The notes under the pieces: model-generated
Database searches by the model: none
What the model was told of the DNA's origin: nothing
The model's input: the letters and a program-made list of their open reading frames with translations, nothing else
From: Halioglobus sp.
GTDB taxonomy: Bacteria; Pseudomonadota; Gammaproteobacteria; Pseudomonadales; Halieaceae
Length of the DNA: 64,000 nt
Assembly (NCBI GenBank): GCA_002699145.1
Contig: PABK01000052.1
Location: forward strand, 1-64,000
Reading direction: 5' to 3'
Position numbers and translations under genes: made by a program
In this document: positions 1 through 64,000 of the stretch, piece after piece
How positions within the stretch are numbered: the first letter of the stretch is position 1
Layout of the letters: every line of letters begins with the position of its first letter

Positions 1-279
1 CCTGAATCCTTTGTACTTAGGGTTCGCGGCAGCAGTATGGAACCCAAATTTCATGAGGGCGACCTGATTTTTGTTGACCCCAATGTTTCACCTGACCACG
101 GAAAGTACGTGGTTGTTCGACTCGATGAATCCAATGAAGCCACGTTCAAGCAGTTAATTATTGAAGAGGGCAAGCAGTACCTGAAGGCGCTCAACCCTGA
201 CTGGCCGAATCGCATTATCGAAGTGGATGAAGAAGCGACAATCTGTGGAGTCATTGTCTTCAAGGGTGAGGTGGTGTGA
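1..279 (+). CDS. S24-family (LexA/CI-like) phage repressor, C-terminal part
   Basis: The reading frame is open from base 1, so the N-terminal DNA-binding half lies outside the window. What remains is a self-cleaving S24 peptidase domain. The G-S-S-M motif puts the nucleophilic serine at bases 34-36, followed by the usual HEGD turn; the general-base lysine lies in TFKQL. In this family RecA-stimulated autocleavage inactivates the repressor and induces the prophage. It sits just before an AlpA-like gene and an integrase, as a lysogeny regulator would. Cleavage activity is inferred from the family. Confidence 0.85.
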   Translation, partial: PESFVLRVRGSSMEPKFHEGDLIFVDPNVSPDHGKYVVVRLDESNEATFKQLIIEEGKQYLKALNPDWPNRIIEVDEEATICGVIVFKGEVV

Positions 280-313
280 ACTCAATCTATTCCTGCAAAT
301 AGAGAAAGCACCC

Positions 314-577
314 ATGATCGACATCGTTGATCCCCAGCAAATCACTACACTGATCAACCGCAAGACCCTATTGGCAATGATTCCGCTTTCGGATCGAACC
401 ATTTACAACATGGAAAAACGAGGAGACTTCCCACGCCGTATCGTTCTGACGAGTCGAAATGTCGCCTGGGATCTAGCTGAAGTAGGGCAGTGGATCGAAG
501 CCCGAAAGCAGTCGAGTACTCAGCCACACAAGCCAGGCATCTCGTACGAGAGAAAGGCACTCCCGTTTTCAAACTAG
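314..577 (+). CDS. AlpA/MerR-like helix-turn-helix regulator
   Basis: This 87-residue protein has a MerR/AlpA-type fold pattern: LLAMIPLSDRTIYNMEKRGDFPRRI followed by a conserved VAWDLAEVGQWIEAR strand-helix. AlpA-like proteins activate excision or late genes of P4-like elements. I chose the ATG at 314 because residues before it look non-coding. It lies 35 nt after the repressor. Which promoter it acts on cannot be read from the sequence. Confidence 0.75.
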   Translation: MIDIVDPQQITTLINRKTLLAMIPLSDRTIYNMEKRGDFPRRIVLTSRNVAWDLAEVGQWIEARKQSSTQPHKPGISYERKALPFSN

Positions 578-657
578 TCGCGTTCGTTGGCAAAGATCCA
601 TTTAGCTCGCTGATAAAAAGATAGCCAGGATTCTTACTTGAAGTTATAATTAGCTCA

Positions 658-754
658 GTGCTAATGTTTTGGCCATCCAGACCAGGCTGGCCAATGCTTC
701 ACCATTAGCACGAAGAGAAGATGGCCCCGGGTCGCAAACGACCACAGGGACCCG
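658..754 (+). promoter_or_regulatory. Structured leader of the excisionase gene
   Basis: The 180-bp gap before the excisionase folds locally. An 8-bp stem GTGCTAAT (658-665) / ATTAGCAC (704-711) encloses GGCCA (671-675) / TGGCC (688-692). A second stem CGGGTC (728-733) / GACCCG (749-754) ends four bases before the ATG and spans the likely ribosome-binding site (AGGGA). The fold could control xis translation. This is seen by pairing only. Confidence 0.45.
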
Positions 755-757
755 AAA

Positions 758-949
758 ATGAAATGGGTAAAGCTACCCAAATATTGTGAATTGAGCGGTG
801 ATACCGCCAACGCGGTTCATGCCCGCCGCAAAAAAGGGCTCTGGTTGGATGGCGTTCATTGTCAAGTCAGGAATCACACCCTCTGGATCAATATCGAGGC
901 AGTTGAAAAATGGGTAGAGAACGGTCTGTTAAGCTCGCGCAAGGCGTAA
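758..949 (+). CDS. Excisionase-like small DNA-binding protein (Xis)
   Basis: A 63-residue protein of the type found directly upstream of phage integrases: an N-terminal MKWVKLPKYCELSG, a short HTH-like stretch, then LWINIEAVEKWVENG. It would bend DNA at the attachment site and bias the integrase towards excision. Its last 40 bases overlap the start of the integrase gene in another frame, typical of translationally coupled xis-int pairs. Confidence 0.7.
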   Translation: MKWVKLPKYCELSGDTANAVHARRKKGLWLDGVHCQVRNHTLWINIEAVEKWVENGLLSSRKA

Positions 950-2151
950 GAATCCGCACTTACACGAGCGGTAAACAGGCTATTGAAATTCAGTTTCAAT
1001 ATCGGGGCGTACAATGCAAGGAAACTCTGGCGACACTGGATCCTTCGAAAAAGGGTGACCAGCGCTACGCCGTCAATCTGAAAGCCGAAATCGAAGGCGC
1101 CATTGCAAGGCAGACTTTTCAATATGAAGCGTATTTCCCGGAATCCAAGCGGGCACGCCTATTTGGTCACGCCAATTCACAGATCACCATCCGAGAGCTG
1201 ATCGAGGAATGGCTGAAAGATATTGAGCGCACTCACCCGCACAGTACTTATCGCTGCTATCGAAAAAGTTGTAATGCCCACCTGTTCCCCCAGTTTGGCG
1301 ACATCCGAGCGCGCAATTTAACACCGCAACACATTCGTACTTGGATACGCGAGCGTAGCGGGACCTTGAAAAGTATCCGCAATGATCTGACGCCGCTGCG
1401 CGCTGTTCTGGATCGGGCGTTAAACGATGACATCATCGACCGTAATCCATTGGATAAGATCAAGGTCAGCAAGCTAGTAGATCGCAACCAAGCCAAAACC
1501 GACTATGAGGTCGACCCGTTCACAACCACGGAAATCAACAAGGTTCTCCAAAGCGCTCTGAATTACGATCCGCGCATCTGCAACCTACTGAAATTTGCGT
1601 TCTTCTCCGGGTTGAGAACATCGGAGTTGTTCGGTCTGCAGTGGGGCGATGTCGATTGGGATCAGCGTGAAATACATATCCAACGCGCCGTGGTAGAACG
1701 CCAATTAAAGGAAACCAAAACTCGAGCCAGCAACCGGAAAGTTCTCTTGTTACCTGCCGCTTATGATGCGCTAACACACCAGAAGCAATTCAGCTTTGTC
1801 GGCAGTGACTACATCTTCATCCGGCCGGACGACAAGGGGCCTTTCATCGACTATGAACATCTAGAGCGCCCCTGGAAACATATTCTGAAAACAGCCAAGG
1901 TCCGCTACCGCAACCCCTACCAGACCCGGCACACCTACGCGAGCCAATTACTTTCCGGTGGCGAAAACCCGTTGTTCGTCGCGCAGCAGATGGGACACAA
2001 AACCACGGAGATGATCATGCGGCACTATGGGCGTTGGGTCGAACAAGGAGATCAACGTCAGCGGCATGTATTCGTCTCCGATTTCGGCCAGGGCGTCAAG
2101 GAGCCACGGCCACCCTACCCGCACGATGGTAACTACGCCTCTGCTGCGTAG
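910..2151 (+). CDS. Tyrosine integrase of the first element
   Basis: This 413-residue phage-type recombinase has an N-terminal arm-binding domain (about 1-60), a core-binding domain (about 95-185) and a C-terminal catalytic domain. The catalytic arginine is in FFSGLRTSELFGL. Box II reads YQTRHTYAS, with Tyr at the usual first His, a known variant. MGHKTTE supplies the late His and MRHYGRW the nucleophilic tyrosine. The ATG at 910 overlaps the excisionase; no strong Shine-Dalgarno is visible, so coupled translation is likely. Confidence 0.9.
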   Translation: MGRERSVKLAQGVRIRTYTSGKQAIEIQFQYRGVQCKETLATLDPSKKGDQRYAVNLKAEIEGAIARQTFQYEAYFPESKRARLFGHANSQITIRELIEEWLKDIERTHPHSTYRCYRKSCNAHLFPQFGDIRARNLTPQHIRTWIRERSGTLKSIRNDLTPLRAVLDRALNDDIIDRNPLDKIKVSKLVDRNQAKTDYEVDPFTTTEINKVLQSALNYDPRICNLLKFAFFSGLRTSELFGLQWGDVDWDQREIHIQRAVVERQLKETKTRASNRKVLLLPAAYDALTHQKQFSFVGSDYIFIRPDDKGPFIDYEHLERPWKHILKTAKVRYRNPYQTRHTYASQLLSGGENPLFVAQQMGHKTTEMIMRHYGRWVEQGDQRQRHVFVSDFGQGVKEPRPPYPHDGNYASAA

Positions 2152-2267
2152 GAGTTATAGAGGTAGGCTTGTGACCTACCGTGCGCCAAACACCACCTCA
2201 CACAACTCAGCTCGCGCAACGCCTCACAGCCATTTTGGCACTTATCGTTATCATTATGTTGGATTTT

Positions 2268-2353
2268 GGTAACTATAGCGACCACCACAGTTGACAAGCC
2301 CATAGTGGACACTATAATTACCATTTTCAGCCAATTTGGTATCTATTGTGACC
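2268..2353 (+). promoter_or_regulatory. Three operator-like repeats upstream of hipBA
   Basis: Three 16-bp sites fit the pattern GGTANYTATWGYGNCC: 2268-2283 (forward), 2307-2322 (reverse) and 2338-2353 (forward). The middle site contains a good -10-like TATAAT. HipB repressors bind repeated sites around their own promoter, so these are likely hipBA operators. The third overlaps both possible hipB start codons (TTG 2336, GTG 2348). Confidence 0.65.
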
Positions 2354-2677
2354 AGCAAAAAATCGGAAAAGGGTCGATCTGCTGTCGTCTTTCCCAAGAA
2401 TCGACGTCTTTTGGAACAGCTTGGCGAGAATATCAAGCTGGCATGTAAGCGCAGAGGTTATACCCAGGTTTTGATTTCCGAGCGAACGGGGCTCAGCCGC
2501 CTGACCATTCGCAAGATTGAGAAGGGCGATCCCAGCGTTTCAATCGGCCACTATCTTGCTGTGCTTAGCGTCCTGGGACTGGCCGGCGATTTTGCCAAAG
2601 TCGCACAAGACGATGAACTGGGTCATAAACTGCAGGACATTAAACTGATGGGCAGGAAGCCAGGAGCCTCATCATGA
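2336..2677 (+). CDS. hipB: HipB-like antitoxin (XRE family)
   Basis: This small Cro/C1-type HTH protein (GENIKLACKRRGYTQVLISERTGLSRLTIRKIEKGDPSVS) ends by overlapping hipA by four bases (ATGA). HipB binds operator DNA and neutralises the HipA kinase. The start is uncertain: TTG at 2336 or GTG at 2348. Both lack a clear Shine-Dalgarno and both lie inside the third operator repeat, so repression could block both RNA polymerase and ribosome. Confidence 0.85.
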   Translation: MVSIVTSKKSEKGRSAVVFPKNRRLLEQLGENIKLACKRRGYTQVLISERTGLSRLTIRKIEKGDPSVSIGHYLAVLSVLGLAGDFAKVAQDDELGHKLQDIKLMGRKPGASS

Positions 2678-3912
2678 GTACAGAAGTCTTTGTTTTTGCA
2701 GACTGGGAGGAGTTCGAGGAGCCAGTCTTGGTTGGCACGCTTCGGTCATCTCCTGCGCGTCAAAAAGAGCATTTCAGCTTCAATTATGACACTGACTGGC
2801 TGCAATCTTCTTATGCACAACAAATCGATCCTGAGCTAAACCTCTATTCCGGCGAGCAGCACGGTGAAGACGACAAGAATTTCCGCGTGTTTCTGGATTC
2901 CTGCCCGGATCGCTGGGGTCGCTTATTGATGAAACGGCGCGAGGCCGTCCATGCCCGCCAGGAAGAACGTCGCCCACGAGTACTGAATGAAATCGATTAT
3001 CTTCTCGGCGTACACGACCTTCACCGGGCCGGCGCGCTGAGATTCAAACGCGAGCTGGATGGCCCTTTTCTCGACAACGATGAACGCTTTGCTGCCCCGC
3101 CACTCTCATCCTTGAGAGAACTTGAGCACGCAGCTAGGCAGGTAGAAAAAAACACCGATAGCGATGACCCAGAATACGTGAAATGGTTATACATGCTGAT
3201 GTCACCTGGTTCCTCCTTAGGTGGCGCCCGACCCAAGGCCAGCGTGACTGACGATGACGGACGCCTGTGGATCGCCAAGTTTCCCAGTCAGCACGATGAT
3301 TACAATATTGCTGCCTGGGAATACGTCGCTTACCAGTTGGCACTGGATGCAGGAGTAACCATGCCGGAGAGCCGCATCGAGCAGTTCAGTAGTCATCACC
3401 ACACTTTTCTGACCAAACGCTTTGATCGCACTGAGTCTAGCCGTCTTCACTTTACCTCGGCGATGACTCAACTCGGTTATTATGACGGCGACTATGACGC
3501 CAGCTATCTGGAGCTTGCGCAATTCCTGACCGAGCACGGCGCGAATACGAAAGAAGATCTCGCACAGTTATGGCGCCGCATCGTATTTTACATCGCCATC
3601 TCCAATACCGATGACCACCTCCGCAACCACGGATTTATTTACCATCAGGGAGGCTGGCTGCTATCTCCGGCGTACGATATCAACCCGGTCACGCCTGCCA
3701 ATGGCTTGCACCTCAACATCACCGACAGCGATAACGGCCTGGACTACGAGCTGGCCATGGAGGTCATCGAATTCTTTCAACTCGACCGTGGTCAGGCGCT
3801 AAAGATTAAAGATGAAGTACTCGCCAGTGTTGCCAACTGGAAGGCTAAAGCAAGTGCTGCTGGACTCAGCAGAAGCGAGCAAAAACTGATGGAACCGGCA
3901 TTTAATCTCTGA
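2674..3912 (+). CDS. hipA: HipA-like serine/threonine kinase toxin
   Basis: A 412-residue HipA-family kinase. It has the HipA N-domain, a glycine-rich segment SPGSSLGGARPKA (about 180-195), the catalytic loop ISNTDDHLRNHGF (about 312) and the metal-binding SPAYDINP (about 335). In Escherichia coli HipA phosphorylates glutamyl-tRNA synthetase and induces growth arrest; HipT-type relatives have other synthetase targets, so the target here is open. All core residues are present, suggesting an active toxin. It is the last gene before a tRNA-derived attachment site. Confidence 0.92.
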   Translation: MSTEVFVFADWEEFEEPVLVGTLRSSPARQKEHFSFNYDTDWLQSSYAQQIDPELNLYSGEQHGEDDKNFRVFLDSCPDRWGRLLMKRREAVHARQEERRPRVLNEIDYLLGVHDLHRAGALRFKRELDGPFLDNDERFAAPPLSSLRELEHAARQVEKNTDSDDPEYVKWLYMLMSPGSSLGGARPKASVTDDDGRLWIAKFPSQHDDYNIAAWEYVAYQLALDAGVTMPESRIEQFSSHHHTFLTKRFDRTESSRLHFTSAMTQLGYYDGDYDASYLELAQFLTEHGANTKEDLAQLWRRIVFYIAISNTDDHLRNHGFIYHQGGWLLSPAYDINPVTPANGLHLNITDSDNGLDYELAMEVIEFFQLDRGQALKIKDEVLASVANWKAKASAAGLSRSEQKLMEPAFNL

Positions 3913-4017
3913 GCCGGATTTTCAGTCATTTTTCTCCGTGGAACGTGAGTGGAACGCAAACCATGAGAAAAACCATATCCTATTGAAATTAAAAGACTTT
4001 TATTGGCCACCTTGAAA

Positions 4018-4041
4018 GTTCAAGTCCTCTCCTGGGCACCA
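4018..4041 (+). repeat. tRNA 3'-end fragment: attachment-site core
   Basis: The 24 bases beginning GTTCAAGTCC and ending GGGCACCA read as a tRNA T-loop, 3' T-stem, acceptor strand and encoded CCA. The acceptor would pair with GCCCAGG, as in some tRNA-Leu genes. The bases upstream do not form the remainder of a tRNA, so this is a duplicated att core rather than a gene. It lies 97 bp before the second integrase and marks the junction of two tandem islands. Confidence 0.65.
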
Positions 4042-4138
4042 CATTTCTTTTAAGCCTTTGATCTCAAAGGTTTTATAGCTCGCATAGCGCCTTGTGCAGC
4101 CAAGGTGGTGACACTTTGGTGATACACCGGAGTGTCCT

Positions 4139-5815
4139 ATGCGCAGCGGTCATTTCTTGGTCCGAAACCGCCATCAACATACCTGGCACGCACGGGTGAT
4201 TATCCCCCTTTCCGTGCGTCATCACTTTGATGGTAAACGCGAGCTCCGCGTGTCCTTAAAGACCCCGGACAAGGCCCGCGCGAAACGACTATCAAGGCTA
4301 TTTTGGGTACACTGCCAGACAGGCTTTGACCGGCTTAAGACGCGCCCTGTATCAGAGCAATCCTTTGAAACGACGGACACGTTTTTACACTGGGCCGGGA
4401 TCACAACAGAAACAAACAAGAACAGCGCCATGTATAAAGTGGACATGATTGACATGCTGGGCCGCCGTCACGTCATCGACCTGGATGATCCGGAGGAGGA
4501 GGCCAAGCTCGCCCGTGAATTCCAGGCCAATGCCATCGCGGTCTTAAACCAGTTCAAAGACAGGCCGGAAATGCTGGACCGGCTGATGAAACTCGGCGGG
4601 ACAGAATTCACGAAAAGCGAAAGCCAGCCGGAAAGCACCGCCACCTTCCATGAGGCCATCGACCTTTATATAGAAAAACTGGAGACACAGGGCCGCAAGG
4701 GCAGAAAACTCGCGCCGCGCACCCTGCTCACCTATACCGACAAGCTGCGCTTCTGGCAAAAGCATTTCGGGCAGCGCGCCGTCCATACCCTAACGCTCAA
4801 AGAGCTCGCCGCTATCCAAAGCTGGCTTGTCTACCTTCCTGCGAATTTCGCCAAAAAAGCGCTGTCGGTCGATCATGCCGTAAAGAAGGCACAGCACAAA
4901 GGCGGGCTCCTTCCGCCAATTTCGGATAAAACGCGGGAAGAATACCTGGGCCAGCTCAAAGGCCTGCTCGCATATGTTCACAGTAACGGCTTTATCAACA
5001 CAAATCTGGCCGTCCATGTTGAAATGCCCAATACCAAGCTCTCACCCGGCATCAGCCGCCTGCCCTTTACGGGAGAAGACATGAAGAGCATCTTCCCCGG
5101 CAAAGATTACGGCCATGACTTTGGCAGCCGGATCAGCAAGGATGATTACAATAACCGCTTCTGGTTTCCTCTGCTGGCTGCCTTTTCTGGTGCGAGACTG
5201 GAAGAGCTCGGCCAGCTCCAGCTAGAGGACATCAAGACCTGCCCCGATACCGGCATTATCTATGCCATGATCGATAATCAGGGCGCGACCGCAGACGGCA
5301 CTAAAAAACGCACCAAGAACCTGAACTCCGTGCGCCCCATCCCGATCCATTCCACACTGCTACATATCGGATTTATGGATTACGTCACCGCACGACAAAA
5401 GGACAAGAAGGACACCGGCCTCTTCAAACTCAAACGTGATAAACAGGGCCGTTTTGCTAAAGGTATTTCCAACTGGTTCTCCCGATACGAAACCCGCAAA
5501 AACGGCCAGGTGGTCAAAGGCTATATCGAGCGACAGGACATAAACAGCAAAGGTACCAATGGAGCCGGTGATAAATGGTCGAAAAGCTTTCACAGCTTCC
5601 GCCATACGGTGATCGATAATCTGCGCGGTAAACAACTCCAAAACGGCGAGTTTATCCGCGAGCTCGACATTGCCCTTGTCGTCGGCCATGAGCGCGATAA
5701 ACGCGAAACTGCCTCCTACGGCATCGACCGCAGCCAGCTTTCCTTACGCAAGGCCATCATCGAAGCCATCCATTATGAAGATGTGGAGTTCGAGGAGATC
5801 AGGTGGAAGTCCTGA
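4139..5815 (+). CDS. Tyrosine integrase of the second element (DUF6538-type)
   Basis: 558 residues. The N-terminus (LVRNRHQHTWHARVIIP) matches the DUF6538 arm domain of island integrases; a SAM-like core-binding domain follows at about 165-290. In the catalytic domain the arginine is in FSGARLEELGQLQ, box II is HSFRHTVIDNL, the late His is VVGHE and the tyrosine lies in TASYGID. GGAG lies 11 nt before the ATG. Its position just after a tRNA 3' end and pointing away from it is standard for tRNA-targeting islands. Confidence 0.93.
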   Translation: MRSGHFLVRNRHQHTWHARVIIPLSVRHHFDGKRELRVSLKTPDKARAKRLSRLFWVHCQTGFDRLKTRPVSEQSFETTDTFLHWAGITTETNKNSAMYKVDMIDMLGRRHVIDLDDPEEEAKLAREFQANAIAVLNQFKDRPEMLDRLMKLGGTEFTKSESQPESTATFHEAIDLYIEKLETQGRKGRKLAPRTLLTYTDKLRFWQKHFGQRAVHTLTLKELAAIQSWLVYLPANFAKKALSVDHAVKKAQHKGGLLPPISDKTREEYLGQLKGLLAYVHSNGFINTNLAVHVEMPNTKLSPGISRLPFTGEDMKSIFPGKDYGHDFGSRISKDDYNNRFWFPLLAAFSGARLEELGQLQLEDIKTCPDTGIIYAMIDNQGATADGTKKRTKNLNSVRPIPIHSTLLHIGFMDYVTARQKDKKDTGLFKLKRDKQGRFAKGISNWFSRYETRKNGQVVKGYIERQDINSKGTNGAGDKWSKSFHSFRHTVIDNLRGKQLQNGEFIRELDIALVVGHERDKRETASYGIDRSQLSLRKAIIEAIHYEDVEFEEIRWKS

Positions 5816-6056
5816 AAAGACCGGAATTTACCGATTTTCCGAGGTCCCGGATTTTAGTCGTGCGGGTCCCGAACCTTTGCATTCTGAATGATTTGTACGG
5901 CGGATAATGTAGGGATTCCAGGGATGGGTCCCGGAAAATTGCATTTTGTTTTATGGGTTGGTGGCGCGGTGAGGAACCTTCGAACAAGTTCAATTCGTTA
6001 ACAGGCGGTTAAGAAAAAATCTGCTTTGTAAACGCAGTCTTAAAGTGTAGGTTTTA

Positions 6057-6251
6057 TCATAGAACAATAAGAATAAATTTGGTCCTAGGCGGCCACAAAC
6101 AGCCATGGAGGGCGCTGATAAACCCGATATGACCCATCACACCCATCAGGATCAGAATGCCGATAAAGGCGCAGAAGGCTGCAAAAATAACATAGAGCTC
6201 TTTGATGCCATTACGGATCGTCAAGAGCACGGCTTTTGAAAATTTCTCCAT
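6057..6251 (-). CDS. Small membrane protein, unknown function
   Basis: 64 residues with one or two hydrophobic segments (ELYVIFAAFCAFIGILILMGVMG and a C-terminal FILIVL). A good Shine-Dalgarno (GGAGG) precedes the ATG. It is the last gene of the minus-strand block that starts with mobC, so it may be cotranscribed with mobilization genes. No family recognised. Confidence 0.5.
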   Translation of the reverse strand: MEKFSKAVLLTIRNGIKELYVIFAAFCAFIGILILMGVMGHIGFISALHGCLWPPRTKFILIVL

Positions 6252-6284
6252 GGAGCTATCCTCCGTTGTGAAGTTCTGGGCTGC

Positions 6285-6641
6285 TTAGAAATCGATCTCC
6301 AGAAGCGCTTCCATAACCTTCGTCATCATGTAGATGTCAACGCCATCCTCATCGCCTGCTGAGCCGTGCTGTGCGCTCTCCTGCACTACCGTCTCTTCGT
6401 AAGCCTCTGGCGACATCCCGTAGAGCTTTGCGAACTCTTCCCTGATCAGCACTTCAGCAAGCCCTGCTGCGATTTGAAATTCAGCGCGTTTTGATGCGCC
6501 CTTGAAGGTCAGAGCCTCAAAGCGGATGATGTTGCTGATATTTCCGGTAAGCGAGAATCCGGTCTGCTCCACTCTGAGGCAGATGTCACGGGCTCTTTCC
6601 CGCAGCGTTTGCTCTATAGAAGAATTGATGTACCTGATCAT
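6285..6641 (-). CDS. Mob-associated small protein, paralogue 1
   Basis: 118 residues, soluble and mostly helical. It shares a pattern with two neighbours (6754-7116 and 7160-7546): an N-terminal helix, a central strand region, then LIREEFAKLYGMSPEAYEE. The conserved tail is (F/L)-x-x-L-(Y/N)-G-(M/Q)-(S/T)-P. A Shine-Dalgarno GGAG precedes the ATG. Function unknown; position suggests a role linked to mobilization. Confidence 0.6.
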   Translation of the reverse strand: MIRYINSSIEQTLRERARDICLRVEQTGFSLTGNISNIIRFEALTFKGASKRAEFQIAAGLAEVLIREEFAKLYGMSPEAYEETVVQESAQHGSAGDEDGVDIYMMTKVMEALLEIDF

Positions 6642-6704
6642 TTCCGGTCTCCTTTTCGCCGTTTTCCATGAAAGGCAGGGCCAGAGTAACCGGCTCCGTA
6701 AAAG

Positions 6705-6745
6705 GGCCTCCTCTTCTGATCCTCTCAGAACGAGAAGAGGAGGCC
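6705..6745 (-). terminator. Rho-independent terminator after paralogue 2
   Basis: A 13-bp perfect inverted repeat (6705-6717 and 6733-6745, arm GGCCTCCTCTTCT) with a 15-nt loop follows the stop codon of the 6754-7116 gene. On the minus strand a T run (TTTT) follows after one C, as expected for transcription leftwards. Confidence 0.65.
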
Positions 6746-6753
6746 AGGCCGCT

Positions 6754-7116
6754 CTACTCCGGAATATCCCAGATAATGATCGGTAGTTTTCTCCGGCCTT
6801 TATGGCGTCTTGCTTCTTCTCGGCGCTTTACCATCTGCACGACATCTTCCGGCTTGTTATCAAGCTGCTCCCAATAGGCTTGAGGGGTCATCCCATTAAG
6901 CTCCTCGAAGGCGGCGGCGATCACAGCTTCTGCCTCTTTCTGGGTATAGATGGCCCCTGACGGGCTAGCGCCGCACGTGAAACTTATGGCCTTGTGATAA
7001 ACCACGGTTTCATCATCAAGGCCGAGGGCGTCAAAACCGATCTCTTTCATATTGCGCACCAGCTTTTGGGCGAGCACCCAGTCGCGCGCTGAGATTTCAA
7101 TATCGGTCGTTGTCAT
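6754..7116 (-). CDS. Mob-associated small protein, paralogue 2
   Basis: 120 residues from the ATG at 7116, which has a strong GGAGG upstream; a longer reading frame exists but lacks a ribosome-binding site. The C-terminal half (EAVIAAAFEELNGMTPQAYWEQL) matches the tail of paralogues 1 and 3. It probably belongs to the mobC-relaxase transcription unit and is followed by a terminator. Function unknown. Confidence 0.65.
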   Translation of the reverse strand: MTTTDIEISARDWVLAQKLVRNMKEIGFDALGLDDETVVYHKAISFTCGASPSGAIYTQKEAEAVIAAAFEELNGMTPQAYWEQLDNKPEDVVQMVKRREEARRHKGRRKLPIIIWDIPE

Positions 7117-7159
7117 TACGGGTTCCTCCGTTTTCCATTCTTCGAGATACAAAACCGCC

Positions 7160-7546
7160 CTAGCGCTCATGGCCTTCATGATCGCGATTGCGCGTAACGA
7201 GGCGCGCCCGGCTTAAACTGGCTTCGGGACGGCCTTCATCCCTGTCAGAGGACACCCCGCTTAGATCAAGCCTGGGCTGGCATCGGGCCCGCGCTTCTTC
7301 GGGAGACTGGCCGTAAAGCGCTTCAAATTCATCCCGGATCAACGAGGCAGCATCGTCCTTAGAAATCTCCTCTCCCGGTCCCAGGCGACCGCTCTCAAAA
7401 TTTTTGGCGTAGATATCGATCACCTTTTCGGCCTCGTAACCCATCACCGCAAAATCATGTTCTTTTATGATGCGGGCACATGTCCCGGCCGCTTCGCGCA
7501 TCTCATCGCTGAACTCAGCATTGTTCACATTTTGATCATCACTCAT
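7160..7546 (-). CDS. Mob-associated small protein, paralogue 3
   Basis: 128 residues, starting after AGGAGG. Helical N-terminus, then SLIRDEFEALYGQSPEEARAR, which aligns with paralogues 1 and 2, and a charged Arg/Asp/Glu-rich tail. It lies 50 nt after the relaxase gene on the same strand. Three diverged tandem copies indicate a locally amplified family, perhaps DNA-binding or relaxosome adaptor proteins; that role is inference. Confidence 0.65.
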   Translation of the reverse strand: MSDDQNVNNAEFSDEMREAAGTCARIIKEHDFAVMGYEAEKVIDIYAKNFESGRLGPGEEISKDDAASLIRDEFEALYGQSPEEARARCQPRLDLSGVSSDRDEGRPEASLSRARLVTRNRDHEGHER

Positions 7547-7595
7547 GAGCTCATCCTCCTATGTTGATATGTGTTCATCGCCAGTTTGCGTGCGT

Positions 7596-9239
7596 TTACA
7601 AATCACGATCCTCTTCCGGTCCTCTTGGTTCCCCCGGTGCCTTGCCTGAGCTCCGCTTCCGGCCATAGCGCTGCACGGCGGGCCCTACGCGCGGCCCCGT
7701 GCCACCCGCCTGTTCGCCGCTTGCCGCCCCGTCGCCTTCTCCGGCGGCACCCGCGAAGGTTTCGGTGAGATCAATCTCGGCTTTTTCGCTATCACGCGCC
7801 TTCTTGAACTGGTCTTCCAGCCCGCGATTTTTGTAACGGTTCTTGGCCTTATGAGGTACAGCGCGCCGCCCCGGCGGAGAGAGATCCAGGTTGAGCGAGG
7901 GCATCTGGGCCTTTCCGCCGCGCATGTGAATGCGGGCTTCGCGCTTGATACTTTCATTCAGCGTGGCAAGCTCGCGCTGCTCGACCTTCTCTAGCGACCG
8001 CAATTTCCTGCCACTCTCAAGGTTTTCAAATTCATGGCGGCGCTGCTGTTCGGTCTTGGCAGCCTCCTGCCGGGCTTTCAGGTCACTACGCTCTTCCAAA
8101 TATGCGTCTATCGCCTTACGGTCTTGTCGCTTATGGAGCTTTTCGCGGATAAGGTTAACGCCGCTCACCTTCCCCAAAAAGGCGGCGAGACCGGTCGGTT
8201 TATAGCGCCGGTCACGGAGTTCTTTCAGGACTGATAGATGCTGATTACGGAGCTCTTCACGCTCCCTTTTCTGCTCGTTTTGAAGGAATAGCCGCTCTTT
8301 ATCCTGCCGGATTTTGATCGCTTTCTGATCAGAAAGCAGGTCCTTGCGGCGATGTTCCTGCTTCTTTTTCAGCATGGAAAGCTGCGCGCCGCGCTGCTCT
8401 TCCTTAAGGTAGCCTTCCATGATCTTGCGGTAATCAGCGATGATTTTCTTCGCTTCATCAACGCTTGGCAGGCTTTCCGGCGGGTATTCATCAGCAAGAA
8501 GAGCGGCAACATCTTTCGCGCGCACGCTCTTGTCATCGATCATTTTCGGCAGCGATGCCATCCCGCCATAAAAGTCAACCAGCACGTAAGGCCGCTTGCC
8601 TGTGGCCAGCAAATAGCCCTTTTCCTCTAACGATTTGACGAAGGCTTTTGCGCTATCGGATGCCCGCCAGGCTTCCGTGACCTGCTCCATCCGGTCTTCT
8701 TTAGTGATACCGGTGGCGCGCTCTTGCTGCCGCTCAAACTGGGTCGGCGGCTGCCGATCACTACCATTTTTCTTGTGATACCCTTCCGGTAATGAGAGAT
8801 CATGGTCACGGGCAAACTGCCGGGAGACCGTCATCAGCTTGTCGTGATCAAAGGCAAGATGGACGGCCTTTTCATTTTCTACATCCACTTTTGACCAGAC
8901 GACATGGCAGTGCTCGCGCCCGTCTTTGATGTGAAAGACGACAGCGCGCGGCTGGCTGGTAAGCCCCAGTTTTTCTTCCGCGCGGGTGATGTAATCATCA
9001 TATTGCGCGCGCGTAAGACGCCCCTGGCTTTCATCAGGACTGATGGCCAGCGCGTATAGATAGTTCTTGCATTTGGTGAGGGCGTGGGCCTGGAGCTCCC
9101 ATTCTGCGAACGCACCGTGGAGATCATCGGCCACAGCGCCGCGAATAGAGGCAAGCTCTACATAGTCATTTTGGAAGGCGTTCATCAGGTGGGTGGCATG
9201 TTTATCACCGCCGCTGAGTTCCATGGCAACAGGGATCAT
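7596..9239 (-). CDS. Relaxase (VirD2/MobA-like)
   Basis: 547 residues. The N-terminal relaxase domain carries the metal-binding HxH motif in DGREHCHVVWSKVD (about residues 106-119) and an upstream conserved YDDYITRAEEKLGL; an N-terminal tyrosine would be the nicking residue. A long Arg/Lys/Glu-rich coiled-coil segment follows (about 280-450) and ends in a basic low-complexity tail, possibly a transfer signal. It nicks oriT and pilots the strand through a type IV channel. Its start overlaps the end of mobC by four bases. No mating-pore genes are nearby, so the element is mobilizable rather than self-transmissible. Confidence 0.88.
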   Translation of the reverse strand: MIPVAMELSGGDKHATHLMNAFQNDYVELASIRGAVADDLHGAFAEWELQAHALTKCKNYLYALAISPDESQGRLTRAQYDDYITRAEEKLGLTSQPRAVVFHIKDGREHCHVVWSKVDVENEKAVHLAFDHDKLMTVSRQFARDHDLSLPEGYHKKNGSDRQPPTQFERQQERATGITKEDRMEQVTEAWRASDSAKAFVKSLEEKGYLLATGKRPYVLVDFYGGMASLPKMIDDKSVRAKDVAALLADEYPPESLPSVDEAKKIIADYRKIMEGYLKEEQRGAQLSMLKKKQEHRRKDLLSDQKAIKIRQDKERLFLQNEQKREREELRNQHLSVLKELRDRRYKPTGLAAFLGKVSGVNLIREKLHKRQDRKAIDAYLEERSDLKARQEAAKTEQQRRHEFENLESGRKLRSLEKVEQRELATLNESIKREARIHMRGGKAQMPSLNLDLSPPGRRAVPHKAKNRYKNRGLEDQFKKARDSEKAEIDLTETFAGAAGEGDGAASGEQAGGTGPRVGPAVQRYGRKRSSGKAPGEPRGPEEDRDL

Positions 9240-9604
9240 GATTTCCTCCCTGCCTTGGCCATGAGTGCTTTGCGAATCAGGGAGAGCTCATGCGCTATCT
9301 TTTCCAGTAGCTGCTTTATCTCACGGTCGGAAGAATGAGTAGCCTCAAGCTTTCCGAGCGCGGCCTTAATGGCCCCTGCGTCTGCGAGCAATCGTGCCAG
9401 CAGCGTTACCTTTTCTTGCGGCGCATTATGCTGCCGGTGTCCCATCTCTCCTGTACAGCGCTCCACCACAAAAGCAGAGAGCGACTTACCGGAGGTTTTC
9501 CAGTTGTACTCGAAGGCCGCCCGCCGGTCCTTGGGGACGCGGATAGAGATCGGCGCTTCCCGCTTTTTCTTCTGTTTGTTCTCTATTTGTTCCATACCAG
9601 CCAT
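9236..9604 (-). CDS. MobC-like relaxosome protein
   Basis: 122 residues with a ribbon-helix-helix-like N-terminus (APISIRVPKDRRAAFEYNWKTSGKSLSAFVVERC) and a helical C-terminus. MobC proteins bind oriT and help the relaxase open the duplex. It is the first gene of the mobilization operon, and the adjoining upstream 700 bp is non-coding and hairpin-rich, as expected for oriT. Confidence 0.82.
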   Translation of the reverse strand: MAGMEQIENKQKKKREAPISIRVPKDRRAAFEYNWKTSGKSLSAFVVERCTGEMGHRQHNAPQEKVTLLARLLADAGAIKAALGKLEATHSSDREIKQLLEKIAHELSLIRKALMAKAGRKS

Positions 9605-10362
9605 CCTAGTTTTGCTTTCGCGGATGGCTCCTCTTCACATCCTCTCAAAGGTTGTTACTGCGTCAGGGGTTTAAAGGGGATACTTCTCGCGGGGCAATCG
9701 CGGTCCACTTTATCGATGGGGTTCCAGGGGGAGAGCTGATTTCTCCCTTTGGTCCGTCTCCAGTGGCGGAAAACACTGGTCAGGGTTGCAAGGGGCATGA
9801 AAGCCCTTTTGCTGGATGGGGGTCTGGGGGAGAGCCAATTCGCCCCCAGGACGTGATGAAACGGCGTCACACGTTTCCGCTCTGCCGCGATTGCTGGCAT
9901 ATAGCAGCAGACGCGCTAGAGCGAATCTCTTGGCGGAAAACAGCCCAAAGGCTCGTTTATCCGCCTAGTGATTCCCAGGGGGGTACGCGGGGGACGGGAC
10001 GTCCCCCCGCAAGGTGGGAGTGGCTGGAGACCACGAAAGTGGTACTACCACTCACACCTTGTGCTCGCTGTCGCTCGCAGAATTGCTGATACAACCAGTG
10101 TATCGCGCAATTGGTTAACAAGGTCTTAAGATGGCGTGCGCCTCTTAAGGCTCTATCTGTTTGTAGCAGGCCGTTTCGGACCTGTACAGGGTGAAGAGGA
10201 TCAGAAGAGGACGCTGCGGATCGGGCGGCCCTATTCTCCTTGAACAAGACGCCCTGGAGCCATCCGATTTTGGATGTACATTAGAAAATTCGGATGTACA
10301 TTGAAAAATATCCGAATCCGGCACCCCGGGCTCTTTCGTTCGCAAGACAAGGAGAAAAGCCC
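9605..10362. other. Non-coding oriT-like region
   Basis: I see no convincing gene in these 758 bp. Features: two related hairpins 100 bp apart, at 9715-9750 and 9815-9849, each beginning GATGGGG; a GC-rich hairpin GCGGGGGAC / GTCCCCCC near 9988-10010; a near-perfect inverted repeat GGTGGGAGTGG (10013-10023) / CCACTCACACC (10048-10058) enclosing CCAC-GAAA-GTGG (10031-10042); and AATTGCTGATAC (10081-10092) paired with 10100-10112. Such nested repeats beside mobC are typical of oriT. I cannot place the nick site. Confidence 0.55.
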
Positions 10363-11097
10363 ATGGAGCCGCAGGATACCTCTTCCCTCATCATGAACCC
10401 GACCAAGGAGACCTATGATCTGCTTGGCCGGTATTTTGATACCCTTAACCGAAAACTCTTCGGTGATGAACTCCCCCGCGCGCTTGTAACATTGCAGCGC
10501 AAGAACAAATCCTATGGCTTCTTCGCGTCCAAAAGATTTGGGCGCGAAGACGGGCATTATTCGGATGAGATCGCGCTTAATCCCGCCCACTTCCGGGACC
10601 GGTCTTTAAGCGCCATTCTCGCCACACTCGCCCATGAAATGGTCCATCAGTGGCAATGCCATTACGGCAGGCCCTCTGATCGGGGGTATCACAACCGGGA
10701 ATGGGCTGCCAAGATGAAAGAGATCGGCTTGCAGCCGACCAGCACCGGCGAAGAAGGCGGCAAGGAAACCGGCTATAAAGTCCATCATCTGGTCATTCCC
10801 GGCGGGCCCTTTGAAAAGGCCGCACGGCGGATCGAAGGCGGCGGGCATGTGATCCCGTGGGTCGAGCTGCCAGCCGTCAAGCCGCAAGCCAAAGATCTGC
10901 GTGCCGGAGAGGAAGGCCCGCCGCAGACAAGGAGCGGCGAGCGCCTCAAATATGTCTGCACTGTAGAAGGCTGCACCGAGCACGTCAGAGGCCGCGCCGG
11001 TCAGCAGCCGCTCTGCCAGGGCTTCCCGCCGGAAGGCAAGGACCACGCCCCCGCACCGATGGTGCCGGAAGTGCCGTCACAGACAGCGGCAACCTGA
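10363..11097 (+). CDS. SprT-like zinc metallopeptidase
   Basis: 244 residues from the ATG at 10363, preceded by AAGGAG. The SprT-like domain has TLNRKLFGDELPRALVTLQR, then the active-site HEMVHQWQ with a third ligand in GYHNREW. A C-terminal Cys pattern, YVCTVEGCTEHV and LCQGF, is zinc-ribbon-like. Eukaryotic SPRTN cleaves DNA-protein crosslinks; SprT-like proteins are frequent on mobile elements. A role in removing protein from transferred DNA is possible but not shown. Confidence 0.82.
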   Translation: MEPQDTSSLIMNPTKETYDLLGRYFDTLNRKLFGDELPRALVTLQRKNKSYGFFASKRFGREDGHYSDEIALNPAHFRDRSLSAILATLAHEMVHQWQCHYGRPSDRGYHNREWAAKMKEIGLQPTSTGEEGGKETGYKVHHLVIPGGPFEKAARRIEGGGHVIPWVELPAVKPQAKDLRAGEEGPPQTRSGERLKYVCTVEGCTEHVRGRAGQQPLCQGFPPEGKDHAPAPMVPEVPSQTAAT

Positions 11098-11130
11098 GCG
11101 CGCCAGGCCGCCTCCTTTTAAGACAAGAAT

Positions 11131-11168
11131 AACGGCAAGGGATGGTTGGTCCCTTGCCGTTTTTTTTA
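11131..11168. terminator. Bidirectional terminator
   Basis: AACGGCAAGGGA (11131-11142) and its exact complement (11150-11161) form a 12-bp stem with a 7-nt loop, followed by a T run on the plus strand. It lies between the SprT-like gene and the convergent small gene, so it can serve both. Confidence 0.9.
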
Positions 11169-11375
11169 GTTCACCTCAAAGAGGCTGAACTCGCTGAGAA
11201 TTTGGGTGCCGTGCAGCTTGACGTAGATGCCGCCCTTCTCGTTCACCCAGGCTGCGCCGATCCGCTCGTAGGTCGCCTGCTTGCCATGTCCGTGGCGCAC
11301 TTTGGCGATATGGGTCGGCAGGTTGCTTTCCTGGCGCTCTTCAGCCTTTTCGGTTTGTTTTACATCAGTACTCAT
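11166..11375 (-). CDS. Small conserved hypothetical protein
   Basis: 69 residues. After a charged N-terminus it has KQATYERIGAAWVNEKGGIYVKL...SEFSLFEV. The pattern (IGxAWxxxxG-x-YxKL) resembles the small protein at 48908-49099 of the other element, suggesting a shared beta-rich fold. A good GGAG precedes its ATG. Function unknown. Confidence 0.6.
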   Translation of the reverse strand: MSTDVKQTEKAEERQESNLPTHIAKVRHGHGKQATYERIGAAWVNEKGGIYVKLHGTQILSEFSLFEVN

Positions 11376-11438
11376 TGTCGTTCTCCTTTTTGCTTACGCT
11401 GTTAAGGGCTGGCTTATTCCAGCCGTGCCGCCTTAATG

Positions 11439-11545
11439 GCAAACGGTAAGGGAACGTGTCATGGCCACACGGGAGGGCAGCAACGCTGCCCGAATGGAGC
11501 GGGCCCGCCATTGACACGCCGCGCCAGCATTCCCGGCCCGTTTGC
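11439..11545 (+). ncRNA. Candidate type-1 structured leader, copy c (upstream of traG)
   Basis: A long interrupted stem: GCAAACGG (11439-11446) pairs with CCGTTTGC (11538-11545), GGGAA (11450-11454) with TTCCC (11530-11534), and CGTGTCATGG (11455-11464) with CCATTGACACG (11508-11518, one bulge). Inside is a hairpin GGGCAGC-aac-GCTGCCC, then GAATGGAGCGGGCCCG. The order stem, about 10 nt, hairpin, GCGGGCC, stem matches copies a and b. It lies 350 bp before traG in the same direction. The rest of this 520-bp gap shows no gene. RNA or folded ssDNA nature is inferred. Confidence 0.5.
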
Positions 11546-11895
11546 TATAGGCGTATCGGTACAAGCTGGAATGTAAGCAAGGCCGCCTAACAGTGTTCAG
11601 CCAATTCAAGGGAGAGCGATGTGGACTGATCGTAACGCGATACAAACCGGATGATGAGCGCAGGACAGCGTTCTTTCGGCCTCCAGCCCCACAGCGCTTC
11701 GGACAACCCGGCAAACCGTGCTCCTTACGGATCGTGCGTGGCCGGTGAGCGGGATTTATGGGGGAGTCATCCAGAAAGCGTTGCCATAGCCATCACAAAT
11801 CAAATGCGTTCAAGAGGATGAGAGGAGGTAATGCACGGCAAGACGTCCCTAAACTGATCGTATCGTATTTGTGATAGAGGAAGAGAGGTGTCGCC

Positions 11896-13440
11896 ATGGC
11901 CGATAAAATCCATCCGATCATGCAGGATATTCCGCGCGGCGTGGCCGGGCGGTTTCTCAAGCAGCAATCCGCTCCCAAAGCGCAGTTTCAGCGCCCGGAG
12001 AAGATACGCGCGGCAAGGCGGCTTGATTATGATCCGGCGGCCCCGGGCAAGAAAATCCTGGTGGGGGCATTAGAAGACAAGCTCATCGGTATCGCCGATG
12101 AGGCCCATATGCTGACCGTCGCCGGATCACGCTCCGGCAAGTCCCTTCACGTCATTGCCAATCTCTTGCACTATCGCGGCTCGGTGCTTGCCACCGATCC
12201 CAAGGGCGAGCTTGCCAATATCACCGCCGAAAGGCGGGCTGCACTGGGCCAGGCGGTCCATGTGCTGGACCCGTTCGGCTATTGCGCCGAACGTCTTAAG
12301 GGCTTCCGCGCCGCCTATAACCCGATGAAGGTCTTAAGCTGGGGCAGTCCCACCTTTATTGAGGATGCGAGCCTGATCGCGGAAGCCCTGGTCGTGAAGG
12401 CGCAAGGCAATAAAGACGCGCACTGGGATGAGAGTGCCCAGAACTTCATCGAGGGTGTCATCCTGCATGTGGCCACCTACCCGGCTCATAAGGACGAAAG
12501 CCATCTCATCACAGTGCGTGAGCTGATTAAGGCGGCGATGATGCCTCACCCGGATAGCACCGAGGAGGACCCGCTCTGCGATTTGGAGCGGCACATGCTG
12601 GAAAATGCGCATTTTCTTAAGAACCACCCCCTCATGAAGGATGTCGCCGGGGCCATCGAAGGCGCGGCGCGCGATTTCTACGAAAAGAGCGACCGGGAGC
12701 GCGATTCCGTGCTCTCGGTCGTGCGGCGGCATACCAAGTTTCTGGACTATACCGCGATGCGGGGAGTCCTGACCGGCCATGATTTTGATCTCTCTGATCT
12801 AAAGACCGGCAAGGACGGCGTAACCGTCTATATGTGCTTTCCGGCCACGCGGGTCGAGATGAGCAACCGGTGGCTTAGGATATTCATCAACCAGCTCCTG
12901 GATGCCATGGAGCGGGAAAAGACCAAAACCGAGGCGCCTGTCCTCGTGTGTCTGGATGAGTTTCCGGTACTCGGATATATGAAGCAGCTTGAGAACGCCA
13001 TCGGCCAGGTGGCCTCCTTCGGCGTGAAACTCTGGGTCATCCTGCAAGACTGGAATCAGGGCAAAGCGCTTTACAAGGAACGCTGGGAGAGTTTTGCGGC
13101 CAATGCCGGAATCATGCAGTTCTTCGGGATCAATGATCTGACCACCGCCGAATATGTCTCCAAGAAGCTCGGCAAAACCCAGATCAAGGTCGCCCGCGAA
13201 AGCGAAGTCGGGCCGGAGGCCCAGACGCACGGCCTCAGCGGGCAGAGCGAGGCTATTGAACTCCATGATCTGATGAGCCCGGAAGAAATATCCCGGTTCT
13301 TTTCAAGGAATGATGTCAAAAAGCGGCAGCTTGTCATCTGGACGGGCAAGCACCCGATGGTATTGGAGCGGGTCGAGTATTTTAACGCGCAAAGCCCGCT
13401 GCACGGTCATTTCAAGGGGCTATACGCGCTACCGGAATAG
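11896..13440 (+). CDS. Type IV coupling protein (TraG/VirD4-like ATPase)
   Basis: 514 residues. Walker A is AGSRSGKS (about 77-84) and Walker B is VLVCLDEFPVLG (about 350), with the family-typical ATDPKGELA and DEFP motifs. Coupling proteins feed the relaxase-DNA complex into a type IV secretion channel. It lacks the usual N-terminal transmembrane pair, so it may be a soluble subtype or rely on a partner. GAGAGG lies ahead of the ATG. With the relaxase it makes the element mobilizable by a co-resident conjugation system. Confidence 0.9.
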   Translation: MADKIHPIMQDIPRGVAGRFLKQQSAPKAQFQRPEKIRAARRLDYDPAAPGKKILVGALEDKLIGIADEAHMLTVAGSRSGKSLHVIANLLHYRGSVLATDPKGELANITAERRAALGQAVHVLDPFGYCAERLKGFRAAYNPMKVLSWGSPTFIEDASLIAEALVVKAQGNKDAHWDESAQNFIEGVILHVATYPAHKDESHLITVRELIKAAMMPHPDSTEEDPLCDLERHMLENAHFLKNHPLMKDVAGAIEGAARDFYEKSDRERDSVLSVVRRHTKFLDYTAMRGVLTGHDFDLSDLKTGKDGVTVYMCFPATRVEMSNRWLRIFINQLLDAMEREKTKTEAPVLVCLDEFPVLGYMKQLENAIGQVASFGVKLWVILQDWNQGKALYKERWESFAANAGIMQFFGINDLTTAEYVSKKLGKTQIKVARESEVGPEAQTHGLSGQSEAIELHDLMSPEEISRFFSRNDVKKRQLVIWTGKHPMVLERVEYFNAQSPLHGHFKGLYALPE

Positions 13441-13441
13441 A

Positions 13442-13960
13442 TCAGGTTGGCCGTCTCGTAACCTTGATACCCATGGTATCTGCCTGCCTGCGTTCCTTCT
13501 TGCGGAGGAGCCTGGCAACGGCGGGGTCATGGGCGTGGACGAAGGCAAGCTGAGAGGCAAGCCGTCCTTTATAATCTCGCGCAAGGTAATCAAGGTCCTT
13601 CATTTTCACGAGACGGCGCGTGATTTCGCGCGCCCCCACAAGAGCCGCCATGTGAAGCGGTGTAAAACCGCTCCGCGCGCTCTGGCAGTTCATGGAAAAG
13701 CCTTGATCAGCGTATGCCTCAAATGAAGAGACCCTGCCCTTTTTGATCATCCCCAAAAGCGCTTCCACTTCAAAGGCCATAGCATTCTCATCCGTCTTCC
13801 ATGCCCCCTGCTTGAGCCGGTCAAAATGCTCCTGGTCGGGATGATCCTTGGGGCGCAAATCAAGACTATCGATCCTTTTGCGGATCAGCTCTGATATGGC
13901 TTCCGCTGAGCTCTCGGGCTTTTCAAGATCAGGGCTCAAGCCCTCGTCATCATCAGCCAT
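13442..13960 (-). CDS. Ankyrin-repeat protein
   Basis: 172 residues from the ATG at 13960 (GGAG 11 nt upstream); a start at 13996 is possible but overlaps the upstream gene more. The N-terminal half is acidic. The C-terminal half has ankyrin-like repeats: GFTPLHMAALVGAREITRRLVKM and YKGRLASQLAFVHAHDPAVARLLRK. Ankyrin repeats bind proteins; the partner may be the preceding gene product, whose stop it overlaps. Converges on traG with no spacer. Confidence 0.65.
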   Translation of the reverse strand: MADDDEGLSPDLEKPESSAEAISELIRKRIDSLDLRPKDHPDQEHFDRLKQGAWKTDENAMAFEVEALLGMIKKGRVSSFEAYADQGFSMNCQSARSGFTPLHMAALVGAREITRRLVKMKDLDYLARDYKGRLASQLAFVHAHDPAVARLLRKKERRQADTMGIKVTRRPT

Positions 13961-14858
13961 GGGCGCTCTCCGGGGCCACTTCCGGCGCTTCTTCATTCAC
14001 AAGAACAAAATCCGTGATGAGTTTTGATTTTAAAAGCTTCAGATAGCTATCCCGAATTCTGAGCGTCCGCGCTGATACACGCTTTACAGGATCGGCGGGT
14101 GCATCTGACTGACTTAACATCAGCACCCGGGCATAAAAGTTATCGTCCTCATTCCAGAGCCCGGAAATACTGGATAGCTCTGTGACGCAAGATTCTTCGT
14201 CTTTCAGCCAAAGCGTGATTTTGTTATCAGGGCCCTGAACACCCCAGCCACCGGTTATGAGATAAGCCTGGCGCTTTTCGCGCCGTTCCTGCTCGCTTAG
14301 TTCATGTAGTTTACTTGTCACTTCTTCGGGGTAGACGATATCGATGAGTGTGGCCTTGAATACCTTGTCTTGTGCCCAGGGCTCCAGGTAAAGAGCCCTA
14401 TCGATATAGTCCACCTTGGTTATTTCATGTGCGCTATAGCGTCCGACGGGGATATTGTCATTTTTCGAAGAAAGCCGCACAGGTTCCCAGATATAGCGCG
14501 CCAAAAAGAGCGCAAATCTGTAATCGGCACTTTCATCTTCGAGCTCATCAAGCGACAGGTAATCGATTTCAGGGTGGGTCAGAAATGTTACAGCGTATGA
14601 GACCCATTCCGCATCGCCCCAGTGACGCCCGCCAATCTTTTTCTTCTCCGGAACACCTTCCACAAATTTGCGTATAGACTCTTTCCCGGATCTAAGACTT
14701 AAGCCGATATGAAAGCCGGTGTACTCCAGAATCGCCTGATGGACATCACCCCAGCCAAATTTGTCGTCATTTCCGGCGTGTTCATAGTAACGGTAAGCGG
14801 CCAAGGCATCCCGAATACGCCAGAGCTGCCAGTCGCTATATCCTGATTTTGCGCCCAT
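13953..14858 (-). CDS. Hypothetical protein
   Basis: 301 residues, soluble, acidic, without signal peptide or recognised motif. Notable segments: GYSDWQLWRIRDALAAYRYYEHAGNDDKFGWGDVHQAILEYTG at the start, WIxLW-type repeats in the C-terminal half (NKITLWLKDEESCVTELSSISGLW). It is the first gene of a two-gene unit with the ankyrin protein and diverges from the membrane/AAA+ pair at 15095. Function unknown. Confidence 0.6.
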   Translation of the reverse strand: MGAKSGYSDWQLWRIRDALAAYRYYEHAGNDDKFGWGDVHQAILEYTGFHIGLSLRSGKESIRKFVEGVPEKKKIGGRHWGDAEWVSYAVTFLTHPEIDYLSLDELEDESADYRFALFLARYIWEPVRLSSKNDNIPVGRYSAHEITKVDYIDRALYLEPWAQDKVFKATLIDIVYPEEVTSKLHELSEQERREKRQAYLITGGWGVQGPDNKITLWLKDEESCVTELSSISGLWNEDDNFYARVLMLSQSDAPADPVKRVSARTLRIRDSYLKLLKSKLITDFVLVNEEAPEVAPESAHG

Positions 14859-15094
14859 AGATAACTTTCCGTCGGAATTCCCTATTCCGAGTGAACAACG
14901 GCCAAGACCGCCCCTGCACTCATCCTAGTTCTCCAATACCTATAAATCAAAGCCGGTTCGAGAGGATGCCGGGAGGGAGCCGGATTCTGCGTCCTGTAGC
15001 TTGGGTAACTGAGGTTACAGAGGACAAGATCATGGCTATCAGATCACCTTTTGAGGGTTTCCCGGCAACGTGATGGTACGAGCGCGACGGCAAG

Positions 15095-15715
15095 ATGGTG
15101 TTCGAGATCAAGGCGAACACCTTTTCTCCCGATGCCATAAAGGCCATCAAAGAACAGCCCAGAAGATGGGCATATGGATGGGCCGCGCTTCAGCTTTGTT
15201 TCATGGAAGAGACCCTGGGAGCTGGCGAGGATTTCGTGCTCTTCATCATTGGTAGTGCCTTCATCGTCTATTTCCTGGCGAAGAAGCTCATCACATGGAG
15301 CAATAAAACGCGCACACATATTGTGCTGGATGAAGACGAGTTTCGGATAAAGGACGGACGAGAGTGGGTGTGTTTTGGCCGGCGGCGCAACCATAGCTTC
15401 GCCCTGCACCCTCACGAGAACATTCGGAACGAGCAGCGGGAACTTGAGCACAAGCGCCAGCAGGCCGCACGGGAAGGCGAGATCATGAAAATCGAGCCGC
15501 TCTACGAGGATTCGTTTCATCTGATCTATCTCGATATGGGACAGCCCTACTACCTGATCGACATACACGGGCTGCGGACGGCAACGGCCATCCACCGGCG
15601 GCTCCAGGCCTGTGATGCGTATCTGGATCAGCATATCAAGATGGGCTCAGGCCAGATTATCGATCCGGATGATGAGTGGGACGACGGGCCCGGCGACATT
15701 GATGAGTGGGAGTAA
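15095..15715 (+). CDS. Membrane protein paired with AAA+ ATPase
   Basis: 206 residues with one clear membrane helix (DFVLFIIGSAFIVYFLAKKL, about 47-66), a cytoplasmic-looking basic coiled part and a strongly acidic C-terminus (DPDDEWDDGPGDIDEWE). The AAA+ ATPase gene begins 15 bp later, so the two probably form an operon and may form a complex at the membrane. No family recognised. Confidence 0.6.
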   Translation: MVFEIKANTFSPDAIKAIKEQPRRWAYGWAALQLCFMEETLGAGEDFVLFIIGSAFIVYFLAKKLITWSNKTRTHIVLDEDEFRIKDGREWVCFGRRRNHSFALHPHENIRNEQRELEHKRQQAAREGEIMKIEPLYEDSFHLIYLDMGQPYYLIDIHGLRTATAIHRRLQACDAYLDQHIKMGSGQIIDPDDEWDDGPGDIDEWE

Positions 15716-15730
15716 CAAAGGAAACACATC

Positions 15731-16876
15731 ATGAAAACTTACAAATATACATACGAAACGCTATCGCCGGAGAAAGCCTGGCGCTTCGTTTATGACACCG
15801 CTCGTGACCCGGAAGTAGTCGTAGACGGTCTCCATATACAAACAAATGAAGATGCCTTTGCCATTCTTTATCACGCCGCCGTAGCGAAGGGAATCAGGAT
15901 TTACGGTACATACCGGGATGGCAAGAAAATAGAAATTGATGAACGGATTAAGAACATGCGAAAGAACGAATGGTTTGCCTATGTGCATGAAAGCAATAGA
16001 AAATCATCAAAACCAAACGGGTCACAGCAGACGAACGGCAAGGATGATTTTGACATCCCTGCATTGGCCGAGCTGAACGTCTTGACCGGTCTAGTAGAGG
16101 TCAAACAGCAAGTTGGCGATATGGCAGCGTTTTTCAAAGTCATGCGCGCACGAGAAAGCGTCGGTCTAAAGATTACAAGGATGGGCCAGCATCTGGTGTT
16201 TACGGGCAATCCCGGGACCGGCAAGACAACAGTAGCCCGGCTGGTCGGCCAAATCTACAGAGACCTGGGGGTCATCCGGCGCGGACACTTTATAGAGATA
16301 AGCGGACGAGACTTGATCGGCGAATATATAGGACAGACAGCACCCAAAGTGGATGAGGCGGTTAAAGAAGCGCTTGATGGCATCCTGTTCATTGATGAAG
16401 CCTATGCGCTCGCTCCTCAAGACCGACAGGATTCGTACAGTGCAGAAGCTGTGACGAAACTGTTAACACATATGGAGAACTACCGGGAAAGGTTAGTTGT
16501 GATCGTTGCAGGTTACGACCAGGAGATGGAGCGACTGCTAAACTCGAATCCCGGCTTGAAGACCCGCTTCAAGACAAAAATAGATTTTCCGGATTATGGT
16601 CCTGACGAGTTGGTCACTATCTTTGAACATATATGTAAGAAAGAGAGCTATAACCTAACTTGTGAAGCTAAGCACAAAATGGTGCGGCTTTGTGACGATC
16701 TCCATCGCTATAAGGGCGAGAACTTTGGCAATGGCCGGACGGTGAGAAACGCTTTTGACAAGGCGGTTATAAATCAGGCCCGGCGTCTATCGGGTATTGG
16801 GAAGAAGCCCAACAAAGAGGCGCTGCAATCTCTGCAACCAGTTGATATACCGGATATCAACGATATCGAGTGGTAG
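15731..16876 (+). CDS. AAA+ ATPase (CbbX/SpoVK/EccA-like)
   Basis: 381 residues. After a unique N-terminus (about 1-110) comes a classical AAA+ domain: Walker A GNPGTGKTT (about 158), Walker B ILFIDEAYAL (about 218), sensor region LVVIVAGYDQEM and the arginine-finger segment NPGLKTRFKTKIDFPDYG. The C-terminal lid ends in FGNGRTVRNAFDKAVINQARR. CbbX-family hexamers remodel partner proteins. Target unknown; the cotranscribed membrane protein is the natural candidate. Confidence 0.85.
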   Translation: MKTYKYTYETLSPEKAWRFVYDTARDPEVVVDGLHIQTNEDAFAILYHAAVAKGIRIYGTYRDGKKIEIDERIKNMRKNEWFAYVHESNRKSSKPNGSQQTNGKDDFDIPALAELNVLTGLVEVKQQVGDMAAFFKVMRARESVGLKITRMGQHLVFTGNPGTGKTTVARLVGQIYRDLGVIRRGHFIEISGRDLIGEYIGQTAPKVDEAVKEALDGILFIDEAYALAPQDRQDSYSAEAVTKLLTHMENYRERLVVIVAGYDQEMERLLNSNPGLKTRFKTKIDFPDYGPDELVTIFEHICKKESYNLTCEAKHKMVRLCDDLHRYKGENFGNGRTVRNAFDKAVINQARRLSGIGKKPNKEALQSLQPVDIPDINDIEW

Positions 16877-16879
16877 ATA

Positions 16880-16903
16880 AGGAGGCCGCTTACGCGGCCT
16901 CCT
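16880..16903. terminator. Convergent terminator between AAA+ gene and ardC
   Basis: A 10-bp perfect hairpin, AGGAGGCCGC (16880-16889), loop TTAC, GCGGCCTCCT (16894-16903), lies at the meeting point of the two genes and includes the ardC stop codon. No long T run on either side. Confidence 0.55.
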
Positions 16904-17798
16904 GCTCCTTTCCCTGCAAGCCGTGAAGATAATTGACGGCGCGTTGCGCGTGGGCGGCGGCGCGGAAGATGGCCCGCTTGTCGTCTTTCAGGACTTTCAG
17001 CCAGGAGGCTATATAGGCTGAATGGTCATCCCTGTCCTCTAAGCTAATCTCAAGATCAGCGCAGAGGAAGGCGGCCCCGAGTTCGGCGACCAGTTCTTCT
17101 TCAGCATAACCTTCATCGCCCCACTTTTTGCGGCCAAAGTCGCGGTCCAGGCGGCTCTCATGCTTGGTCCAGTGGGTCATTTCGTGCGCGAGGGTCGCGT
17201 AGTAGCTTTCCGCGTCCCGGAAGGCTTCGATGTAGGGAAGCTTCACGGTATCGGCACCGGCTGCGTAGTAGGCCCGGTCGCCGCCATGATGGATATCGGC
17301 CTTGGTGGCGGTGAAGAAGGTATCGGCTCTTTCGATCCGTTCTACCGGATCGCCGGAAGGAACCGGCTTTTCGTAGAAGTGCTCCGGGAGCCCTTCGATC
17401 TGCTCGACATTGAAGACGCTGTAGCCTTTCATGTAGGGGATGGTTTGCTCGACCTCCTCGCCCTGGTCGTTTTCTTCTGTGCGGGTGAGCGTATTCGCAT
17501 AGACGACAGGTGAGCCTTTCTGGCCTTTGATGACGCACCCGCCAAGCTCTCCCGCTTGCCGGAAGGTCATCCAGGTGGACGCGCTAAAGCCCTGTTCCAT
17601 GGCGCTGCCCCAGAGGGAGAGGATGTTTATCCCCTGGTAGGCTTCCCCGTTATGACGCTTGGGGATGATGATCCGGCCTTCGGTGTTTCCGGCGCTCCAG
17701 GGTTTGGTCCAGCTTTTAACCCCGCGTTCCAGATCGGCAATGATGCTGTTCGTGATGCGGGTGTAGATATCGGGCTTTTTGCTGTTTGCGTTTGACAT
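16890..17798 (-). CDS. ardC: ArdC-like antirestriction protein
   Basis: 302 residues from the ATG at 17798, preceded by AAGGAAAC. N-terminal ArdC ssDNA-binding domain (YTRITNSIIADLERGVKSWTKPW, AYQGINILSLW) and C-terminal zincin domain with LAHEMTHWTKH and EELVAELGAAFL. ArdC of plasmid pSa binds single-stranded DNA and protects incoming DNA. A 140-nt structured leader ends 23 nt before the start codon. A second ArdC homologue lies at 44403-45257 in another element. Confidence 0.9.
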   Translation of the reverse strand: MSNANSKKPDIYTRITNSIIADLERGVKSWTKPWSAGNTEGRIIIPKRHNGEAYQGINILSLWGSAMEQGFSASTWMTFRQAGELGGCVIKGQKGSPVVYANTLTRTEENDQGEEVEQTIPYMKGYSVFNVEQIEGLPEHFYEKPVPSGDPVERIERADTFFTATKADIHHGGDRAYYAAGADTVKLPYIEAFRDAESYYATLAHEMTHWTKHESRLDRDFGRKKWGDEGYAEEELVAELGAAFLCADLEISLEDRDDHSAYIASWLKVLKDDKRAIFRAAAHAQRAVNYLHGLQGKEQEAA

Positions 17799-17820
17799 GA
17801 CAAGTTTCCTTTTTGGTTTT

Positions 17821-17960
17821 GCGAGAGTGCAAAACGGGGAAGCTTTGCCGGGGATCAAAGAGGACCGGTCAAGGGAAGCTGGCGCGGCCCGCAAGCTTTG
17901 CTGAGGACACGGACCCTTGACCGGGCCGCGGCCCCGGCCATAATGCCCCGCACCTCTCGC
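17821..17960 (-). ncRNA. Candidate type-1 structured leader, copy a (upstream of ardC)
   Basis: On the minus strand: outer stem CTCTCGC/GCGAGAG (17954-17960 with 17821-17827) plus GCA/TGC and CCCC/GGGG; then a perfect 11-bp stem CCGGTCAAGGG (17914-17924 with 17865-17875). The apical loop reads TCCGTGTCCTC, a small AGC/GCT hairpin, then TTGCGGGCCGC. The same CCGTGTCCTC ... TTGCGGGCCGC words occur in copy b inside an 11-bp stem of different sequence, which is covariation. It ends 23 nt before ardC. Confidence 0.65.
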
Positions 17961-18567
17961 AGAAGAACCAAAAAGGAAGAACGCCGGAATAAACGCGCTA
18001 TATCAGCAAAAAGCCCGGTGCACCTTTGGCCGAAGCACGGACCATGCCGATACCTGTACAGGGAAAACGATAGAAACCAAACCCCGCCGGATGAAGGGAC
18101 AATCCCCCTGTCTGCCAGCGAGAAAGCCAGAGCCTCTCTCCCTTAAAGCGCCAGGGGGCTGCTTTTAAGTGAAACCGTAAAACGGCAGGACCATGGCAGT
18201 CATATAGCCAAAGGTCTCAAGACCCGCCGGATATTTTTTGCGTCTGCGCCCGCGTCATGGGGACGAACGGGTATCCTTCATGGACGCGCAGACCGTCCCG
18301 GTAACAGCTACAACCGGGATACCAGCCGAACACGAACAAGAAGCCACACACATCACCGCCATGGCGCTACAGCGATGGCACCTACCGGCAACCTTTTAAA
18401 GACCGAACTTGCGGAACATCAATGAAGGAACAGGCAAGGGCCATCAATGCCCTTCTCCTCTTCGTTACGACCGCTAAGGGCGGTGCATAGCCTTCCCTGA
18501 GATCAGCGTCATCAGTCCTTCCATGAAAGGTCGCGATAGGCGCGGCCTCCACACCATGGAGGAGATT
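17961..18567. other. Intergenic stretch with small hairpins, no gene
   Basis: Only weak structure: GGTCT/GACC near 18213-18224, a 7-bp pair GTCTGCG (18242-18248) / CGCAGAC (18287-18293), and AAGGGC/GCCCTT near 18442. Possible reading frames here have no family resemblance and no ribosome-binding site except the small gene at 18568. Confidence 0.4.
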
Positions 18568-18759
18568 ATGAGACTTCTTACGATATTCGAACTGGCATCC
18601 CGCAGCGATACTGAACTCTCTGTCATCTATAAGGATATGTTCAATGAACTGGCCCGCAGTGCCGCAGGCACGCCCGAGCGGCGCAATGCACTCGGCAGCC
18701 TGGAAAATATCCGGCGGGTCATGCGATCAAGGCCACAGCCCAAAGGGCCATGGCCTTGA
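18568..18759 (+). CDS. Small helical hypothetical protein
   Basis: 63 residues from the ATG at 18568, which has GGAGGAG immediately upstream. Pattern: LLTIFELASRSDTELSVIYKDMFNELARS, then TPERRNALGSLENIRRVM. The pattern looks like a small conserved mobile-element protein, though I cannot search for homologues. Function unknown; the Ser/Asp-Glu helix pair suggests a small dimer. Followed by a terminator. Confidence 0.6.
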   Translation: MRLLTIFELASRSDTELSVIYKDMFNELARSAAGTPERRNALGSLENIRRVMRSRPQPKGPWP

Positions 18760-18778
18760 CCTATGCCGTTTTCCGATA

Positions 18779-18806
18779 ATGAAAAGCTCCTATGGGAGCT
18801 TTTCAT
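18779..18806. terminator. Bidirectional terminator
   Basis: Perfect 12-bp arms ATGAAAAGCTCC (18779-18790) and the complement (18795-18806) with a 4-nt loop. A/T-rich distal arms give a T run in both directions. It separates the plus-strand small gene from the convergent gene at 18790 and covers that gene's last codons. Confidence 0.8.
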
Positions 18807-19101
18807 CGAGTAGCTGGACGATTTCTGCTGGCAGATAGTCATGCGGATCATCGTAGCCAAAGGTGACTTTCGGATCATCATGCGGAATCAGCTCGATACC
18901 GTTCTTCTTGATCGAAATAATGACAAGATTGTGCAGACCCCATTCGTCTAACTTCACTTCGTATCCGGCTTCAATCAGCACATCTTCGACATCATGGGTC
19001 TGTATCTGGCCGTCACCATCCATGAATCCGAACTTCTCAAACGCTTCGGTCCAGGACCAGTGATAGTTGTTTCCGCAGTGGTAACATTCGTCTATTGGCA
19101 T
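18790..19101 (-). CDS. Small hypothetical protein with CxxC
   Basis: 103 residues. It starts MPIDECYHCGNNYHWSW, whose CxxC could be half a metal site, then an acidic beta-rich region (VEDVLIEAGYEVKLDEWGLHNLVIISIKKNGIELIP). It has a Shine-Dalgarno AGGAG before its ATG and lies in front of ardA on the same strand. Function unknown; position among antirestriction genes hints at an anti-defence role. Confidence 0.55.
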   Translation of the reverse strand: MPIDECYHCGNNYHWSWTEAFEKFGFMDGDGQIQTHDVEDVLIEAGYEVKLDEWGLHNLVIISIKKNGIELIPHDDPKVTFGYDDPHDYLPAEIVQLLDEKLP

Positions 19102-19150
19102 TGTTTTTCTCCTATTGGTTGGTTGTTGATTATTTTTGTAAAAACGCGCA

Positions 19151-19636
19151 TCAAAACTCCTGCGCGTTGGTAACGATCAATTCGCGTTCTATTTCAGTGA
19201 TTTCGCCATTGATCTTCATGTCACGTGCGATGGCGTCATAGTCGATGTAGTAGCGAAGGGTCTCCGGGATTTCGGTCGTCTCATTGATGAGCTCGTAGGC
19301 GTAATCGCTCGCTGTCCCTTCGAAGAGACAAACATCTTCGTAGCGGTCCATGGTGTCGCTGATGTTGTAACCGAGGTCGAGTAGAAACATGATCTGTGTG
19401 GCAGCGGTTTCATCAAGGTCTTCGAGCTCCTCGTACCAGTCGTGGACACTGCCCTGATGGATGTGGGCGGCGGCGGCCAGGCCGACGAGATGGGTCTCGC
19501 CGTCGATCACCTGGATTTCGACTTCTTCACAGCCCTGGCTGTTGAGCTTTTCCATTCCGGCTTCAAAGCTTTCAATGCTGTTGAAATAAAACCCGGTGTG
19601 ATCGAGTGAATATGGTTGTGCGTAGAATTCGGTCAT
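19151..19636 (-). CDS. ardA: ArdA-like antirestriction protein
   Basis: 161 residues from the ATG at 19636 (AGGAG upstream). Highly acidic; shows the ArdA pattern FYAQPYSLDHTGFYFNS, HDWYEELEDLDETAATQIMFLLDLGYNI and DYAYELINETTEIPETLRYYIDYDAIARDM. ArdA mimics bent B-DNA and blocks type I restriction enzymes. A type-1 structured leader lies 20-190 nt upstream. In many conjugative elements ardA lies in the leading region and is expressed early after entry. Confidence 0.88.
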   Translation of the reverse strand: MTEFYAQPYSLDHTGFYFNSIESFEAGMEKLNSQGCEEVEIQVIDGETHLVGLAAAAHIHQGSVHDWYEELEDLDETAATQIMFLLDLGYNISDTMDRYEDVCLFEGTASDYAYELINETTEIPETLRYYIDYDAIARDMKINGEITEIERELIVTNAQEF

Positions 19637-19656
19637 TTTCCTATCTCCTGCTATTT

Positions 19657-19829
19657 GTGAAATCGTGGTTTCGGAGAAAGCGCGGAAATATGAGGAACGG
19701 AATAGCCCGAAACCCCTCTTGGTGCGGCCCGCAAGGGGCATCGCCCCGAGGACACGGTGAGGGGTTTCGCCGCTAGGGCAGGCTTGCAGAGACGAAGACC
19801 GCGCTAAAGTAACCACACTGATATTTCAC
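19657..19829 (-). ncRNA. Candidate type-1 structured leader, copy b (upstream of ardA)
   Basis: Nested stems: GTGAAAT (19657-19663) / ATTTCAC (19823-19829), GTGGTT (19665-19670) / AACCAC (19811-19816), GCGCGG (19680-19685) / CCGCGC (19799-19804), and an exact 11-bp stem CGAAACCCCTC (19708-19718) / complement (19759-19769). Read on the minus strand the loop is ACCGTGTCCTC, hairpin GGGGC-gat-GCCCC, TTGCGGGCCGC. The loop words match copy a while all stems differ. Confidence 0.65.
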
Positions 19830-19831
19830 TT

Positions 19832-20752
19832 ATGGCAGGAGAGAATGACCGGGGCACTACCCCCTATCACGATGACCACACCGGTTATGATCTTTCAGCC
19901 TGGAGCCCGGAACTGATCCGTGTCACAGTAAGAACCATGAAGATTTACGGTATCGATTTCACGAGCGCGCCTTCTGCCAAAAAGCCGATCACCTGCCTTG
20001 AATGTGAACTCACCGGTATAGAGCTCACCGCAGGAACGCTGACCGAATGGCAGAGCTTCGAGGCGTTCGAGCGCGGATTACAGCGTCCCGGTCTATGGAT
20101 TGCCGGGATCGACTTCCCGTTTGGACAGGCACGGCGCTTTATCGAGACTATCTTCTGGCCAGAGACCTGGCACGGCTATGTCACCCATGCGGCAAAGCTG
20201 GGCAAAGCGGGCTTTGAGCAAGCGCTTGATGATTATGCCGCTTGCCGCCCTGACGGCGACAAGCATCATTTCAGGCGGGATGATAAACGGGCAAACTCCC
20301 AGAGCCCCCAGAAGCTGCACTTCGTGCCGGTGGGCAAGATGTTTTTTCAGGGGGCCCCAAGGCTCATAGAATCCGGCGTCACCATCCCCGGTCTCCAGCA
20401 AGGTGATCCCGAGCGGATCGTGGTCGAGGCCTATCCGGGTGTCCTCGCCCGCTACCTCATCGGCGGCAGGCCTTACAAAGCCGAAACCAAAAAGGGACAG
20501 ACAACAGAAAAACACACTGCCCGGCAGGACATCCTCAAAACCATCGAGACAGGAAAGCTTGCCGTCCATTACGGCCTGACGGTCTCAGCGCCAGCAACCC
20601 TGGCCGATGATCCGACTGGGGATCATCTCGATGCCCTGCTCTGCGCCATACAAGCAGCATGGGCCTGGTCAAAACGTGACCACAGCTACGGCATGCCGGA
20701 GGTGACCGATCCGCTGGAAGGCTGGATCGCCGATCCCATGCCGGGTCGCTGA
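19832..20752 (+). CDS. DUF429-like predicted nuclease
   Basis: 306 residues from 19832, or 271 from an in-frame ATG at 19937 just before the conserved core. The core starts MKIYGIDFTSAPSAKKP, followed by AGIDFPFGQARRF, EAYPGVLARYL and DHLDALLCAIQAAW. These acidic motifs match the DUF429 RNase H-like fold, predicted from family to be a nuclease. It diverges from ardA across the copy-b leader. Substrate unknown. Confidence 0.7.
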   Translation: MAGENDRGTTPYHDDHTGYDLSAWSPELIRVTVRTMKIYGIDFTSAPSAKKPITCLECELTGIELTAGTLTEWQSFEAFERGLQRPGLWIAGIDFPFGQARRFIETIFWPETWHGYVTHAAKLGKAGFEQALDDYAACRPDGDKHHFRRDDKRANSQSPQKLHFVPVGKMFFQGAPRLIESGVTIPGLQQGDPERIVVEAYPGVLARYLIGGRPYKAETKKGQTTEKHTARQDILKTIETGKLAVHYGLTVSAPATLADDPTGDHLDALLCAIQAAWAWSKRDHSYGMPEVTDPLEGWIADPMPGR

Positions 20753-20892
20753 CCGGAAACCCGCGCGAGGGGGCGACGCGGCAGGGCCGAAACCCATAAA
20801 ATGGGGTTTGGTTTACAAGCACCCGGTCCGCCTGCGGACGCGCCCAAACAAAAACCACGTGTAAAGAACAAAACGAACAGACAAGACTGGAC

Positions 20893-21294
20893 ATGGCAGA
20901 ACTTACCACCCCGACATTGTGGGAACTCTTCAAAAACGGCGTAACCTGGCTTTCTAACCTGAAGCGCGCCAGTCAGGCCCGCAAGAAAGAATCCCGTAAG
21001 GCCGTCAGAAGTATCATCACGGCAGCGCGGGAAACGGCTGTCTATATGAGAGAGATGAACGATACCGGCCAGCGCAACCATGGCAAGGAGGCCCGGCTTT
21101 CCACCCACTGGACCACATTGGGGTTTGAACTCCAGGATTTGGGGATCGACAAGCTGGCCAAACGCTGCCAGATCAAGGGCAAATACTGGTCCGACCCGGA
21201 CCACTATGACGGCGATTTCATGGAAAAGGCCGATGTCAGCCTGGAACGCATGGAGCGGCTCGCCCGGGAGATACTTGCCGAGATAGACAAATAG
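20893..21294 (+). CDS. Hypothetical protein
   Basis: 133 residues, Lys/Arg-rich and helical (LKRASQARKKESRKAVRSIITAARETAVYMREMND), then a WTTLGFELQDLGIDKLAKRCQIKGKYW segment. No recognised family. The 140-bp gap before it contains a hairpin GTCCGC/GCGGAC at 20826-20839. It converges on the HNH nuclease gene with a 3-bp gap. Confidence 0.55.
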   Translation: MAELTTPTLWELFKNGVTWLSNLKRASQARKKESRKAVRSIITAARETAVYMREMNDTGQRNHGKEARLSTHWTTLGFELQDLGIDKLAKRCQIKGKYWSDPDHYDGDFMEKADVSLERMERLAREILAEIDK

Positions 21295-21297
21295 CTT

Positions 21298-22110
21298 TCA
21301 AGAATCTGCTTTGTTCCGCGCGCGTAGAAAATCAGGTCTCGGCCACAATTCTTGCTCACGGGGCAATCGCAGATTTGTCCCGTCCAGCTCCTCCAGCAAC
21401 TCACGCTCGGGCGACTGAACCGGCGCGTTCGTAAACACCGCTTTTACGGTGTAGTCCTCGGCAATCCTGAGCCACTGCAAATCAAATAACCGGTGGTGTA
21501 AAACAGAAAGGAGAATGCCGTTACACGGGTCGATACGCTGGTCCGGTGTAGCCTGCCCCCACGGTATGATGTGGGCCGCTTCGAGCAATTGAGGCGTGCG
21601 GTAACCCGACAGGGCACAGCGCCCGCCATAGCTCTTCATCAAAACTTCCCGGAATACCTGTTGCGCCATGCCGCGCACCCTAACACGCGCATAGGCATCA
21701 CCGGGAGACAGTTTCCGTTTAACAATAGCGTCCGCAATAGACTGAATGGTCGCGCCATCAGAAGCAAATCCGAAGGGGTTTTCTTGGGCGGCCCATGGAA
21801 ATTCATAAACAAGCGCCAATCCGTGCTCCAGATCGTTTACGTCCCAGGCAATAAATCCGGCTCCCGGCCTCCCGTCTTTCTGGTCAACAACAAGAATTGT
21901 AATCGGCGGGAGTTTTTCCAGGAGGCAGTAATCCTGGATTTCCGAGAGCACATAGCGCACGGCGCGATGATGAATGTCTAACTGGCGGGCCAGTTCACCA
22001 TAGGTTATCAGTCGATTATTCAACGCAACATCCACGAGGATAGGCCAGGCGCGTGCTGCCCGTTCTTTTTGATTTACCTCCGTCATGCGATCACTATGTA
22101 TGCCTTCCAC
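21298..22110 (-). CDS. HNH endonuclease with N-terminal winged helix
   Basis: 270 residues from a GTG at 22110, or 262 from the ATG at 22086. The N-terminal part (ITYGELARQLDIHHRAVRYVLSEIQDYC) is winged-helix-like; the C-terminal HNH core is LLEAAHIIPWGQATPDQRIDPCNGILLSVLHHRLFD. The layout resembles restriction-type HNH enzymes. It begins where the large nuclease-helicase gene ends, so the two are almost surely cotranscribed and may act together against foreign DNA. Confidence 0.8.
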   Translation of the reverse strand: MEGIHSDRMTEVNQKERAARAWPILVDVALNNRLITYGELARQLDIHHRAVRYVLSEIQDYCLLEKLPPITILVVDQKDGRPGAGFIAWDVNDLEHGLALVYEFPWAAQENPFGFASDGATIQSIADAIVKRKLSPGDAYARVRVRGMAQQVFREVLMKSYGGRCALSGYRTPQLLEAAHIIPWGQATPDQRIDPCNGILLSVLHHRLFDLQWLRIAEDYTVKAVFTNAPVQSPERELLEELDGTNLRLPREQELWPRPDFLRARNKADS

Positions 22111-25100
22111 TAAAGATCAAGCAATATCTCCCGAGCAAGCTCCAGATACCGGCAATGGGCATTAGCCAGCTTCATCTGCCTCGGCGTCCGGCATTCCGCT
22201 TCAAACACATCGGGTGAGGCGACCAGAATGGCCAGACACTTGGCACGGGAAATCGCGACATTAAGCCTGTTCGTACTGTAAAGAAACTCCATCCCTCGCG
22301 GGGCGTCAGCATGGGACGACGTAGCCATGGAATAGATAGTGACGGGCGCTTCCTGTCCCTGGAACTTGTCCACCGTTCCCACATGGGCACCATGGATAAG
22401 TTGCTGTATTTCAAAGACTTGCGCGTTGTAAGGCGTAATGATCAGAATATCATCCAGTCCCAGAGGCCTGATCGTACCGTCCCTGTCGGTCCATACACTC
22501 TCCTGTTCCAGCAAGTGATCAACAATAGATTTGACGGCCCGCGCCTCCTCCAGCGAGGAGCTGGTGTTGCCGGAATGGTCCACCGGTACATAACAAAGTC
22601 CGGAGCCGTTAAACGGACCGTCAGAATCAATCTGTTGTAATTCACATCCGGGGACAGAGCTCAGTTTTCCCTCGTAGAAGAGCTCGGAAGTGAAGTGACA
22701 AATATCAGGGTGCAAGCGCCAGGTTTGCTCTATGAAGAGCCCCTTGTCTTCCGATATTGTTTGCGCCCCTCCCAATATATGGTCCAGTGACGACACGCCC
22801 GTCCCGTCCGGATGCGAGCCTTGCGAAGGTTGTTCAAGCTGCTGCGGATCGCCGAGTAGGACAAGAAGCGGGGCGGCCTGCCCTACAGCGACGACGTTAG
22901 CAAGTGACATTTGGGCTGCCTCATCGACAACTAACACATCTACAGTGTCAGCCGCATCTTGCCGCGACCAGAAGAAGTGGGTTGCTCCTGCCACCTGGGC
23001 TGCTCCTGTACCAAGCGCGCTGATAACGTCGCCATTACCTCTGACAAAGGACAACCGGTCCTTATTGGGCTCTATCGTTCCGGGTTTCTGAACACAACGG
23101 ACATCAACACCCATTTCATCACCGGCCTCAATGACCTTATCGATCAGGTGACGAATGACTTTGTGGCTGTTCGCTGTAATCCCGACTTTCTTACCCTGCC
23201 TCACAAATGAACAAATCATGCGGGCTCCGGTGTAAGACTTGCCGGTACCGGGCGGGCCCTGGATAGGGAGCACACCGGCACTCAAAATTGTGCTGAGCCT
23301 TAATGCGGCAGCCAGTGTGTCTTCGCCGTCATTCCGAATAAGCTGATCCTGAAGGTCGGGAGGCAGGCATAAGAGAAGATCACGTGAACTCTTATAGGGG
23401 CCGTCCCCTTCAATACCGTTATCGGCAACATATTCGCCAAGCCTGAAGAGTGACGCGGCCTGCTCTTTGCCCGGGATGATCTTGTGGGAAAATACGGCTT
23501 CGGGATGGATATCGGCCGTCGCCCCCGACTTTTTTATATCAATCGTGCGCTCTTCCGCATTGATCGCCACAACCGATCCGATCTTTTCCCCTCCGGCTTC
23601 CCGCAACTCGTCATCAACACGAATATCGGTATCCTGCTGCACAAAACTATAGCGGTGCGTGGGAATTCCTCTCGCGGAGGCATCAACCTGGCAGGCCAGA
23701 GACAGGTGGGCAATACCGGACTTCTCGCTCACGAGCTCATCAGGGGTAAGAGCGGCAAGCCGGAAATACTCCCACCAGATTGCCTTCTCCTCCCGCCTGT
23801 GCCACTCAAGCAAATAGGCCAGAATCCAGCGGGCCTGCTGCTCAGGGCTCCGCTCATCGATATCAACGGGAACATCATGGGTCAGCCTTTCAATAAGGGC
23901 CTGCACCCGGCGGGACTGTTCATCAAGCTCCTCGCTGGCGCCTTCCAGTCCCGGTGCGGGACGCGGCACGTCCTGACCATCGGCAACAATCCCGGCCCGC
24001 AGGGCTTCAAGCCAATCCCGGAGCGCCGCTGTCGCATAACAATCATCGGCGTTATAGCCCCGGACCGTCGCTTTGGTTTCCTCCTCGATGGACGGAACAT
24101 CGCCCAGTTCGAGCGCAGCAGATAGCCTGGTCAGGGCCATATTTGCATCGTGCAAAGCTACCTGCCGTACGAACCCGAAGAACGGCTCCAGCTTTTTAAG
24201 GGAATAGCTCTCGACACTGGCCCTGAGCGCATTCCGCACGACAGAAAGCAGATCAACAAACACTTTGCCCCGCAGGAGATTATCGATTTCAGTTTCCCGT
24301 GACGCATAGCGTCCCATAAGCCTTTTGAGCGCGGACGGCTCGTAAGGTGCAAAATGGTAGATATGCAGATCGGGATACTGCACGCGGCGCGCCGTTACAA
24401 AATCGACAAATTCCTCGAAACAGGCCTTTTCGGCCCCCCGGTCGAAACCCCACGTACCCGCATATGTGAGGGCCCCGCTTTCATCGGCATAGGCATAACC
24501 AAACAAATATTCAATACCGTGCTCACCGACAAATTGGTCGCTCTCGATATCAAAAAAGATGTCGCCCGGCGAGGGCTCAGGGAGGGCCGCCAACCCTGTC
24601 TCGGGCAAGACATCAAGAAGCTCATATTGGAGCTCCCCGGCTTCCAGGGCCCTCACCTGAATGGCGGCCTGGTCGCGCGCCTTTTCCAGAGCAAGGGGTG
24701 AGCCTTTAGTCGGGGTAAAGGTTAGCGGCGTCGGCAACGCCGCGAGATCATGCCTGGTCTCTACCCCTTGCGCGTGCAGCTCGTTGATCTGGCTTTTTGA
24801 AATATTGGCGACAAGACAGAGATGGTCGTCATCACGCCTTCGCTTATCGCAGTCATTTTGCCATCGGCATATATCGCAGTGGGGCTTGGGATCGGGATAT
24901 GTAGCGTCTTCATAGCCCTCATCTGCGGCGGCCTCGGCGGACTGCTTGACCCTCCTGAAATACGCCGCATATTCAGGAAACCTGAATTTCTGCGGCTCGA
25001 AGTCTGTCCAGGGAGACACGATATAGATATTTTCAGGCGGAACACCCTGCATATGGGAGAGCAGGTCGGCATAAAGGCAAAGCTGAAGGACGCTGCCGCC

Positions 25101-25526
25101 TTTTGTTTCGCGGGCGAGTTTTGTGTCTATGATCTCATAGGACCAGTCACCCAATTCAGACGGCAACGCGACCCGTCTTAAAATATCCGCACGTCCGCTC
25201 CACCGGCCATGGCGCAGCGCCGCCTGAACAATAACCTCGCTTCCAGCGCGCATGGCCTCCAGGGTTGCTTCGACAGCCTGGTCAGTAATATCAACCCCTT
25301 CAAGAACAGCTATCTCATGTCCGGATTCCTGAAGGTGCGCGATAAAGTCCTGCTCATGCCGAAAACCCCTTTCCCTCAGTACTTCAAGCAAAGGATCGTA
25401 GTAATCCGGCTTTGCCAGACTGCCCCGTGCGACCTCCAGATCGAGAGCGCTTAAATGCGAGCAGTTTAGATGTCCGACAAGATCGGAGGCGCTAAGCTGT
25501 ATCAATCCATCGATATTTTTCATCAC
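22110..25526 (-). CDS. RecB-like nuclease / RNase H-like / SF1 helicase fusion (TM0106-type)
   Basis: 1138 residues. Domain order: N-terminal PD-(D/E)XK nuclease (GDWSYEIIDTKLARETKGG, about 130-150); an RNase H-like exonuclease core beginning FFDIESDQFVGEHGIEYLFG (about 330); then a UPF1-type SF1 helicase with QGPPGTGKSYTGARM (about 755), VLVVDEAAQMS, GDPQQLEQPSQ and the final motif NRLNVAISRAKCLAIL. All motor motifs are intact. TM0106-family proteins are predicted nucleases. Paired with an HNH gene in a defence-rich stretch, an anti-phage role is likely but unproven. Confidence 0.85.
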   Translation of the reverse strand: MMKNIDGLIQLSASDLVGHLNCSHLSALDLEVARGSLAKPDYYDPLLEVLRERGFRHEQDFIAHLQESGHEIAVLEGVDITDQAVEATLEAMRAGSEVIVQAALRHGRWSGRADILRRVALPSELGDWSYEIIDTKLARETKGGSVLQLCLYADLLSHMQGVPPENIYIVSPWTDFEPQKFRFPEYAAYFRRVKQSAEAAADEGYEDATYPDPKPHCDICRWQNDCDKRRRDDDHLCLVANISKSQINELHAQGVETRHDLAALPTPLTFTPTKGSPLALEKARDQAAIQVRALEAGELQYELLDVLPETGLAALPEPSPGDIFFDIESDQFVGEHGIEYLFGYAYADESGALTYAGTWGFDRGAEKACFEEFVDFVTARRVQYPDLHIYHFAPYEPSALKRLMGRYASRETEIDNLLRGKVFVDLLSVVRNALRASVESYSLKKLEPFFGFVRQVALHDANMALTRLSAALELGDVPSIEEETKATVRGYNADDCYATAALRDWLEALRAGIVADGQDVPRPAPGLEGASEELDEQSRRVQALIERLTHDVPVDIDERSPEQQARWILAYLLEWHRREEKAIWWEYFRLAALTPDELVSEKSGIAHLSLACQVDASARGIPTHRYSFVQQDTDIRVDDELREAGGEKIGSVVAINAEERTIDIKKSGATADIHPEAVFSHKIIPGKEQAASLFRLGEYVADNGIEGDGPYKSSRDLLLCLPPDLQDQLIRNDGEDTLAAALRLSTILSAGVLPIQGPPGTGKSYTGARMICSFVRQGKKVGITANSHKVIRHLIDKVIEAGDEMGVDVRCVQKPGTIEPNKDRLSFVRGNGDVISALGTGAAQVAGATHFFWSRQDAADTVDVLVVDEAAQMSLANVVAVGQAAPLLVLLGDPQQLEQPSQGSHPDGTGVSSLDHILGGAQTISEDKGLFIEQTWRLHPDICHFTSELFYEGKLSSVPGCELQQIDSDGPFNGSGLCYVPVDHSGNTSSSLEEARAVKSIVDHLLEQESVWTDRDGTIRPLGLDDILIITPYNAQVFEIQQLIHGAHVGTVDKFQGQEAPVTIYSMATSSHADAPRGMEFLYSTNRLNVAISRAKCLAILVASPDVFEAECRTPRQMKLANAHCRYLELAREILLDL

Positions 25527-25574
25527 TTAATCCCTGATTTTGTGTCGATTGAATTAGCGCGCAAGGGAATGCTG

Positions 25575-26087
25575 CTACCGACATTTCCGCCTCAACCTTC
25601 TTATTCTTGTTTTCAATTCGTCTTCCGGCAGCCAGACCTGCGGATCAGCTTCAAATGCAAGCAAGGCATCTAACAAGGTCTGTGGAGCAATATCGGTATG
25701 CTCCTCAAGCATATCAATACCCCAGAGAATCCCGTGTGTTTCGATGTTTTTGCTATCAGCAAGCTGTCTCAAGGCTTTATCTGCCGTAAACAGAATGGAC
25801 TCCTCTGTTTCTTCGGCGAGCACAAGGGCAAAACAATAATTGAGCACCAAAAGCCGGTTCTCGTTGAAGTAGATTTGAGCCTGACTGACTTGCTCTCCAG
25901 GCAGCACAATGACCTCCATACCCAGGGCGATCATTTCTTGCTTTTCTTCCTCCGATATCCTTTCTAGTTCTTCTTTAAAAAGCGGTTGGGGAATCACAAA
26001 TTGGAAGGGAAGGCGGAACATGGCCCGCAGCAACCCTCCTTTGTGCATATCGATGAGACATGAGCTGTCACTGATGATTATTCTCAT
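25575..26087 (-). CDS. PIN-like domain protein
   Basis: 170 residues. Starts MRIIISDSSCLIDMHKGGLL, the first acidic motif of PIN nucleases, with later acids in LNYCFALVLAEETEESILFTADKALRQLAD. Its start overlaps the end of the XRE-ImmA gene by 20 bases, so they are cotranscribed. PIN proteins of this group follow ImmA/IrrE-type regulators in mobile elements. It could be the effector RNase and the upstream protein its regulator. Confidence 0.75.
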   Translation of the reverse strand: MRIIISDSSCLIDMHKGGLLRAMFRLPFQFVIPQPLFKEELERISEEEKQEMIALGMEVIVLPGEQVSQAQIYFNENRLLVLNYCFALVLAEETEESILFTADKALRQLADSKNIETHGILWGIDMLEEHTDIAPQTLLDALLAFEADPQVWLPEDELKTRIRRLRRKCR

Positions 26088-27159
26088 TATTGTCTACATT
26101 CCCCTGTAACAACCGCTCCATTTCGAAATATGGAATCTGTAAGAATTCGGACGCCTTACTCGGAGAGATAAGCCTCTCCGATAAAGCCCAGTAGCAAAGC
26201 CGGTCGAACCTTTTCGGTTTCTCAAACTCCCCTTTTTTATTGCCGGTTTCCAGCGGTTGCGGCTCTTCCTTTCGCCAGCCTCTCGCAAAGGTCTGAAACG
26301 CATAGGTAACTGCTGAATCACTTAAGATACCCACCTGCTTAAGACGCATCAGCATGGCTGCGGCAGATACGCGATACATGCGCTTTAACGCCACAAGCTC
26401 TGGGAAGCTCACACTATGTCTGTGTTCTCCGATCTCCTCTTTCAAATGCTTGGCATTCACAAGAAAGGCACCCGCAAAGACATCTGAGGCCTTTTCATGA
26501 TCGACAGGCGAATTCTCGTCTATCAGGCGATGTCCAAGCTCATGGGCCAGAGTGAACCGCCGTCTTTCCAGAGGGAAGGATTTATTGACCACAATGACCG
26601 GTACAAACTCCTTATCATCTCCCCGATCAACCATACAGGTGAGGCCAGACACTTTTTCCGGTAGCTCAATAACAAGTACCTTGATGCCCTTTTCTTCCAG
26701 GAGCTCGGTCATGTTGGGAATAGGATCGATCCCCAAGCCCCATTTCTTTCGCAATCGGTCGGCCATCTCCGCAGCGTCATCAAGATGATCAAGTACCATC
26801 GGTTCGAATGGTTCATGCCAGGCGGCACTTTCTAGATCGAGAATTTCCTCGATAGAAAGATAGCGCTCCACCTTTTCAATAACAGTGGCCTCCACACGCG
26901 AGCGGTCCTTGACTGAAGTGCCGGAATGTTTCCGGAACTCGACCCCGCGCAGCTCCTTCACCTGATTGCTCATAAGATATTCCAGATTCACATCCAGAAT
27001 ATCGGCCATGCTAGTGAGCACATCCGAGGCAGGCATCATCTCGTCACGCTCGTATTTACCGATGGCCTGGGCACTGACCTTGTTGTCCATGGCATCGGAG
27101 AGAGCGCGCAGAGAGTAGCCTGCCTTCTTTCTGGCCAGCTTTAACCGTTCACCAGGCAT
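26068..27159 (-). CDS. XRE regulator - ImmA/IrrE metallopeptidase fusion
   Basis: 363 residues from the ATG at 27159 (GAGGAG upstream). An N-terminal HTH (LARKKAGYSLRALSDAMDNKVSAQAIGKYERDE) is fused to a zinc peptidase domain with FTLAHELGHRLID and a downstream glutamate in KASDVFAGAFLV. ImmA cleaves the ICEBs1 repressor; IrrE cleaves the repressor DdrO. This fused form may sense a signal and regulate its own operon and the divergent ubiquitin-like operon. An inverted repeat lies in its promoter. Confidence 0.87.
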   Translation of the reverse strand: MPGERLKLARKKAGYSLRALSDAMDNKVSAQAIGKYERDEMMPASDVLTSMADILDVNLEYLMSNQVKELRGVEFRKHSGTSVKDRSRVEATVIEKVERYLSIEEILDLESAAWHEPFEPMVLDHLDDAAEMADRLRKKWGLGIDPIPNMTELLEEKGIKVLVIELPEKVSGLTCMVDRGDDKEFVPVIVVNKSFPLERRRFTLAHELGHRLIDENSPVDHEKASDVFAGAFLVNAKHLKEEIGEHRHSVSFPELVALKRMYRVSAAAMLMRLKQVGILSDSAVTYAFQTFARGWRKEEPQPLETGNKKGEFEKPKRFDRLCYWALSERLISPSKASEFLQIPYFEMERLLQGNVDNNENNHQ

Positions 27160-27182
27160 TTTTTTCTCCTCGCTCCTTGACA

Positions 27183-27239
27183 GTTTACATTTTTTTATTT
27201 TATAGTGTAATTGTAAACCCAATATGGTTATTTTGTCAA
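27183..27239 (-). promoter_or_regulatory. Promoter and operator of the XRE-ImmA gene
   Basis: Minus strand: TTGACA (27234-27239), 18-nt spacer, TACAAT (27210-27215). An inverted repeat GTTTACA (27183-27189) / TGTAAAC (27212-27218) overlaps the -10 box, as for an autorepressor. The divergent DUF2188-ubiquitin operon starts 30 bp away, so one protein could control both directions. Confidence 0.6.
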
Positions 27240-27268
27240 CAAAACCAAGATACCTTCAAGGAGGCATC

Positions 27269-27511
27269 ATGTCAAAGAATGATCGCTATGTGACCAAACA
27301 TCCCGCTGGATGGGCGGTGAAAAAGCCCGGAGCAGACCGCGCGAGCAGCGTGCACGGGACCCAGAAAGAAGCAGAAGGTCGTGCCAAGGAAATTGTCGGC
27401 AATCTGGGGGGCGGCGAAGTCCGCATCCAGAACCGGCAAGGGCAGTGGCGGGATTCGGACACCGTTCCCCCGGGGAACGATCCGTGCCCGCCCCGTGACC
27501 GGAAACACTAA
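27269..27511 (+). CDS. DUF2188-like small protein
   Basis: 80 residues after a strong AAGGAGG. The first half, RYVTKHPAGWAVKKPGADRASSVHGTQKEAEGRAKEIVGNLGGGEVRIQNRQGQW, matches the DUF2188 pattern (a short strand-strand-helix-strand fold). It starts the plus-strand operon that continues with the ubiquitin-like gene. Molecular role unknown. Confidence 0.8.
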   Translation: MSKNDRYVTKHPAGWAVKKPGADRASSVHGTQKEAEGRAKEIVGNLGGGEVRIQNRQGQWRDSDTVPPGNDPCPPRDRKH

Positions 27512-27536
27512 CCCGCAACGAAAGAGGTAAAGAACC

Positions 27537-27806
27537 ATGAGTAACGCACGAGCAGAAAACGCGCCCGGCCAGAACAAGACCCACGACATCATCGTCAATG
27601 GTCGTCCCCGGCAGGTTTCGGATCATAAACTGACCTATATCCAGGTCGTTCAGCTCGCTTATCCGGGCGAAACTCCCACCGACCTGATCGTTTTCACCGT
27701 CACATTTTCCAACCCGCACGGGAAGGACGGCTCGATGGTGGAAGGCGATAGCCAGGTCATCAAAGACGGTACTATCTTCAATGTCCGAAAAACTGATAAA
27801 TCATAA
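27537..27806 (+). CDS. Ubiquitin-like (multiubiquitin-type) protein
   Basis: 89 residues with a single beta-grasp domain (HDIIVNGRPRQVSDHKLTYIQVVQLAYPG ... FTVTFSNPHGKDGSMVEGDSQVIKDGTIFNVRKTDKS). This matches the multiubiquitin family found beside ThiF/E1 genes in bacteria. The C-terminus ends TDKS and lacks the Gly-Gly that E1 enzymes normally adenylate. It overlaps the E1 gene by 26 bases. Whether it is conjugated, processed or only bound is open. Confidence 0.82.
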   Translation: MSNARAENAPGQNKTHDIIVNGRPRQVSDHKLTYIQVVQLAYPGETPTDLIVFTVTFSNPHGKDGSMVEGDSQVIKDGTIFNVRKTDKS

Positions 27807-28977
27807 TCCCGATCTCAAGAAGCTGCGGGACAGCGGGGCCGACATGGAGATCAGGGGCGATTTCCTGATCCTCCACGGCGTCCCCTATGTCACTTCCCAA
27901 GGCACGATAGCCCACGCTGCCCTGGTCACGGACCTCCAGCAGAATGGAGACACTGTGCCGCCGCCCAGGAGTCATCAGGTATGGTTTACAGGGGACTACC
28001 CGTGCGACAAGAACGGAAACCCCATAGAGGCCATCCGGCATAGCAGTAATAATCAGCCTTTATGCGACGGGATCGTCGCCAAGCACCATTTCTCCTGTAA
28101 ACCCAAGGGCGGCTACCCGGATTACTACGAGAAGATGACACGCTACGCTGACATCATCTCCCATCCGGCGCGCGCGCTTGACGACAGGCTCACGCCCTAC
28201 CCCCATAAGCCGATCAGGGCGACCGATGAAGAGAGCATCTTTCATTACCCCGACACGGCTTCAAGCCGGTACGGCATCACCGGACTGTCCGAAAAATGCT
28301 CGATGAACAAGGTCGTCATCGTCGGGCTGGGCGGTACGGGCTCCTACATTCTCGATCTGATCGCCAAGACGCCCATCAGGGAGATTCACCTCATCGACGG
28401 CGACCGGTTCAGCCAGCACAACGCCTTTCGGGCCCCGGGAGCGCCCTCCCTGGAGGAGCTGGAGAAGATGCCGCCCAAGGTCGCCTACTATGCGTCGCGA
28501 TACGGCAAAATGCACCGGGGAATCACACCCCACGCTGTTTACCTTGATGATGAGACGCTCCGTCTCCTGGACGGAGCCGACTTCGTTTTCCTGTGCGTGG
28601 ATAAACCGGCGGTCCGCAAACTGGCCTTCGCTCACCTTATCGCGCAGGGCATCCCCTTCATCGATACTGGCATGGGGCTGGAATATATCGAGGAAGACAC
28701 CTGCCTGATCGGGGATTGCCGCGCTACGCTCTGCACACCCGCCCAACACGACCATTTGGCCAGGCGCGTCTCTACCGCCGATACCGCGGCGGACGATATC
28801 TATGACTCGAACATCCAGGTAGCCGATATGAATATGCTCAATGCCGCCTTCGCCGTCATGAAGTGGAAGAAATATTGCGGCTTCTACCAGGATATCTATA
28901 AAGAGCACAACACCACCTACAGCATAAATTCACATCATGTAACACGCGATGAAACAACACTGAAAGCGATTAAATGA
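27781..28977 (+). CDS. E1-like adenylyltransferase (ThiF family)
   Basis: 398 residues. The N-terminal ~170 residues (DLKKLRDSGADMEIRGDFLILHGVPYV) match the accessory domain (DUF6791-type) of ubiquitin-operon ThiF proteins. The C-terminal Rossmann domain has VVIVGLGGTGSYILDLIAK, the nucleotide/acceptor motif IDGDRFSQHNAFR and a late Cys-rich CLIGDCRATLC. It would activate the C-terminus of the neighbouring ubiquitin-like protein. It overlaps DUF6527 by four bases. Confidence 0.85.
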   Translation: MSEKLINHNPDLKKLRDSGADMEIRGDFLILHGVPYVTSQGTIAHAALVTDLQQNGDTVPPPRSHQVWFTGDYPCDKNGNPIEAIRHSSNNQPLCDGIVAKHHFSCKPKGGYPDYYEKMTRYADIISHPARALDDRLTPYPHKPIRATDEESIFHYPDTASSRYGITGLSEKCSMNKVVIVGLGGTGSYILDLIAKTPIREIHLIDGDRFSQHNAFRAPGAPSLEELEKMPPKVAYYASRYGKMHRGITPHAVYLDDETLRLLDGADFVFLCVDKPAVRKLAFAHLIAQGIPFIDTGMGLEYIEEDTCLIGDCRATLCTPAQHDHLARRVSTADTAADDIYDSNIQVADMNMLNAAFAVMKWKKYCGFYQDIYKEHNTTYSINSHHVTRDETTLKAIK

Positions 28978-29402
28978 CAATAAAAACAATAGATTACGAG
29001 CTGGTCGAATTCATTCCGGAACAGCTTGAAGACGGTATTCTCTACATATCAGAGCCCTACAATACGGCAGCCCACAAATGCTGCTGCGGCTGCGGCGAAG
29101 AAGTCATCACGCCGCTGAACCCGACAGACTGGTCGGTGAAGTTCACGAATGGCAAAGTCAGCCTTTTCCCGTCTATCGGCAACTGGAGTTTTGCTTGCCG
29201 CTCGCATTACTGGGTACGCGGTGGCCAGGTCCTCTGGTCCTATGACATGTCCGAGGAGGCCATTCAGCGCGGCAGAGATATCGACAGGAAGCTCAAAGAG
29301 CAATATTTCGAGGACATCAATCGCGATAAAGGTGCCGCCCCTTCCTGGACGGCCAGAATCGGCAATATCTTAAAGGCCTTAGGGAAGTGGCTAAAAAAGT
29401 AA
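28974..29402 (+). CDS. DUF6527 protein (ubiquitin-like operon)
   Basis: 142 residues. A four-Cys cluster (HKCCCGCGEEV) with FACRSHYW downstream suggests a zinc site; ends in a basic amphipathic helix (IGNILKALGKWLKK). DUF6527 genes regularly follow multiubiquitin and ThiF genes, so this completes a known but functionally obscure operon. It might be the peptidase or target-recognition part; that is speculation. Confidence 0.78.
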   Translation: MTIKTIDYELVEFIPEQLEDGILYISEPYNTAAHKCCCGCGEEVITPLNPTDWSVKFTNGKVSLFPSIGNWSFACRSHYWVRGGQVLWSYDMSEEAIQRGRDIDRKLKEQYFEDINRDKGAAPSWTARIGNILKALGKWLKK

Positions 29403-29407
29403 ACACG

Positions 29408-29551
29408 ATAAACGAAAAACAAAACAGCATGATAAACTAGAAATAATAAAGCACAATAAACTAAATATACCTAGACATAATAGACTAAATAGTGTACAAC
29501 TTAATATACTAGAAATGAAACAGCGCAATAAACTAGATTGAGAACGCCTGT
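29408..29551. repeat. Six tandem 24-bp repeats upstream of the Fic gene
   Basis: Units begin at 29408, 29432, 29456, 29480, 29504 and 29528, exactly 24 bp apart. Each starts ATANACNA (strongest ATAAACTAGAAAT); several end CAGCRCA or similar. The block is AT-rich in a GC-richer setting and ends 31 bp before the Fic start. Exact spacing over six units with diverged sequence means the spacing is selected, as in protein-binding iterons. There are no unique spacers, so it is not CRISPR. Confidence 0.85.
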
Positions 29552-29581
29552 TTACTGCCCAACAAAGAGAAAGGCCGCGCC

Positions 29582-31102
29582 ATGGCTACGCCATCAGAAA
29601 AGCTTGCAGACTCCCTGGAGGTCCTAAAGGAGCTACAGGACCAGGGTACTGTGGCGATCAGGTCGCGTGATCTCAGCCGCACACACCGTGAAAGGCTCGC
29701 TAAAAGCGGCTTTCTGCAAGAAGTGATCAAGGGATGGTATAGCCCGTCCCGCCCGGATGAGCAGGCCGGAGAGAGCACCTCATGGTATGCCTCCTTCTGG
29801 GGCTTTTGCGCCTCCTATCTGGAAAGTCGTTTTGATGAGGATTGGTGCTTGTCGCCGGAACAATCTCTGTCAATCCATACGGGCAACAGGACTGTGCCCC
29901 GGCAATTGCTCGTCAGAACAACAAAAGGAACCAATAATGTCACCAACCTGCCCTATGACACATCGCTGCTCGATATCAAATTAGAGATACCGGATAAAAA
30001 AAATACCGATGTCATAGAAGGCTTACGCCTGTTCTCGCTACCGGCGGCACTCATCGCCTGCGCGCCTGCCAGCTACAGACAAAATCCGACCGACATCCGC
30101 GCCGCTCTTGCCATGGTCAGCGACGCTTCAGACCTGCTGGAAAGACTGCTGAATGGCGGACACAGCACCATCGCCGGACGCCTGGCCGGGGCCTTCCGCA
30201 ATATAGGCCGGGATGACATCGCGGAGAACATAACCGGCACGATGGAAGCTGCCGGTTATACGGTACGCGAAAGCGACCCCTTTGAGGCCCCGAGCCCGAT
30301 GACATTCAGCAAGAGAGAGAGCTCGCCCTATGTTAGCCGCATCAGGATTTTGTGGTCACAAATGCGAGAAGAGGTCATCAAAGACTTCCCGGCGGCCCCC
30401 GGAATTGCGACGGACAAGGCCGCGTACCTGAAAGAGATTGATGACCTCTACACCTCGGACGCCTATCACTCGCTCTCTATCGAGGGCTATCGCGTGAGCA
30501 CCGACCTCATAGAGAGGGTAAAGTCCGGGACCTGGAATCCGGATAATGACGAAGGTGACCGGGACCACCGCGACGCCATGGCCGCACGAGGGTACTGGCA
30601 GGCCTTCCAGGCCGTCAAAGCGAGTATCGAAAAAATTCTGGATGGTGAAAATCCTGGCACGATAGTCAGACAGGATCATGCCATCTGGTATCGGGAACTC
30701 TGGGCTCCCAGCGTTACAGCAGGCATCTTAAAACCCGGTGACCTGGCTGGTTACAGAAATGGCCCCGTCTTTATCCGTCGGTCTATGCACGCGCCGCCAA
30801 AAAAAGAAGCCGTCCGCGACCTCATGCCCGCCTTCTTTGATTTGCTCGAAGAAGAAACCGAACCGGCTGCCCGGGTTGTCCTTGGACATTTTATCTTTGT
30901 GTATATCCACCCCTATATGGACGGCAACGGCAGAATCGGACGCTTTCTCATGAACACCATGATGGCTTCCGGCGGCTACCCGTGGACTATCATCCCGGTC
31001 GAAAAGAGAACGGCGTACATGGCGGCCCTGGAAAGCGCTAGCGTCAAGCAGGACATCAGGCCTTTTGCAGCGTTTATGGCCGATTTGATGAAAACCAACT
31101 AG
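29582..31102 (+). CDS. Fic-domain protein with AbiEi-like N-terminus
   Basis: 506 residues. The Fic motif HPYMDGNGRIGRF (about 445) is complete, and the inhibitory motif SLSIEG (about 300) is present, so activity is probably self-restrained. The N-terminal ~180 residues (IRSRDLSRTHRERLAKSGFLQEVIKGWYSPS, then a beta-rich region) look like the winged-helix plus core of AbiEi antitoxins. A DNA-binding regulator thus appears fused to an AMPylating enzyme; the 24-bp array upstream is a plausible binding site. Target unknown. Confidence 0.82.
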   Translation: MATPSEKLADSLEVLKELQDQGTVAIRSRDLSRTHRERLAKSGFLQEVIKGWYSPSRPDEQAGESTSWYASFWGFCASYLESRFDEDWCLSPEQSLSIHTGNRTVPRQLLVRTTKGTNNVTNLPYDTSLLDIKLEIPDKKNTDVIEGLRLFSLPAALIACAPASYRQNPTDIRAALAMVSDASDLLERLLNGGHSTIAGRLAGAFRNIGRDDIAENITGTMEAAGYTVRESDPFEAPSPMTFSKRESSPYVSRIRILWSQMREEVIKDFPAAPGIATDKAAYLKEIDDLYTSDAYHSLSIEGYRVSTDLIERVKSGTWNPDNDEGDRDHRDAMAARGYWQAFQAVKASIEKILDGENPGTIVRQDHAIWYRELWAPSVTAGILKPGDLAGYRNGPVFIRRSMHAPPKKEAVRDLMPAFFDLLEEETEPAARVVLGHFIFVYIHPYMDGNGRIGRFLMNTMMASGGYPWTIIPVEKRTAYMAALESASVKQDIRPFAAFMADLMKTN

Positions 31103-31112
31103 AGACTCATAC

Positions 31113-31567
31113 ATGCCGCAACCCGAATTCTCAGCATTCAGTAATGTCATAGCCGGTTACCGCTCGATTGCGGGCCAATTGCCTGAAAAATTGCTGATCT
31201 CGAATGGCCCGAAGGGCCTGAGTACGTGGTATGCCCCCTTTGAACACATCAACGTGCGGGCAAAATTTGTGATCTGTGGCATCACCCCGGGGTGGCAACA
31301 AGCAGATAAAGCACTCTGTGCGGCCCGGGATGCTCTACGGGCCCACAAATCAGAAAAGGAAGCGCTGGAGATCGCCAAGAACACCGGCAGCTTCGCGGGT
31401 GTCATGCGCACCAATCTGGTCAAGATGCTCGACCATATCGGCGCGAATCACTATCTCCGGCTTTCCTCATCCGCCGAATTATTTGGCACAAGAAAAGACC
31501 TGGTTCACTACACGTCAGCGCTGCGCTATCCGGTGTTCAAGAATGGGGAGAACTATTCCGGTAGCAG
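31113..31567 (+). pseudogene. Uracil-DNA-glycosylase-like gene, cut by IS21
   Basis: Starts 10 bp after the Fic gene, so it was probably in the same operon. About 151 native residues remain, including FVICGITPGWQQAD, the nucleotide-pocket pattern of the UDG superfamily. At base 31568 the frame runs into the IS21 end and stops at 31643, replacing the C-terminal part. I do not find the missing half on the other side of the IS. Family assignment is moderate. Confidence 0.6.
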
Positions 31568-31632
31568 TGTTGATTTGCACTTAAAACTGACCCAGGATTT
31601 GCATCTAATATTGACCCACCCTGGTCGCCAGA

Positions 31633-32412
31633 TTATGGCGTAGTTTTAGGTTTCTTGCTGCCTTTTCCTCCCTCCTGATTGATCGTCGAGTGCTTTAGTC
31701 GGTAGCTGTCATTGCCTGTCTCGAGGATATGGCAGTGATGGGTCAACCGATCCAGCAGCGCTGTTGTCATCTTCTCGTCTACAAACACCGTCGACCACTC
31801 CGCGAAGCTGAGGTTGGTGGTAATGATGATGCTGGTGCGCTCGTACAGCTTGCTGATCAGATGGAACAAGAGAGCTCCACCCACCTGGCTGATAGGCAAG
31901 TAGCCCAGTTCATCCAGGATCACCAGGTCGGTGTGGATCAACCGGTTGGCCAGTCGGCCCTGCTGTCCGGCCTGCTTCTCCTGCTCCAGTGCGTTGACCA
32001 ATTCGATGGTGGATAGGAACCTGACGCGCTGACGGTGGTGCTGTATAGCCTGGACAGCGATGGCAGTCGCCAGATGGGTTTTGCCAGTGCCTGGGCCTCC
32101 CACCAATACAACGTTCTGGGCATCTTCCAGGAACTGGCACCGGTGCAGCGATTTCACCAACGCCTCATCCACCAGGCTCTGGCTAAAGTCGAAGCCGGTG
32201 AGATCCCGGTAGGCCGGGAACTTGGCTACCTTCATCTGGTAGTTGATCGAGCGCACATCCCGCTCTGAGGCTTCAGCCTTGAGCAGCATCTCCAGCACCG
32301 GGACTGCCTGTTGGTAGGCCGGCGACGACTGCGTAGAGAGCTCGCCGACAGCATCGGCCATGCCGTGCAGCTTCATTGATTTCAGGGTGGTGATCATGGC
32401 ATCAGGGTTCAT
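31633..32412 (-). CDS. istB: IstB-like ATPase, IS21 transposition helper
   Basis: 259 residues. DnaA/DnaC-type AAA+ ATPase: Walker [13 protein letters not shown] (about 105), Walker [14 protein letters not shown] (about 168), and the C-terminal [27 protein letters not shown] motif. It stimulates strand transfer by IstA and target choice. Length is normal for the family; start overlaps the istA end. Confidence 0.95.
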
Positions 32413-33928
32413 GGCGTGTCCTCCGGAGTTTGTCGTAGCGTGCGGTGTCGGCCAAGGGCTCAGTGACCAGCTTCAGCGCTGGCGGTGCCTTAAGCCGTTT
32501 GGGCCGTCTGGGTTCCTCTAGTCGGCTGAGGCAATTCAAGACGTGCTGTTTGGAGGGCTCGCCGGCTTCCAAGGCCTTAGCCACGGCTCGCTCTACCTGC
32601 TGTTCGTCGTGGAGTAATACCAGGGCGAGGATGTCGACCATCTCCCGGTCGCCACCAGGGCGCTTCAGAAGCCGTGTACGTAATTGCCGGAAGCTCTCAG
32701 GCAGTTCCATAAACGGGGCACCGTTGCGTAAGGCGCCTGGTTTGCGTTGCGCCACCGAGAGGTAGTGGCGCCACTTGTAGATGGTTTGCCCCGGCGTGCT
32801 CTTGTCCCGATTGAACGCACGGACATGTTCTGCGACTACCTGGGCCTCGGCAACAATCACCAGCCGCTCCGGATAGACGCGCAGACTGATCACACGGTTG
32901 GCGAAGCTGGCAGGCACACTGTACCGATTATGTTCGAAGGTGATCAGGCAGGTGGAGGAGACCCGTTTGCTGTGCTCAACAAAGCCGTCGAAGGCGGCAG
33001 GCACCTGCATCATCTTCGATTGCTCGTCCTCCAGGCATTCGGCCAGGGAGCGGTTCTTGAGCTGAGGATGGGCAGTCTCCTGCCACAACACCTGGCAGCG
33101 TTCCTGTAGCCAGATGTTCAGCTCTTGCAGGGATTTGAACGGCGGGGTGTCGTACCAGAGGCCGTGGCGAGCATCCAGAACCGCTTTTTCAACCTGACCC
33201 TTCTCCCAGCCAGCAGCGGGATTACAGAACTCGGGCTCATACAGGTAGTGGCCGACCATGGCGTGGAAGCGCTTGTTGACCTGGCGTTGTTTGCCGCGGC
33301 CTACCTTGTCCACGGCAGTCTTCATGTTGTCGTAGATGCCCCGCTCCGGTATACCGCCGAAGGCCATGAACGCGTGGTAGTGCGCATCGAACAACATCTC
33401 GTGGGACTGGGTCAGGTAGGCCCGCATGAAGTAGGCCCGGCTGTAGCTCAGCTTGAAGTGGGCGATTTGCAGCTTGGTCCTGATGCCGTTGATCTTTACC
33501 CAATCTTCGCTCCAGTCGAACTGGAAGGCTTCTCCGGGGGCAAACTGAAGTGGCACATAGGCCTGCTTCGCCGCCTGCAACTTGGCGTCCTGCTGAGCCT
33601 GGCGCCACTGGCGGGCAAATGCCGCTACGCGATCATAAGAGCCGGTGTAGCCCAGGCCCACCAGATCTTTGTAGAGCCGCTTCACGGTACGTCGCTGTTT
33701 ACGGTGTCGCCGGGATTCCCGGAACAGCCAGTTGGTTAAGGTTTCTTCGTAGCTGTCCAGTTTGCTGGGAGACTTGCGAGAGGGGTACGCCGGTTCGAGA
33801 TCCTTGCTGGCAAGGTACTTGCGAACCGTGTTTCTGGACAGTCCGGTGCGGCGTGCGATCTCCCGGATCGGCATGCCATCACGTAGATGCCAGCGTCGAA
33901 TTACACTTACTAGTGCCACGTCTATCAC
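32402..33928 (-). CDS. istA: IstA-like transposase of IS21
   Basis: 508 residues. N-terminal HTH ([21 protein letters not shown]), then a DDE/RNase H-like core: [12 protein letters not shown] for the first Asp, [15 protein letters not shown] for the second and [11 protein letters not shown] for the Glu. A C-terminal beta domain ([35 protein letters not shown]) is typical. Intact, so the IS is probably active. Confidence 0.95.
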
Positions 33929-34164
33929 TCCTGTTACCCCTGCTCATTATTTGTGCAGGGAGGGGTTATACGTGGGTCAAAATTCGATGCAAATCTGGGG
34001 GGTTAGTGGGTCAATTTTCGGTGCAAATCAACATTTCTGCTCATCACCTGGTCGGCCTCGTTCACTTTTCTGGCGATGGGTAGGTTGTGGCCGTGGGAGA
34101 ACCCGTGCGTCCAATCTAGCCAGTACGTCGATTCAACACTTGTTACTGATAGAAGGAGAGAGAA

Positions 34165-34419
34165 ATGATCAATACTTTGCAGTTTTCTGTGGCCAGTGCT
34201 CTGACAGCGGCGCTGTTATGGATTGGGTGTAGTGTCCTGGTTATCGTCCTACCGGAAGCTATGTGGCAAATGACAGCGCACATGCTGCACGTGGATTTAG
34301 CCGAAGTAGACTGGGCGATGGGCTGGACGGGCGTTATTTCAGGGCTTGTGAGCTGGAGTGTTCTAGCTGGCTTGGCAGGCGCAATCCTGTCAGCGTTGTA
34401 CAACAAGCTATTGAAGTAG
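34165..34419 (+). CDS. Small two-helix membrane protein (DUF5676-like)
   Basis: 84 residues after GGAGAG. Two membrane segments: FSVASALTAALLWIGCSVLVIVL and WTGVISGLVSWSVLAGLAGAILSALYN. Resembles the DUF5676 family, often next to metal or stress genes. It is followed 59 bp later by a methyltransferase gene, probably one unit. Function unknown. Confidence 0.7.
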   Translation: MINTLQFSVASALTAALLWIGCSVLVIVLPEAMWQMTAHMLHVDLAEVDWAMGWTGVISGLVSWSVLAGLAGAILSALYNKLLK

Positions 34420-34478
34420 GTTCTTTTGTTCGAAAACGTACCTGCTCTTATTGAGGCCGGGTTGCCTAGGAGGAAGTT

Positions 34479-35141
34479 GTGAACAAGAAATCAGATTTGC
34501 CGGACAACTATGTCCCGGCACTGGGCTACGATTGGTTGACCGCAATATATGATCCGGTCGTCCAGTTAACCACGCGCGATACGTTAGTAAAGCGGCGCTT
34601 GATCGAACAGGCGAATTTGAATGATGGAATGAAGGTGCTTGATCTAGCCTCCGGTACGGGCACATTGTCCGTGATGATAAAACAAAGCATGTCCAGTGTT
34701 GATGTCACTGGTGTCGATGGCGATCTCAAAATTCTGAAAATTGCCCAGTCGAAAGCTAAGAAAGCCAATGTACGGGTCGATTTTGATCAGGCTTTAGCGA
34801 CGGAATTGCCATATCCCGACAGTAGCTTTCATCGCGTAGTTTCTACGCTGTTCTTTCATCACCTTAACAGATCTGCGAAAGCGGAGGCGCTCGCAGAGGC
34901 CTTTAGGGTCTTGAAGCCGGAAGGGAAGCTTGTAATTGGCGATTGGGGAAAGCCGACAGGTGCGATGATGCGGCTATTGTTCTATCCCATTCAGTGGCTT
35001 GACGGATTCGAAACCACGCGGGACAACGTCGAGGGCAGATTGCCCGCACTGATTGGGGAAACTGGTTTCGGCAATGTGCAGACTCTAGAATCGATCAATA
35101 CCATTTTCGGGACGCTTGCGCTATATAGCGCTGAAAAATAA
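34479..35141 (+). CDS. Class I SAM-dependent methyltransferase
   Basis: 220 residues from a GTG at 34479 with AGGAGG upstream. Motif I is KVLDLASGTGTLSV (about 51-64), acidic strand-end VDGDLKILKIAQ, motif post-I LPYPDSSFHRVVSTLFFHHL, all in a UbiE-like order. Substrate is not predictable. Lies outside element 2, beyond the IS. Confidence 0.8.
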   Translation: MNKKSDLPDNYVPALGYDWLTAIYDPVVQLTTRDTLVKRRLIEQANLNDGMKVLDLASGTGTLSVMIKQSMSSVDVTGVDGDLKILKIAQSKAKKANVRVDFDQALATELPYPDSSFHRVVSTLFFHHLNRSAKAEALAEAFRVLKPEGKLVIGDWGKPTGAMMRLLFYPIQWLDGFETTRDNVEGRLPALIGETGFGNVQTLESINTIFGTLALYSAEK

Positions 35142-35382
35142 AGATCTAGCGGCGGTTTACCAATGCTAGGGATCGTATAACCAGACAAATATGCTACGCA
35201 GCTATCTGAGTTGCTGCCAGAATTTAACATGTATGCACACCTGCCAGTGTAACCTGTAGGCGATTACTGGATTTCGGCATCGAATACATGTATTCCGAGA
35301 CGGTTTTCTTGGTCCAAACCGGCGAGAGGATGCAATAGAGTAGGGGAGTCATCAGTAAAAGGCCGATTCACCAAATGAGTTT

Positions 35383-35670
35383 CTATAGTTGTTTCTCCGG
35401 GTCCTGTTTCTTAAGAATCCTCATGATTTCCACGTTCTCTCCATCGATGCGGTAGAAGATCGAATGCACCCCGCACACGCTGCGTCTGTAACCAGGCCGA
35501 ATGTGGTCTACGGCAGGGTAAAACAAGGGGTGCTCTGCCAGCATTGAAAATCGCTGCTTGAGTTGATCGCGATAGCGGTTGGACTGCTCGATGCCGAAAT
35601 GTTCATCGCCGAAGAGCGCTATGCCTATCAGGTCATGTTCGGCGGCTTTGGAAAGCCGATACTTACCCAC
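35383..35670 (-). CDS. parE: ParE/RelE-family toxin
   Basis: 95 residues from the GTG at 35670, which lies just inside the antitoxin gene (GTGGGTAA shares its last bases). ParE pattern: YRLSKAAEHDLIGIALFGDEHFGIEQSNRYRDQLKQRFSMLAEHP, then YRRSVCGVHSIFYRIDGENVEIMRILKKQD. ParE toxins poison gyrase; the RelE-like fold is shared. Complete. Confidence 0.88.
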   Translation of the reverse strand: MGKYRLSKAAEHDLIGIALFGDEHFGIEQSNRYRDQLKQRFSMLAEHPLFYPAVDHIRPGYRRSVCGVHSIFYRIDGENVEIMRILKKQDPEKQL

Positions 35671-35929
35671 GCTGTGATGTGTGCCGCTGCCTGGCCTCTT
35701 CCCATATTTCGTCAACACTGCGATCGGTAAAACCGCTCTTTTCGCCCTGAATCAGGGCCGCACGGATTGCCGCGATTTCGGCCGGTGTTTCAGTCTCTCG
35801 TAGCTGTCGTTCACGAATCAACTCACGGATAACCTCGCTCTCGTTACCGAAATGACCGGTTTGTATTTGAGCTTTGATCCAGCTGTCTTGTTGCTCTGTG
35901 ACTGAGATGCTTTTCTTGATCATCCCCAT
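35663..35929 (-). CDS. parD: ParD-like antitoxin
   Basis: 88 residues after GGAGGG. N-terminal ribbon-helix-helix (KKSISVTEQQDSWIKAQIQTGHFGNESEVIRELIRERQ) and a flexible C-terminus that would bind ParE. It is first in the operon and ends inside the toxin start. A palindromic operator lies 29-47 bp upstream. Confidence 0.9.
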   Translation of the reverse strand: MGMIKKSISVTEQQDSWIKAQIQTGHFGNESEVIRELIRERQLRETETPAEIAAIRAALIQGEKSGFTDRSVDEIWEEARQRHTSQRG

Positions 35930-35957
35930 GATGTGCCCTCCGAAGGTCGATCATCGC

Positions 35958-35976
35958 TATCCTACTTAGTAGGATA
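35958..35976. promoter_or_regulatory. Palindromic parDE operator
   Basis: TATCCTAC-TTA-GTAGGATA: 8-bp perfect arms around a 3-bp centre, upstream of parD. ParD-type ribbon-helix-helix dimers bind such sites to autoregulate. Confidence 0.6.
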
Positions 35977-36065
35977 TACTACTCCCGGTACTGCCCCGCA
36001 TGCAAGGCGGCTTTAGCTACGGCCACTTACCAATAGTAGTTATAAGGGAAAGCGGCATATGAGCT

Positions 36066-36488
36066 TTAGTCAGATTGTGCTTTGACCCAGTTTCTTCGGT
36101 AATGCTCTGACCGGCCCCGCTCATTCTCCAGAGCTGTCTTCAGGTGGGCATTCTCCTGCCGGATGTCCCCCAGTTCCCTTTTCAGCTTGCCGATCTTGTT
36201 CCTCAGCAGGGCTTCGATGTGCCTGGATTCGTCAGCAGTCCGGTTTGGTACCGTGACGCCCTCAATGATGGATGAGCCCGCCCTGGACGCCTCTCGCTCC
36301 GCCTGGATGACTTCCCGGAAGTTGTTGTACAGATAGGGGCGGCCGACGCCGGCGAGGGTTGCAACCGCCTTAAAGGTGATGGGTTCGTGTTGTTCTTTGA
36401 GTTCATTGAGAGCGTTTTCGACGGCGCGGCGCTTCCTGAGACTTCGTTCCTCCCGGGCCCTGGCCAGCCCCGCCGTCTGTTTACTCAT
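36066..36488 (-). CDS. TnpC-like (DUF6262) accessory protein
   Basis: 140 residues. An HTH-like N-terminus (PITFKAVATLAGVGRPYLYNN) and a C-terminal coiled coil (RHIEALLRNKIGKLKRELGDIRQENAHLKTALENE). Third in a Tn554-type recombinase operon, overlapping tnpB by 8 bases. In Tn554 TnpC affects orientation and frequency of transposition. Confidence 0.78.
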   Translation of the reverse strand: MSKQTAGLARAREERSLRKRRAVENALNELKEQHEPITFKAVATLAGVGRPYLYNNFREVIQAEREASRAGSSIIEGVTVPNRTADESRHIEALLRNKIGKLKRELGDIRQENAHLKTALENERGRSEHYRRNWVKAQSD

Positions 36489-38583
36489 CGTTCAGACCAG
36501 AGGTGCGGGCGTTTGATTGAGTGCCCTGGTAAAACACATCATCAACAACGGCCAGAATGATGGAGTGGAGCGAATCAGCCACCTCGGTATTCTTACGCAG
36601 ACGCCGAGCGGTGATGTCCGCCAGGCGCTCCCGGCCCGATTCTCTGTAGGATTGAATCTCTTCAGATTGTTCCTCGATCAGTTGGGTGATCTGATCGACC
36701 TCTGCCTGGAAGAACTGGATGTCCCGGGCGTCGGCTCGGAAGTATTTGCAGGTGTAACAGGCATTGGCGTGCTCGCACCAGTCGCCGATCTGAGCTGGCA
36801 TAGCGCAGGCGCCGCCGCAAACGCGGGTAGCTCTCAATTGGTCCTTCTTCACCAGCAGATCGCCGATTTTCTCGTCCACACGCCCCTGGATATCAAAGAA
36901 TCTGCCACTGCCTTTCTCCATTAGGGCTTTCTTCCTTAACTCCAGCCGGTTGTTGACGTAGACCGTGGCCATATCTGGGCTGCTGTGCCCGAGTTCCATC
37001 ATGATGGACAGAATGTCGTGCCCCTCCGCAGCCATGTTCGAGCCTTTCGTATGCCGGAGTGCATGCCAGGAGAAGCGGAGGACTTTGCCGTCGCCCCCCC
37101 GGATCTCACGACCCACACAGAGGTTTTTCAGCGTCTCCAGCGTATATCGGCGGTCCAGGTATGACTCCTGGGTGCCGGTAAAGTGTGGGAAGAGGTACTT
37201 GGTGGCCTTGCCGTGCTTCTTGATGACTCGTTCCCGCTGCTCCTCGATGATCGCAATCAGGTAGCCATGGTTTTTATCCGCTTTGGCCAGGGGCTTGGTG
37301 TTGTACCGGCGTACCTTGTTCTGCCAGAAGGTCAGAAGCATGAACTGATCATCATCCGGATCAGGCTTCAGGCAGTCGAACAGCAGGGCATGCCCGTCCT
37401 CGGCGCGCATGCCCGTACCTAGAATCAAGGTGAAGATAGCGGGTATCGGTGCAGGCAATTCGTGCAGATGGTGTACGATGGCGTTAATCACGTCTTGGGA
37501 GTAAGAACGGCCGGCACTTTCTTGATTATGGCCGATCCGGCCGGTCCCCAGGGCATAATGGCCTTTCTTGATCTTCCGCGATTGTCGGCGATCAATGCTG
37601 AGGGCTGGCCATAGATCGGGGTAGGCTTTGGCGGCGGAATTGAGCAGCGCGACGGCGTCCGTCCACCAGTTCTTTCCCTTCAATGACTGATCGTTGCCCC
37701 AGGCGATGAAGTCATCCTCAATCAGGTGCTCGGATAAGCAGCGTGAGTCCGGGTTCTCGAACTTCTCGCACATGAAGTCGCGTAGGTACTGATAGCGTTT
37801 GAAGTAGTTGGGTAGCGTGCCGGGGGACAGATCCCCATCACTGACCTTCATGAGGACGTGGGTACGCACTGCGTCGCGCATCCATTTGGGATACATGTAC
37901 AGATTAAGGTAGGCATCGCGAACACGCTGCCGGTCCTTGAAGCGCACATCGTCCTCGGTGTACAGATCATTCAGATAGATGATGTTGCGGGCGTTCAGCG
38001 GCCGGAACTGATCCTTTTGCTTGATGATCGATTTTTGAATGTCTCCGGCGACGGTGAGGCGCGGTGACCGGTGATACGTCTCCGACAGTTCGCCGTCAAC
38101 CACCCACTTTCGTTTTTGTAGGGCATAGGTGCCGGCATATTGCTCAAACAGGTCCAGGAATTCGGTGTTATGCAGCCGTTTGCCCCGGGCGGCCACAGGC
38201 GCCGGGTAGGTAAATTCGGGGCTGGGGATGGTAGCAATATCCCTCACACCGAATTGTCGGGCAATATCAGCCCAGCACGCACTGAACCAGGACATCGGTA
38301 CAAGCCGTCTTTCAACGATTGAACGTGAGTTTTTGCGGGGGTCCGACAGTAACCGCGCCCAGTACAGCTTTAGTTCCAGTTTCGGTAATGTGGGTAGGCC
38401 GTTGAACGCCAGTGGCGATTTCGGGCCCACATGCTCGTTCAAGAATTCGGGATGAGAGAGCACCAGCTCCCGGGTCCAGGTATCCTGGTCCAATAGGGCA
38501 GGGGAGTAGGCTGCCAGTCTTTCCTCCAACTGCTGCTGATAGATTTTGTCGGCGTCACCGTCATAAGCGAGCTTCAGATCCAT
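36481..38583 (-). CDS. Tn554-like TnpB tyrosine recombinase
   Basis: 700 residues, long for a tyrosine recombinase, as in TnpB of Tn554. Catalytic residues: LGTGMRAEDG, SWHALRHTKGSNM, LGHSSPDMATVYVNNRLE. A C-terminal Cys cluster (CGGACAMPAQIGDWCEHANACYTCKYF) could bind zinc. Overlaps tnpA by 10 bases and tnpC by 8, so the three are translationally coupled. Confidence 0.85.
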   Translation of the reverse strand: MDLKLAYDGDADKIYQQQLEERLAAYSPALLDQDTWTRELVLSHPEFLNEHVGPKSPLAFNGLPTLPKLELKLYWARLLSDPRKNSRSIVERRLVPMSWFSACWADIARQFGVRDIATIPSPEFTYPAPVAARGKRLHNTEFLDLFEQYAGTYALQKRKWVVDGELSETYHRSPRLTVAGDIQKSIIKQKDQFRPLNARNIIYLNDLYTEDDVRFKDRQRVRDAYLNLYMYPKWMRDAVRTHVLMKVSDGDLSPGTLPNYFKRYQYLRDFMCEKFENPDSRCLSEHLIEDDFIAWGNDQSLKGKNWWTDAVALLNSAAKAYPDLWPALSIDRRQSRKIKKGHYALGTGRIGHNQESAGRSYSQDVINAIVHHLHELPAPIPAIFTLILGTGMRAEDGHALLFDCLKPDPDDDQFMLLTFWQNKVRRYNTKPLAKADKNHGYLIAIIEEQRERVIKKHGKATKYLFPHFTGTQESYLDRRYTLETLKNLCVGREIRGGDGKVLRFSWHALRHTKGSNMAAEGHDILSIMMELGHSSPDMATVYVNNRLELRKKALMEKGSGRFFDIQGRVDEKIGDLLVKKDQLRATRVCGGACAMPAQIGDWCEHANACYTCKYFRADARDIQFFQAEVDQITQLIEEQSEEIQSYRESGRERLADITARRLRKNTEVADSLHSIILAVVDDVFYQGTQSNARTSGLNDE

Positions 38584-39761
38584 CGTGCAGCTCTCCCGCT
38601 GAGCATCTTCGCGTGGTTGAACTCATCCAGCCGTTTTTGCACGCTCTGAGGGCCAGTCAGGTGGAGTTTGCGGACTTCTTTGCTGAACAGGTGCCGGTAA
38701 AAATCGGCGGTAGTCTGCGGGCTGGCATGCCCCAGGCGATCAGCCACCTGGATCAGATTGTAGCCATCGGCAATGGCCTCACTGGCGTGGGTATGCCGGA
38801 ACATGTGCCAGTTAAAGAACACGCCAGTTCTTTTGGATAAGGCCTCACACAGGTTCTGGGCGTAACTGCGACTCATAGCGCGACCGATCCTGCCGGCTTT
38901 GACATTGCAGAACACATAAGAGGTACCAGTTTCAAAGCAGGGGGCGTATTCCTCGCTCGTCACATAGTCTTCGTACATGTTGGTGACATAGGGCATGACC
39001 GGAAGTCCGCGGGTTCTGCCTCCCTTGGCCCTTGCATGGTTCTCGTTGTCAGCGCGCGGTACGATCCAGATCACATGCTCCTGGATATCAACATCGGTAT
39101 GTCGCAGTCCCAGAACCTCGCCAAGGCGCATCCCTGTGTTGTACATAACGGTGATCAGGAAGGCGTCGCGCATCAGGTGACAGCTCTGTATCAAGGTCAG
39201 GACGTCCTCCGTTTTCAGCCGTTTCTCGGTGATCTTTTTCTGTGCTCGACCCAGATCACCACTCAAGTAGCGGTCCCTCTGGCGCACAGAGCGACGTTGG
39301 TTGATATGCTCGAGGAACGGTTCATAGCTGTGCAGGCCACCATGACGATTCGACGTCTGACTCAGGCCGAATTGCACACCATCAACACTGGACAGGTAGC
39401 GATACAGAGATTTAACTGCCAGGTGGATCTGATTTTTCTGGGTGGCGGACAATCGATACTGGTGACTACGCTCAAAGACAGTGATGCTCGCCCAGGCGGC
39501 GGGCTCGTTCAGCGCCAGGGGTAACCACTGGAGGAATCGGTCGTAATCGTTAACGGTGATGTCCGTGATGGGTTTACCGATCGCCTTCAAATAGGTCCCC
39601 AGCCTGGCTATGTGACGGGCATAGGCTTCAATGGTGTTGGGTGAGAAATGTAACTCTTCGAGATGAACGATCCAGTCCCGCAATACGGTGACCGGTTCAT
39701 CGTCCTCGACAATGGTCCAGGACAATTGATTATCAACGTGGCGAATGCGCACTAACTCCAT
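38574..39761 (-). CDS. Tn554-like TnpA tyrosine recombinase
   Basis: 395 residues. Core-binding N-terminal domain (HFSPNTIEAYARHIARLGTYL) and catalytic domain with YNTGMRLGEVLGLRHTD, FRHTHASEAI and LGHASPQTTADFYRHL. First gene of the tnpABC-like operon. Tn554 elements insert at specific sites without terminal inverted repeats, so I cannot mark the ends here. Confidence 0.88.
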   Translation of the reverse strand: MELVRIRHVDNQLSWTIVEDDEPVTVLRDWIVHLEELHFSPNTIEAYARHIARLGTYLKAIGKPITDITVNDYDRFLQWLPLALNEPAAWASITVFERSHQYRLSATQKNQIHLAVKSLYRYLSSVDGVQFGLSQTSNRHGGLHSYEPFLEHINQRRSVRQRDRYLSGDLGRAQKKITEKRLKTEDVLTLIQSCHLMRDAFLITVMYNTGMRLGEVLGLRHTDVDIQEHVIWIVPRADNENHARAKGGRTRGLPVMPYVTNMYEDYVTSEEYAPCFETGTSYVFCNVKAGRIGRAMSRSYAQNLCEALSKRTGVFFNWHMFRHTHASEAIADGYNLIQVADRLGHASPQTTADFYRHLFSKEVRKLHLTGPQSVQKRLDEFNHAKMLSGRAARWI

Positions 39762-39902
39762 GTGCAGTTCCTAAGCAGGTAGTAGTTGTTGGTAGGTGAC
39801 GGAGCTTAGAGGGAACGCCCCGGGAAGGTAAAACTGGGATTACACGGGTTACATAGGCAAAAGAGGTGTAGGTATCTCGCCAAGGTGGGTTATGCGCATC
39901 AG

Positions 39903-40676
39903 CTACGACAGGTTTTTCAAGGCATCGCTGATGGCTTCTTCCGGCGGTTCATCGTAAATCACTGTGGTGCTGGCTGATTTATGACCGGCGACCTTTTGGG
40001 CTACCTTTAGCGATTTCTTTTGCTTGTGAATGATGTCCGTGATGACAGAACGTCGGCCACTGTGGGAGCTGGCTTTTTCGATACCGGCCCAGCCTCTCAG
40101 AATCAGGGCCATATGTTCCTGCAGGGTGTTAGGGGAGTAGGCGCCGCCTTTCTGGGTAACAAAGAGAGGATCAGTGGGTTTGGCGCTGGGATCCTTCTCC
40201 AGCCGTAGGGCCAGGTAGGCGGTCAGAGCATCCCTCAGTGCTTCGTCCACGAGTGGTAAGTCTCTAGACTGACCCGAACGTTTTTTAACTGCCGGATAAA
40301 AGCGCTCTGGGTCGATCTCCACACCGGCTTTGGCCAGATCAACAATCTGCGCGACGACCTGGTCAAATTCCTCGACGGAGAAACTCACGGTCCGTCGTAC
40401 ATATTTGGGTGTCGATCGGCCCATGGCATTGGCACCCTTGGTGTAGGCCGCTGGCAGCGTCATCACCTTGAACAAGGTAAATCCAGGTGGTGACTTTTTC
40501 AGGCGGGCGACTTCCTTGATCTGGAGCAGGGCGATCTCCTGAGCGCGCAATCCGAGTTTCGCGCTGATCTGCATAATCGCGGTATTCTTCTCCGGATGGC
40601 GGTGGTCCTGGATAACTTCGAAGACCCGTCGCCATTCTTCGGCGGTGGGGACACGTGCCTGGCCTGCTTTTGCCAT
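39903..40676 (-). CDS. Compact tyrosine recombinase
   Basis: 257 residues, essentially the catalytic domain: LGLRAQEIALLQI, SSHSGRRSVITDI, VAGHKSASTTVIYDEP give Arg, His-x-x-Arg, His and Tyr. The N-terminal domain is very short. It is upstream of the Tn554-like operon on the same strand, 141 bp apart, and may belong to a separate element or act with the trio. Confidence 0.8.
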   Translation of the reverse strand: MAKAGQARVPTAEEWRRVFEVIQDHRHPEKNTAIMQISAKLGLRAQEIALLQIKEVARLKKSPPGFTLFKVMTLPAAYTKGANAMGRSTPKYVRRTVSFSVEEFDQVVAQIVDLAKAGVEIDPERFYPAVKKRSGQSRDLPLVDEALRDALTAYLALRLEKDPSAKPTDPLFVTQKGGAYSPNTLQEHMALILRGWAGIEKASSHSGRRSVITDIIHKQKKSLKVAQKVAGHKSASTTVIYDEPPEEAISDALKNLS

Positions 40677-40691
40677 GGTGGGGTCTCTATA

Positions 40692-40724
40692 ATAATCCGT
40701 AATAATCGCATTTTAACGGATTAT
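40692..40724. promoter_or_regulatory. Inverted repeat upstream of compact recombinase
   Basis: ATAATCCGT (40692-40700) / ACGGATTAT (40716-40724), exact 9-bp arms with a 15-bp spacer, 16 bp before the recombinase ATG. Arms and spacer length fit a tyrosine-recombinase core or an autoregulatory operator. The following 250 bp to 40970 show nothing else. Confidence 0.5.
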
Positions 40725-40970
40725 AGCGAAAGGGCACAGAGATTACAGGGTGTGCATACTCATCAGAAAAGCTGTACCGCGAAGCCAGATTTGCAGCAGA
40801 TGCTCTGACATTACATAGACACTGCTGGTGTGCGTAGTAACATAATCCTGATTATGCGCATAACGTATTGATATATAAAGTATTATTAAGTGCGCGACTG
40901 CCGCCATTCTGCCTCACCGAGACTGCGCACACAAGCTCAATCACGCCACGATGACGTCAGGTTTGGCCCT

Positions 40971-41252
40971 TCAAGGCCAGAACGGATCAGCCATCCAGTC
41001 AGTAATAATTTCGAGAAGCTCTTCATCCAGGATAGCGACGGCATCGAACAGATCGAAACCGTATTCATTATCGTGCCGCCAAACGCCCAGGAAGAAGCGC
41101 AACATAATCGCTTTACCATGAGACGTGACGCCCAGGACGAGATCGACATGTTCGGGGTCGTACTCGCATTTGAACGGGTCCCAGAGTTCGGCCAATTCAG
41201 GCATTCGCCGGATCATCTTAAAAAATCGAGTTTGTTCGTTGGATCTGGCCAT
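40971..41252 (-). CDS. Small hypothetical protein
   Basis: 93 residues, acidic and aromatic: RMPELAELWDPFKCEYDPEHVDLVLGVTSHGKAIMLRFFLGVWRHDNEYGFDLFDAVAILDEELLEIITDWM. Looks like a compact alpha/beta fold. No family recognised. Same strand as the CoiA-like operon upstream. Confidence 0.55.
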   Translation of the reverse strand: MARSNEQTRFFKMIRRMPELAELWDPFKCEYDPEHVDLVLGVTSHGKAIMLRFFLGVWRHDNEYGFDLFDAVAILDEELLEIITDWMADPFWP

Positions 41253-41330
41253 TAACGTGGTTTCACTTGCGGGTTGTTAACCATAGGGCTTCCTGTTCCA
41301 AAGCCACTGCTTGTTTTTGCATTGTTTCCG

Positions 41331-41825
41331 TCAATGGGAAGAGTCCCTGGTCGGCGCCTCTTCCCACCGGATCTGTGCCGTGCCGCCCCCTTTCAATCGT
41401 CCCGCAGGTGACTTCCCGCCCGCGCCTTTCTCCAGGTGCTTGTAACGCGTGAAGTGAGGTTCTCCACTGGGCATAACGATGATGGTGCGCCAACCTTGCC
41501 CACATCCGTCATCACATTCAATGAACTGTAAAAGCGCGGTATATTCACCTTCCGCATCGGCGTTGAAATGGGTAAGCAAGGTACTGCTGGACCTGGCGGA
41601 TTTCTTACTGAGATCGGCACTGCATCGCACCTGGGTCGGTAGGGAGAAATTGCTGAAGTGCTTGGTTTCGTTGTCCTCCAGCTCCAGGAAGGCAAGAAAA
41701 TCGTTGTCGACCTGTTTGGTACAACTCAGGGTCCCCCCTGTCTTGTTGACGAATGTCACGTTCCCCGCCAGTACCATCGGCGAGAACAACATAAACAGTA
41801 AGGTAATCCTCAAGCGGTTGCGCAT
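41331..41825 (-). CDS. Exported hypothetical protein
   Basis: 164 residues with a Sec signal peptide (MRNRLRITLLFMLFSPMVLA, cleavage expected after LA). The mature part has paired cysteines (LSCTKQ, VRCSAD, CDDGCG) suggesting disulfides in the periplasm. Last gene of a three-gene set with 15-20 base overlaps. No family recognised. Confidence 0.55.
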   Translation of the reverse strand: MRNRLRITLLFMLFSPMVLAGNVTFVNKTGGTLSCTKQVDNDFLAFLELEDNETKHFSNFSLPTQVRCSADLSKKSARSSSTLLTHFNADAEGEYTALLQFIECDDGCGQGWRTIIVMPSGEPHFTRYKHLEKGAGGKSPAGRLKGGGTAQIRWEEAPTRDSSH

Positions 41826-42130
41826 ATCGGCTGACCCTGTTCAATGTGAGTCCACATCTCGCCCTGTGCCAGCTTGCGCAAGGTGACCACCGCATTGCGA
41901 GAATCTGACTCTGTCACCAAGAACTGATTTTGCATGAACATTTCGGCTTCCAGGTGCTGGCGGCTTTGCGCGGGTAAATCATCGAACACCGTTCTATCAC
42001 CTTGCCAATACGGAGGAAGTAGCGACGAACACTGCGTACAAGTATGCCTCAGTTCCCGCCGGCCTTGAACATTGCAACCAGGCTTCGATTTGGAGTGTAC
42101 ACACAGCGTTATCTTATGTTCGCGCCGCAT
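41810..42130 (-). CDS. Hypothetical protein in CoiA-like operon
   Basis: 106 residues from the ATG at 42130, which overlaps the CoiA-like end by 17 bases; its own end overlaps the exported-protein start by 16. Cys-rich first half (LCVHSKSKPGC, HTCTQCSS). The double overlap supports translation of this frame. Function unknown. Confidence 0.5.
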   Translation of the reverse strand: MRREHKITLCVHSKSKPGCNVQGRRELRHTCTQCSSLLPPYWQGDRTVFDDLPAQSRQHLEAEMFMQNQFLVTESDSRNAVVTLRKLAQGEMWTHIEQGQPICATA

Positions 42131-42935
42131 ACAGGTGGGTATTGCAGTGGCTACATTTGTCCGTCGTGCCGCGCCATTGATGTCCACACGCGAGGCACTG
42201 ATAGCCGCGCTTGGCCGCGGCTTTCTCTGACGGCTCCTGCTCAGCCAGCCTGGCCAGCGCGCGCTTCTCGGCCTCCTCTTTTGCAGCGTCATACCTGGGG
42301 TGGTAGACCCAGGATCGCCCCGTCGTGGAATGCTCGATACAGGTACGGAGGACATCGGTGTACCGCCCCGATTTTTCTTCAAGGAACACCGGGGCTGTGG
42401 CGGTCAGGTTCAGTTCAAGGACGCCGCAGCGCTTGATTTCGGGACGCCGAATCACCGTGGGTATCGCTCGTCCGGGGTACGTGCAGTAAATGACGAAGGG
42501 GACGTTTTTCACGTGTCCCAAAACATCGACCTCTACGCCCGAGAATGGGCTACCGACTTGCTGTGCTTCAAGCTCAAGCACCGACTCTCTGGCAATAACA
42601 AAGTCGAACCTGGTTGATCGATGGATACCCTCGGTAGCGATTTCGGCAGTGTCGACGAACGCTGGCGTTCGCAGCCGTAACCCCTCGATCGCGAGTTGCC
42701 GGAACATCAGCCGAACGGACATGTACAGTGAATACTCGCACGTCCGAAGCGACCTGGAAGCCACGTGGCGACTACGATGTGCGAAGTGCCATTCGTTCAC
42801 CTCTCCTTGCCGGGCGACCAGCGCAACCCCGCACGAGGGACAGATACACCCGCAGCCGCCTCCCCGGGCTACACTGGCGACATCGACCAGGCGGCCGGAA
42901 TCCTGGTGCAGCCCAAATGGAATCAGTGATTGCAT
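42114..42935 (-). CDS. CoiA-like protein with C-terminal zinc ribbon
   Basis: 273 residues. The N-terminus has the CoiA zinc-finger pattern (CICPSCGVALVARQGEVNEWHFAH), a middle nuclease-like region (FDFVIARESVLELEAQQ has the acid-x-E-x-Q of PD-(D/E)XK folds) and a C-terminal ribbon (YQCLACGHQWRGTTDKCSHCNTHLY). CoiA helps natural competence in Gram-positive bacteria; relatives on mobile elements are of unknown role. First gene of the operon. Confidence 0.7.
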   Translation of the reverse strand: MQSLIPFGLHQDSGRLVDVASVARGGGCGCICPSCGVALVARQGEVNEWHFAHRSRHVASRSLRTCEYSLYMSVRLMFRQLAIEGLRLRTPAFVDTAEIATEGIHRSTRFDFVIARESVLELEAQQVGSPFSGVEVDVLGHVKNVPFVIYCTYPGRAIPTVIRRPEIKRCGVLELNLTATAPVFLEEKSGRYTDVLRTCIEHSTTGRSWVYHPRYDAAKEEAEKRALARLAEQEPSEKAAAKRGYQCLACGHQWRGTTDKCSHCNTHLYAART

Positions 42936-43107
42936 ACTTTATAGTGCACGAGCCATTGGCGGATAGGCGGTATTGCCCGGGTTCGCGTGTGGCCAGCGCG
43001 GTCGTCAAGATTCTGGACGGTATCCTGCTTCGCGTTCGAACGGAATACCCATACCTACCCCGCAAACCCGTGCACCCGTGACATCGACGGATTTATGGGC
43101 TATATTT

Positions 43108-43140
43108 AACTATCACTAACACTGTTAGGAATAGATAGTT
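43108..43140 (+). promoter_or_regulatory. Nested palindrome before RES toxin-antitoxin operon
   Basis: AACTATC (43108-43114) / GATAGTT (43134-43140) encloses CTAAC-act-GTTAG (43116-43128). TATATT just upstream could be a -10 box. It abuts the antitoxin ATG at 43142, so a bound antitoxin would block the promoter and ribosome site. Confidence 0.55.
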
Positions 43141-43141
43141 T

Positions 43142-43729
43142 ATGTTGACGGAAGCGGATCGCACAACACTGGCCGAGGCGGGGATCACCAACCTCGACCA
43201 CCTGGCTTCTGCGGCCGCGGCCTTCCTGCGCGCGCACCCGGTTTACGCGGCCGCGCCGGTGACCAATGCCCTGTCCGTGGCTGAGGAGCACTACCTGCGC
43301 GGCGCCGGCGCGCGGGGTATTGGCGTCTGGTCCGAGGCGCAAGCGGCGGACAATGTGGCGATCATCGCTGGGGAGTTCGCCCAGATGGTCACCACGGCCC
43401 TCACGCAGAAGGCGGCGGCCGAGCGACTGGGCGTCAGCACCAGCCGTGTCCGCCAGAAGCTCGAAGCAGGCGAACTGTACGCCGTCCGTGCCACCGGTGG
43501 ACGGGTGTGCCCACGCTTCCAGTTCGGTCCCAATGGCACGCTACCCGGGCTGGAAGTCGTCCTGCGGGCCCTGCGCCCCGAGGCACATCCGGTGGCGGTG
43601 CAGCGCTTTTTCATGGACACCCACCCGGACCTCGCATCAGACACGCTGGGCCGCACCCTGAGTCCCCATGAGTGGCTGCTGACCGGCCACCCACCCGCGG
43701 CGGTCGTGGACTTGGCCCGCGAGGTCTGA
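43142..43729 (+). CDS. Antitoxin of RES-type module
   Basis: 195 residues. Contains an excisionase-like HTH (TQKAAAERLGVSTSRVRQKLEAGELYAVR) and a C-terminal LSPHEWLLTGHPPAAVVDLAREV, the segment that in RES/ParS-type antitoxins caps the toxin. Stop and the toxin start share a base (TGATG). It probably also autoregulates via the palindrome in front. Confidence 0.75.
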   Translation: MLTEADRTTLAEAGITNLDHLASAAAAFLRAHPVYAAAPVTNALSVAEEHYLRGAGARGIGVWSEAQAADNVAIIAGEFAQMVTTALTQKAAAERLGVSTSRVRQKLEAGELYAVRATGGRVCPRFQFGPNGTLPGLEVVLRALRPEAHPVAVQRFFMDTHPDLASDTLGRTLSPHEWLLTGHPPAAVVDLAREV

Positions 43730-44373
43730 TGGGCAAATTCCCGGAACCACCGGGCGTTGAGGTCCTGCGGTCGATCGAGCCTGTCCTGCACCGCCTGGCG
43801 GCGGGTACCCTCGTAAGCCGCCTGTACTTCGTCGGCGGTGAGCATCCGACGTCCTGGGACACCTTTCGCCATGTCGGCCCCACCACCAGCCGTTTCGATC
43901 ACCACCTGCCGGACGGGCAAGGCAGCGCGCAGCAACAGGACCGCGGCATCATGTACCTGGCCACCGGCCCCGAGGCGATCCCGACCTGTTTGGCCGAGGT
44001 ATTCCAGGCCACGCGCCTGATTGATCGGCATGCCAGGGACCCGGTGCTGACCGGCTTTGCACTGGCGGACGACCTCGCCCTCCTCGACTTAAGCGGTCCC
44101 TTCGCCACTGCGATCGGTGCTTCTATGGCCGTGCACTCTGGGCCCCGGCCGCGTGCTCGGCGCTGGGCGCAGCAATTGTACGATGCCTACCCGACGATCG
44201 ACGGCCTGCTGTACTGCGCCTCGATGTACGCCAACGCGCCGGCCATCGCCCTGTTTGAACGCGGTGCACGCGCGATCCCCGAACGTCCGGTCTTTCACCG
44301 CGAGTTGCGCGACGCCGTTATGGCAAACATCCTTACCGAAACCGCCCGGGTCATCGGCTATCAGGTAGTTTGA
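43729..44373 (+). CDS. RES-domain toxin
   Basis: 214 residues. RES pattern: HRLAAGTLVSRLYFVGG, SRFDHHLPDG, GIMYLATGPEAIPTCLAEVFQ. RES toxins such as MbcT degrade NAD+. Start ATG at 43729 overlaps the antitoxin stop by one base. Confidence 0.85.
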   Translation: MGKFPEPPGVEVLRSIEPVLHRLAAGTLVSRLYFVGGEHPTSWDTFRHVGPTTSRFDHHLPDGQGSAQQQDRGIMYLATGPEAIPTCLAEVFQATRLIDRHARDPVLTGFALADDLALLDLSGPFATAIGASMAVHSGPRPRARRWAQQLYDAYPTIDGLLYCASMYANAPAIALFERGARAIPERPVFHRELRDAVMANILTETARVIGYQVV

Positions 44374-44402
44374 GCGCCGGCGAGCCGCGTGTCGCGCGCG
44401 GA

Positions 44403-45257
44403 TCACACCCCCTCCCCCGCCAGGATAAAGGCGCGGGCTTTATACGCTTGGTTCACAGCTCCGAGGAAAGCTTCCGCTTCCGCGTGGATGAAGCGTGACC
44501 ATCCCTGCAGGTAGGCGGCGCTGTTCTGGATGCTCGCCTGGCTATCCACCTCACAATCGTGGCACAACATCGCCGCGGTGATCTCCGCGACCAGTTCTTC
44601 CCTTGAGTACTCGTCTTTGCTCTCGAAGCGTCCGGCATCGGCGGCGAATCGGCATAGTCGGTGTGGGTGGCCGGTACTGTGGGCCAGTTCGTGAAAGTAG
44701 GTGCTGTAAAACTCGTCGGTTGAGACCACTTCCTCGACGGAGGGCATGTATACCCGGTCCAGGGCAGGCGCATAAGCCGGCGCACCGTGACTGACGCTGA
44801 TCTGTTCACGGGCGAGGTAGCGTGTAGCGATGTGTTCGGCGCCACTCACTCGTACCGATTTCCCTGTAGCCGACTGTGGTATGGACACCATCTGTACGTC
44901 CCTGACCAGGTCTAGGTTGAACACAAAACTATGCCGTATCACGAAACGCGCTTGTTCAGTGTCCTCGCTATCGCTTGCATCCAGGCGCTTGTAGAAGATG
45001 ATCGGTACCCCCTTCCCTTTCGCCTCGGTAAGTTGGCCGCCGGCCTGCTGGATCTGCCTGAAGGTAGCCCAGTAGGGGCTCTTATAGTCCTCGGTATTGG
45101 CGACGATCGCGGTAATGAACTGATTGATCCCTTGGTAGGCCTTGCCACTGAATGCATTGGACTGTGCCCTGATCAGGCATGGGTTGTGCCAGATGAGATC
45201 TCCCGCACTCATATGGGCTTTCAGGGTTTCAATGACTTTTTGTAGACTCTTGTGCAT
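44403..45257 (-). CDS. Second ArdC-like protein (zincin)
   Basis: 284 residues from the ATG at 45257 (GAGG 9 nt upstream); an ATG at 45281 is the alternative. ArdC-like N-terminus (KVIETLKAHMSAGDLIWHNPCL, SGKAYQGINQFI) and zincin motif TYFHELAHSTGHPHR with EELVAEITAAML. Colinear with ArdC at 16890-17798 but only distantly similar. It has its own structured leader (type 2), ending close to the start. Confidence 0.82.
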   Translation of the reverse strand: MHKSLQKVIETLKAHMSAGDLIWHNPCLIRAQSNAFSGKAYQGINQFITAIVANTEDYKSPYWATFRQIQQAGGQLTEAKGKGVPIIFYKRLDASDSEDTEQARFVIRHSFVFNLDLVRDVQMVSIPQSATGKSVRVSGAEHIATRYLAREQISVSHGAPAYAPALDRVYMPSVEEVVSTDEFYSTYFHELAHSTGHPHRLCRFAADAGRFESKDEYSREELVAEITAAMLCHDCEVDSQASIQNSAAYLQGWSRFIHAEAEAFLGAVNQAYKARAFILAGEGV

Positions 45258-45288
45258 GCTGTTGTCCTCGCGGTAGCTCATGTGATCG

Positions 45289-45464
45289 CCCTCTGGGGGC
45301 GAAGGCCCGGGACAGCTCGCCCGGCGAGCGACCCGCTGGCTTGGCCGTGTCCGGGCAGGGGGAGCCACCCGGCCTGCAAGGCGAGAGCAACGCGCACAAC
45401 TGAAGGCCGGGGGATGCCTGGACCAAGGCCAAACAGCGGCTAGGATGAGCCTCTCCCCAGAGGG
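45289..45464 (-). ncRNA. Candidate type-2 structured leader, copy A (upstream of ardC-like gene)
   Basis: Closed by CCCTCTGGGG (from 45464) pairing with CCCCAGAGGG (45289-45298). Read on the minus strand it contains CTAGCCGC, CTTGGTCCAGGCATC, CCCGGCCT pairing with AGGCCGGG, TGCCCGGACACGG and a GCTCGCC/GCGAGC hairpin. The same words in the same order occur in copy B at 51798-51979. Ends 8 nt before the alternative gene start. Confidence 0.6.
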
Positions 45465-45543
45465 AGATATCTGGAATTCAGGTCAGGACGCAAGGCAATG
45501 ACCGTAGAGCAACAACAGGGTAGTTATCGCCAGGAAGGCTTGC

Positions 45544-45897
45544 TTGGCTAGGCGCACACTTACCTGGCAGGAGCAGACCTATCGCCTGGTTAGGAGTACC
45601 TGGCATTTCTGGGGCCAGGCCCGGCTTATCCAGCTACCCGGCGATGACAGTGACATTCGGATGACACCGGACGAGGCCCAGTTTGTTCAGTTCGCAATGG
45701 CCGCCGGCTTTGAGCCCGAGGCGGGTAAAGACGACAGCGAGATGTCTGCCGCCTGCCAAGTCTATCTTGCAGAAAGCGGCCACCAGGTCTGGACTGTCAG
45801 TGAAGCCTTGCAACTGGTTCGTGACGATGTCGATAAAGCACTTACGGCGCGCCTCATGGACCAACTGATCCACTGGTTTTTCCTGGAGCCGTTTTAG
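45544..45897 (+). CDS. Hypothetical protein
   Basis: 117 residues from a TTG at 45544 (AGGAAGG just upstream). Aromatic, acidic: WQEQTYRLVRSTWHFWGQARLIQLPGDDSDIRMTPDEAQFVQFAMAAGFEPEAGKDDSEM, ending IHWFFLEPF. No family recognised. It diverges from the ardC-like gene across copy A of the type-2 leader. Confidence 0.5.
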   Translation: MARRTLTWQEQTYRLVRSTWHFWGQARLIQLPGDDSDIRMTPDEAQFVQFAMAAGFEPEAGKDDSEMSAACQVYLAESGHQVWTVSEALQLVRDDVDKALTARLMDQLIHWFFLEPF

Positions 45898-45965
45898 CAC
45901 AAGCGATTAACCCTTTTCGCTACCGGCTATTACCACTCGCTTGTCGATAGCACCCAAGCCGAACT

Positions 45966-46838
45966 CTAGTTTTTCCAGGGTAACGCCCGATAGAAGTGTC
46001 TTGCGATGTCAAACGCCTCTTCGAACGGTGGCAATGCGCCTTCTACTTCCGACGTCAGGGTATAGTAGTCGCGTTCAGCTCGAGCACGCAGTTCCTCATC
46101 GTCCATGGCGTCTTGTGTGGGGTCCAGGCCACGCGCCCGGGATTTGACGATCAGGCTGTCCAGTATTGCGCCCTGCTCTACCTCGTCCAGCGGCTCGCAC
46201 TGTTCGAGCAGCAGGTGTAAATCGAAAATGTCCTGTCGCCGTGTTCGATTGCGGGAGGCCTGCTGCAACAGGGCCCGGAATTTTTCCGCAACAAGATCGG
46301 TAAACGAGTACACCTGCAGCTCGCCATCGTCGCCCATGCTCACATTGTCTACATTGGGGAGCGCTTCATTCAGGCTGTAATCGATGGCGATCGTTGTCGG
46401 CGACCGGCCTGCCAGTAATCGCTGATGTTTGGCAGTACCCTTGTAGGCATGCCCTATTCTCAACTTCAACGAAGGATAGGAGGCATCTGTCAGGTGTCTC
46501 GGTTGTACTTCCCAGCTTTGTACCCGGCAATCCAGGTCGTATTCTAGTTTCTCTACTTCATAGGCGAGGCTTGCATCAATGACGTTGACGACCTGTTCCG
46601 GCTCCAGACCGGCGCCTATCGTCAACGGTGTTGAGAAGTCGATATCGCGGGTAAACCTGTGGCTTTGATACCTGACGGCCAGAAGTATGCCGCCTTTGAG
46701 CACCATGTTGGCCTGCAGTTGTTCCTCGCCGGCGATCGCCGCCAGCACCGTATGCACCGCCTGGCGGAATTCGAGGCTCGATTCATCGCCCGCCTGCGCC
46801 ACCCAGTCCCCAAGGCGGCACTCTTCGAGAGGTTTCAT
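45966..46838 (-). CDS. AbiEii-type nucleotidyltransferase toxin
   Basis: 290 residues. MVLKGGILLAVRYQSHRFTRDIDFS is the AbiEii/AbiGii motif (KGG, then R-x-T-R-D-I-D-F); EKFRALLQQASRNRTRRQDIFDLHLLL is the C-terminal motif. Related toxins such as MenT3 transfer pyrimidines to tRNA acceptor ends. It follows the AbiEi gene by 6 bp on the same strand. Confidence 0.87.
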   Translation of the reverse strand: MKPLEECRLGDWVAQAGDESSLEFRQAVHTVLAAIAGEEQLQANMVLKGGILLAVRYQSHRFTRDIDFSTPLTIGAGLEPEQVVNVIDASLAYEVEKLEYDLDCRVQSWEVQPRHLTDASYPSLKLRIGHAYKGTAKHQRLLAGRSPTTIAIDYSLNEALPNVDNVSMGDDGELQVYSFTDLVAEKFRALLQQASRNRTRRQDIFDLHLLLEQCEPLDEVEQGAILDSLIVKSRARGLDPTQDAMDDEELRARAERDYYTLTSEVEGALPPFEEAFDIARHFYRALPWKN

Positions 46839-46844
46839 CGACCC

Positions 46845-47738
46845 TTACTCGAATGTGTTGATGGATAAACACCACTTGTCTGACCACTGTGGAATATATT
46901 CTGCCGTGGCATCAAGCTTTCTGGAGCCCCCTCGTTGTGCGTACTGTGCCCAACTGTCGATGACCTCGTTGGACAATGCAAGGCGTTCCTCGAGGATATA
47001 CCCCGCCCTCACCTTATCAATAGGCTGGCCATGCTGGGTGATTTCATCGGTGATCAGCCTGAGGTATTTCTCCGCGTTGCCCTCGTAGACCTCCAGCACA
47101 TGTCTGATGCCCCCGCACAGGTCCGGATTTCTGAGCATGTCGAGGAACGTCCGACCGATAGTCGATACCCGCAGATGCCTGTCCCGCACATTCTTGTAGG
47201 CGCCCATGTGCTTTGAATGGTAGCGGTGCACTTCGGTTTTACCGATTCGCTTGAAGGCCGTGCGAACCAGACGCGGCATACCGTTATCCAGGTAGGTTTG
47301 CTGGTCCTCCCCCAGGTCCGCTGCCATCAGGTCATTGGCGAACTGTTTCCACTCTTGGGGGCTGGGGGAAGAAAGATACAGGGTCGTCGGTATGCGATTG
47401 GTCAGGCCGTGGTATGCCATGGCACTTAAGTGCGACAGGTAACAGAACGGGTCTATGACACAGGCGACCTCATCTGCCTCCCAGTCTTTGCGGCCCAGCA
47501 GGGAATACACGGAGCTCGGTAACTGACGGGGGGAACTCAGAACCCCCTCTTCCTCTAGCTGACGCAGGGACTTGGTGAAGTCCTGCTGTTCGGCAACTTC
47601 TTTCTTGAGCCCAAGGGCTTCACCGGCATACCGCTTCTCTTTATAGAGATTGAAAATGACCAACCCTAACTGGTACCGGGTGATGACCGGGGTATTTAGT
47701 TCGCCCAATGACAATGTGATGGCTTTGATTAACTTCAA
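46845..47738 (-). CDS. AbiEi-type antitoxin/regulator
   Basis: 297 residues starting at a TTG (47738). Winged-helix N-terminus (TKSLRQLEEEGVLSSPRQLPSSVYSLLGR) and AbiEi core (FCYLSHLSAMAYHGLTNRIPTTLYLS, STIGRTFLDMLRNPDLCGGI). AbiEi represses its operon through inverted repeats and neutralises AbiEii. Its Shine-Dalgarno (GGGGAAGG) lies inside one arm of a 43-bp palindrome, unusual and suggestive of translational control. Confidence 0.87.
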   Translation of the reverse strand: MKLIKAITLSLGELNTPVITRYQLGLVIFNLYKEKRYAGEALGLKKEVAEQQDFTKSLRQLEEEGVLSSPRQLPSSVYSLLGRKDWEADEVACVIDPFCYLSHLSAMAYHGLTNRIPTTLYLSSPSPQEWKQFANDLMAADLGEDQQTYLDNGMPRLVRTAFKRIGKTEVHRYHSKHMGAYKNVRDRHLRVSTIGRTFLDMLRNPDLCGGIRHVLEVYEGNAEKYLRLITDEITQHGQPIDKVRAGYILEERLALSNEVIDSWAQYAQRGGSRKLDATAEYIPQWSDKWCLSINTFE

Positions 47739-47741
47739 GTG

Positions 47742-47784
47742 ACCTTCCCCGGTATATGTCCTTAGGACATATACCGGGGAAGGT
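47742..47784. promoter_or_regulatory. Palindrome 1 of abiE operon
   Basis: Arms of 20 bp (47742-47761 and 47765-47784) are exact complements around TTA. The centre reads GTCC-TTA-GGAC. It sits 4 nt upstream of the AbiEi start and contains the ribosome-binding site. Confidence 0.85.
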
Positions 47785-47853
47785 TAATTAAGTCAACTCT
47801 TTTTTGTCTTGTATTCAGGTACCATCGGCGCTGCATGTTGAACGTTTCTAAAG

Positions 47854-47898
47854 TGCATACTATAATAAGCGTCCGTAGGACGCTTATTATAGTATGCA
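47854..47898. promoter_or_regulatory. Palindrome 2 of abiE operon
   Basis: Arms of 21 bp (47854-47874 and 47878-47898), exact complements around GTA; centre GTCC-GTA-GGAC, like palindrome 1. Each arm contains ACTATAATA, so a -10 box lies within the site on both strands. Confidence 0.85.
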
Positions 47899-48131
47899 GT
47901 ATCCTTTTATATCTGCGCTCTTTTAACTACAGGCCCCACAGGTCTCGGCACATTCCAGGCCCCCGGGCATGTAACCACGCGTGCTCACCGTCGCTTTAGG
48001 GACTGATGCCCTCCCGAGCAACCAGCCGCCGCGCAAGACGGTAGCGACGCCACCGGCACCATGCTCACGCCAGCCCCCTGGCGGTAACAAACCTGAACTA
48101 TTTTTCAGTCCCATAAAGGACTAGGCTGGAA

Positions 48132-48272
48132 CGACTTGGTCGCCACGTTGCGTGGCATTAAGTCGCGGGGACACCCCGCATCTCACGCCGGGACACCCGG
48201 CACGATGGCCTGTAAAGGCCGTCGAATGTTCACACCCGTCGGGTAGCCTACCCGACGGGGATGCTATTCGAC
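48132..48272 (+). ncRNA. Candidate type-3 structured leader, copy C
   Basis: Stem CGACTT (48132-48137) / AAGTCG (48160-48165) encloses GCCACG-ttg-CGTGGC. Then GCGGGG-ACA-CCCCGC (48165-48179), GCCGGG-ACA-CCCGGC (48187-48201), GGCC/GGCC, and a closing stem GTCGAAT (48221-48227) / ATTCGAC (48266-48272) around a long CCCGTCGGG hairpin. It ends 22 nt before the gene at 48295, next to its ribosome site. Region 47900-48130 holds only a CGCCAG/CTGGCG hairpin. Confidence 0.65.
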
Positions 48273-48294
48273 GTTTCACCGGCAGGAGAAACCT

Positions 48295-48645
48295 ATGAAT
48301 AGCATTACGAACGTGGTCACAGTGGCCTATGGCCTGGATGACGAGCCCGAGTCGCAGTTTCGGTGCCCGGTGGTGGTCGAGCCCAGGTTACTGAAGGTGC
48401 TGCAGGGGACCACCCTGCGTGTGGAGCAACTGGTCAGCGAAGCGGCCAGTGCGATCGAACTGGTAGGTCGTTTCGAAGGCGCGTCACGGTATGTGGATTT
48501 TGCGCCCCGGATTGACCTGCCGGCGGGCGAGATTCCCATCGCCCTACGGGTCCAGCTCATCCGGGGTCGCCTGGGCAAGGTCGCCCGCATCGACTTTTCC
48601 GACACGGCACGCTGGGGACATCGGCGGCGATCGATAGGGGCTTGA
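48295..48645 (+). CDS. Hypothetical protein
   Basis: 116 residues after GGAG. Beta-rich: NVVTVAYGLDDEPESQFRCPVVVEPRLLKVLQGTTLRVEQLVSEAASAIELVGRFEGASRYVDFAPRIDLPAGEIPIALRVQLIRGRL. No family recognised. It is a single-gene unit: type-3 leader in front, terminator behind. Confidence 0.6.
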   Translation: MNSITNVVTVAYGLDDEPESQFRCPVVVEPRLLKVLQGTTLRVEQLVSEAASAIELVGRFEGASRYVDFAPRIDLPAGEIPIALRVQLIRGRLGKVARIDFSDTARWGHRRRSIGA

Positions 48646-48688
48646 ACGTCGTTGGAGACCCTTCACACAGGCACATCACCACTGGTCA

Positions 48689-48713
48689 GGAACCCTTCGG
48701 GGTTCCTTTTTTT
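48689..48713 (+). terminator. Rho-independent terminator
   Basis: GGAACCC and GGGTTCC pair across a short TTCG-type loop, followed by seven T. Ends the 48295 unit. Confidence 0.9.
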
Positions 48714-48787
48714 CAGGGCCATCCACGACGGGACAGGTAAGGTATCTTACCTTGAAGCGCCCTCCCCCACGTGTAGTCTAGAAGCTG

Positions 48788-48865
48788 CTTGGTGGCTACT
48801 GACAGTAGCATTGAGTGGCAGGGATACCCTGCATCTTTCCCCATTCGGGTTTCGGCCCGATGGGG
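48788..48865 (+). ncRNA. Candidate type-3 structured leader, copy E
   Basis: CTTGGTG, hairpin GCTACT-gac-AGTAGC (48795-48809), ATTGAGTG, hairpin GCAGGG-ATA-CCCTGC (48818-48832), ATC, then CCCCAT / ATGGGG (48839-48865). Follows the order of copies C and D with different stem bases. Gene 48908 starts 42 nt later. Confidence 0.6.
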
Positions 48866-48907
48866 GCGAAGCCTGCATGGATTTAATTGACGTTAAGGAG
48901 ATTGACC

Positions 48908-49099
48908 ATGTCGAAGTATCTGAACGTGTTTGTACAGGAGCAGTTCGAGTCCAATGGCGAGCAGAAGAGCAACTACACGAAAGTGGGCGTTGCCTTTCCG
49001 CACGACAAGGGCGACGGGTTCAACCTGAAAATCACACCCGGGATCTCGGTCTCGGGTGACCTGGTGGTATTCCCGCCCAAGGACAACGAGAGCAGCTAG
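48908..49099 (+). CDS. Small conserved hypothetical protein
   Basis: 63 residues from the ATG at 48908 (AAGGAG upstream). SKYLNVFVQEQFESNGEQKSNYTKVGVAFPHDKGDGFNLKITPGISVSGDLVVFPP. The VGVAFPxxKGxGFNLK pattern parallels 11166-11375 in the other element. A short beta-barrel-like fold is likely. Single-gene unit with type-3 leader and terminator. Confidence 0.65.
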   Translation: MSKYLNVFVQEQFESNGEQKSNYTKVGVAFPHDKGDGFNLKITPGISVSGDLVVFPPKDNESS

Positions 49100-49109
49100 G
49101 CTTCGCACG

Positions 49110-49138
49110 AAACTCCCGGACTAAACACCCGGGAGTTT
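49110..49138 (+). terminator. Rho-independent terminator
   Basis: AAACTCCCGG / CCGGGAGTTT, 10-bp arms with a 9-nt loop, 10 bp after the 48908 stop. Confidence 0.8.
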
Positions 49139-49153
49139 CCATTGACAGTTTTC

Positions 49154-49191
49154 GCCGCAAGGCATCACCCCGATGGGATATCCCCATCGGG
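49154..49191 (+). ncRNA. Candidate type-3 structured leader, copy F (short form)
   Basis: Hairpin GCC-gcaa-GGC (49154-49163), ATCA, then a 9-bp hairpin CCCGATGGG / CCCATCGGG (49169-49191) and GTATC. A shortened version of the hairpin-ATC-hairpin-ATC order. The RadC-like gene starts 30 nt later. Confidence 0.5.
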
Positions 49192-49220
49192 CGTATCTCA
49201 TCTCTTTTTTAGAGCGAGAT

Positions 49221-49685
49221 ATGACCATGGATGCATTTAACTTTGATTCAAAGGACGAGGTGATTGCAGCAGCAATCCGGTTTGTGGAAGAACGAGCCAT
49301 CTACACATCAGCCACGTTGCAAAGCGCCCGCGAGACCAAGGACCTCCTACGGCTTCGCATTGGCGACCGGGAACGTGAGATCTTCTGTGTGCTGTACCTC
49401 AATTCACAGCACAGGCTGATCGACGTGGATGAGCTGTTCATGGGGACCATCGACGGCGCCGCCGTCTACCCCCGGGAGATCGCCAAGGCGGCGCTCGCGC
49501 GTAACGCCGCGGCCGTGATCCTGGGCCACAACCACCCGTCGGGCACAACAGAGCCCAGTGCGGCGGACAGGCGAATCACGGAGCGGATCGTCAGCTCCCT
49601 GGGCTTGTTGGACATTCGTGTCCTGGACCACGTGATCGTCTCTACAGATGCGACCTTCAGTTTTGCCGAGGAGGGACTGATGTAG
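49221..49685 (+). CDS. radC: RadC-like JAB-domain protein
   Basis: 154 residues from the ATG at 49221. JAMM motif: VILGHNHPSGTTEPSAAD with the upstream glutamate in EIAKAAL region. RadC-like proteins (YeeS type) are common on plasmids and ICEs; enzymatic role is undefined. A terminator follows, and copy F of the type-3 leader precedes it. Confidence 0.87.
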   Translation: MTMDAFNFDSKDEVIAAAIRFVEERAIYTSATLQSARETKDLLRLRIGDREREIFCVLYLNSQHRLIDVDELFMGTIDGAAVYPREIAKAALARNAAAVILGHNHPSGTTEPSAADRRITERIVSSLGLLDIRVLDHVIVSTDATFSFAEEGLM

Positions 49686-49718
49686 GCTGTTTGTTCAGCG
49701 TGACTGACCTGCGCTCAA

Positions 49719-49744
49719 GGGACCCTGCCGGGTTCCTTTTTTTT
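49719..49744 (+). terminator. Rho-independent terminator
   Basis: GGGACCC-TGCC-GGGTTCC (one G-T pair) followed by eight T, 33 bp after the radC-like stop. Confidence 0.85.
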
Positions 49745-49890
49745 GCGCGCGAACCCAGCGCAAAAAAGCCGCCGGGCGGGCGGCAAGCGAGATAGCGGCC
49801 GGAGAGACTTCGTGTGCCGTATTGCCGCGACACGTCGTTGCGTCCTGACTCGCAGGCACAGGGGACCATGGCCCCCTGTGCGGGTTCACA

Positions 49891-51753
49891 TCAGAACTGC
49901 TCGGGCAGCCAGGTGGCCCGGGGATCGTCCTTGGCAGCGGGCTGCTCGCCAAAGCGTTCGTCCAGGCTGTCCACGATGGCGGACTTTTTGGCGTCCTCAT
50001 GCCAGTCGCGCCACGGCTGTCCCAGCACCGGGCCGAACTGTTCGAGCAGCTGCGGCTTGGTCAACCTGCCGAAGTAGTTATCCGCGTCGGGGCGCCAGTA
50101 GCCCGGGAAATCCACACTCAGCAACTCGACCAGGGTGTCCTGTTCCGGCTGGCCCCGTACCCCGATGCGCAGTATCTGCGCCACCGCGAACGCCACCAGC
50201 TTGTCCCTGGCCTTTTTCGGCAGGGCGATAAAGGCCGTAAAGCGCGCCGCCGCGTCCTCAAGGCACAGCCAGTCCAGGGACAAGCCACTGCGATCGGCCA
50301 GGGCGTCAAACGCCCTGCCCGCCCCGGTATCGCCCCGGCTGGATTCGGAGGCCACCACCGTGAAATTGGCGTCCAGCAGTGTCTTGCCCTCCCAGACGGA
50401 GTCGGAAAGCACTTGCACACACAGGGAGTAGTGCAGGACATCCAGCGCCACGGCCGGTTTGCCCAGCAAGGTGGCCTTGGTGGCCTGCTGCCGGTACTGG
50501 CCCAGGTCGTTGACCAGCGCCTGGCTCAGCCCCGCCCTGCCCTTCTCCGGCGCGTCACCGCCCGCGCCGGCATTGCCCGTGTCCTCGTTGCCGGTCTGTC
50601 TGGGCAGGTCTGCCTTGCGCGCCCAGCCTTTGAGCACATCCAGCTTGCCGTCGTTGTCGAAGGTCACGATGCAGCCTGAGTACCCCATCTGCTCTGGCGT
50701 GAACTGCAGGTAGTCATCGCGCCGCTCTTCCAGAGCCCCCGCTTTCGCGTGTGCCGCCTCGATGGCGGCGTAGAAGCTGTCCTCGTCCTCGAAACCCTCG
50801 GCCAGTTCATCGTCGTAGTACAGGTCCCCCCACGCGGCGATCTGCTGATCGAGCGCCTCGATTTCCTGCGCGAGTTCCACCGGCACGCCCACATGCTCGG
50901 CGTGCAGCTGACGCAGGCCCTCGGTGGCCTGGTGGCGGTCCATGGCCGGCTCGACCCACAACCACCCGCTTTCAGCCTTGGCCAGCTTCTTCGCGGCCCG
51001 CGCGAGCTTGGTCTGGGCCAGCTCACACACCAGCGCCGAATCGCACAGGTAGAAGGTGTCCTCGAACAAATCCCCCGCCCCCGCGCCACCGGCCTTGAGG
51101 TAGGCAGCCTTGCCGACAAAGGCCCCGATACCGCGCCGGGCGTCCACCGCCTCCCCCAGCAGCCAGCTTTTCACGGCATGGGGCCACAGGCGCCCGGACA
51201 GTTCCCGGTAACAGGCCAGCTGCCGTTCGTGATCGTCCGACACCGTGAACGCCATCAGGCACTCCAGCGTAAGTCCGCCCTCGCGGTAGGCATCGAGCAG
51301 CGCCGGCGCGACCCGCCCCAGGGACAGGCGCTTTTCCACCACACGCCGGGTCACCCCGAACCGGGCCGCGATGTCCTCCACCGGCACCCCCTGCCCCACC
51401 AAATCGGCAAAGGCCTCGAACTGGTCCGCCGGGTGCATGGCTTCCTGCCCGACATTCTCGGCCAGGGAGATTTCGGTGATATCCGCGTCCTTGTCTTTAA
51501 CCTGGCACGCCACCGCATAATCTGCCGGGAGGGTGTTGTTCTTGGCCAGCTCCTTCAAGGCACGCAGTCGCCGCCCTCCCGCTACCACGCCGAAGGTATT
51601 CCTGCCCTCGGGCACCACCACCAGGTTCTGTAACACGCCCTGGCTCACGATACTCGCCATCAGCCGCTTGTGCGCCTCACGGTCCGGGGCGGTCTTGCGC
51701 ACATTGCGCTTGGACACTGTCAGTTGTGACAGCGGAATCATTTGCGTCGTCAT
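49891..51753 (-). CDS. Large ParB/Spo0J-family protein
   Basis: 620 residues, twice a usual ParB. N-terminal ParB domain (MIPLSQLTVSKRNVRK, VVVPEGRNTFGVVAGGRRLRAL) and HTH (VEDIAARFGVTRRVVEKRL). The C-terminal 400 residues are specific to this plasmid/ICE subgroup. ParB domains can bind CTP; role here may be regulation or partition. A type-2 leader (copy B) lies 45 nt upstream of its start. Confidence 0.85.
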   Translation of the reverse strand: MTTQMIPLSQLTVSKRNVRKTAPDREAHKRLMASIVSQGVLQNLVVVPEGRNTFGVVAGGRRLRALKELAKNNTLPADYAVACQVKDKDADITEISLAENVGQEAMHPADQFEAFADLVGQGVPVEDIAARFGVTRRVVEKRLSLGRVAPALLDAYREGGLTLECLMAFTVSDDHERQLACYRELSGRLWPHAVKSWLLGEAVDARRGIGAFVGKAAYLKAGGAGAGDLFEDTFYLCDSALVCELAQTKLARAAKKLAKAESGWLWVEPAMDRHQATEGLRQLHAEHVGVPVELAQEIEALDQQIAAWGDLYYDDELAEGFEDEDSFYAAIEAAHAKAGALEERRDDYLQFTPEQMGYSGCIVTFDNDGKLDVLKGWARKADLPRQTGNEDTGNAGAGGDAPEKGRAGLSQALVNDLGQYRQQATKATLLGKPAVALDVLHYSLCVQVLSDSVWEGKTLLDANFTVVASESSRGDTGAGRAFDALADRSGLSLDWLCLEDAAARFTAFIALPKKARDKLVAFAVAQILRIGVRGQPEQDTLVELLSVDFPGYWRPDADNYFGRLTKPQLLEQFGPVLGQPWRDWHEDAKKSAIVDSLDERFGEQPAAKDDPRATWLPEQF

Positions 51754-51797
51754 AATCGTATCTCGCTTGAATCAATGGATTGTTTTTCAACCCCCGT

Positions 51798-51979
51798 CCC
51801 TCTGGGGGTGAATACCCCCAAAACGAGCGAGTACGCGAGCGAGCCAGCCGGCGGCCTGGGTGTGTCCAGGCAGGGGGAACCGCCCGGCCTGCAGGGAGGG
51901 AACGCAGTGAGAGAGTGAAGGTCGGGGGATGCCTGGACTAAGACCAGACGGCGGCTAGGCTGTCCCCTTCCCCAGAGGG
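51798..51979 (-). ncRNA. Candidate type-2 structured leader, copy B (upstream of large parB)
   Basis: Same closing stem as copy A: CCCTCTGGGG from 51979 with CCCCAGAGGG at 51798-51807. Shared words in order: CCTAGCCGC, CTTAGTCCAGGCATCCCCC, TGCAGGCCGGG, CCCCCTGCCTGGACAC. Here GTCCAGGCA pairs exactly with TGCCTGGAC. The outer part differs, ending in a GGGGGTATTCACCCCC hairpin. The flanking 51980-52116 shows no gene. Confidence 0.6.
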
Positions 51980-52116
51980 ATCGGTACCACAGCGGCCTTG
52001 GCAAAACCGCGCGACAACGCGGACGCTCATTGCGCCTGTCACTGCACGACCATAGATAGAACGATTAACGGAAGACAAAAGCGATCGATGGTGACAACAC
52101 CATTGGCCTTGCAGGA

Positions 52117-52287
52117 CTATTTGGACGGGGCCTGCTTGCGTGTGACGAACCGGCCATTTTTCTTGTCCCTGATGACAAGACCTCCACGCCGGGCCCTCAG
52201 CCCCCGCTGACTGGCGATGAGTTTAGCCTGGTCGCCCGTCTCCCTCGCGTGCAATCTCAGCGATTCTTGCTCGGATGGTGTCAACAT
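52117..52287 (-). CDS. Small basic protein
   Basis: 56 residues from the ATG at 52287, overlapping the end of the phosphoribosyltransferase gene by 65 bases. Basic: MLTPSEQESLRLHARETGDQAKLIASQRGLRARRGGLVIRDKKNGRFVTRKQ. Likely translated from the same message. Function unknown. Confidence 0.45.
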   Translation of the reverse strand: MLTPSEQESLRLHARETGDQAKLIASQRGLRARRGGLVIRDKKNGRFVTRKQAPSK

Positions 52288-52969
52288 CCGGGGAGTTGAG
52301 GAGGTATCGCGCTTCACTTTCAGTAAGAAGCGCGAAACCGTATCCGAATACCTCACTCCACCAGTCTTCGAGGGCTGCATGTTGGGCTCTCAGGTCCTGC
52401 AAGGTTTGTGATTCGCCGGCCAGTGTAGCAGATCGTTTCTTGCCGGTCAGCGTGACCAGACCTACGACATGACCGCCCTGTGCCTGAATATGACCGCGAA
52501 TATTCGCCAAAGTGCCACCCTGTCCCACAAAATCATCCACGATCAGGTAGTCGCCGGGCTCGACATTGCCGGCAAACAGGGGTGGCGTGGCCAGGCGGTG
52601 ATAGCCACTGGAGCCGGTATGGCTGACCCGGTTGGCCTGCAGGATGCTGTATTCCACCGACAGGTCGAACGCTCCACCGATGTACTGGGCCAGCGCCGAG
52701 GGAATGACGTTGATCGAATTGGACTCCACGGCATGTACCGGCACGATCGTGGGTGACAACCGACGGACCAGCATCGAGACCCTGCGCAGCGCCCCCCGCC
52801 GCCCCATCAACTCATCGATCAGCGACATGGCCGCCTCGATATCACCGGTTTTGGCTGCAGCGTAATCGGGGTGCTGTTTGGTCAGTGTCTCGCTGGCCAG
52901 GATAGCCACAGGCGGTGTGTCGCCCCAGGCAGTGCGGCTAGGCTGTCGATCGGCGGCGAGTAATTGCAT
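52223..52969 (-). CDS. Phosphoribosyltransferase-like protein
   Basis: 248 residues from the ATG at 52969. The PRPP-binding loop is DYLIVDDFVGQGGTLANI (about 142), with SSGYHRLATPPLF before it. PRT-fold proteins on mobile elements may act on nucleotides or be regulators. Upstream extension to 53152 is open but looks non-coding. Substrate unknown. Confidence 0.75.
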   Translation of the reverse strand: MQLLAADRQPSRTAWGDTPPVAILASETLTKQHPDYAAAKTGDIEAAMSLIDELMGRRGALRRVSMLVRRLSPTIVPVHAVESNSINVIPSALAQYIGGAFDLSVEYSILQANRVSHTGSSGYHRLATPPLFAGNVEPGDYLIVDDFVGQGGTLANIRGHIQAQGGHVVGLVTLTGKKRSATLAGESQTLQDLRAQHAALEDWWSEVFGYGFALLTESEARYLLNSPDVDTIRARIAEIAREGDGRPG

Positions 52970-53181
52970 GACGGCCGCCAGTGTAGCGAACCCTCCAAAA
53001 CACGCCAATGAACGACCGCATATCTCAGCACACCGCCATCCTCGCACCCGGGATACGCAGGGCCAGGTCCCGCAGGGATGCAGCGACAGCGGAACCCGGA
53101 GCAGCCCGACCAGGTGCCCTCCCCCACCTCTGATAACCAGCGACAGTAGCATTGCTCCGAAACTACACCCTTGATAACATA

Positions 53182-53203
53182 AACCGTTCTTCGAAGAACG
53201 GTT
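53182..53203. promoter_or_regulatory. 22-bp perfect palindrome before parB-like gene
   Basis: AACCGTTCTTC and its exact complement with no spacer, 8 bp before the ATG at 53212 and followed by TTGTTT. Could be an operator for the ParB-like product, or an attenuator stem. Confidence 0.65.
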
Positions 53204-53211
53204 TTGTTTAT

Positions 53212-54261
53212 ATGAAAGGCCAACCCAGCCGATCCAGCAACGACGAACGCCGCGCCCGGTTGACCAGGATGCTGGCCCCCGCCATGAAAAACGTCGAACG
53301 TGGCGAGATTAGGCGGGCTCCTTACGCGATCTGCCCCGAAATCCCCGAGGCACAGCACAATGCGATGGTCGACCATGCCCTGGAACTGGGTGGCCCTCCA
53401 GGACCAGTGATCGCCCGCAAAATAGACACCCCGGAAGGCCATACGGTGGAGGTCCTACTCGGCTGGGAACGCTTGGAGGCCTTTACCCACCCGGATGCCT
53501 TCCCCCGTGCCACCTCGATCCCCCTGGGCATCATCGACTGCAACCTCTCTGAGGCGGCCTTCTACGCCATCGAGTACGCGGCGCAGGACCAGAAAGCCGC
53601 CGGGCTAATCACCTCACCCCTGCTCTACGCCGCCGCCGCGCAGACGGCCATCGAGCTATTCTCCCGACCCGACCAAATCTGGAAGATACAGACCCTGGCC
53701 AACGCCCTGTGTATCGCGCGCCCCACCCTGTCCAACCGCCTGCGCCTGCTCAGAGGTCTGGCGCCCAGGACCCGGGAGTTGCTGCAGCAAGGGCTGATCA
53801 AACCGGAATTCGCCAAGATACTGCTGGCCGAACCCTCTCCCGAACGGCAGGAACACCTGGCCACCCGGGCTGCCCGCGGCATGATGTCGACCCGCTCCCT
53901 GTACCGCCTGGTCCACCCGGACTATGAGCCACCAAGGAAAATCGCCGCCCCGCGCGGCCAGAAGAAACACCGCCTGGGGGATATCGGCGGCATGGAACGC
54001 GCCCTGTCAGAGAGCTACGGTACCCCCACCACCATCGCCATGGACGCGGGACAACAAAAAGGCTACGTGGAGATGCCCTTCCACAGCCTCTCGGGCCTGA
54101 AAGGCCTGTTGGACAAACTCGACCAACAGATCAGTACCGACCCCTTGGCCCGAGGCACGCTGACCCTCAAAGTGGACAACAAGCAGGAGGCCAACGCCCT
54201 GCTGCTGGAACTGGGCGCGAACACCGATCCCGACCTGGATACCCCAGACAGCACCCCATAA
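53212..54261 (+). CDS. ParB-like DNA-binding protein
   Basis: 349 residues from the ATG at 53212. ParB N-domain features (LGGPPGPVIARKIDTPEGHTVEVLLGWERLEAF), HTH (WKIQTLANALCIARPTLSNRLRLLRGL) and a C-terminal dimer region. ParB-like regulators of this type occur in ICE cores. It starts behind a palindrome and ends just before iterons, so it may bind both. Confidence 0.78.
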   Translation: MKGQPSRSSNDERRARLTRMLAPAMKNVERGEIRRAPYAICPEIPEAQHNAMVDHALELGGPPGPVIARKIDTPEGHTVEVLLGWERLEAFTHPDAFPRATSIPLGIIDCNLSEAAFYAIEYAAQDQKAAGLITSPLLYAAAAQTAIELFSRPDQIWKIQTLANALCIARPTLSNRLRLLRGLAPRTRELLQQGLIKPEFAKILLAEPSPERQEHLATRAARGMMSTRSLYRLVHPDYEPPRKIAAPRGQKKHRLGDIGGMERALSESYGTPTTIAMDAGQQKGYVEMPFHSLSGLKGLLDKLDQQISTDPLARGTLTLKVDNKQEANALLLELGANTDPDLDTPDSTP

Positions 54262-54278
54262 ACCCTGTGCACAACACC

Positions 54279-54490
54279 CGTAACGAACAATCAGAAAAAC
54301 GTAATCAACATCAGCCCATTCGTAATCAAAGACTGGAAATTCGTAATTAAACATTCCTAAATCAAAAATATTCTTTTATAAACAATGGGTTATAGGCGCA
54401 CATATGTAATATTTATATTCAATACTTATACCTTAATCCAGATAATATTATTTGGATGGCTGTGCAATTCGTAATTAAAGTATTCGGCGA
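54279..54490. other. Iteron array, candidate replication origin
   Basis: CGTAACGAA, CGTAATCAA, CGTAATCAA and CGTAATTAA begin at 54279, 54300, 54321 and 54342, exactly 21 bp apart; another CGTAATTAA is at 54470. Between lies a very AT-rich stretch (54350-54460). With a probable replication-initiator gene alongside, this looks like an iteron origin with an unwinding element. The remaining gap to 54767 has no gene I trust. Confidence 0.65.
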
Positions 54491-54767
54491 TTCAATCACC
54501 TGCCTCCCCCAGGTCACACAAATTCGGTGAACAGGGCAAAGGGAATCCAGACCACCCTCCTCTTCATCACCACAGGCCGCATACACGCCCTTCGATCCCA
54601 ATACGCCAAGAAACTCAAACACCACACCGGCGCCCACAGGGCCAACCAGGCACTGTGGAAGAGCGACGGACAACCCCGTAGCCCCGCCCTCCCCCGGCAA
54701 GACTTACTTCAGGAAATTGAATAAATGAACAGAAGATCGCGATTCGCTACGAATGCACGGCAGCAAA

Positions 54768-56213
54768 TCAGTTGTCGGTTTTCACCAGTGAGGCAACCGA
54801 ACCGGCACTGTCCAGCATCACCGAACTCTGGCTGCCCAGCCCGACATAGGGATCGGCGATATCTCGGGTAATATGGATATGGGTATCGGTAATCCGAAGA
54901 ATGTAACCGAACACGTTGATCGAGGCATTGATCACCTGGTGCTTGCCCTGCACCGCCCTCGGCCGCCCGATCACCAGCATGTTGAACTGCACCCGGGTGA
55001 TCACCTCGTTGGCCAACAGTGAATCCACGTAATCGACAAAATTCAGCACCACATCGTTGAACCGCTTGATGTGCTCCTTGAACGGGATGCCCGGTGAGAT
55101 CTCTTTCCAGGCCCGCCGGTGATCCAGGGTTTTGGAACTAAGATTCTGGCCCAGCCGCCGCTTGGCCCACAGGTGGACCCGCAGGAAATACGCTTCGTTG
55201 TAGCGCAGCGCATTGGGCGATAACTTGAAGAAATCCCGACCGTACTTGATCAGGCTGTCGTTGATCGTCGGCGGTAAGGTAAAAGTAATGAACGCGGTCT
55301 TGTTGACCTTGGCCGTTTTCTGGTAGATCCCGAAATTACCCAACGCCTGGAAGGATTGCTCGGCACGCTCGAAGTCATAACGTTCCATCACCTGCTTCGG
55401 CAGGGCCGACAGTTCCACACTGGTCGAGGCCAGCCGTTCGAAGGACGCCAGGGCCGTCTTGGTGTTGCCGCCGGAGGTCGATAGCCCCATCACATTGAGC
55501 ACGTCACTGACCTTGATAGTCCAGGCGCCGCCGTCGATCACCGACAGCGGCACGCCCTCGGTCTGTACCAGCTCCACCAGGTAGGTGATCAGGCCAATAT
55601 AGAAACGCAGGTCGTCCGCCTTGCACACGGGGCGCTCGGCCAGTGGCCGCAACGTCACCGGCACATCCTGGCCGTACCAATCCACGATCACCTTGTGGGG
55701 GTCGTAGATCAGCTTGCGCGACACGGGCAGGGCGGAGAACAACACCGTGCAGAACAGGTTGTCGACAAAGAAGGGCGTCTCATCGCGCAGGATGGACGAG
55801 AACAACTCATGGGAAAAGGAGTGGATCTCGTGGCTTTCGGGCAGGACAGGAATCGGCGCGGGGGAGGGCAGTGCACTGCCGAGGTTGGCCAGGCGGCCCA
55901 CTTCTGGCACGATCAGCCGGAACAGGGAGACAGGGCGCCGACAGCCCTCGAAGGATACCAGGTGGTGTTCCGCCACCCCGGCGGAGACCAGGACCTTCAA
56001 TCGGTTGCGTATGGCGGCGGGCTTGAAGCCGATGTAGTCGGCAATCTCCTGGATGCTCGAGCGCCCGCCCTGCTGGTCCCCGCTGAGGGCCATGAATGAC
56101 AGGATGCGACGATGGGTGTCATCCAGCCCCGGCATCAGCGCAATGATCTGTTGCACCATGTCCGCGCTGATGCGGTGATGGTTGTCGTAGAAGGGTGGGG
56201 TGCCCGTCGTCAT
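54768..56213 (-). CDS. Probable replication initiator (Rep)
   Basis: 481 residues. Two winged-helix-like regions: IQEIADYIGFKPAAIRNRLKVLVSAGVAEHH (about 53-83) and a C-terminal half (FFKLSPNALRYNEAYFLRVHLWAKRRLGQNL) with a Rep-like layout. I cannot fit it to a named Rep family with certainty; it could be a different wHTH regulator. Support comes from the iterons at its end and the divergent parAB operon. Confidence 0.55.
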   Translation of the reverse strand: MTTGTPPFYDNHHRISADMVQQIIALMPGLDDTHRRILSFMALSGDQQGGRSSIQEIADYIGFKPAAIRNRLKVLVSAGVAEHHLVSFEGCRRPVSLFRLIVPEVGRLANLGSALPSPAPIPVLPESHEIHSFSHELFSSILRDETPFFVDNLFCTVLFSALPVSRKLIYDPHKVIVDWYGQDVPVTLRPLAERPVCKADDLRFYIGLITYLVELVQTEGVPLSVIDGGAWTIKVSDVLNVMGLSTSGGNTKTALASFERLASTSVELSALPKQVMERYDFERAEQSFQALGNFGIYQKTAKVNKTAFITFTLPPTINDSLIKYGRDFFKLSPNALRYNEAYFLRVHLWAKRRLGQNLSSKTLDHRRAWKEISPGIPFKEHIKRFNDVVLNFVDYVDSLLANEVITRVQFNMLVIGRPRAVQGKHQVINASINVFGYILRITDTHIHITRDIADPYVGLGSQSSVMLDSAGSVASLVKTDN

Positions 56214-56269
56214 GCTGTCCGTCCTGCTGTTGTTGCGGATACAGTGGCCAAATAAACACTTAACCTATT

Positions 56270-56400
56270 GATATATATACAAAATATATAAAAATAATAT
56301 TCTGGTTTTATTCACTTTTCTGAACACCAGCCGCCACGCCTGGCAGCGAACGGACTCATGTGAATCATTTAAATTGACTTTTTAAGTGAATCAATTATAT
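56270..56400. promoter_or_regulatory. AT-rich divergent promoter region with GTGAATCA repeats
   Basis: Between rep and parA. AT-rich tract around 56270-56300; direct repeats GTGAATCATTT (56360-56370) and GTGAATCAATT (56386-56396), 26 bp apart, and an inverted relative AAGTGAATAAA (56307-56317). Likely binding sites for Rep or the ParAB proteins. Confidence 0.5.
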
Positions 56401-56462
56401 CCTTGGCGGAAAATAAACGCTAACCCTCACGAGGCAGGGGACCTGGAAAGGGATATGGGGAT

Positions 56463-57443
56463 ATGAAAGTCGTTGTCGTCGCCAATGCCAAGGGGGGAGT
56501 GGGCAAGACCACGTTGGCTATCAACCTGGCAATCCGCGCCGCCTGTGGCGAGATCCCCGAAGTTGACCCTGACAAGAACATCCTGATCTGTGACATGGAT
56601 GCGCAGCAAAATACCTCGCAGACCCTGCTGCAGATGGAGAAGGCCGGCACCAACGATTACCTGCTGCCCCCCCTGCACCCGGACTACAACCCGGAGGAGG
56701 ATTTCGACTGGGACGGCCGCTGCTCCTCCACGGATATCTATTACGACAAGGATGTGGTGCCTTATCCCACGGTGTTCTCCCGCCTCGACGTCCTGCCGGC
56801 CAACGGCGATCACCTGGAACTGTTCCAGAACCTGACCAAGAACGTCAACGATGCCAGCCTGCTAGACCAGATATGCGACCACTTCCGCAAGTTCGTCGAG
56901 GACGCCGACGTGGCCGAGGAATACGACATGATCGTGTTCGACACCCCGCCGGGCAAAAACTTCATCACCATCCCGGTCTTTCGCGCCGCCACGGACATCC
57001 TCATGCCGTTCAAGCCCGAGGGCTTTTCGGTGGAGGGCCTGGCGAAAATGAAGGCGTCCATCGAGAAGGAGAACGAGTACCGCGACACCCCGGTGAAAAT
57101 CTCCGGCATGGTGCCCAATCTGGTCAAGCACAACAACAAGCACCGCGACACCCTGGCGGGCCTGCACAACAACACCGAGGTGGCGGCCCTGCTGTGGGAC
57201 ACCACCTTGCACGACCGGGTGGCCTTCGTGCTGGACAACATGCCCCTGAGCGAAACCAACTTCCGCTACCAGGACCCGAAGGCGGAAGAGGAGATGTGCG
57301 CGCTGGTCGACCAGTTTCGGCGCGAGGTCTACGGCGCCGACATCGCGCACCGGCCGCCGCCCGCCGCCGAGGCAGACGATGAGGATGACGCGGACGACGC
57401 GACGGTCGCCGCCACACCAGCAGTCCACGAGACGACGGGGTAA
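56463..57443 (+). CDS. parA: ParA partition ATPase
   Basis: 326 residues. Deviant Walker A KGGVGKTTLAINLA (about 11), DMDAQQNTSQTLL, Walker B MIVFDTPPGKNF. The C-terminus is acidic. ParA gradients on the nucleoid position plasmid DNA with ParB. parB follows by 3 bp. Confidence 0.9.
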   Translation: MKVVVVANAKGGVGKTTLAINLAIRAACGEIPEVDPDKNILICDMDAQQNTSQTLLQMEKAGTNDYLLPPLHPDYNPEEDFDWDGRCSSTDIYYDKDVVPYPTVFSRLDVLPANGDHLELFQNLTKNVNDASLLDQICDHFRKFVEDADVAEEYDMIVFDTPPGKNFITIPVFRAATDILMPFKPEGFSVEGLAKMKASIEKENEYRDTPVKISGMVPNLVKHNNKHRDTLAGLHNNTEVAALLWDTTLHDRVAFVLDNMPLSETNFRYQDPKAEEEMCALVDQFRREVYGADIAHRPPPAAEADDEDDADDATVAATPAVHETTG

Positions 57444-57446
57444 GCC

Positions 57447-58628
57447 ATGGCACTGAAAAAACGCCGCAGGGAAGAACCGGTCCAGGCCAGCGGGGAACCC
57501 GAGGGGCGGGCCACCTTGGACAGCCGCCGCTCCGCCGAGGACATTCAGACCCAGCTCAATGACCGCATGGCCACGCAGGCCAGCAAGAGCGGCGAGAAGG
57601 TCCGGCTGGAGAAGATCGCCTTGGCCAAGATCACGCCGGACCCCGATAACCAGCGCACCTGGTTTATCAATCAGGGCACCATCACCATCCTGTCCCAGGC
57701 GTTTCGGGAAGTGTGGGAGGAGGGCGCCAAGCATGCCGAGATGCCCGAGGCGATACTCGATAAGAGCCTGGACCAGATCACCCGCTACGCGCAGACGCAG
57801 GCACTGGAATTGCCGCCGATGGCGGACGTGACCGAGACCGTGCAGGGCATCTGGGACTTCGCCGTTCACCTGAAAACCGAACCCCTGCTACAGCCCTTCG
57901 CCGTCACCCTCGGTCCCGGCGGCAAGTACCGCGTGGCCTACGGTAACCGCCGCTTCATCGCCTCCTACATCGCCCACGGTGACACCCACGAGGTGGAGTG
58001 CCTGAACTACCAGGCCGAACCGAAATACCCCGCCGCCAAGCGTTTCGTGGAGAACAACCAGCGCGCGGACCTGCCCCTGCAGGCCAAGGTCGAGGACTTC
58101 AAGAAGGCCGTCGCCGAGATTCGCCGGCACACCCCGCACCGGGTCAGTAATGTCGAGGTGGCCAACCGCCTGGGCGTGGGGCGCAACCTGGTCCAGAAGC
58201 TGGAAAAAATCGCCGGCTCCAGCGACGTCAATCTCCTCATGGCCACCGGCCAGATACGCAGCGTGGAGTTCGCCTACAAGCTGTCCGTGCTGGAAAACAA
58301 TGACAAGCGCCTTTTCAAGGCCGCCTGCAAACAGATTGCGGAGAAGGGCGAACCGACGGGGGATTTCAACGCCTTCAAAAGCGCTCTGGCTGACGCCCTG
58401 CCAAAAAAACCCGCGCGCAAGAGCGCGGGTCGCCCGGCGAAGATCAAGTTCCCCGCGGTGGCCGAGCCCCGGGTGCTGCAACAGTTGTTCGCGCCCGAGG
58501 TCCTGGCCCAGCCCCAGTGGCAGCAGCTCGACTGGGGCGATACCAGCAAACCGAACATCGAGCGCATCGAGAAACTCATCAAGTCGACCCTGGATGCCCT
58601 GGTCAAGGACCTGAGCGCGGGTGCGTAA
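57447..58628 (+). CDS. parB: ParB-family partition protein
   Basis: 393 residues. ParB domain with VAYGNRRFIASYI (about 168), HTH SNVEVANRLGVGRNLVQKLEKIAG (about 232), C-terminal dimer region. Second gene of the parA operon. It lacks the classic GERR, having GNRR. Confidence 0.85.
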   Translation: MALKKRRREEPVQASGEPEGRATLDSRRSAEDIQTQLNDRMATQASKSGEKVRLEKIALAKITPDPDNQRTWFINQGTITILSQAFREVWEEGAKHAEMPEAILDKSLDQITRYAQTQALELPPMADVTETVQGIWDFAVHLKTEPLLQPFAVTLGPGGKYRVAYGNRRFIASYIAHGDTHEVECLNYQAEPKYPAAKRFVENNQRADLPLQAKVEDFKKAVAEIRRHTPHRVSNVEVANRLGVGRNLVQKLEKIAGSSDVNLLMATGQIRSVEFAYKLSVLENNDKRLFKAACKQIAEKGEPTGDFNAFKSALADALPKKPARKSAGRPAKIKFPAVAEPRVLQQLFAPEVLAQPQWQQLDWGDTSKPNIERIEKLIKSTLDALVKDLSAGA

Positions 58629-59070
58629 GTTCCGGAAAGCCCACGAACTCCCGCACGCGTGGGCGACTCTGGTCCTGCAGTTGCGCAAGTTCCGCACCAC
58701 CGCGAGCAACCCGGAAAAATCTGCTTACGGGCAACAGGTCCTCGATGGCCTGGAAGAACTCATCGAGGAATATGGCGAGGAGTTGCGCGACGCCATCGCC
58801 CTGGTCAGCCAGGCCGACGGGGCGATCAACGCCAGCCGCTCACAACAGATCAGCCAGTACCATCGCAACCGGATCGGCAAGCTGGAAAAAACCCTCGAAC
58901 AAATCGACGATGCCCTGGAGAGAGCGCCCGGGAATCAGGACGCGCTGGCCCTGGCCGAACTCAACAGCCGCCGCCAGGACGTGGCCTACCAGCTCAAGGA
59001 CCATGGCGAGAAAATCAACACGCGCGCCCACGGCCTGCACCTGACCCGGATGCGGCGCAAACACCGCTAA
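58621..59070 (+). CDS. Coiled-coil hypothetical protein
   Basis: 149 residues from a GTG overlapping the parB end by 8 bases. Nearly all helical (ALVSQADGAINASRSQQISQYHRNRIGKLEKTLEQIDDALERAP). ICE cores commonly carry such a small protein after parB. Function unknown. Confidence 0.6.
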   Translation: MRKFRKAHELPHAWATLVLQLRKFRTTASNPEKSAYGQQVLDGLEELIEEYGEELRDAIALVSQADGAINASRSQQISQYHRNRIGKLEKTLEQIDDALERAPGNQDALALAELNSRRQDVAYQLKDHGEKINTRAHGLHLTRMRRKHR

Positions 59071-59076
59071 TCCGCC

Positions 59077-60054
59077 GTGAGCACCGGCACGCACGTGCAG
59101 GCACGCAACGCCGCCCTGACCACCCTGTGGCGGGCGCTGGCCACCCACGACCGGCACGCCTTTCAACAGGACATCGTCCCGATCTACACCGCGCTGCTGG
59201 CGCAGCTGCAAACCGCGCTTTCCCCGGCGGACGCGGAACAGCAACTGCTGGCGCTGCTCGCGCGCAGCGCCCGGGCCTGTGATTACCGCTGGACCCTGCG
59301 CCTGCCCCTGCTACGCCCCGGCACGGATTACCGTCGCTACGAGGGCATCTACACCTATGCCCTGGTCACGGCCATGGCGGTGGACTGCCTGCAGCGAGTC
59401 GCGCACCCGCACGCCGCCCCGGACGCGCTGGCTGCACAGCTCTTGCCACCCGCGGGCCTCGCGGCCCTGCGCGGCGACCCTTTGGTGTGGACAGACTGGC
59501 TCGGCTATTTCGAACAGGCAGCGATCGGCGGTCTTTATGCCGTGTCGATCGGTGAGCGGCCAGACACACGCGCGCGCGGCCTCTCACTGACCGGCGACAA
59601 CACGAGCACCCGCTCGCAAACCCATACACAAACCCATACGCAAACCCCAGGGAAAACGCCGGGGGCCCCGAAGGCCACCCCGGCGCCAGACTCCGGCCGG
59701 TCGATCCTCGCGGCCATCCGCGAGGGCCTCGCGGCAGGCGCGCTGTCCTTCAACCAGCCCGGCGACCCGGTGCAGGTGGACCGTGAGGGCCGTACGTTCC
59801 TCGAGTACCCGGCGATACTCCACTGGAGCATCGCGCGGCTGGACCTGGACGCGGATTTCAGGACCGTGAAAAACCGCTTCGAGCGTGTGCGTCTCTACCG
59901 GCGTGACAAAAGAGGCCGGCAACTGTTTCGCGGCCGGTTGCGGGCTCGTGATCCGCGCGTGCGCGGTTACGTTTTCGAGGACGCCGCAGTGCTCTGGCAC
60001 ACGCCACCCGCACCGGGGCGATTCGTGATTGAGCACCTCACCGCGCTGACGTGA
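59077..60054 (+). CDS. TraI_2/MobH-like domain protein
   Basis: 325 residues from a GTG. The N-terminal part (YRRYEGIYTYALVTAMAVDCLQR, VWTDWLGYFEQAAIGGLYAV) resembles the N-domain and the C-terminal part (ILAAIREGLAAGALSFNQPGDPVQVDREGRTFLEYPAILHW) the C-domain of ICE TraI_2 (MobH) relaxases, joined by a repetitive Thr/Gln/His linker. It is half the length of MobH and I see no HD relaxase motif, so it may be a non-catalytic relative. Confidence 0.55.
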   Translation: MSTGTHVQARNAALTTLWRALATHDRHAFQQDIVPIYTALLAQLQTALSPADAEQQLLALLARSARACDYRWTLRLPLLRPGTDYRRYEGIYTYALVTAMAVDCLQRVAHPHAAPDALAAQLLPPAGLAALRGDPLVWTDWLGYFEQAAIGGLYAVSIGERPDTRARGLSLTGDNTSTRSQTHTQTHTQTPGKTPGAPKATPAPDSGRSILAAIREGLAAGALSFNQPGDPVQVDREGRTFLEYPAILHWSIARLDLDADFRTVKNRFERVRLYRRDKRGRQLFRGRLRARDPRVRGYVFEDAAVLWHTPPAPGRFVIEHLTALT

Positions 60055-60112
60055 TCCCTTGCCCTCGCAAACGCGGCGTAAAGCGCCACACCGGAGGACA
60101 CCGAACCTCACG

Positions 60113-60231
60113 CTGGCGTCACTACCGGGCGCGCAACGCGCCCTTAAAAGGGTAGTGACGCCAGCCACCTGGCGTGCCAAACGCCCCGCGTGCGGGGCGT
60201 GGCGGGCGTTAGCGCGCCCGCATGCCAGGTG
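60113..60231. repeat. Large compound inverted repeat
   Basis: CTGGCGTCACTACC (60113-60126) pairs exactly with 60151-60164, enclosing GGGCGCG-caa-CGCGCCC. Then CACCTGGC (60166-60173) / GCCAGGTG (60224-60231) encloses ACGCCCCGC/GCGGGGCGT and GGGCG/CGCCC-like pairs. Lies between the TraI_2-like gene and copy D. Confidence 0.7.
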
Positions 60232-60316
60232 ACCGTCAGGTTACGGCTAATCAAGGTTCAGAAACTTGTACGTTGACCCCCGGAAAGGCACCTTTCTACA
60301 ATAGGTAGGGACAGTC

Positions 60317-60442
60317 GCCACATAGCGTGGCATGTCGCAGCAGGGACACCCTGCATCGTTCGAGCGCACAGCGCCCGACACCGTCGGCGTCGCCGACGCA
60401 GACCCCGCGGGTTGAAGCGTTCACCCCACGGGTGTGCGCTTC
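60317..60442 (+). ncRNA. Candidate type-3 structured leader, copy D
   Basis: GCCAC-atagc-GTGGC (60317-60331), ATGTCGCA, GCAGGG-ACA-CCCTGC (60340-60354), ATC, GCGC-ACA-GCGC (60364-60374), GTCGGCG/CGCCGAC and a final stem GAAGCG (60414-60419) / CGCTTC (60437-60442). Same order as copy C, including two consecutive ACA-loop hairpins, with changed pairs. The integrase gene is 350 bp downstream. Confidence 0.6.
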
Positions 60443-60790
60443 TGTCATCAATGCATGAGTAACTGACGGAAGAGGAGGACACGACGTCACACTGCAGTAT
60501 CGGCGCAGCACCGAACAAGGCTGCACACACCGCTGTCCTGGGCCTGGCCCGGACCGCAATGAGGTATCCGCTTCCCCACAGGGAACGCACCTCTGCCTGA
60601 AGACCAGGCAACAAGAAAACGCTTTCAGCTCGTATCCTGCACTGCAGGACCACCGTGTGCCACGGCCCCGGTGAGAGCATGAAAACTTACCGAACGGACA
60701 CGTACTGACAATAAATCCGGTCGGACAGCGGGCGAACAGGGAACCACGCGGGTGGTCATCGACTGACAGGCGACATACCGGGGCAGGACA
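60443..60790. other. Intergenic region before integrase
   Basis: 348 bp without a convincing gene. I see no strong hairpin or repeat; a recombination site could lie here because attachment sites often flank integrase genes, but none is recognisable. Confidence 0.3.
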
Positions 60791-61654
60791 GTGCGCGATC
60801 TCAACTACGGCTTGAAACAACTCGTCCATGCCAGCCGTGAGGGCTCCCACGCGACCCGCGCCGCGCGGCAGAACATCCTCCAGCAGTCAGCGAACACCCT
60901 GCACGAGCTAGGCTTTCGCAAGTTGCAACCGACGGGCCTGAAACCGAAACACGTCGAAGCCCTGATTGCCCACTGGCAGTCACAGGCGCTATCCCCCGGC
61001 ACCATCAAGAACCGCCTCTCGCACATCCGCTGGTGGGCGGCCAAGGTGGGCAAGCCCGCGGTGGTGGCCAGAGACAACGATCACTACCAGGTGCAACGGC
61101 GCGTCTACGTCACCGGTGCGGACAAATCCCGCTCTCTGGATGCCGAGCGCCTGTCGCAGGTCACCGATCCCTACACCCGGTTGTCGTTGCGCTTGCAGCA
61201 GGCCTTTGGTCTGCGCCGCGAGGAAGCCATAAAATTCAGTCCCAGCTACGCCGACCGGGGTGACAAATTGACCCTGAAGGCCAGCTGGACCAAGGGGGGC
61301 AGGGCCCGGGACATCCCTATCCGGACGGCAGAACAGCGTGCGTTGCTCAAGGAGGTCCGCGCCATGGTGGGCCGTGGTGCCCTCATCCCGGCGAACAAGA
61401 ACTACTACCAGCAGATGCGCACGTACGAGCGCAACACCGCCCGTGCGGGTCTGGATAAAAACCACGGCCTGCGCCATGCCTACGCCCATGCCCGCTACGC
61501 GGCGCTGACCGGCTGGCCGTGTCCTGCCGCCGGTGGCCCAGCACGGCGCTCACTGAGCCCGGCGCAGCGGGAACAGGACAGCGCCGCCCGCCAGATCATC
61601 TCCCGCGAACTCGGGCACGAGCGTATCGAAATCGTCAGTGTCTATTGCGGCTAG
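60791..61654 (+). CDS. Integrase-domain tyrosine recombinase
   Basis: 287 residues from a GTG (GGGGCAGGA upstream). SAM-like N-domain (LKPKHVEALIAHWQSQALSPGTIKNRLSHIRWW), catalytic FGLRREEAIKFSP, NHGLRHAYAHAR, LGHERIEIVSVYCG. The layout fits the Integrase_1 group found in ICEs. Ends close to its Tyr, as usual. May integrate the element or resolve multimers. Confidence 0.82.
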   Translation: MRDLNYGLKQLVHASREGSHATRAARQNILQQSANTLHELGFRKLQPTGLKPKHVEALIAHWQSQALSPGTIKNRLSHIRWWAAKVGKPAVVARDNDHYQVQRRVYVTGADKSRSLDAERLSQVTDPYTRLSLRLQQAFGLRREEAIKFSPSYADRGDKLTLKASWTKGGRARDIPIRTAEQRALLKEVRAMVGRGALIPANKNYYQQMRTYERNTARAGLDKNHGLRHAYAHARYAALTGWPCPAAGGPARRSLSPAQREQDSAARQIISRELGHERIEIVSVYCG

Positions 61655-61834
61655 TCTCGGGAGTTTACTCATACTGGAGGATGAAATGAAAACTCTAGAG
61701 ACACCGGCAAGCTACTCGTGCATACCGTAGAGTGAATCGGGTATGTAAGTCCGTAGTGAGAATTTTTCAGTAAAGATATTTTTTAGGTAGCGTATCTATC
61801 TATTTTCGGTGTTCTTACAAGCGGGATAGCCCAG

Positions 61835-62683
61835 TCACTCAGCACGGTACAAGGCGCCCTTTTGAAACACACCACCTGAATTTCGGCGCTGCTCATAAGA
61901 GCTGAGCATACCGCAAGCCTCTCCACCAGAAATGAGGCACTGCGCTTTTAGGATTCGATACTCGAGATTGTAGTGTGTATCCCCCATATCATGAAAAGCA
62001 CAAGGCGCATCGAGCACACTGCACCCGAAATTATCGATTATTCTTTTCCCTTGTAGCGTAAACGCGAGAGAGCTGATATTTAGGCCAATATTGGCAGCCG
62101 ACATCCACGTTTTAAATGCCCCGGTCTTACTCTGATACTTGGCGACGAGATTGGAGGCAAAATCGTCCGCGGTCTGTTCCAGGCGCTTGCTCTCAGTCTC
62201 GTCTCGGTTGGTGTTGTCGCCTAGTGTACTAATCGCTCGCCCGGGGTGACCGCTATGGATGTGACCGTACTCGTGGAGTAGGAAATAGCCGAGCGTATGT
62301 GGGAGGTTGTCCATGTCCGCGTAATTGGTCTCGCCAACGGTCGAATAATTCTCAACCCAGGAGTACAGCACGCGAGGTTGGACGATCACACATTGGCAGC
62401 CACGCGGTACGAACATCATATCCGCAACGGTCTGGGAGATCGTCTTATCGCCCACCCAAAGGAGGGCAATACCCTCTCTGTTGTGTTCCTCGTCATAGAG
62501 GTAGTACTCCGGTAAACCCTCTGCATGGAGGAGTATGTTGATGTTCTTGATCGCCTGGCGAGCGATCTCGATATGTAGGACTGTTGGTACAAGTTGGTAT
62601 TGAGCATAGAGATCGGGCGATCTTGAACAGCCAGGGCTGAGCAAACATATCGCAATGATCAGTGTGATGGCGTAGTAATTCAA
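61835..62683 (-). CDS. Lipoprotein zinc metallopeptidase
   Basis: 282 residues with a lipoprotein signal (LLSPGC, Cys at about 19). Zinc site: LHEYGHIHSGHPG (about 150) with a downstream ESKRLEQTADDFA that would give the third ligand, an M48/gluzincin-like order. It would be anchored to an outer or inner membrane facing the periplasm. It overlaps the membrane-protein gene by four bases (ATGA). Confidence 0.75.
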   Translation of the reverse strand: MNYYAITLIIAICLLSPGCSRSPDLYAQYQLVPTVLHIEIARQAIKNINILLHAEGLPEYYLYDEEHNREGIALLWVGDKTISQTVADMMFVPRGCQCVIVQPRVLYSWVENYSTVGETNYADMDNLPHTLGYFLLHEYGHIHSGHPGRAISTLGDNTNRDETESKRLEQTADDFASNLVAKYQSKTGAFKTWMSAANIGLNISSLAFTLQGKRIIDNFGCSVLDAPCAFHDMGDTHYNLEYRILKAQCLISGGEACGMLSSYEQRRNSGGVFQKGALYRAE

Positions 62684-63249
62684 CGGGATGCTTGCAGTAC
62701 CATTTCATCAAGCAGCTGTTGCGCCTCGGATGCGGTAGCTGCTTCGAGAACGTTCTTGCGCGTTTCGTAAGCAAGCTCGATGATGGTATCCGCGCGGTCG
62801 TAGGCGTTCTGCTTCTGGGTCTGGAGCGGGGCAGATAAGGCGACACAGACGGCGCCAATTGCGGCCAGGATAGAGATCATTCGAACATAACGGTGGGGCA
62901 GCCCGGAGACATCAACCTCGGGGGGATCAGCTGCCAGATCTTTGACCTGTCCCTTAAGCCCGCCGATGAGCGTGATAATAGCCGAGGTGATCAGCGCGAC
63001 CCAATAGCAGATTTTCTCCGCCAGCGAGAAGAGTCTCCCCTGCCGGTTCGCTGTGAATGCCAGCGCTCGCATGTGATCCATGGATGTGTCCAACTCCTCC
63101 TTGGCAATGGGTAGCTCTGCGAGAGCGGCGCTGTCGACCCCAAGAATCCTCGGGGCAGCCATAGAAAAGTCACCCGCCACGGCATATAGCACGACCCAAG
63201 CGAAGACATAAGCGAGAATGATGCCTCCGACGATTTTGAACTTATTCAT
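62680..63249 (-). CDS. Membrane protein paired with metallopeptidase
   Basis: 189 residues with three membrane segments: IVGGIILAYVFAWVVLYAV, ICYWVALITSAIITLIGGL, MISILAAIGAVCVALSAPL. Helical loops between them. First gene of the two-gene unit; probably works with the lipoprotein peptidase. No family recognised. Confidence 0.65.
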   Translation of the reverse strand: MNKFKIVGGIILAYVFAWVVLYAVAGDFSMAAPRILGVDSAALAELPIAKEELDTSMDHMRALAFTANRQGRLFSLAEKICYWVALITSAIITLIGGLKGQVKDLAADPPEVDVSGLPHRYVRMISILAAIGAVCVALSAPLQTQKQNAYDRADTIIELAYETRKNVLEAATASEAQQLLDEMVLQASR

Positions 63250-63540
63250 CCTGTTCTCTGGTTGAAAACTTCAATACATAGGGTAGACGATTTGTAGTCT
63301 AAGGCGAGAGTGCGAGACCGACGTGCCCCAACCCAATTGGCGATATAGTTAAAGGGTGGCCCGAGATGTGGCGGCATGCCAAAGAGTTATAACAATGGGG
63401 AGGCGACGACCGATTACTCCTGAACCCCGAAAGGGCCCAATAAACTGGCTTCCCATTCCATACGATTTCACCGCAAGGTGGAAAAGTTAGGAATTTATGA
63501 TCTACACTCCTTCAGAGCGTTTATACATGGAGGTATCGCA

Positions 63541-64000
63541 ATGGCTAAGGCATTTAGTGTTCTTTCCTGGAACGTCGAGCATTTTGGCAGTACAAATAAA
63601 AATAGCTCGGTACCGAAGAAGCCGCTTGGTCCCATATTCGATTTTATCGCCGCTCAAAAGGCAGATGTCCTGGCCATCTATGAAGTGGTGGGCAAGATGG
63701 TGTTCGATGAGATCGTCGAGAAGCTTCCCAACTACACATTTCACATTACGGAAGGGCCTCAATCTCAGGAAATTCTTGTTGGAGTCCGTAACAACCTCCA
63801 AGCATTTTTCACCCAGAAAACGACCTTCAAGTCTGGTGCGGCCATGCTAAGACCAGGTGCATTGCTCACCATTACCAAAAATGGCACAAACTACTCGCTC
63901 TTGTTCCTGCACTTAAAGAGCCTCACTGTGCCCAAAGGCTTCGGTCTTCGGGACGATATGACCGAACGCGCGATGAAGTTCAAGAAAATCTTGGATAAGG
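63541..64000 (+). CDS. Endonuclease/exonuclease/phosphatase-family protein, 5' part
   Basis: 153 codons from the ATG at 63541 (GGAGG 8 nt upstream) run off the window end. EEP signatures: FSVLSWNVEHFG, KADVLAIYEVVGK with the metal-binding Glu, and LLFLHLKSL with the catalytic His. These enzymes cleave DNA, RNA or phosphoesters. Divergent from the peptidase unit; the 290-bp gap between them shows nothing. Confidence 0.75.
   Translation, partial: MAKAFSVLSWNVEHFGSTNKNSSVPKKPLGPIFDFIAAQKADVLAIYEVVGKMVFDEIVEKLPNYTFHITEGPQSQEILVGVRNNLQAFFTQKTTFKSGAAMLRPGALLTITKNGTNYSLLFLHLKSLTVPKGFGLRDDMTERAMKFKKILDK

Follow-up and report, generated by a model that had tools for sequence, protein, structure and literature searches.

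The window analysed here, a 64,000-nucleotide stretch of Halioglobus DNA, carries on its minus strand two hairpins of unrelated stem sequence that have the words CCGTGTCCTC and TTGCGGGCCGC in common, one upstream of ardC and the other upstream of ardA, both of them antirestriction genes carried by a mobile element (Table 1). The stem of each leader is an exact 11-bp pairing, the inner hairpins between the words are unlike (AGC-AAA-GCT and GGGGC-GAT-GCCCC), and the second of the words is almost a palindrome. As a combined pattern, the two words occur 2 times in the window, against 0.00 expected from 100 shuffles, and the count in the whole assembly is the same. A first-pass annotation had described two leaders with 11-bp stems of unrelated sequence, common loop words, a variable hairpin between the words and outer stems that pair in each copy though they differ in sequence, both facing antirestriction genes. 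The sequence, exact-pattern searches and fold predictions bear out this description, and the Pfam matches identify the genes as ardC and ardA. It had also placed both under one interval, 17821-19829, and referred to three copies. Two separate hairpins make up this interval, with a 103-codon ORF and ardA between them; and beyond these two the covariance model found no copy, either in the window or elsewhere in the same genome, the next matches having E values of 0.23 and 0.16. The same search of the window showed that the second ardC (44403-45368) is without such a leader. The ardA leader starts within or beside a divergent DUF429 ORF.

Table 1. Positions of the leaders, their parts and the associated genes in the window
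Feature	Position	Strand	Basis or remark
Relaxase, MobA/VirD2 type	7596-9239	-	PF03432; same strand as both leaders
ardC	16890-17798	-	PF08401 and PF18818; start ATG from sequence
Whole ardC hairpin as single-stranded DNA	17809-17975	+	z -5.95, reached by 0 of 200 shuffles
Outer stems of the ardC hairpin	17821-17827/17954-17960 and 17847-17853/17932-17938	+	Single-stranded DNA fold
Predicted start of the ardC message	17829-17832	-	From the position of the -10, with the 5′ arm as template; ~32 nt before the start codon
ardC leader core	17865-17924	-	11-bp stem, CCGTGTCCTC, small hairpin, TTGCGGGCCGC; exact pattern and covariance model built without the window
ardC leader 11-bp arms	17865-17875 and 17914-17924	-	Sequence
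ardC leader loop words	CCGTGTCCTC 17903-17912; TTGCGGGCCGC 17884-17894	-	Exact pattern
Sigma70-like promoter, 3′ arm of the folded ardC strand	TTGACC 17917-17922, 16 nt, CATAAT 17939-17944	+	10 of 12 consensus matches
ardA	19151-19636	-	PF07275; start ATG from sequence
Whole ardA hairpin as single-stranded DNA	19657-19829	+	z only -1.4 to -1.5
ardA leader core	19708-19769	-	11-bp stem, same two words, other inner hairpin; exact pattern and covariance model built without the window
ardA leader 11-bp arms	19708-19718 and 19759-19769	-	Sequence
ardA leader loop words	CCGTGTCCTC 19748-19757; TTGCGGGCCGC 19724-19734	-	Exact pattern
Weaker promoter-like pair, 3′ arm of the ardA hairpin	TTGCAG 19784-19789, 15 nt, TAAAGT 19805-19810	+	Score 8.2

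Plasmids and ICEs of alpha-, beta- and gammaproteobacteria carry a large family to which both leaders belong, its copies coming mainly from Rhodobacterales, Burkholderiales and Pseudomonas-type elements. In a covariance-model search of the kind that the first-pass annotation had proposed, a model built without the window recovered the ardA leader at E 2e-10 and the ardC leader at E 6e-10. Since MAFFT misaligned the stems when given the two window copies alone, covariation was tested on 58 copies from outside the window. The score was 0.557 compared to 0.203 in shuffles, it was reached by none of 500 shuffles, and slid controls did not exceed 0.253; 158 cells were changed on both sides, and 57 of the sequences were distinct. 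In 93 of 103 copies the two arms of the same copy pair with each other, while swapped arms do so in a mean of 25.6 of 103. It is the pairing of the arms that is kept and not their letters, and the earlier proposal of a selected structure, which would have failed had no further copies with compensatory changes existed, is upheld by the 58 aligned copies that have them. Alignment A4 excludes the 2 window copies as well as 6 outside copies whose stem is weaker. The search pattern itself fixed the two words, so that their invariance in A4 carries no weight and free evidence comes there solely from the stem and the inner hairpin. The 66 non-redundant copies used below had additionally been filtered for CC after the second word, and in one comparison 8 of the 66, with a weak stem, were set aside.

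This pattern of conservation bears on a double-stranded operator, in which a repressor would bind the inverted repeats of the duplex and entry into a recipient lacking the repressor would turn the genes on (zygotic induction by derepression). In its favour, zygotic induction is known to result from derepression (PMC7314908, in part), the establishment regulon of p576 is defined by upstream sequences held in common (PMC8708921, in part), and the second word is close to a palindrome. However, an operator would be expected to keep letters rather than pairing, and the two words are found in very different elements; we regard this as the least probable of the alternatives.

Other searches delimited the family. 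Rfam 15 gave no match at the gathering score across the whole window, and at a permissive E-value over 17700-20000 it gave only four, at E 2 or worse and none convincing. A scan of IMG/VR with a shorter pattern returned 41 stretches, none with a stem near those of the window copies, and we took these as chance because the best stem score was 5.6 compared to 11. The family-level genome search matched 2 of 140 genomes, namely the source genome itself and one without a convincing stem. BLAST of the ardA core against plasmids gave matches at E 0.8 or worse, of which the four examined are real copies. The core also lies in non-coding DNA of small plasmids of 2292, 2547 and 2015 bp; none of them has an obvious leading region, and two encode RepL and a MobV relaxase.

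The two leaders differ in how strongly they are predicted to fold. The z-score of the ardC leader is -3.2 as RNA and about -6.0 as plus-strand DNA, and that of the ardA leader is -1.4 as RNA and -1.5 as plus-strand DNA, values for which the ardA fold is unconvincing by itself. Longer folds of each leader include the ribosome-binding site in the outer stems: the outermost stem of the ardC hairpin spans that of ardC in the plus-strand DNA fold, and with a longer flank the ardA outer stems span that of ardA and extend to the divergent DUF429 ORF. On the long RNA the ribosome-binding site has a mean unpaired value of 0.11 (ardC) and 0.29 (ardA), compared to 0.80 and 0.57, respectively, on the short RNA; in the predicted fold of a short ardC RNA beginning at 17830 it is mostly free. 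We had also considered that the start codons of ardA and DUF429 form paired twins in the outer ardA stem; this reading was abandoned, since the second ATG is not in frame and the start of DUF429 is uncertain, at either 19832 or 19937.

Comparison of the two strands across the 66 non-redundant copies showed better folding of the gene-complementary strand in 60 and poorer folding in 5 (flank 90, DNA parameters); with the arms alone the figures are 54 and 10. About half of this asymmetry is base composition, as judged by a dinucleotide-shuffle control, and 48 of the 66 copies exceed that control, with p values, not corrected for relatedness, of 8e-7 (flank 60) and 2e-5 (flank 100). Furthermore, G-T pairs between the arms number 137 on the gene-complementary strand and 42 on the gene strand. 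These results bear directly on the reading that the ardC and ardA messages have a cis-acting RNA leader (an attenuator, a riboswitch or a leader that binds a protein). In favour of such a leader are the selected structure ahead of genes, the combination of a variable stem and fixed loop words, which resembles a ligand-binding RNA, and a ribosome-binding site hidden in the RNA fold, as well as the core pair at columns 16-48, where 9 of 58 copies have T-G in place of T-A on the gene strand, in keeping with a gene-strand RNA. Nonetheless, the mRNA-sense strand would then be expected to fold better, and it is the weaker folder in those 60 copies and has fewer wobble pairs. A consensus scan for sites of the sigma70 type found none on the minus strand over 17700-20200, the ardA leader begins within or next to the divergent ORF, and the structure falls in no RNA family described in Rfam. 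An RNA leader is therefore quite improbable, if marginally less so than an operator.

The best promoter match in the ardC leader points away from ardC on the duplex and towards ardC in the folded plus strand, where its -35 is paired and its -10 lies in a 7x7 internal loop with 17840-17846. At ardA, TAAAGT is partly unpaired in the fold and the spacing is short, and a stricter consensus scan did not report this TTGCAG/TAAAGT pair. Among the 66 copies, the mean sigma70 score is 5.36 on the gene-complementary strand compared to 2.93 in shuffled sequence, and 3.05 compared to 3.52 on the gene strand; 33 copies have TTGAC at most 60 nt from the core, compared to 2.2 when shuffled. The best match on the gene-complementary strand is TTGA(C/T)N-16-TAC(A/G)GT in 11 of the 66, and these constitute the unselected evidence for the 16-nt spacing. 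Among 25 copies picked out by that -35/-10 pattern, the letters of the spacer vary; as -35, spacing and -10 were jointly the criterion for inclusion in the ICE alignment (A5), only spacer-letter variation and pairing are informative there. For ardC and the 11 copies of this class (12 in all), mean unpaired values are 0.04 at the -35, which is paired, and 0.22 in the spacer, which is mostly paired, while the -10 is mostly paired in the ICE class (unpaired 0.17-0.38) as against an open loop at ardC (0.75). A -35 and -10 within the stem, reading towards the gene, are clear in ardC and the ICE class, weak in ardA and unclear in several classes, and a convincing -10 is absent from several, such as the small-plasmid class and the Rhodobacterales DUF3768-type class. 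A universal -10 was rejected, one being found in some classes only; the feature common to the whole set is the core, not the promoter.

In 9 of 11 searched plasmids, those with a PF03432 relaxase, 20 of 23 model matches lie on the relaxase strand, as do both leaders in the window; the three that face the opposite way are pP73_d 26899+, pPAN1 80123+ and pPZ03 93085+. The relaxase strand is consistent with transfer of the plus strand and with ardC and ardA lying in the leading region. Frpo and ssi promoters have such a leading-region placement with the transferred strand as template, and the 20 of 23 matches and 2 of 2 leaders agree with it for oriT positions deduced from context. Like them, the leaders are predicted from folds and strand asymmetry to form a hairpin on the transferred strand, taking that strand from the relaxase and with a weak ardA z-score. 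A same-strand gene lies within 400 nt downstream in 19 of 26 copies, at ~130-200 nt in 16 of these 19, with products including ArdC, ParB, DUF932 and DUF3768, and one plasmid has four copies, each ahead of its own gene; in the other 7 of 26 none is annotated within that distance, in a plasmid gene table that is incomplete.

The core could alternatively be a single-strand initiation site (ssi or sso), whose hairpin would yield a primer, by RNA polymerase or primase, with which the single strand, whether incoming or displaced, is made double-stranded; the adjoining genes would be bystanders or secondary beneficiaries. RNA polymerase acts on a folded single strand in the sso of rolling-circle plasmids, and to our knowledge the sso types are those of Gram-positive plasmids. 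By description alone the leaders resemble sso in that the core occurs on tiny plasmids, two of which encode RepL and MobV. Such a site would account for the core in non-coding DNA of these 2.0-2.5 kb plasmids, for the 7 copies with no near same-strand gene and for a set that has the core rather than the promoter in common. On the other hand, priming alone needs no placement ahead of a gene at ~130-200 nt, nor four copies on one plasmid each preceding its own gene. We consider this explanation unlikely, though it overlaps with that of a single-stranded DNA promoter, because Frpo itself is described as doing both and also provides primers (PMC7736820, in part).

Of the two readings that the first-pass annotation had offered, a regulatory RNA leader and a folded single-stranded DNA promoter, the latter fits better in view of the folding asymmetry, of a -35 and -10 located on the strand presumed to be transferred, and of leader orientation relative to the relaxase. 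The leaders are thus probably single-stranded DNA promoters of a sequence-distinct family that work like Frpo of plasmid F. On transfer, the plus strand would enter the recipient as single-stranded DNA and each leader would fold into a long hairpin, whose duplex arm would restore a sigma70 promoter with a TTGAC-like -35 outside the conserved core and a -10 ~16 nt further out. Host RNA polymerase could then initiate in the hairpin and copy the 5′ arm, so that the message would reach ardC or ardA ahead of complementary-strand synthesis. The loop words at the tip would occupy the position of an upstream promoter element, and a host component common to these Proteobacteria probably recognises them. 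Shut-off would follow on duplex DNA, where the hairpin would be gone and the same promoter reversed in direction, and a read-through message would have its ribosome-binding site folded into the outer stem. A bolder version, which we regard as a doubtful proposal, is a strand-state switch: the same -35 and -10 would serve two ways, outward on the duplex (at ardA towards the divergent DUF429) and into the antirestriction message on the folded transferred strand; the loop words would be a single-strand-specific recognition element for an alpha-, beta- and gammaproteobacterial host factor; and the outer stem would be a translational lock escaped only by messages started in the hairpin.

Frpo (ssiD; Frpo1/Frpo2) of plasmid F is described as a single-stranded DNA promoter in the excerpts of PMC9849209 and PMC11541004, and the latter names an A+T-rich UP element for it. 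The leaders resemble F Frpo in their presumed leading-region position, a predicted long hairpin on the presumed transferred strand and placement ahead of establishment genes, and ardC and the ICE class also in a predicted -35 and -10 restored in the stem; the leaders differ in having fixed words at the tip where Frpo, as so described, has the UP element. In ColIb-P9, an IncI1 plasmid, ssi2 and ssi3 are likewise single-stranded DNA promoters (PMC7736820, in part), and ssb, psiB and ardA are expressed early after entry (PMC9849209, in part). The core words are absent from the stretch of F compared, the covariance model has no match in the F record, and model R1 has none in the ColIb-P9 record; a sequence relation to F Frpo or ColIb ssi was rejected on these searches. 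The Frpo′ and Frpo* candidates of Samuel et al. (2024), with which the family was compared by description alone, came from BLAST with five known Frpo/ssi or with candidates in the islands shown (PMC11541004, in part). In the portions of this literature considered, the Frpo/ssi promoters tested are those of F and ColIb-P9, others being predicted by similarity or consensus. The CUP elements of pKM101 are one upstream sequence repeated ahead of several antirestriction or establishment genes. With these, by description alone, and with the p576/pLS20 repeats, the leaders share the arrangement of one upstream sequence before several such genes per plasmid. The p576 set, however, is shared by sequence identity (50-68%; PMC8708921, in part), whereas the leader family keeps two words and pairing.

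Two fixed words plus a covarying stem make the family recognisable, and early-expressed leading-region genes could thereby be located in plasmids, mobilizable elements and ICEs of alpha-, beta- and gammaproteobacteria, among them ICEs carried by clinical plasmids. The genes behind the leaders (DUF3768, DUF3560, DUF932 and others) are candidates for establishment or anti-defence functions, and the question arises of what recognises the conserved words of the loop when the DNA is single-stranded. Most likely, these leaders let the host read antirestriction genes off the single incoming DNA strand.

Both leaders are long imperfect hairpins with CCGTGTCCTC, a small hairpin and TTGCGGGCCGC at the centre, enclosed by exact 11-bp stems whose letters are unrelated between ardC and ardA. 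The combined two-word pattern occurs twice in the window against 0.00 expected from 100 shuffles, which bears out the first-pass annotation on this point. The pairing outer stems proposed there are likewise seen in the predicted folds of both leaders, the longer of which include the ribosome-binding sites. The ardC leader folds well beyond its shuffles, with z -3.2 for the RNA and -6.0 for + strand DNA, and the ardA leader does not (z -1.4 and -1.5). The leaders do stand before antirestriction genes, as had been claimed, the domains being PF08401 and PF18818 for ArdC and PF07275 for ArdA. Because it carries an integrase, a relaxase and a coupling protein, the surrounding element looks like an integrative mobilizable element.

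Coordinates of the leaders and other features in the window
Feature	Position	Strand	Basis
Integrase	910-2151		
MobA/VirD2-type relaxase	7596-9239	-	
Coupling protein	11896-13440		
Inverted repeat, then T run	11125-11167		
ardC leader core, exact 11-bp stem	17865-17924	-	sequence
Best sigma70 match, ardC leader	17917-17944	+	
Short putative ORF between the leaders	18569-18760	+	
ardA leader core, exact 11-bp stem	19708-19769	-	sequence
A+T-rich direct repeats	29400-29538		
Fic-domain gene	29582-31102		
Second ArdC-like gene	44403-45368	-	PF08401, PF18818

The second ArdC-like gene lies in a part of the window with other integrase genes, and neither the pattern nor the covariance model finds a leader copy before it. 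The direct repeats have a 24-nt spacing and lie just before the Fic-domain gene, and the inverted repeat, after an SprT-like gene, looks like an ordinary terminator.

The leaders have no match in Rfam 15. A pattern scan of one genome per species (84,980 species) gave at least 118 stretches; among the 126 matches listed in these, NCC follows in 107, and the flanking stem is also present in 96 of the 107. BLAST of the 37-nt core against plasmids matched 450 records, not all of them true copies, of which some were inspected. The covariance-model search that had been proposed as a check was run with a model built from 58 copies, all from outside the window; it found further copies and detects both window leaders (E 2e-10 and 6e-10), which are its only matches in their own genome (next match E 0.16). 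Within the window's class, 11 of 370 sampled genomes, the own genome included, match at E 1e-4 or better. Among the hosts are Ruegeria, Paracoccus, Phaeobacter, Variovorax, Achromobacter, Pseudomonas and Xanthomonas. An ICE type with the core, by its gene order probably the Tn4371 type, rides on IncHI2, IncL/M, IncC and Pseudomonas aeruginosa plasmids. Copies on plasmids of 2.0-2.5 kb are matched at E 2e-14 to 2e-10. Single core copies of the CCGAGTCCTC variant stand in non-coding DNA on three plasmids of this size (L170 2035-2097, L171 484-546 and L169 190-251), two of which carry RepL and a MobV relaxase, and are possible single-strand origins.

In the alignment of 58 copies, 79.4% of the cells of the named structure are paired against 56.1 when shuffled, and 158 cells are changed on both sides against 65.4. 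The covariation score of 0.557 (0.203 shuffled) was reached by none of 500 shuffles, and sliding the partner by 1-3 columns gave at most 0.253. Own arms pair in 93 of 103 copies, compared with a mean of 25.6 with a swapped partner. Because the search pattern dictated the loop words, these are no evidence themselves; the inner hairpin and outer stem were free to vary. As argued initially from changed stems with kept pairing, the leader structure is under selection.

Two readings of this structure had been offered, a regulatory RNA leader and a folded single-stranded DNA promoter. If an mRNA leader were under selection, the gene strand would be expected to be the better folder, yet its complement, the + strand at the window, is the stronger folder in 60 of the 66 copies of the non-redundant set, with 5 showing the reverse (flank 90, a single set of DNA parameters for both strands). 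This speaks against the RNA leader and, together with the promoter-like sites and the orientation to the relaxase, favours the DNA promoter. Windows drawn at random from these loci (177) averaged +0.9 kcal/mol. With the core removed, the opposite strand is still better in 54/66 (10 reverse), and arm-arm G-T pairs number 137 on it vs 42 on the gene strand. Dinucleotide shuffling attributes about half of the asymmetry to composition and leaves an excess of -1.9 kcal/mol at flank 60 (48/66, p 8e-7) and -2.15 kcal/mol at flank 100 (48/66, p 2e-5), both p values being uncorrected for relatedness. In the inner stem, counted in 58 copies after 8 with a weak stem were left out, wobble-type mismatches number 20 on the opposite strand vs 8 on the gene strand, other mismatches being commoner (74), and one core pair shows the reverse strand preference to the remaining wobble evidence.

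A PF03432 relaxase was found in 9 of 11 plasmids searched, and 20 of the 23 model matches on these nine lie on the relaxase strand (one-sided sign test, hand-calculated, 0.00024, copies on the same plasmid not being independent), as do both in the window. The relaxase gene typically enters last during transfer (PMC11541004); if so here, the orientation of the copies suggests that the better-folding strand would be the transferred strand, the template of the genes behind the leaders. The three opposite copies, in pP73_d (W01, 26899), pPAN1 (W02, 80123) and pPZ03 (W09, 93085), lie 1 to 7 kb from the relaxase, and are the nearest to it in pP73_d and pPZ03 and the sole copy in pPAN1.

In a set of 26 neighbourhoods, which counts near-identical ICE copies once and leaves out five further matches on these plasmids and the tiny plasmids, a same-strand gene starts within 400 nt in 19, at about 130-200 nt in 16 of them. 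The genes encode ArdC-like, ParB, DUF932, DUF3768, DUF3560, DUF1419, TraC-like primase and hypothetical proteins; the four copies on Arc7-R13 unnamed4 each precede a gene of their own. The seven with no such start in the annotation are on pP73_d (one of its copies), pPAN1, pP57_a, a Tritonibacter plasmid (one copy), p12BC2, pL21634-2 and pAG1.

The region's best sigma70 match, TTGACC-16-CATAAT, lies in the ardC leader and is directed away from ardC on duplex DNA. On the folded + strand it would occupy the 3' arm, with the 5' arm as template, and transcription would run into ardC; the predicted fold pairs the -35 and places the -10 inside a 7x7 internal loop. The short ORF between the leaders is downstream of this promoter in the duplex reading. 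The promoter-like pair at ardA is weaker (TTGCAG-15-TAAAGT). Over the 66 copies, the mean sigma70 score is 5.36 on the opposite strand vs 2.93 shuffled, and 3.05 vs 3.52 on the gene strand. TTGAC occurs near the core on the opposite strand in 33/66 (2.2 shuffled) and on the gene strand in 29/66 (2.5 shuffled), the latter being expected if the -35 has to be paired. TTGA(C/T)N-16-TAC(A/G)GT is the best match in 11/66, and spacer letters vary across 25 ICE copies chosen by -35, spacing and -10 together. In 12 copies (11 ICE and ardC) folding predicts a paired -35 (0.04 unpaired) and a largely paired spacer (0.22); the -10 is for the most part paired in the ICE leaders (unpaired 0.17-0.38) and largely open in the ardC leader (0.75). 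Several classes have no clear -10, so the case for a hairpin promoter is strongest at ardC and in the ICE class. A Rhodobacterales class (L048, L056, L081, L090, L098, L108, L111, L120) has the block GGATG(C/T)(T/G)GGGCGGAC or GCGTGGCGGAC about 17 nt outside TTGAC, upstream of the core at the expected -10 place and unlike TATAAT.

When the RNA spans the entire leader, the ribosome-binding site is predicted to be mostly paired (mean unpaired 0.11 for ardC and 0.29 for ardA); it is freer (0.80 and 0.57) in an RNA starting about at the hairpin-promoter start. On this prediction, messages reading through from duplex DNA would be silenced.

Frpo is a folded promoter in the leading region of F; its fold recreates the -10 and -35, and early expression of the downstream genes requires it (PMC9849209). 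With five known sequences as BLAST queries, Samuel et al. report 13,089 Frpo homologues across 6,006 elements, together with candidates derived from islands (PMC11541004). By the tests made, the leader family is no sequence relative of Frpo, the covariance model finding nothing in F or ColIb-P9 (stretches and whole records), whereas it would act alike if the single-stranded DNA promoter model is right. A search of the open-access literature found no paper on such a motif. The closest rival holds that the leader is purely a priming site. We consider the single-stranded DNA promoter the best supported reading and probably the correct one, with priming perhaps a second role of the element.
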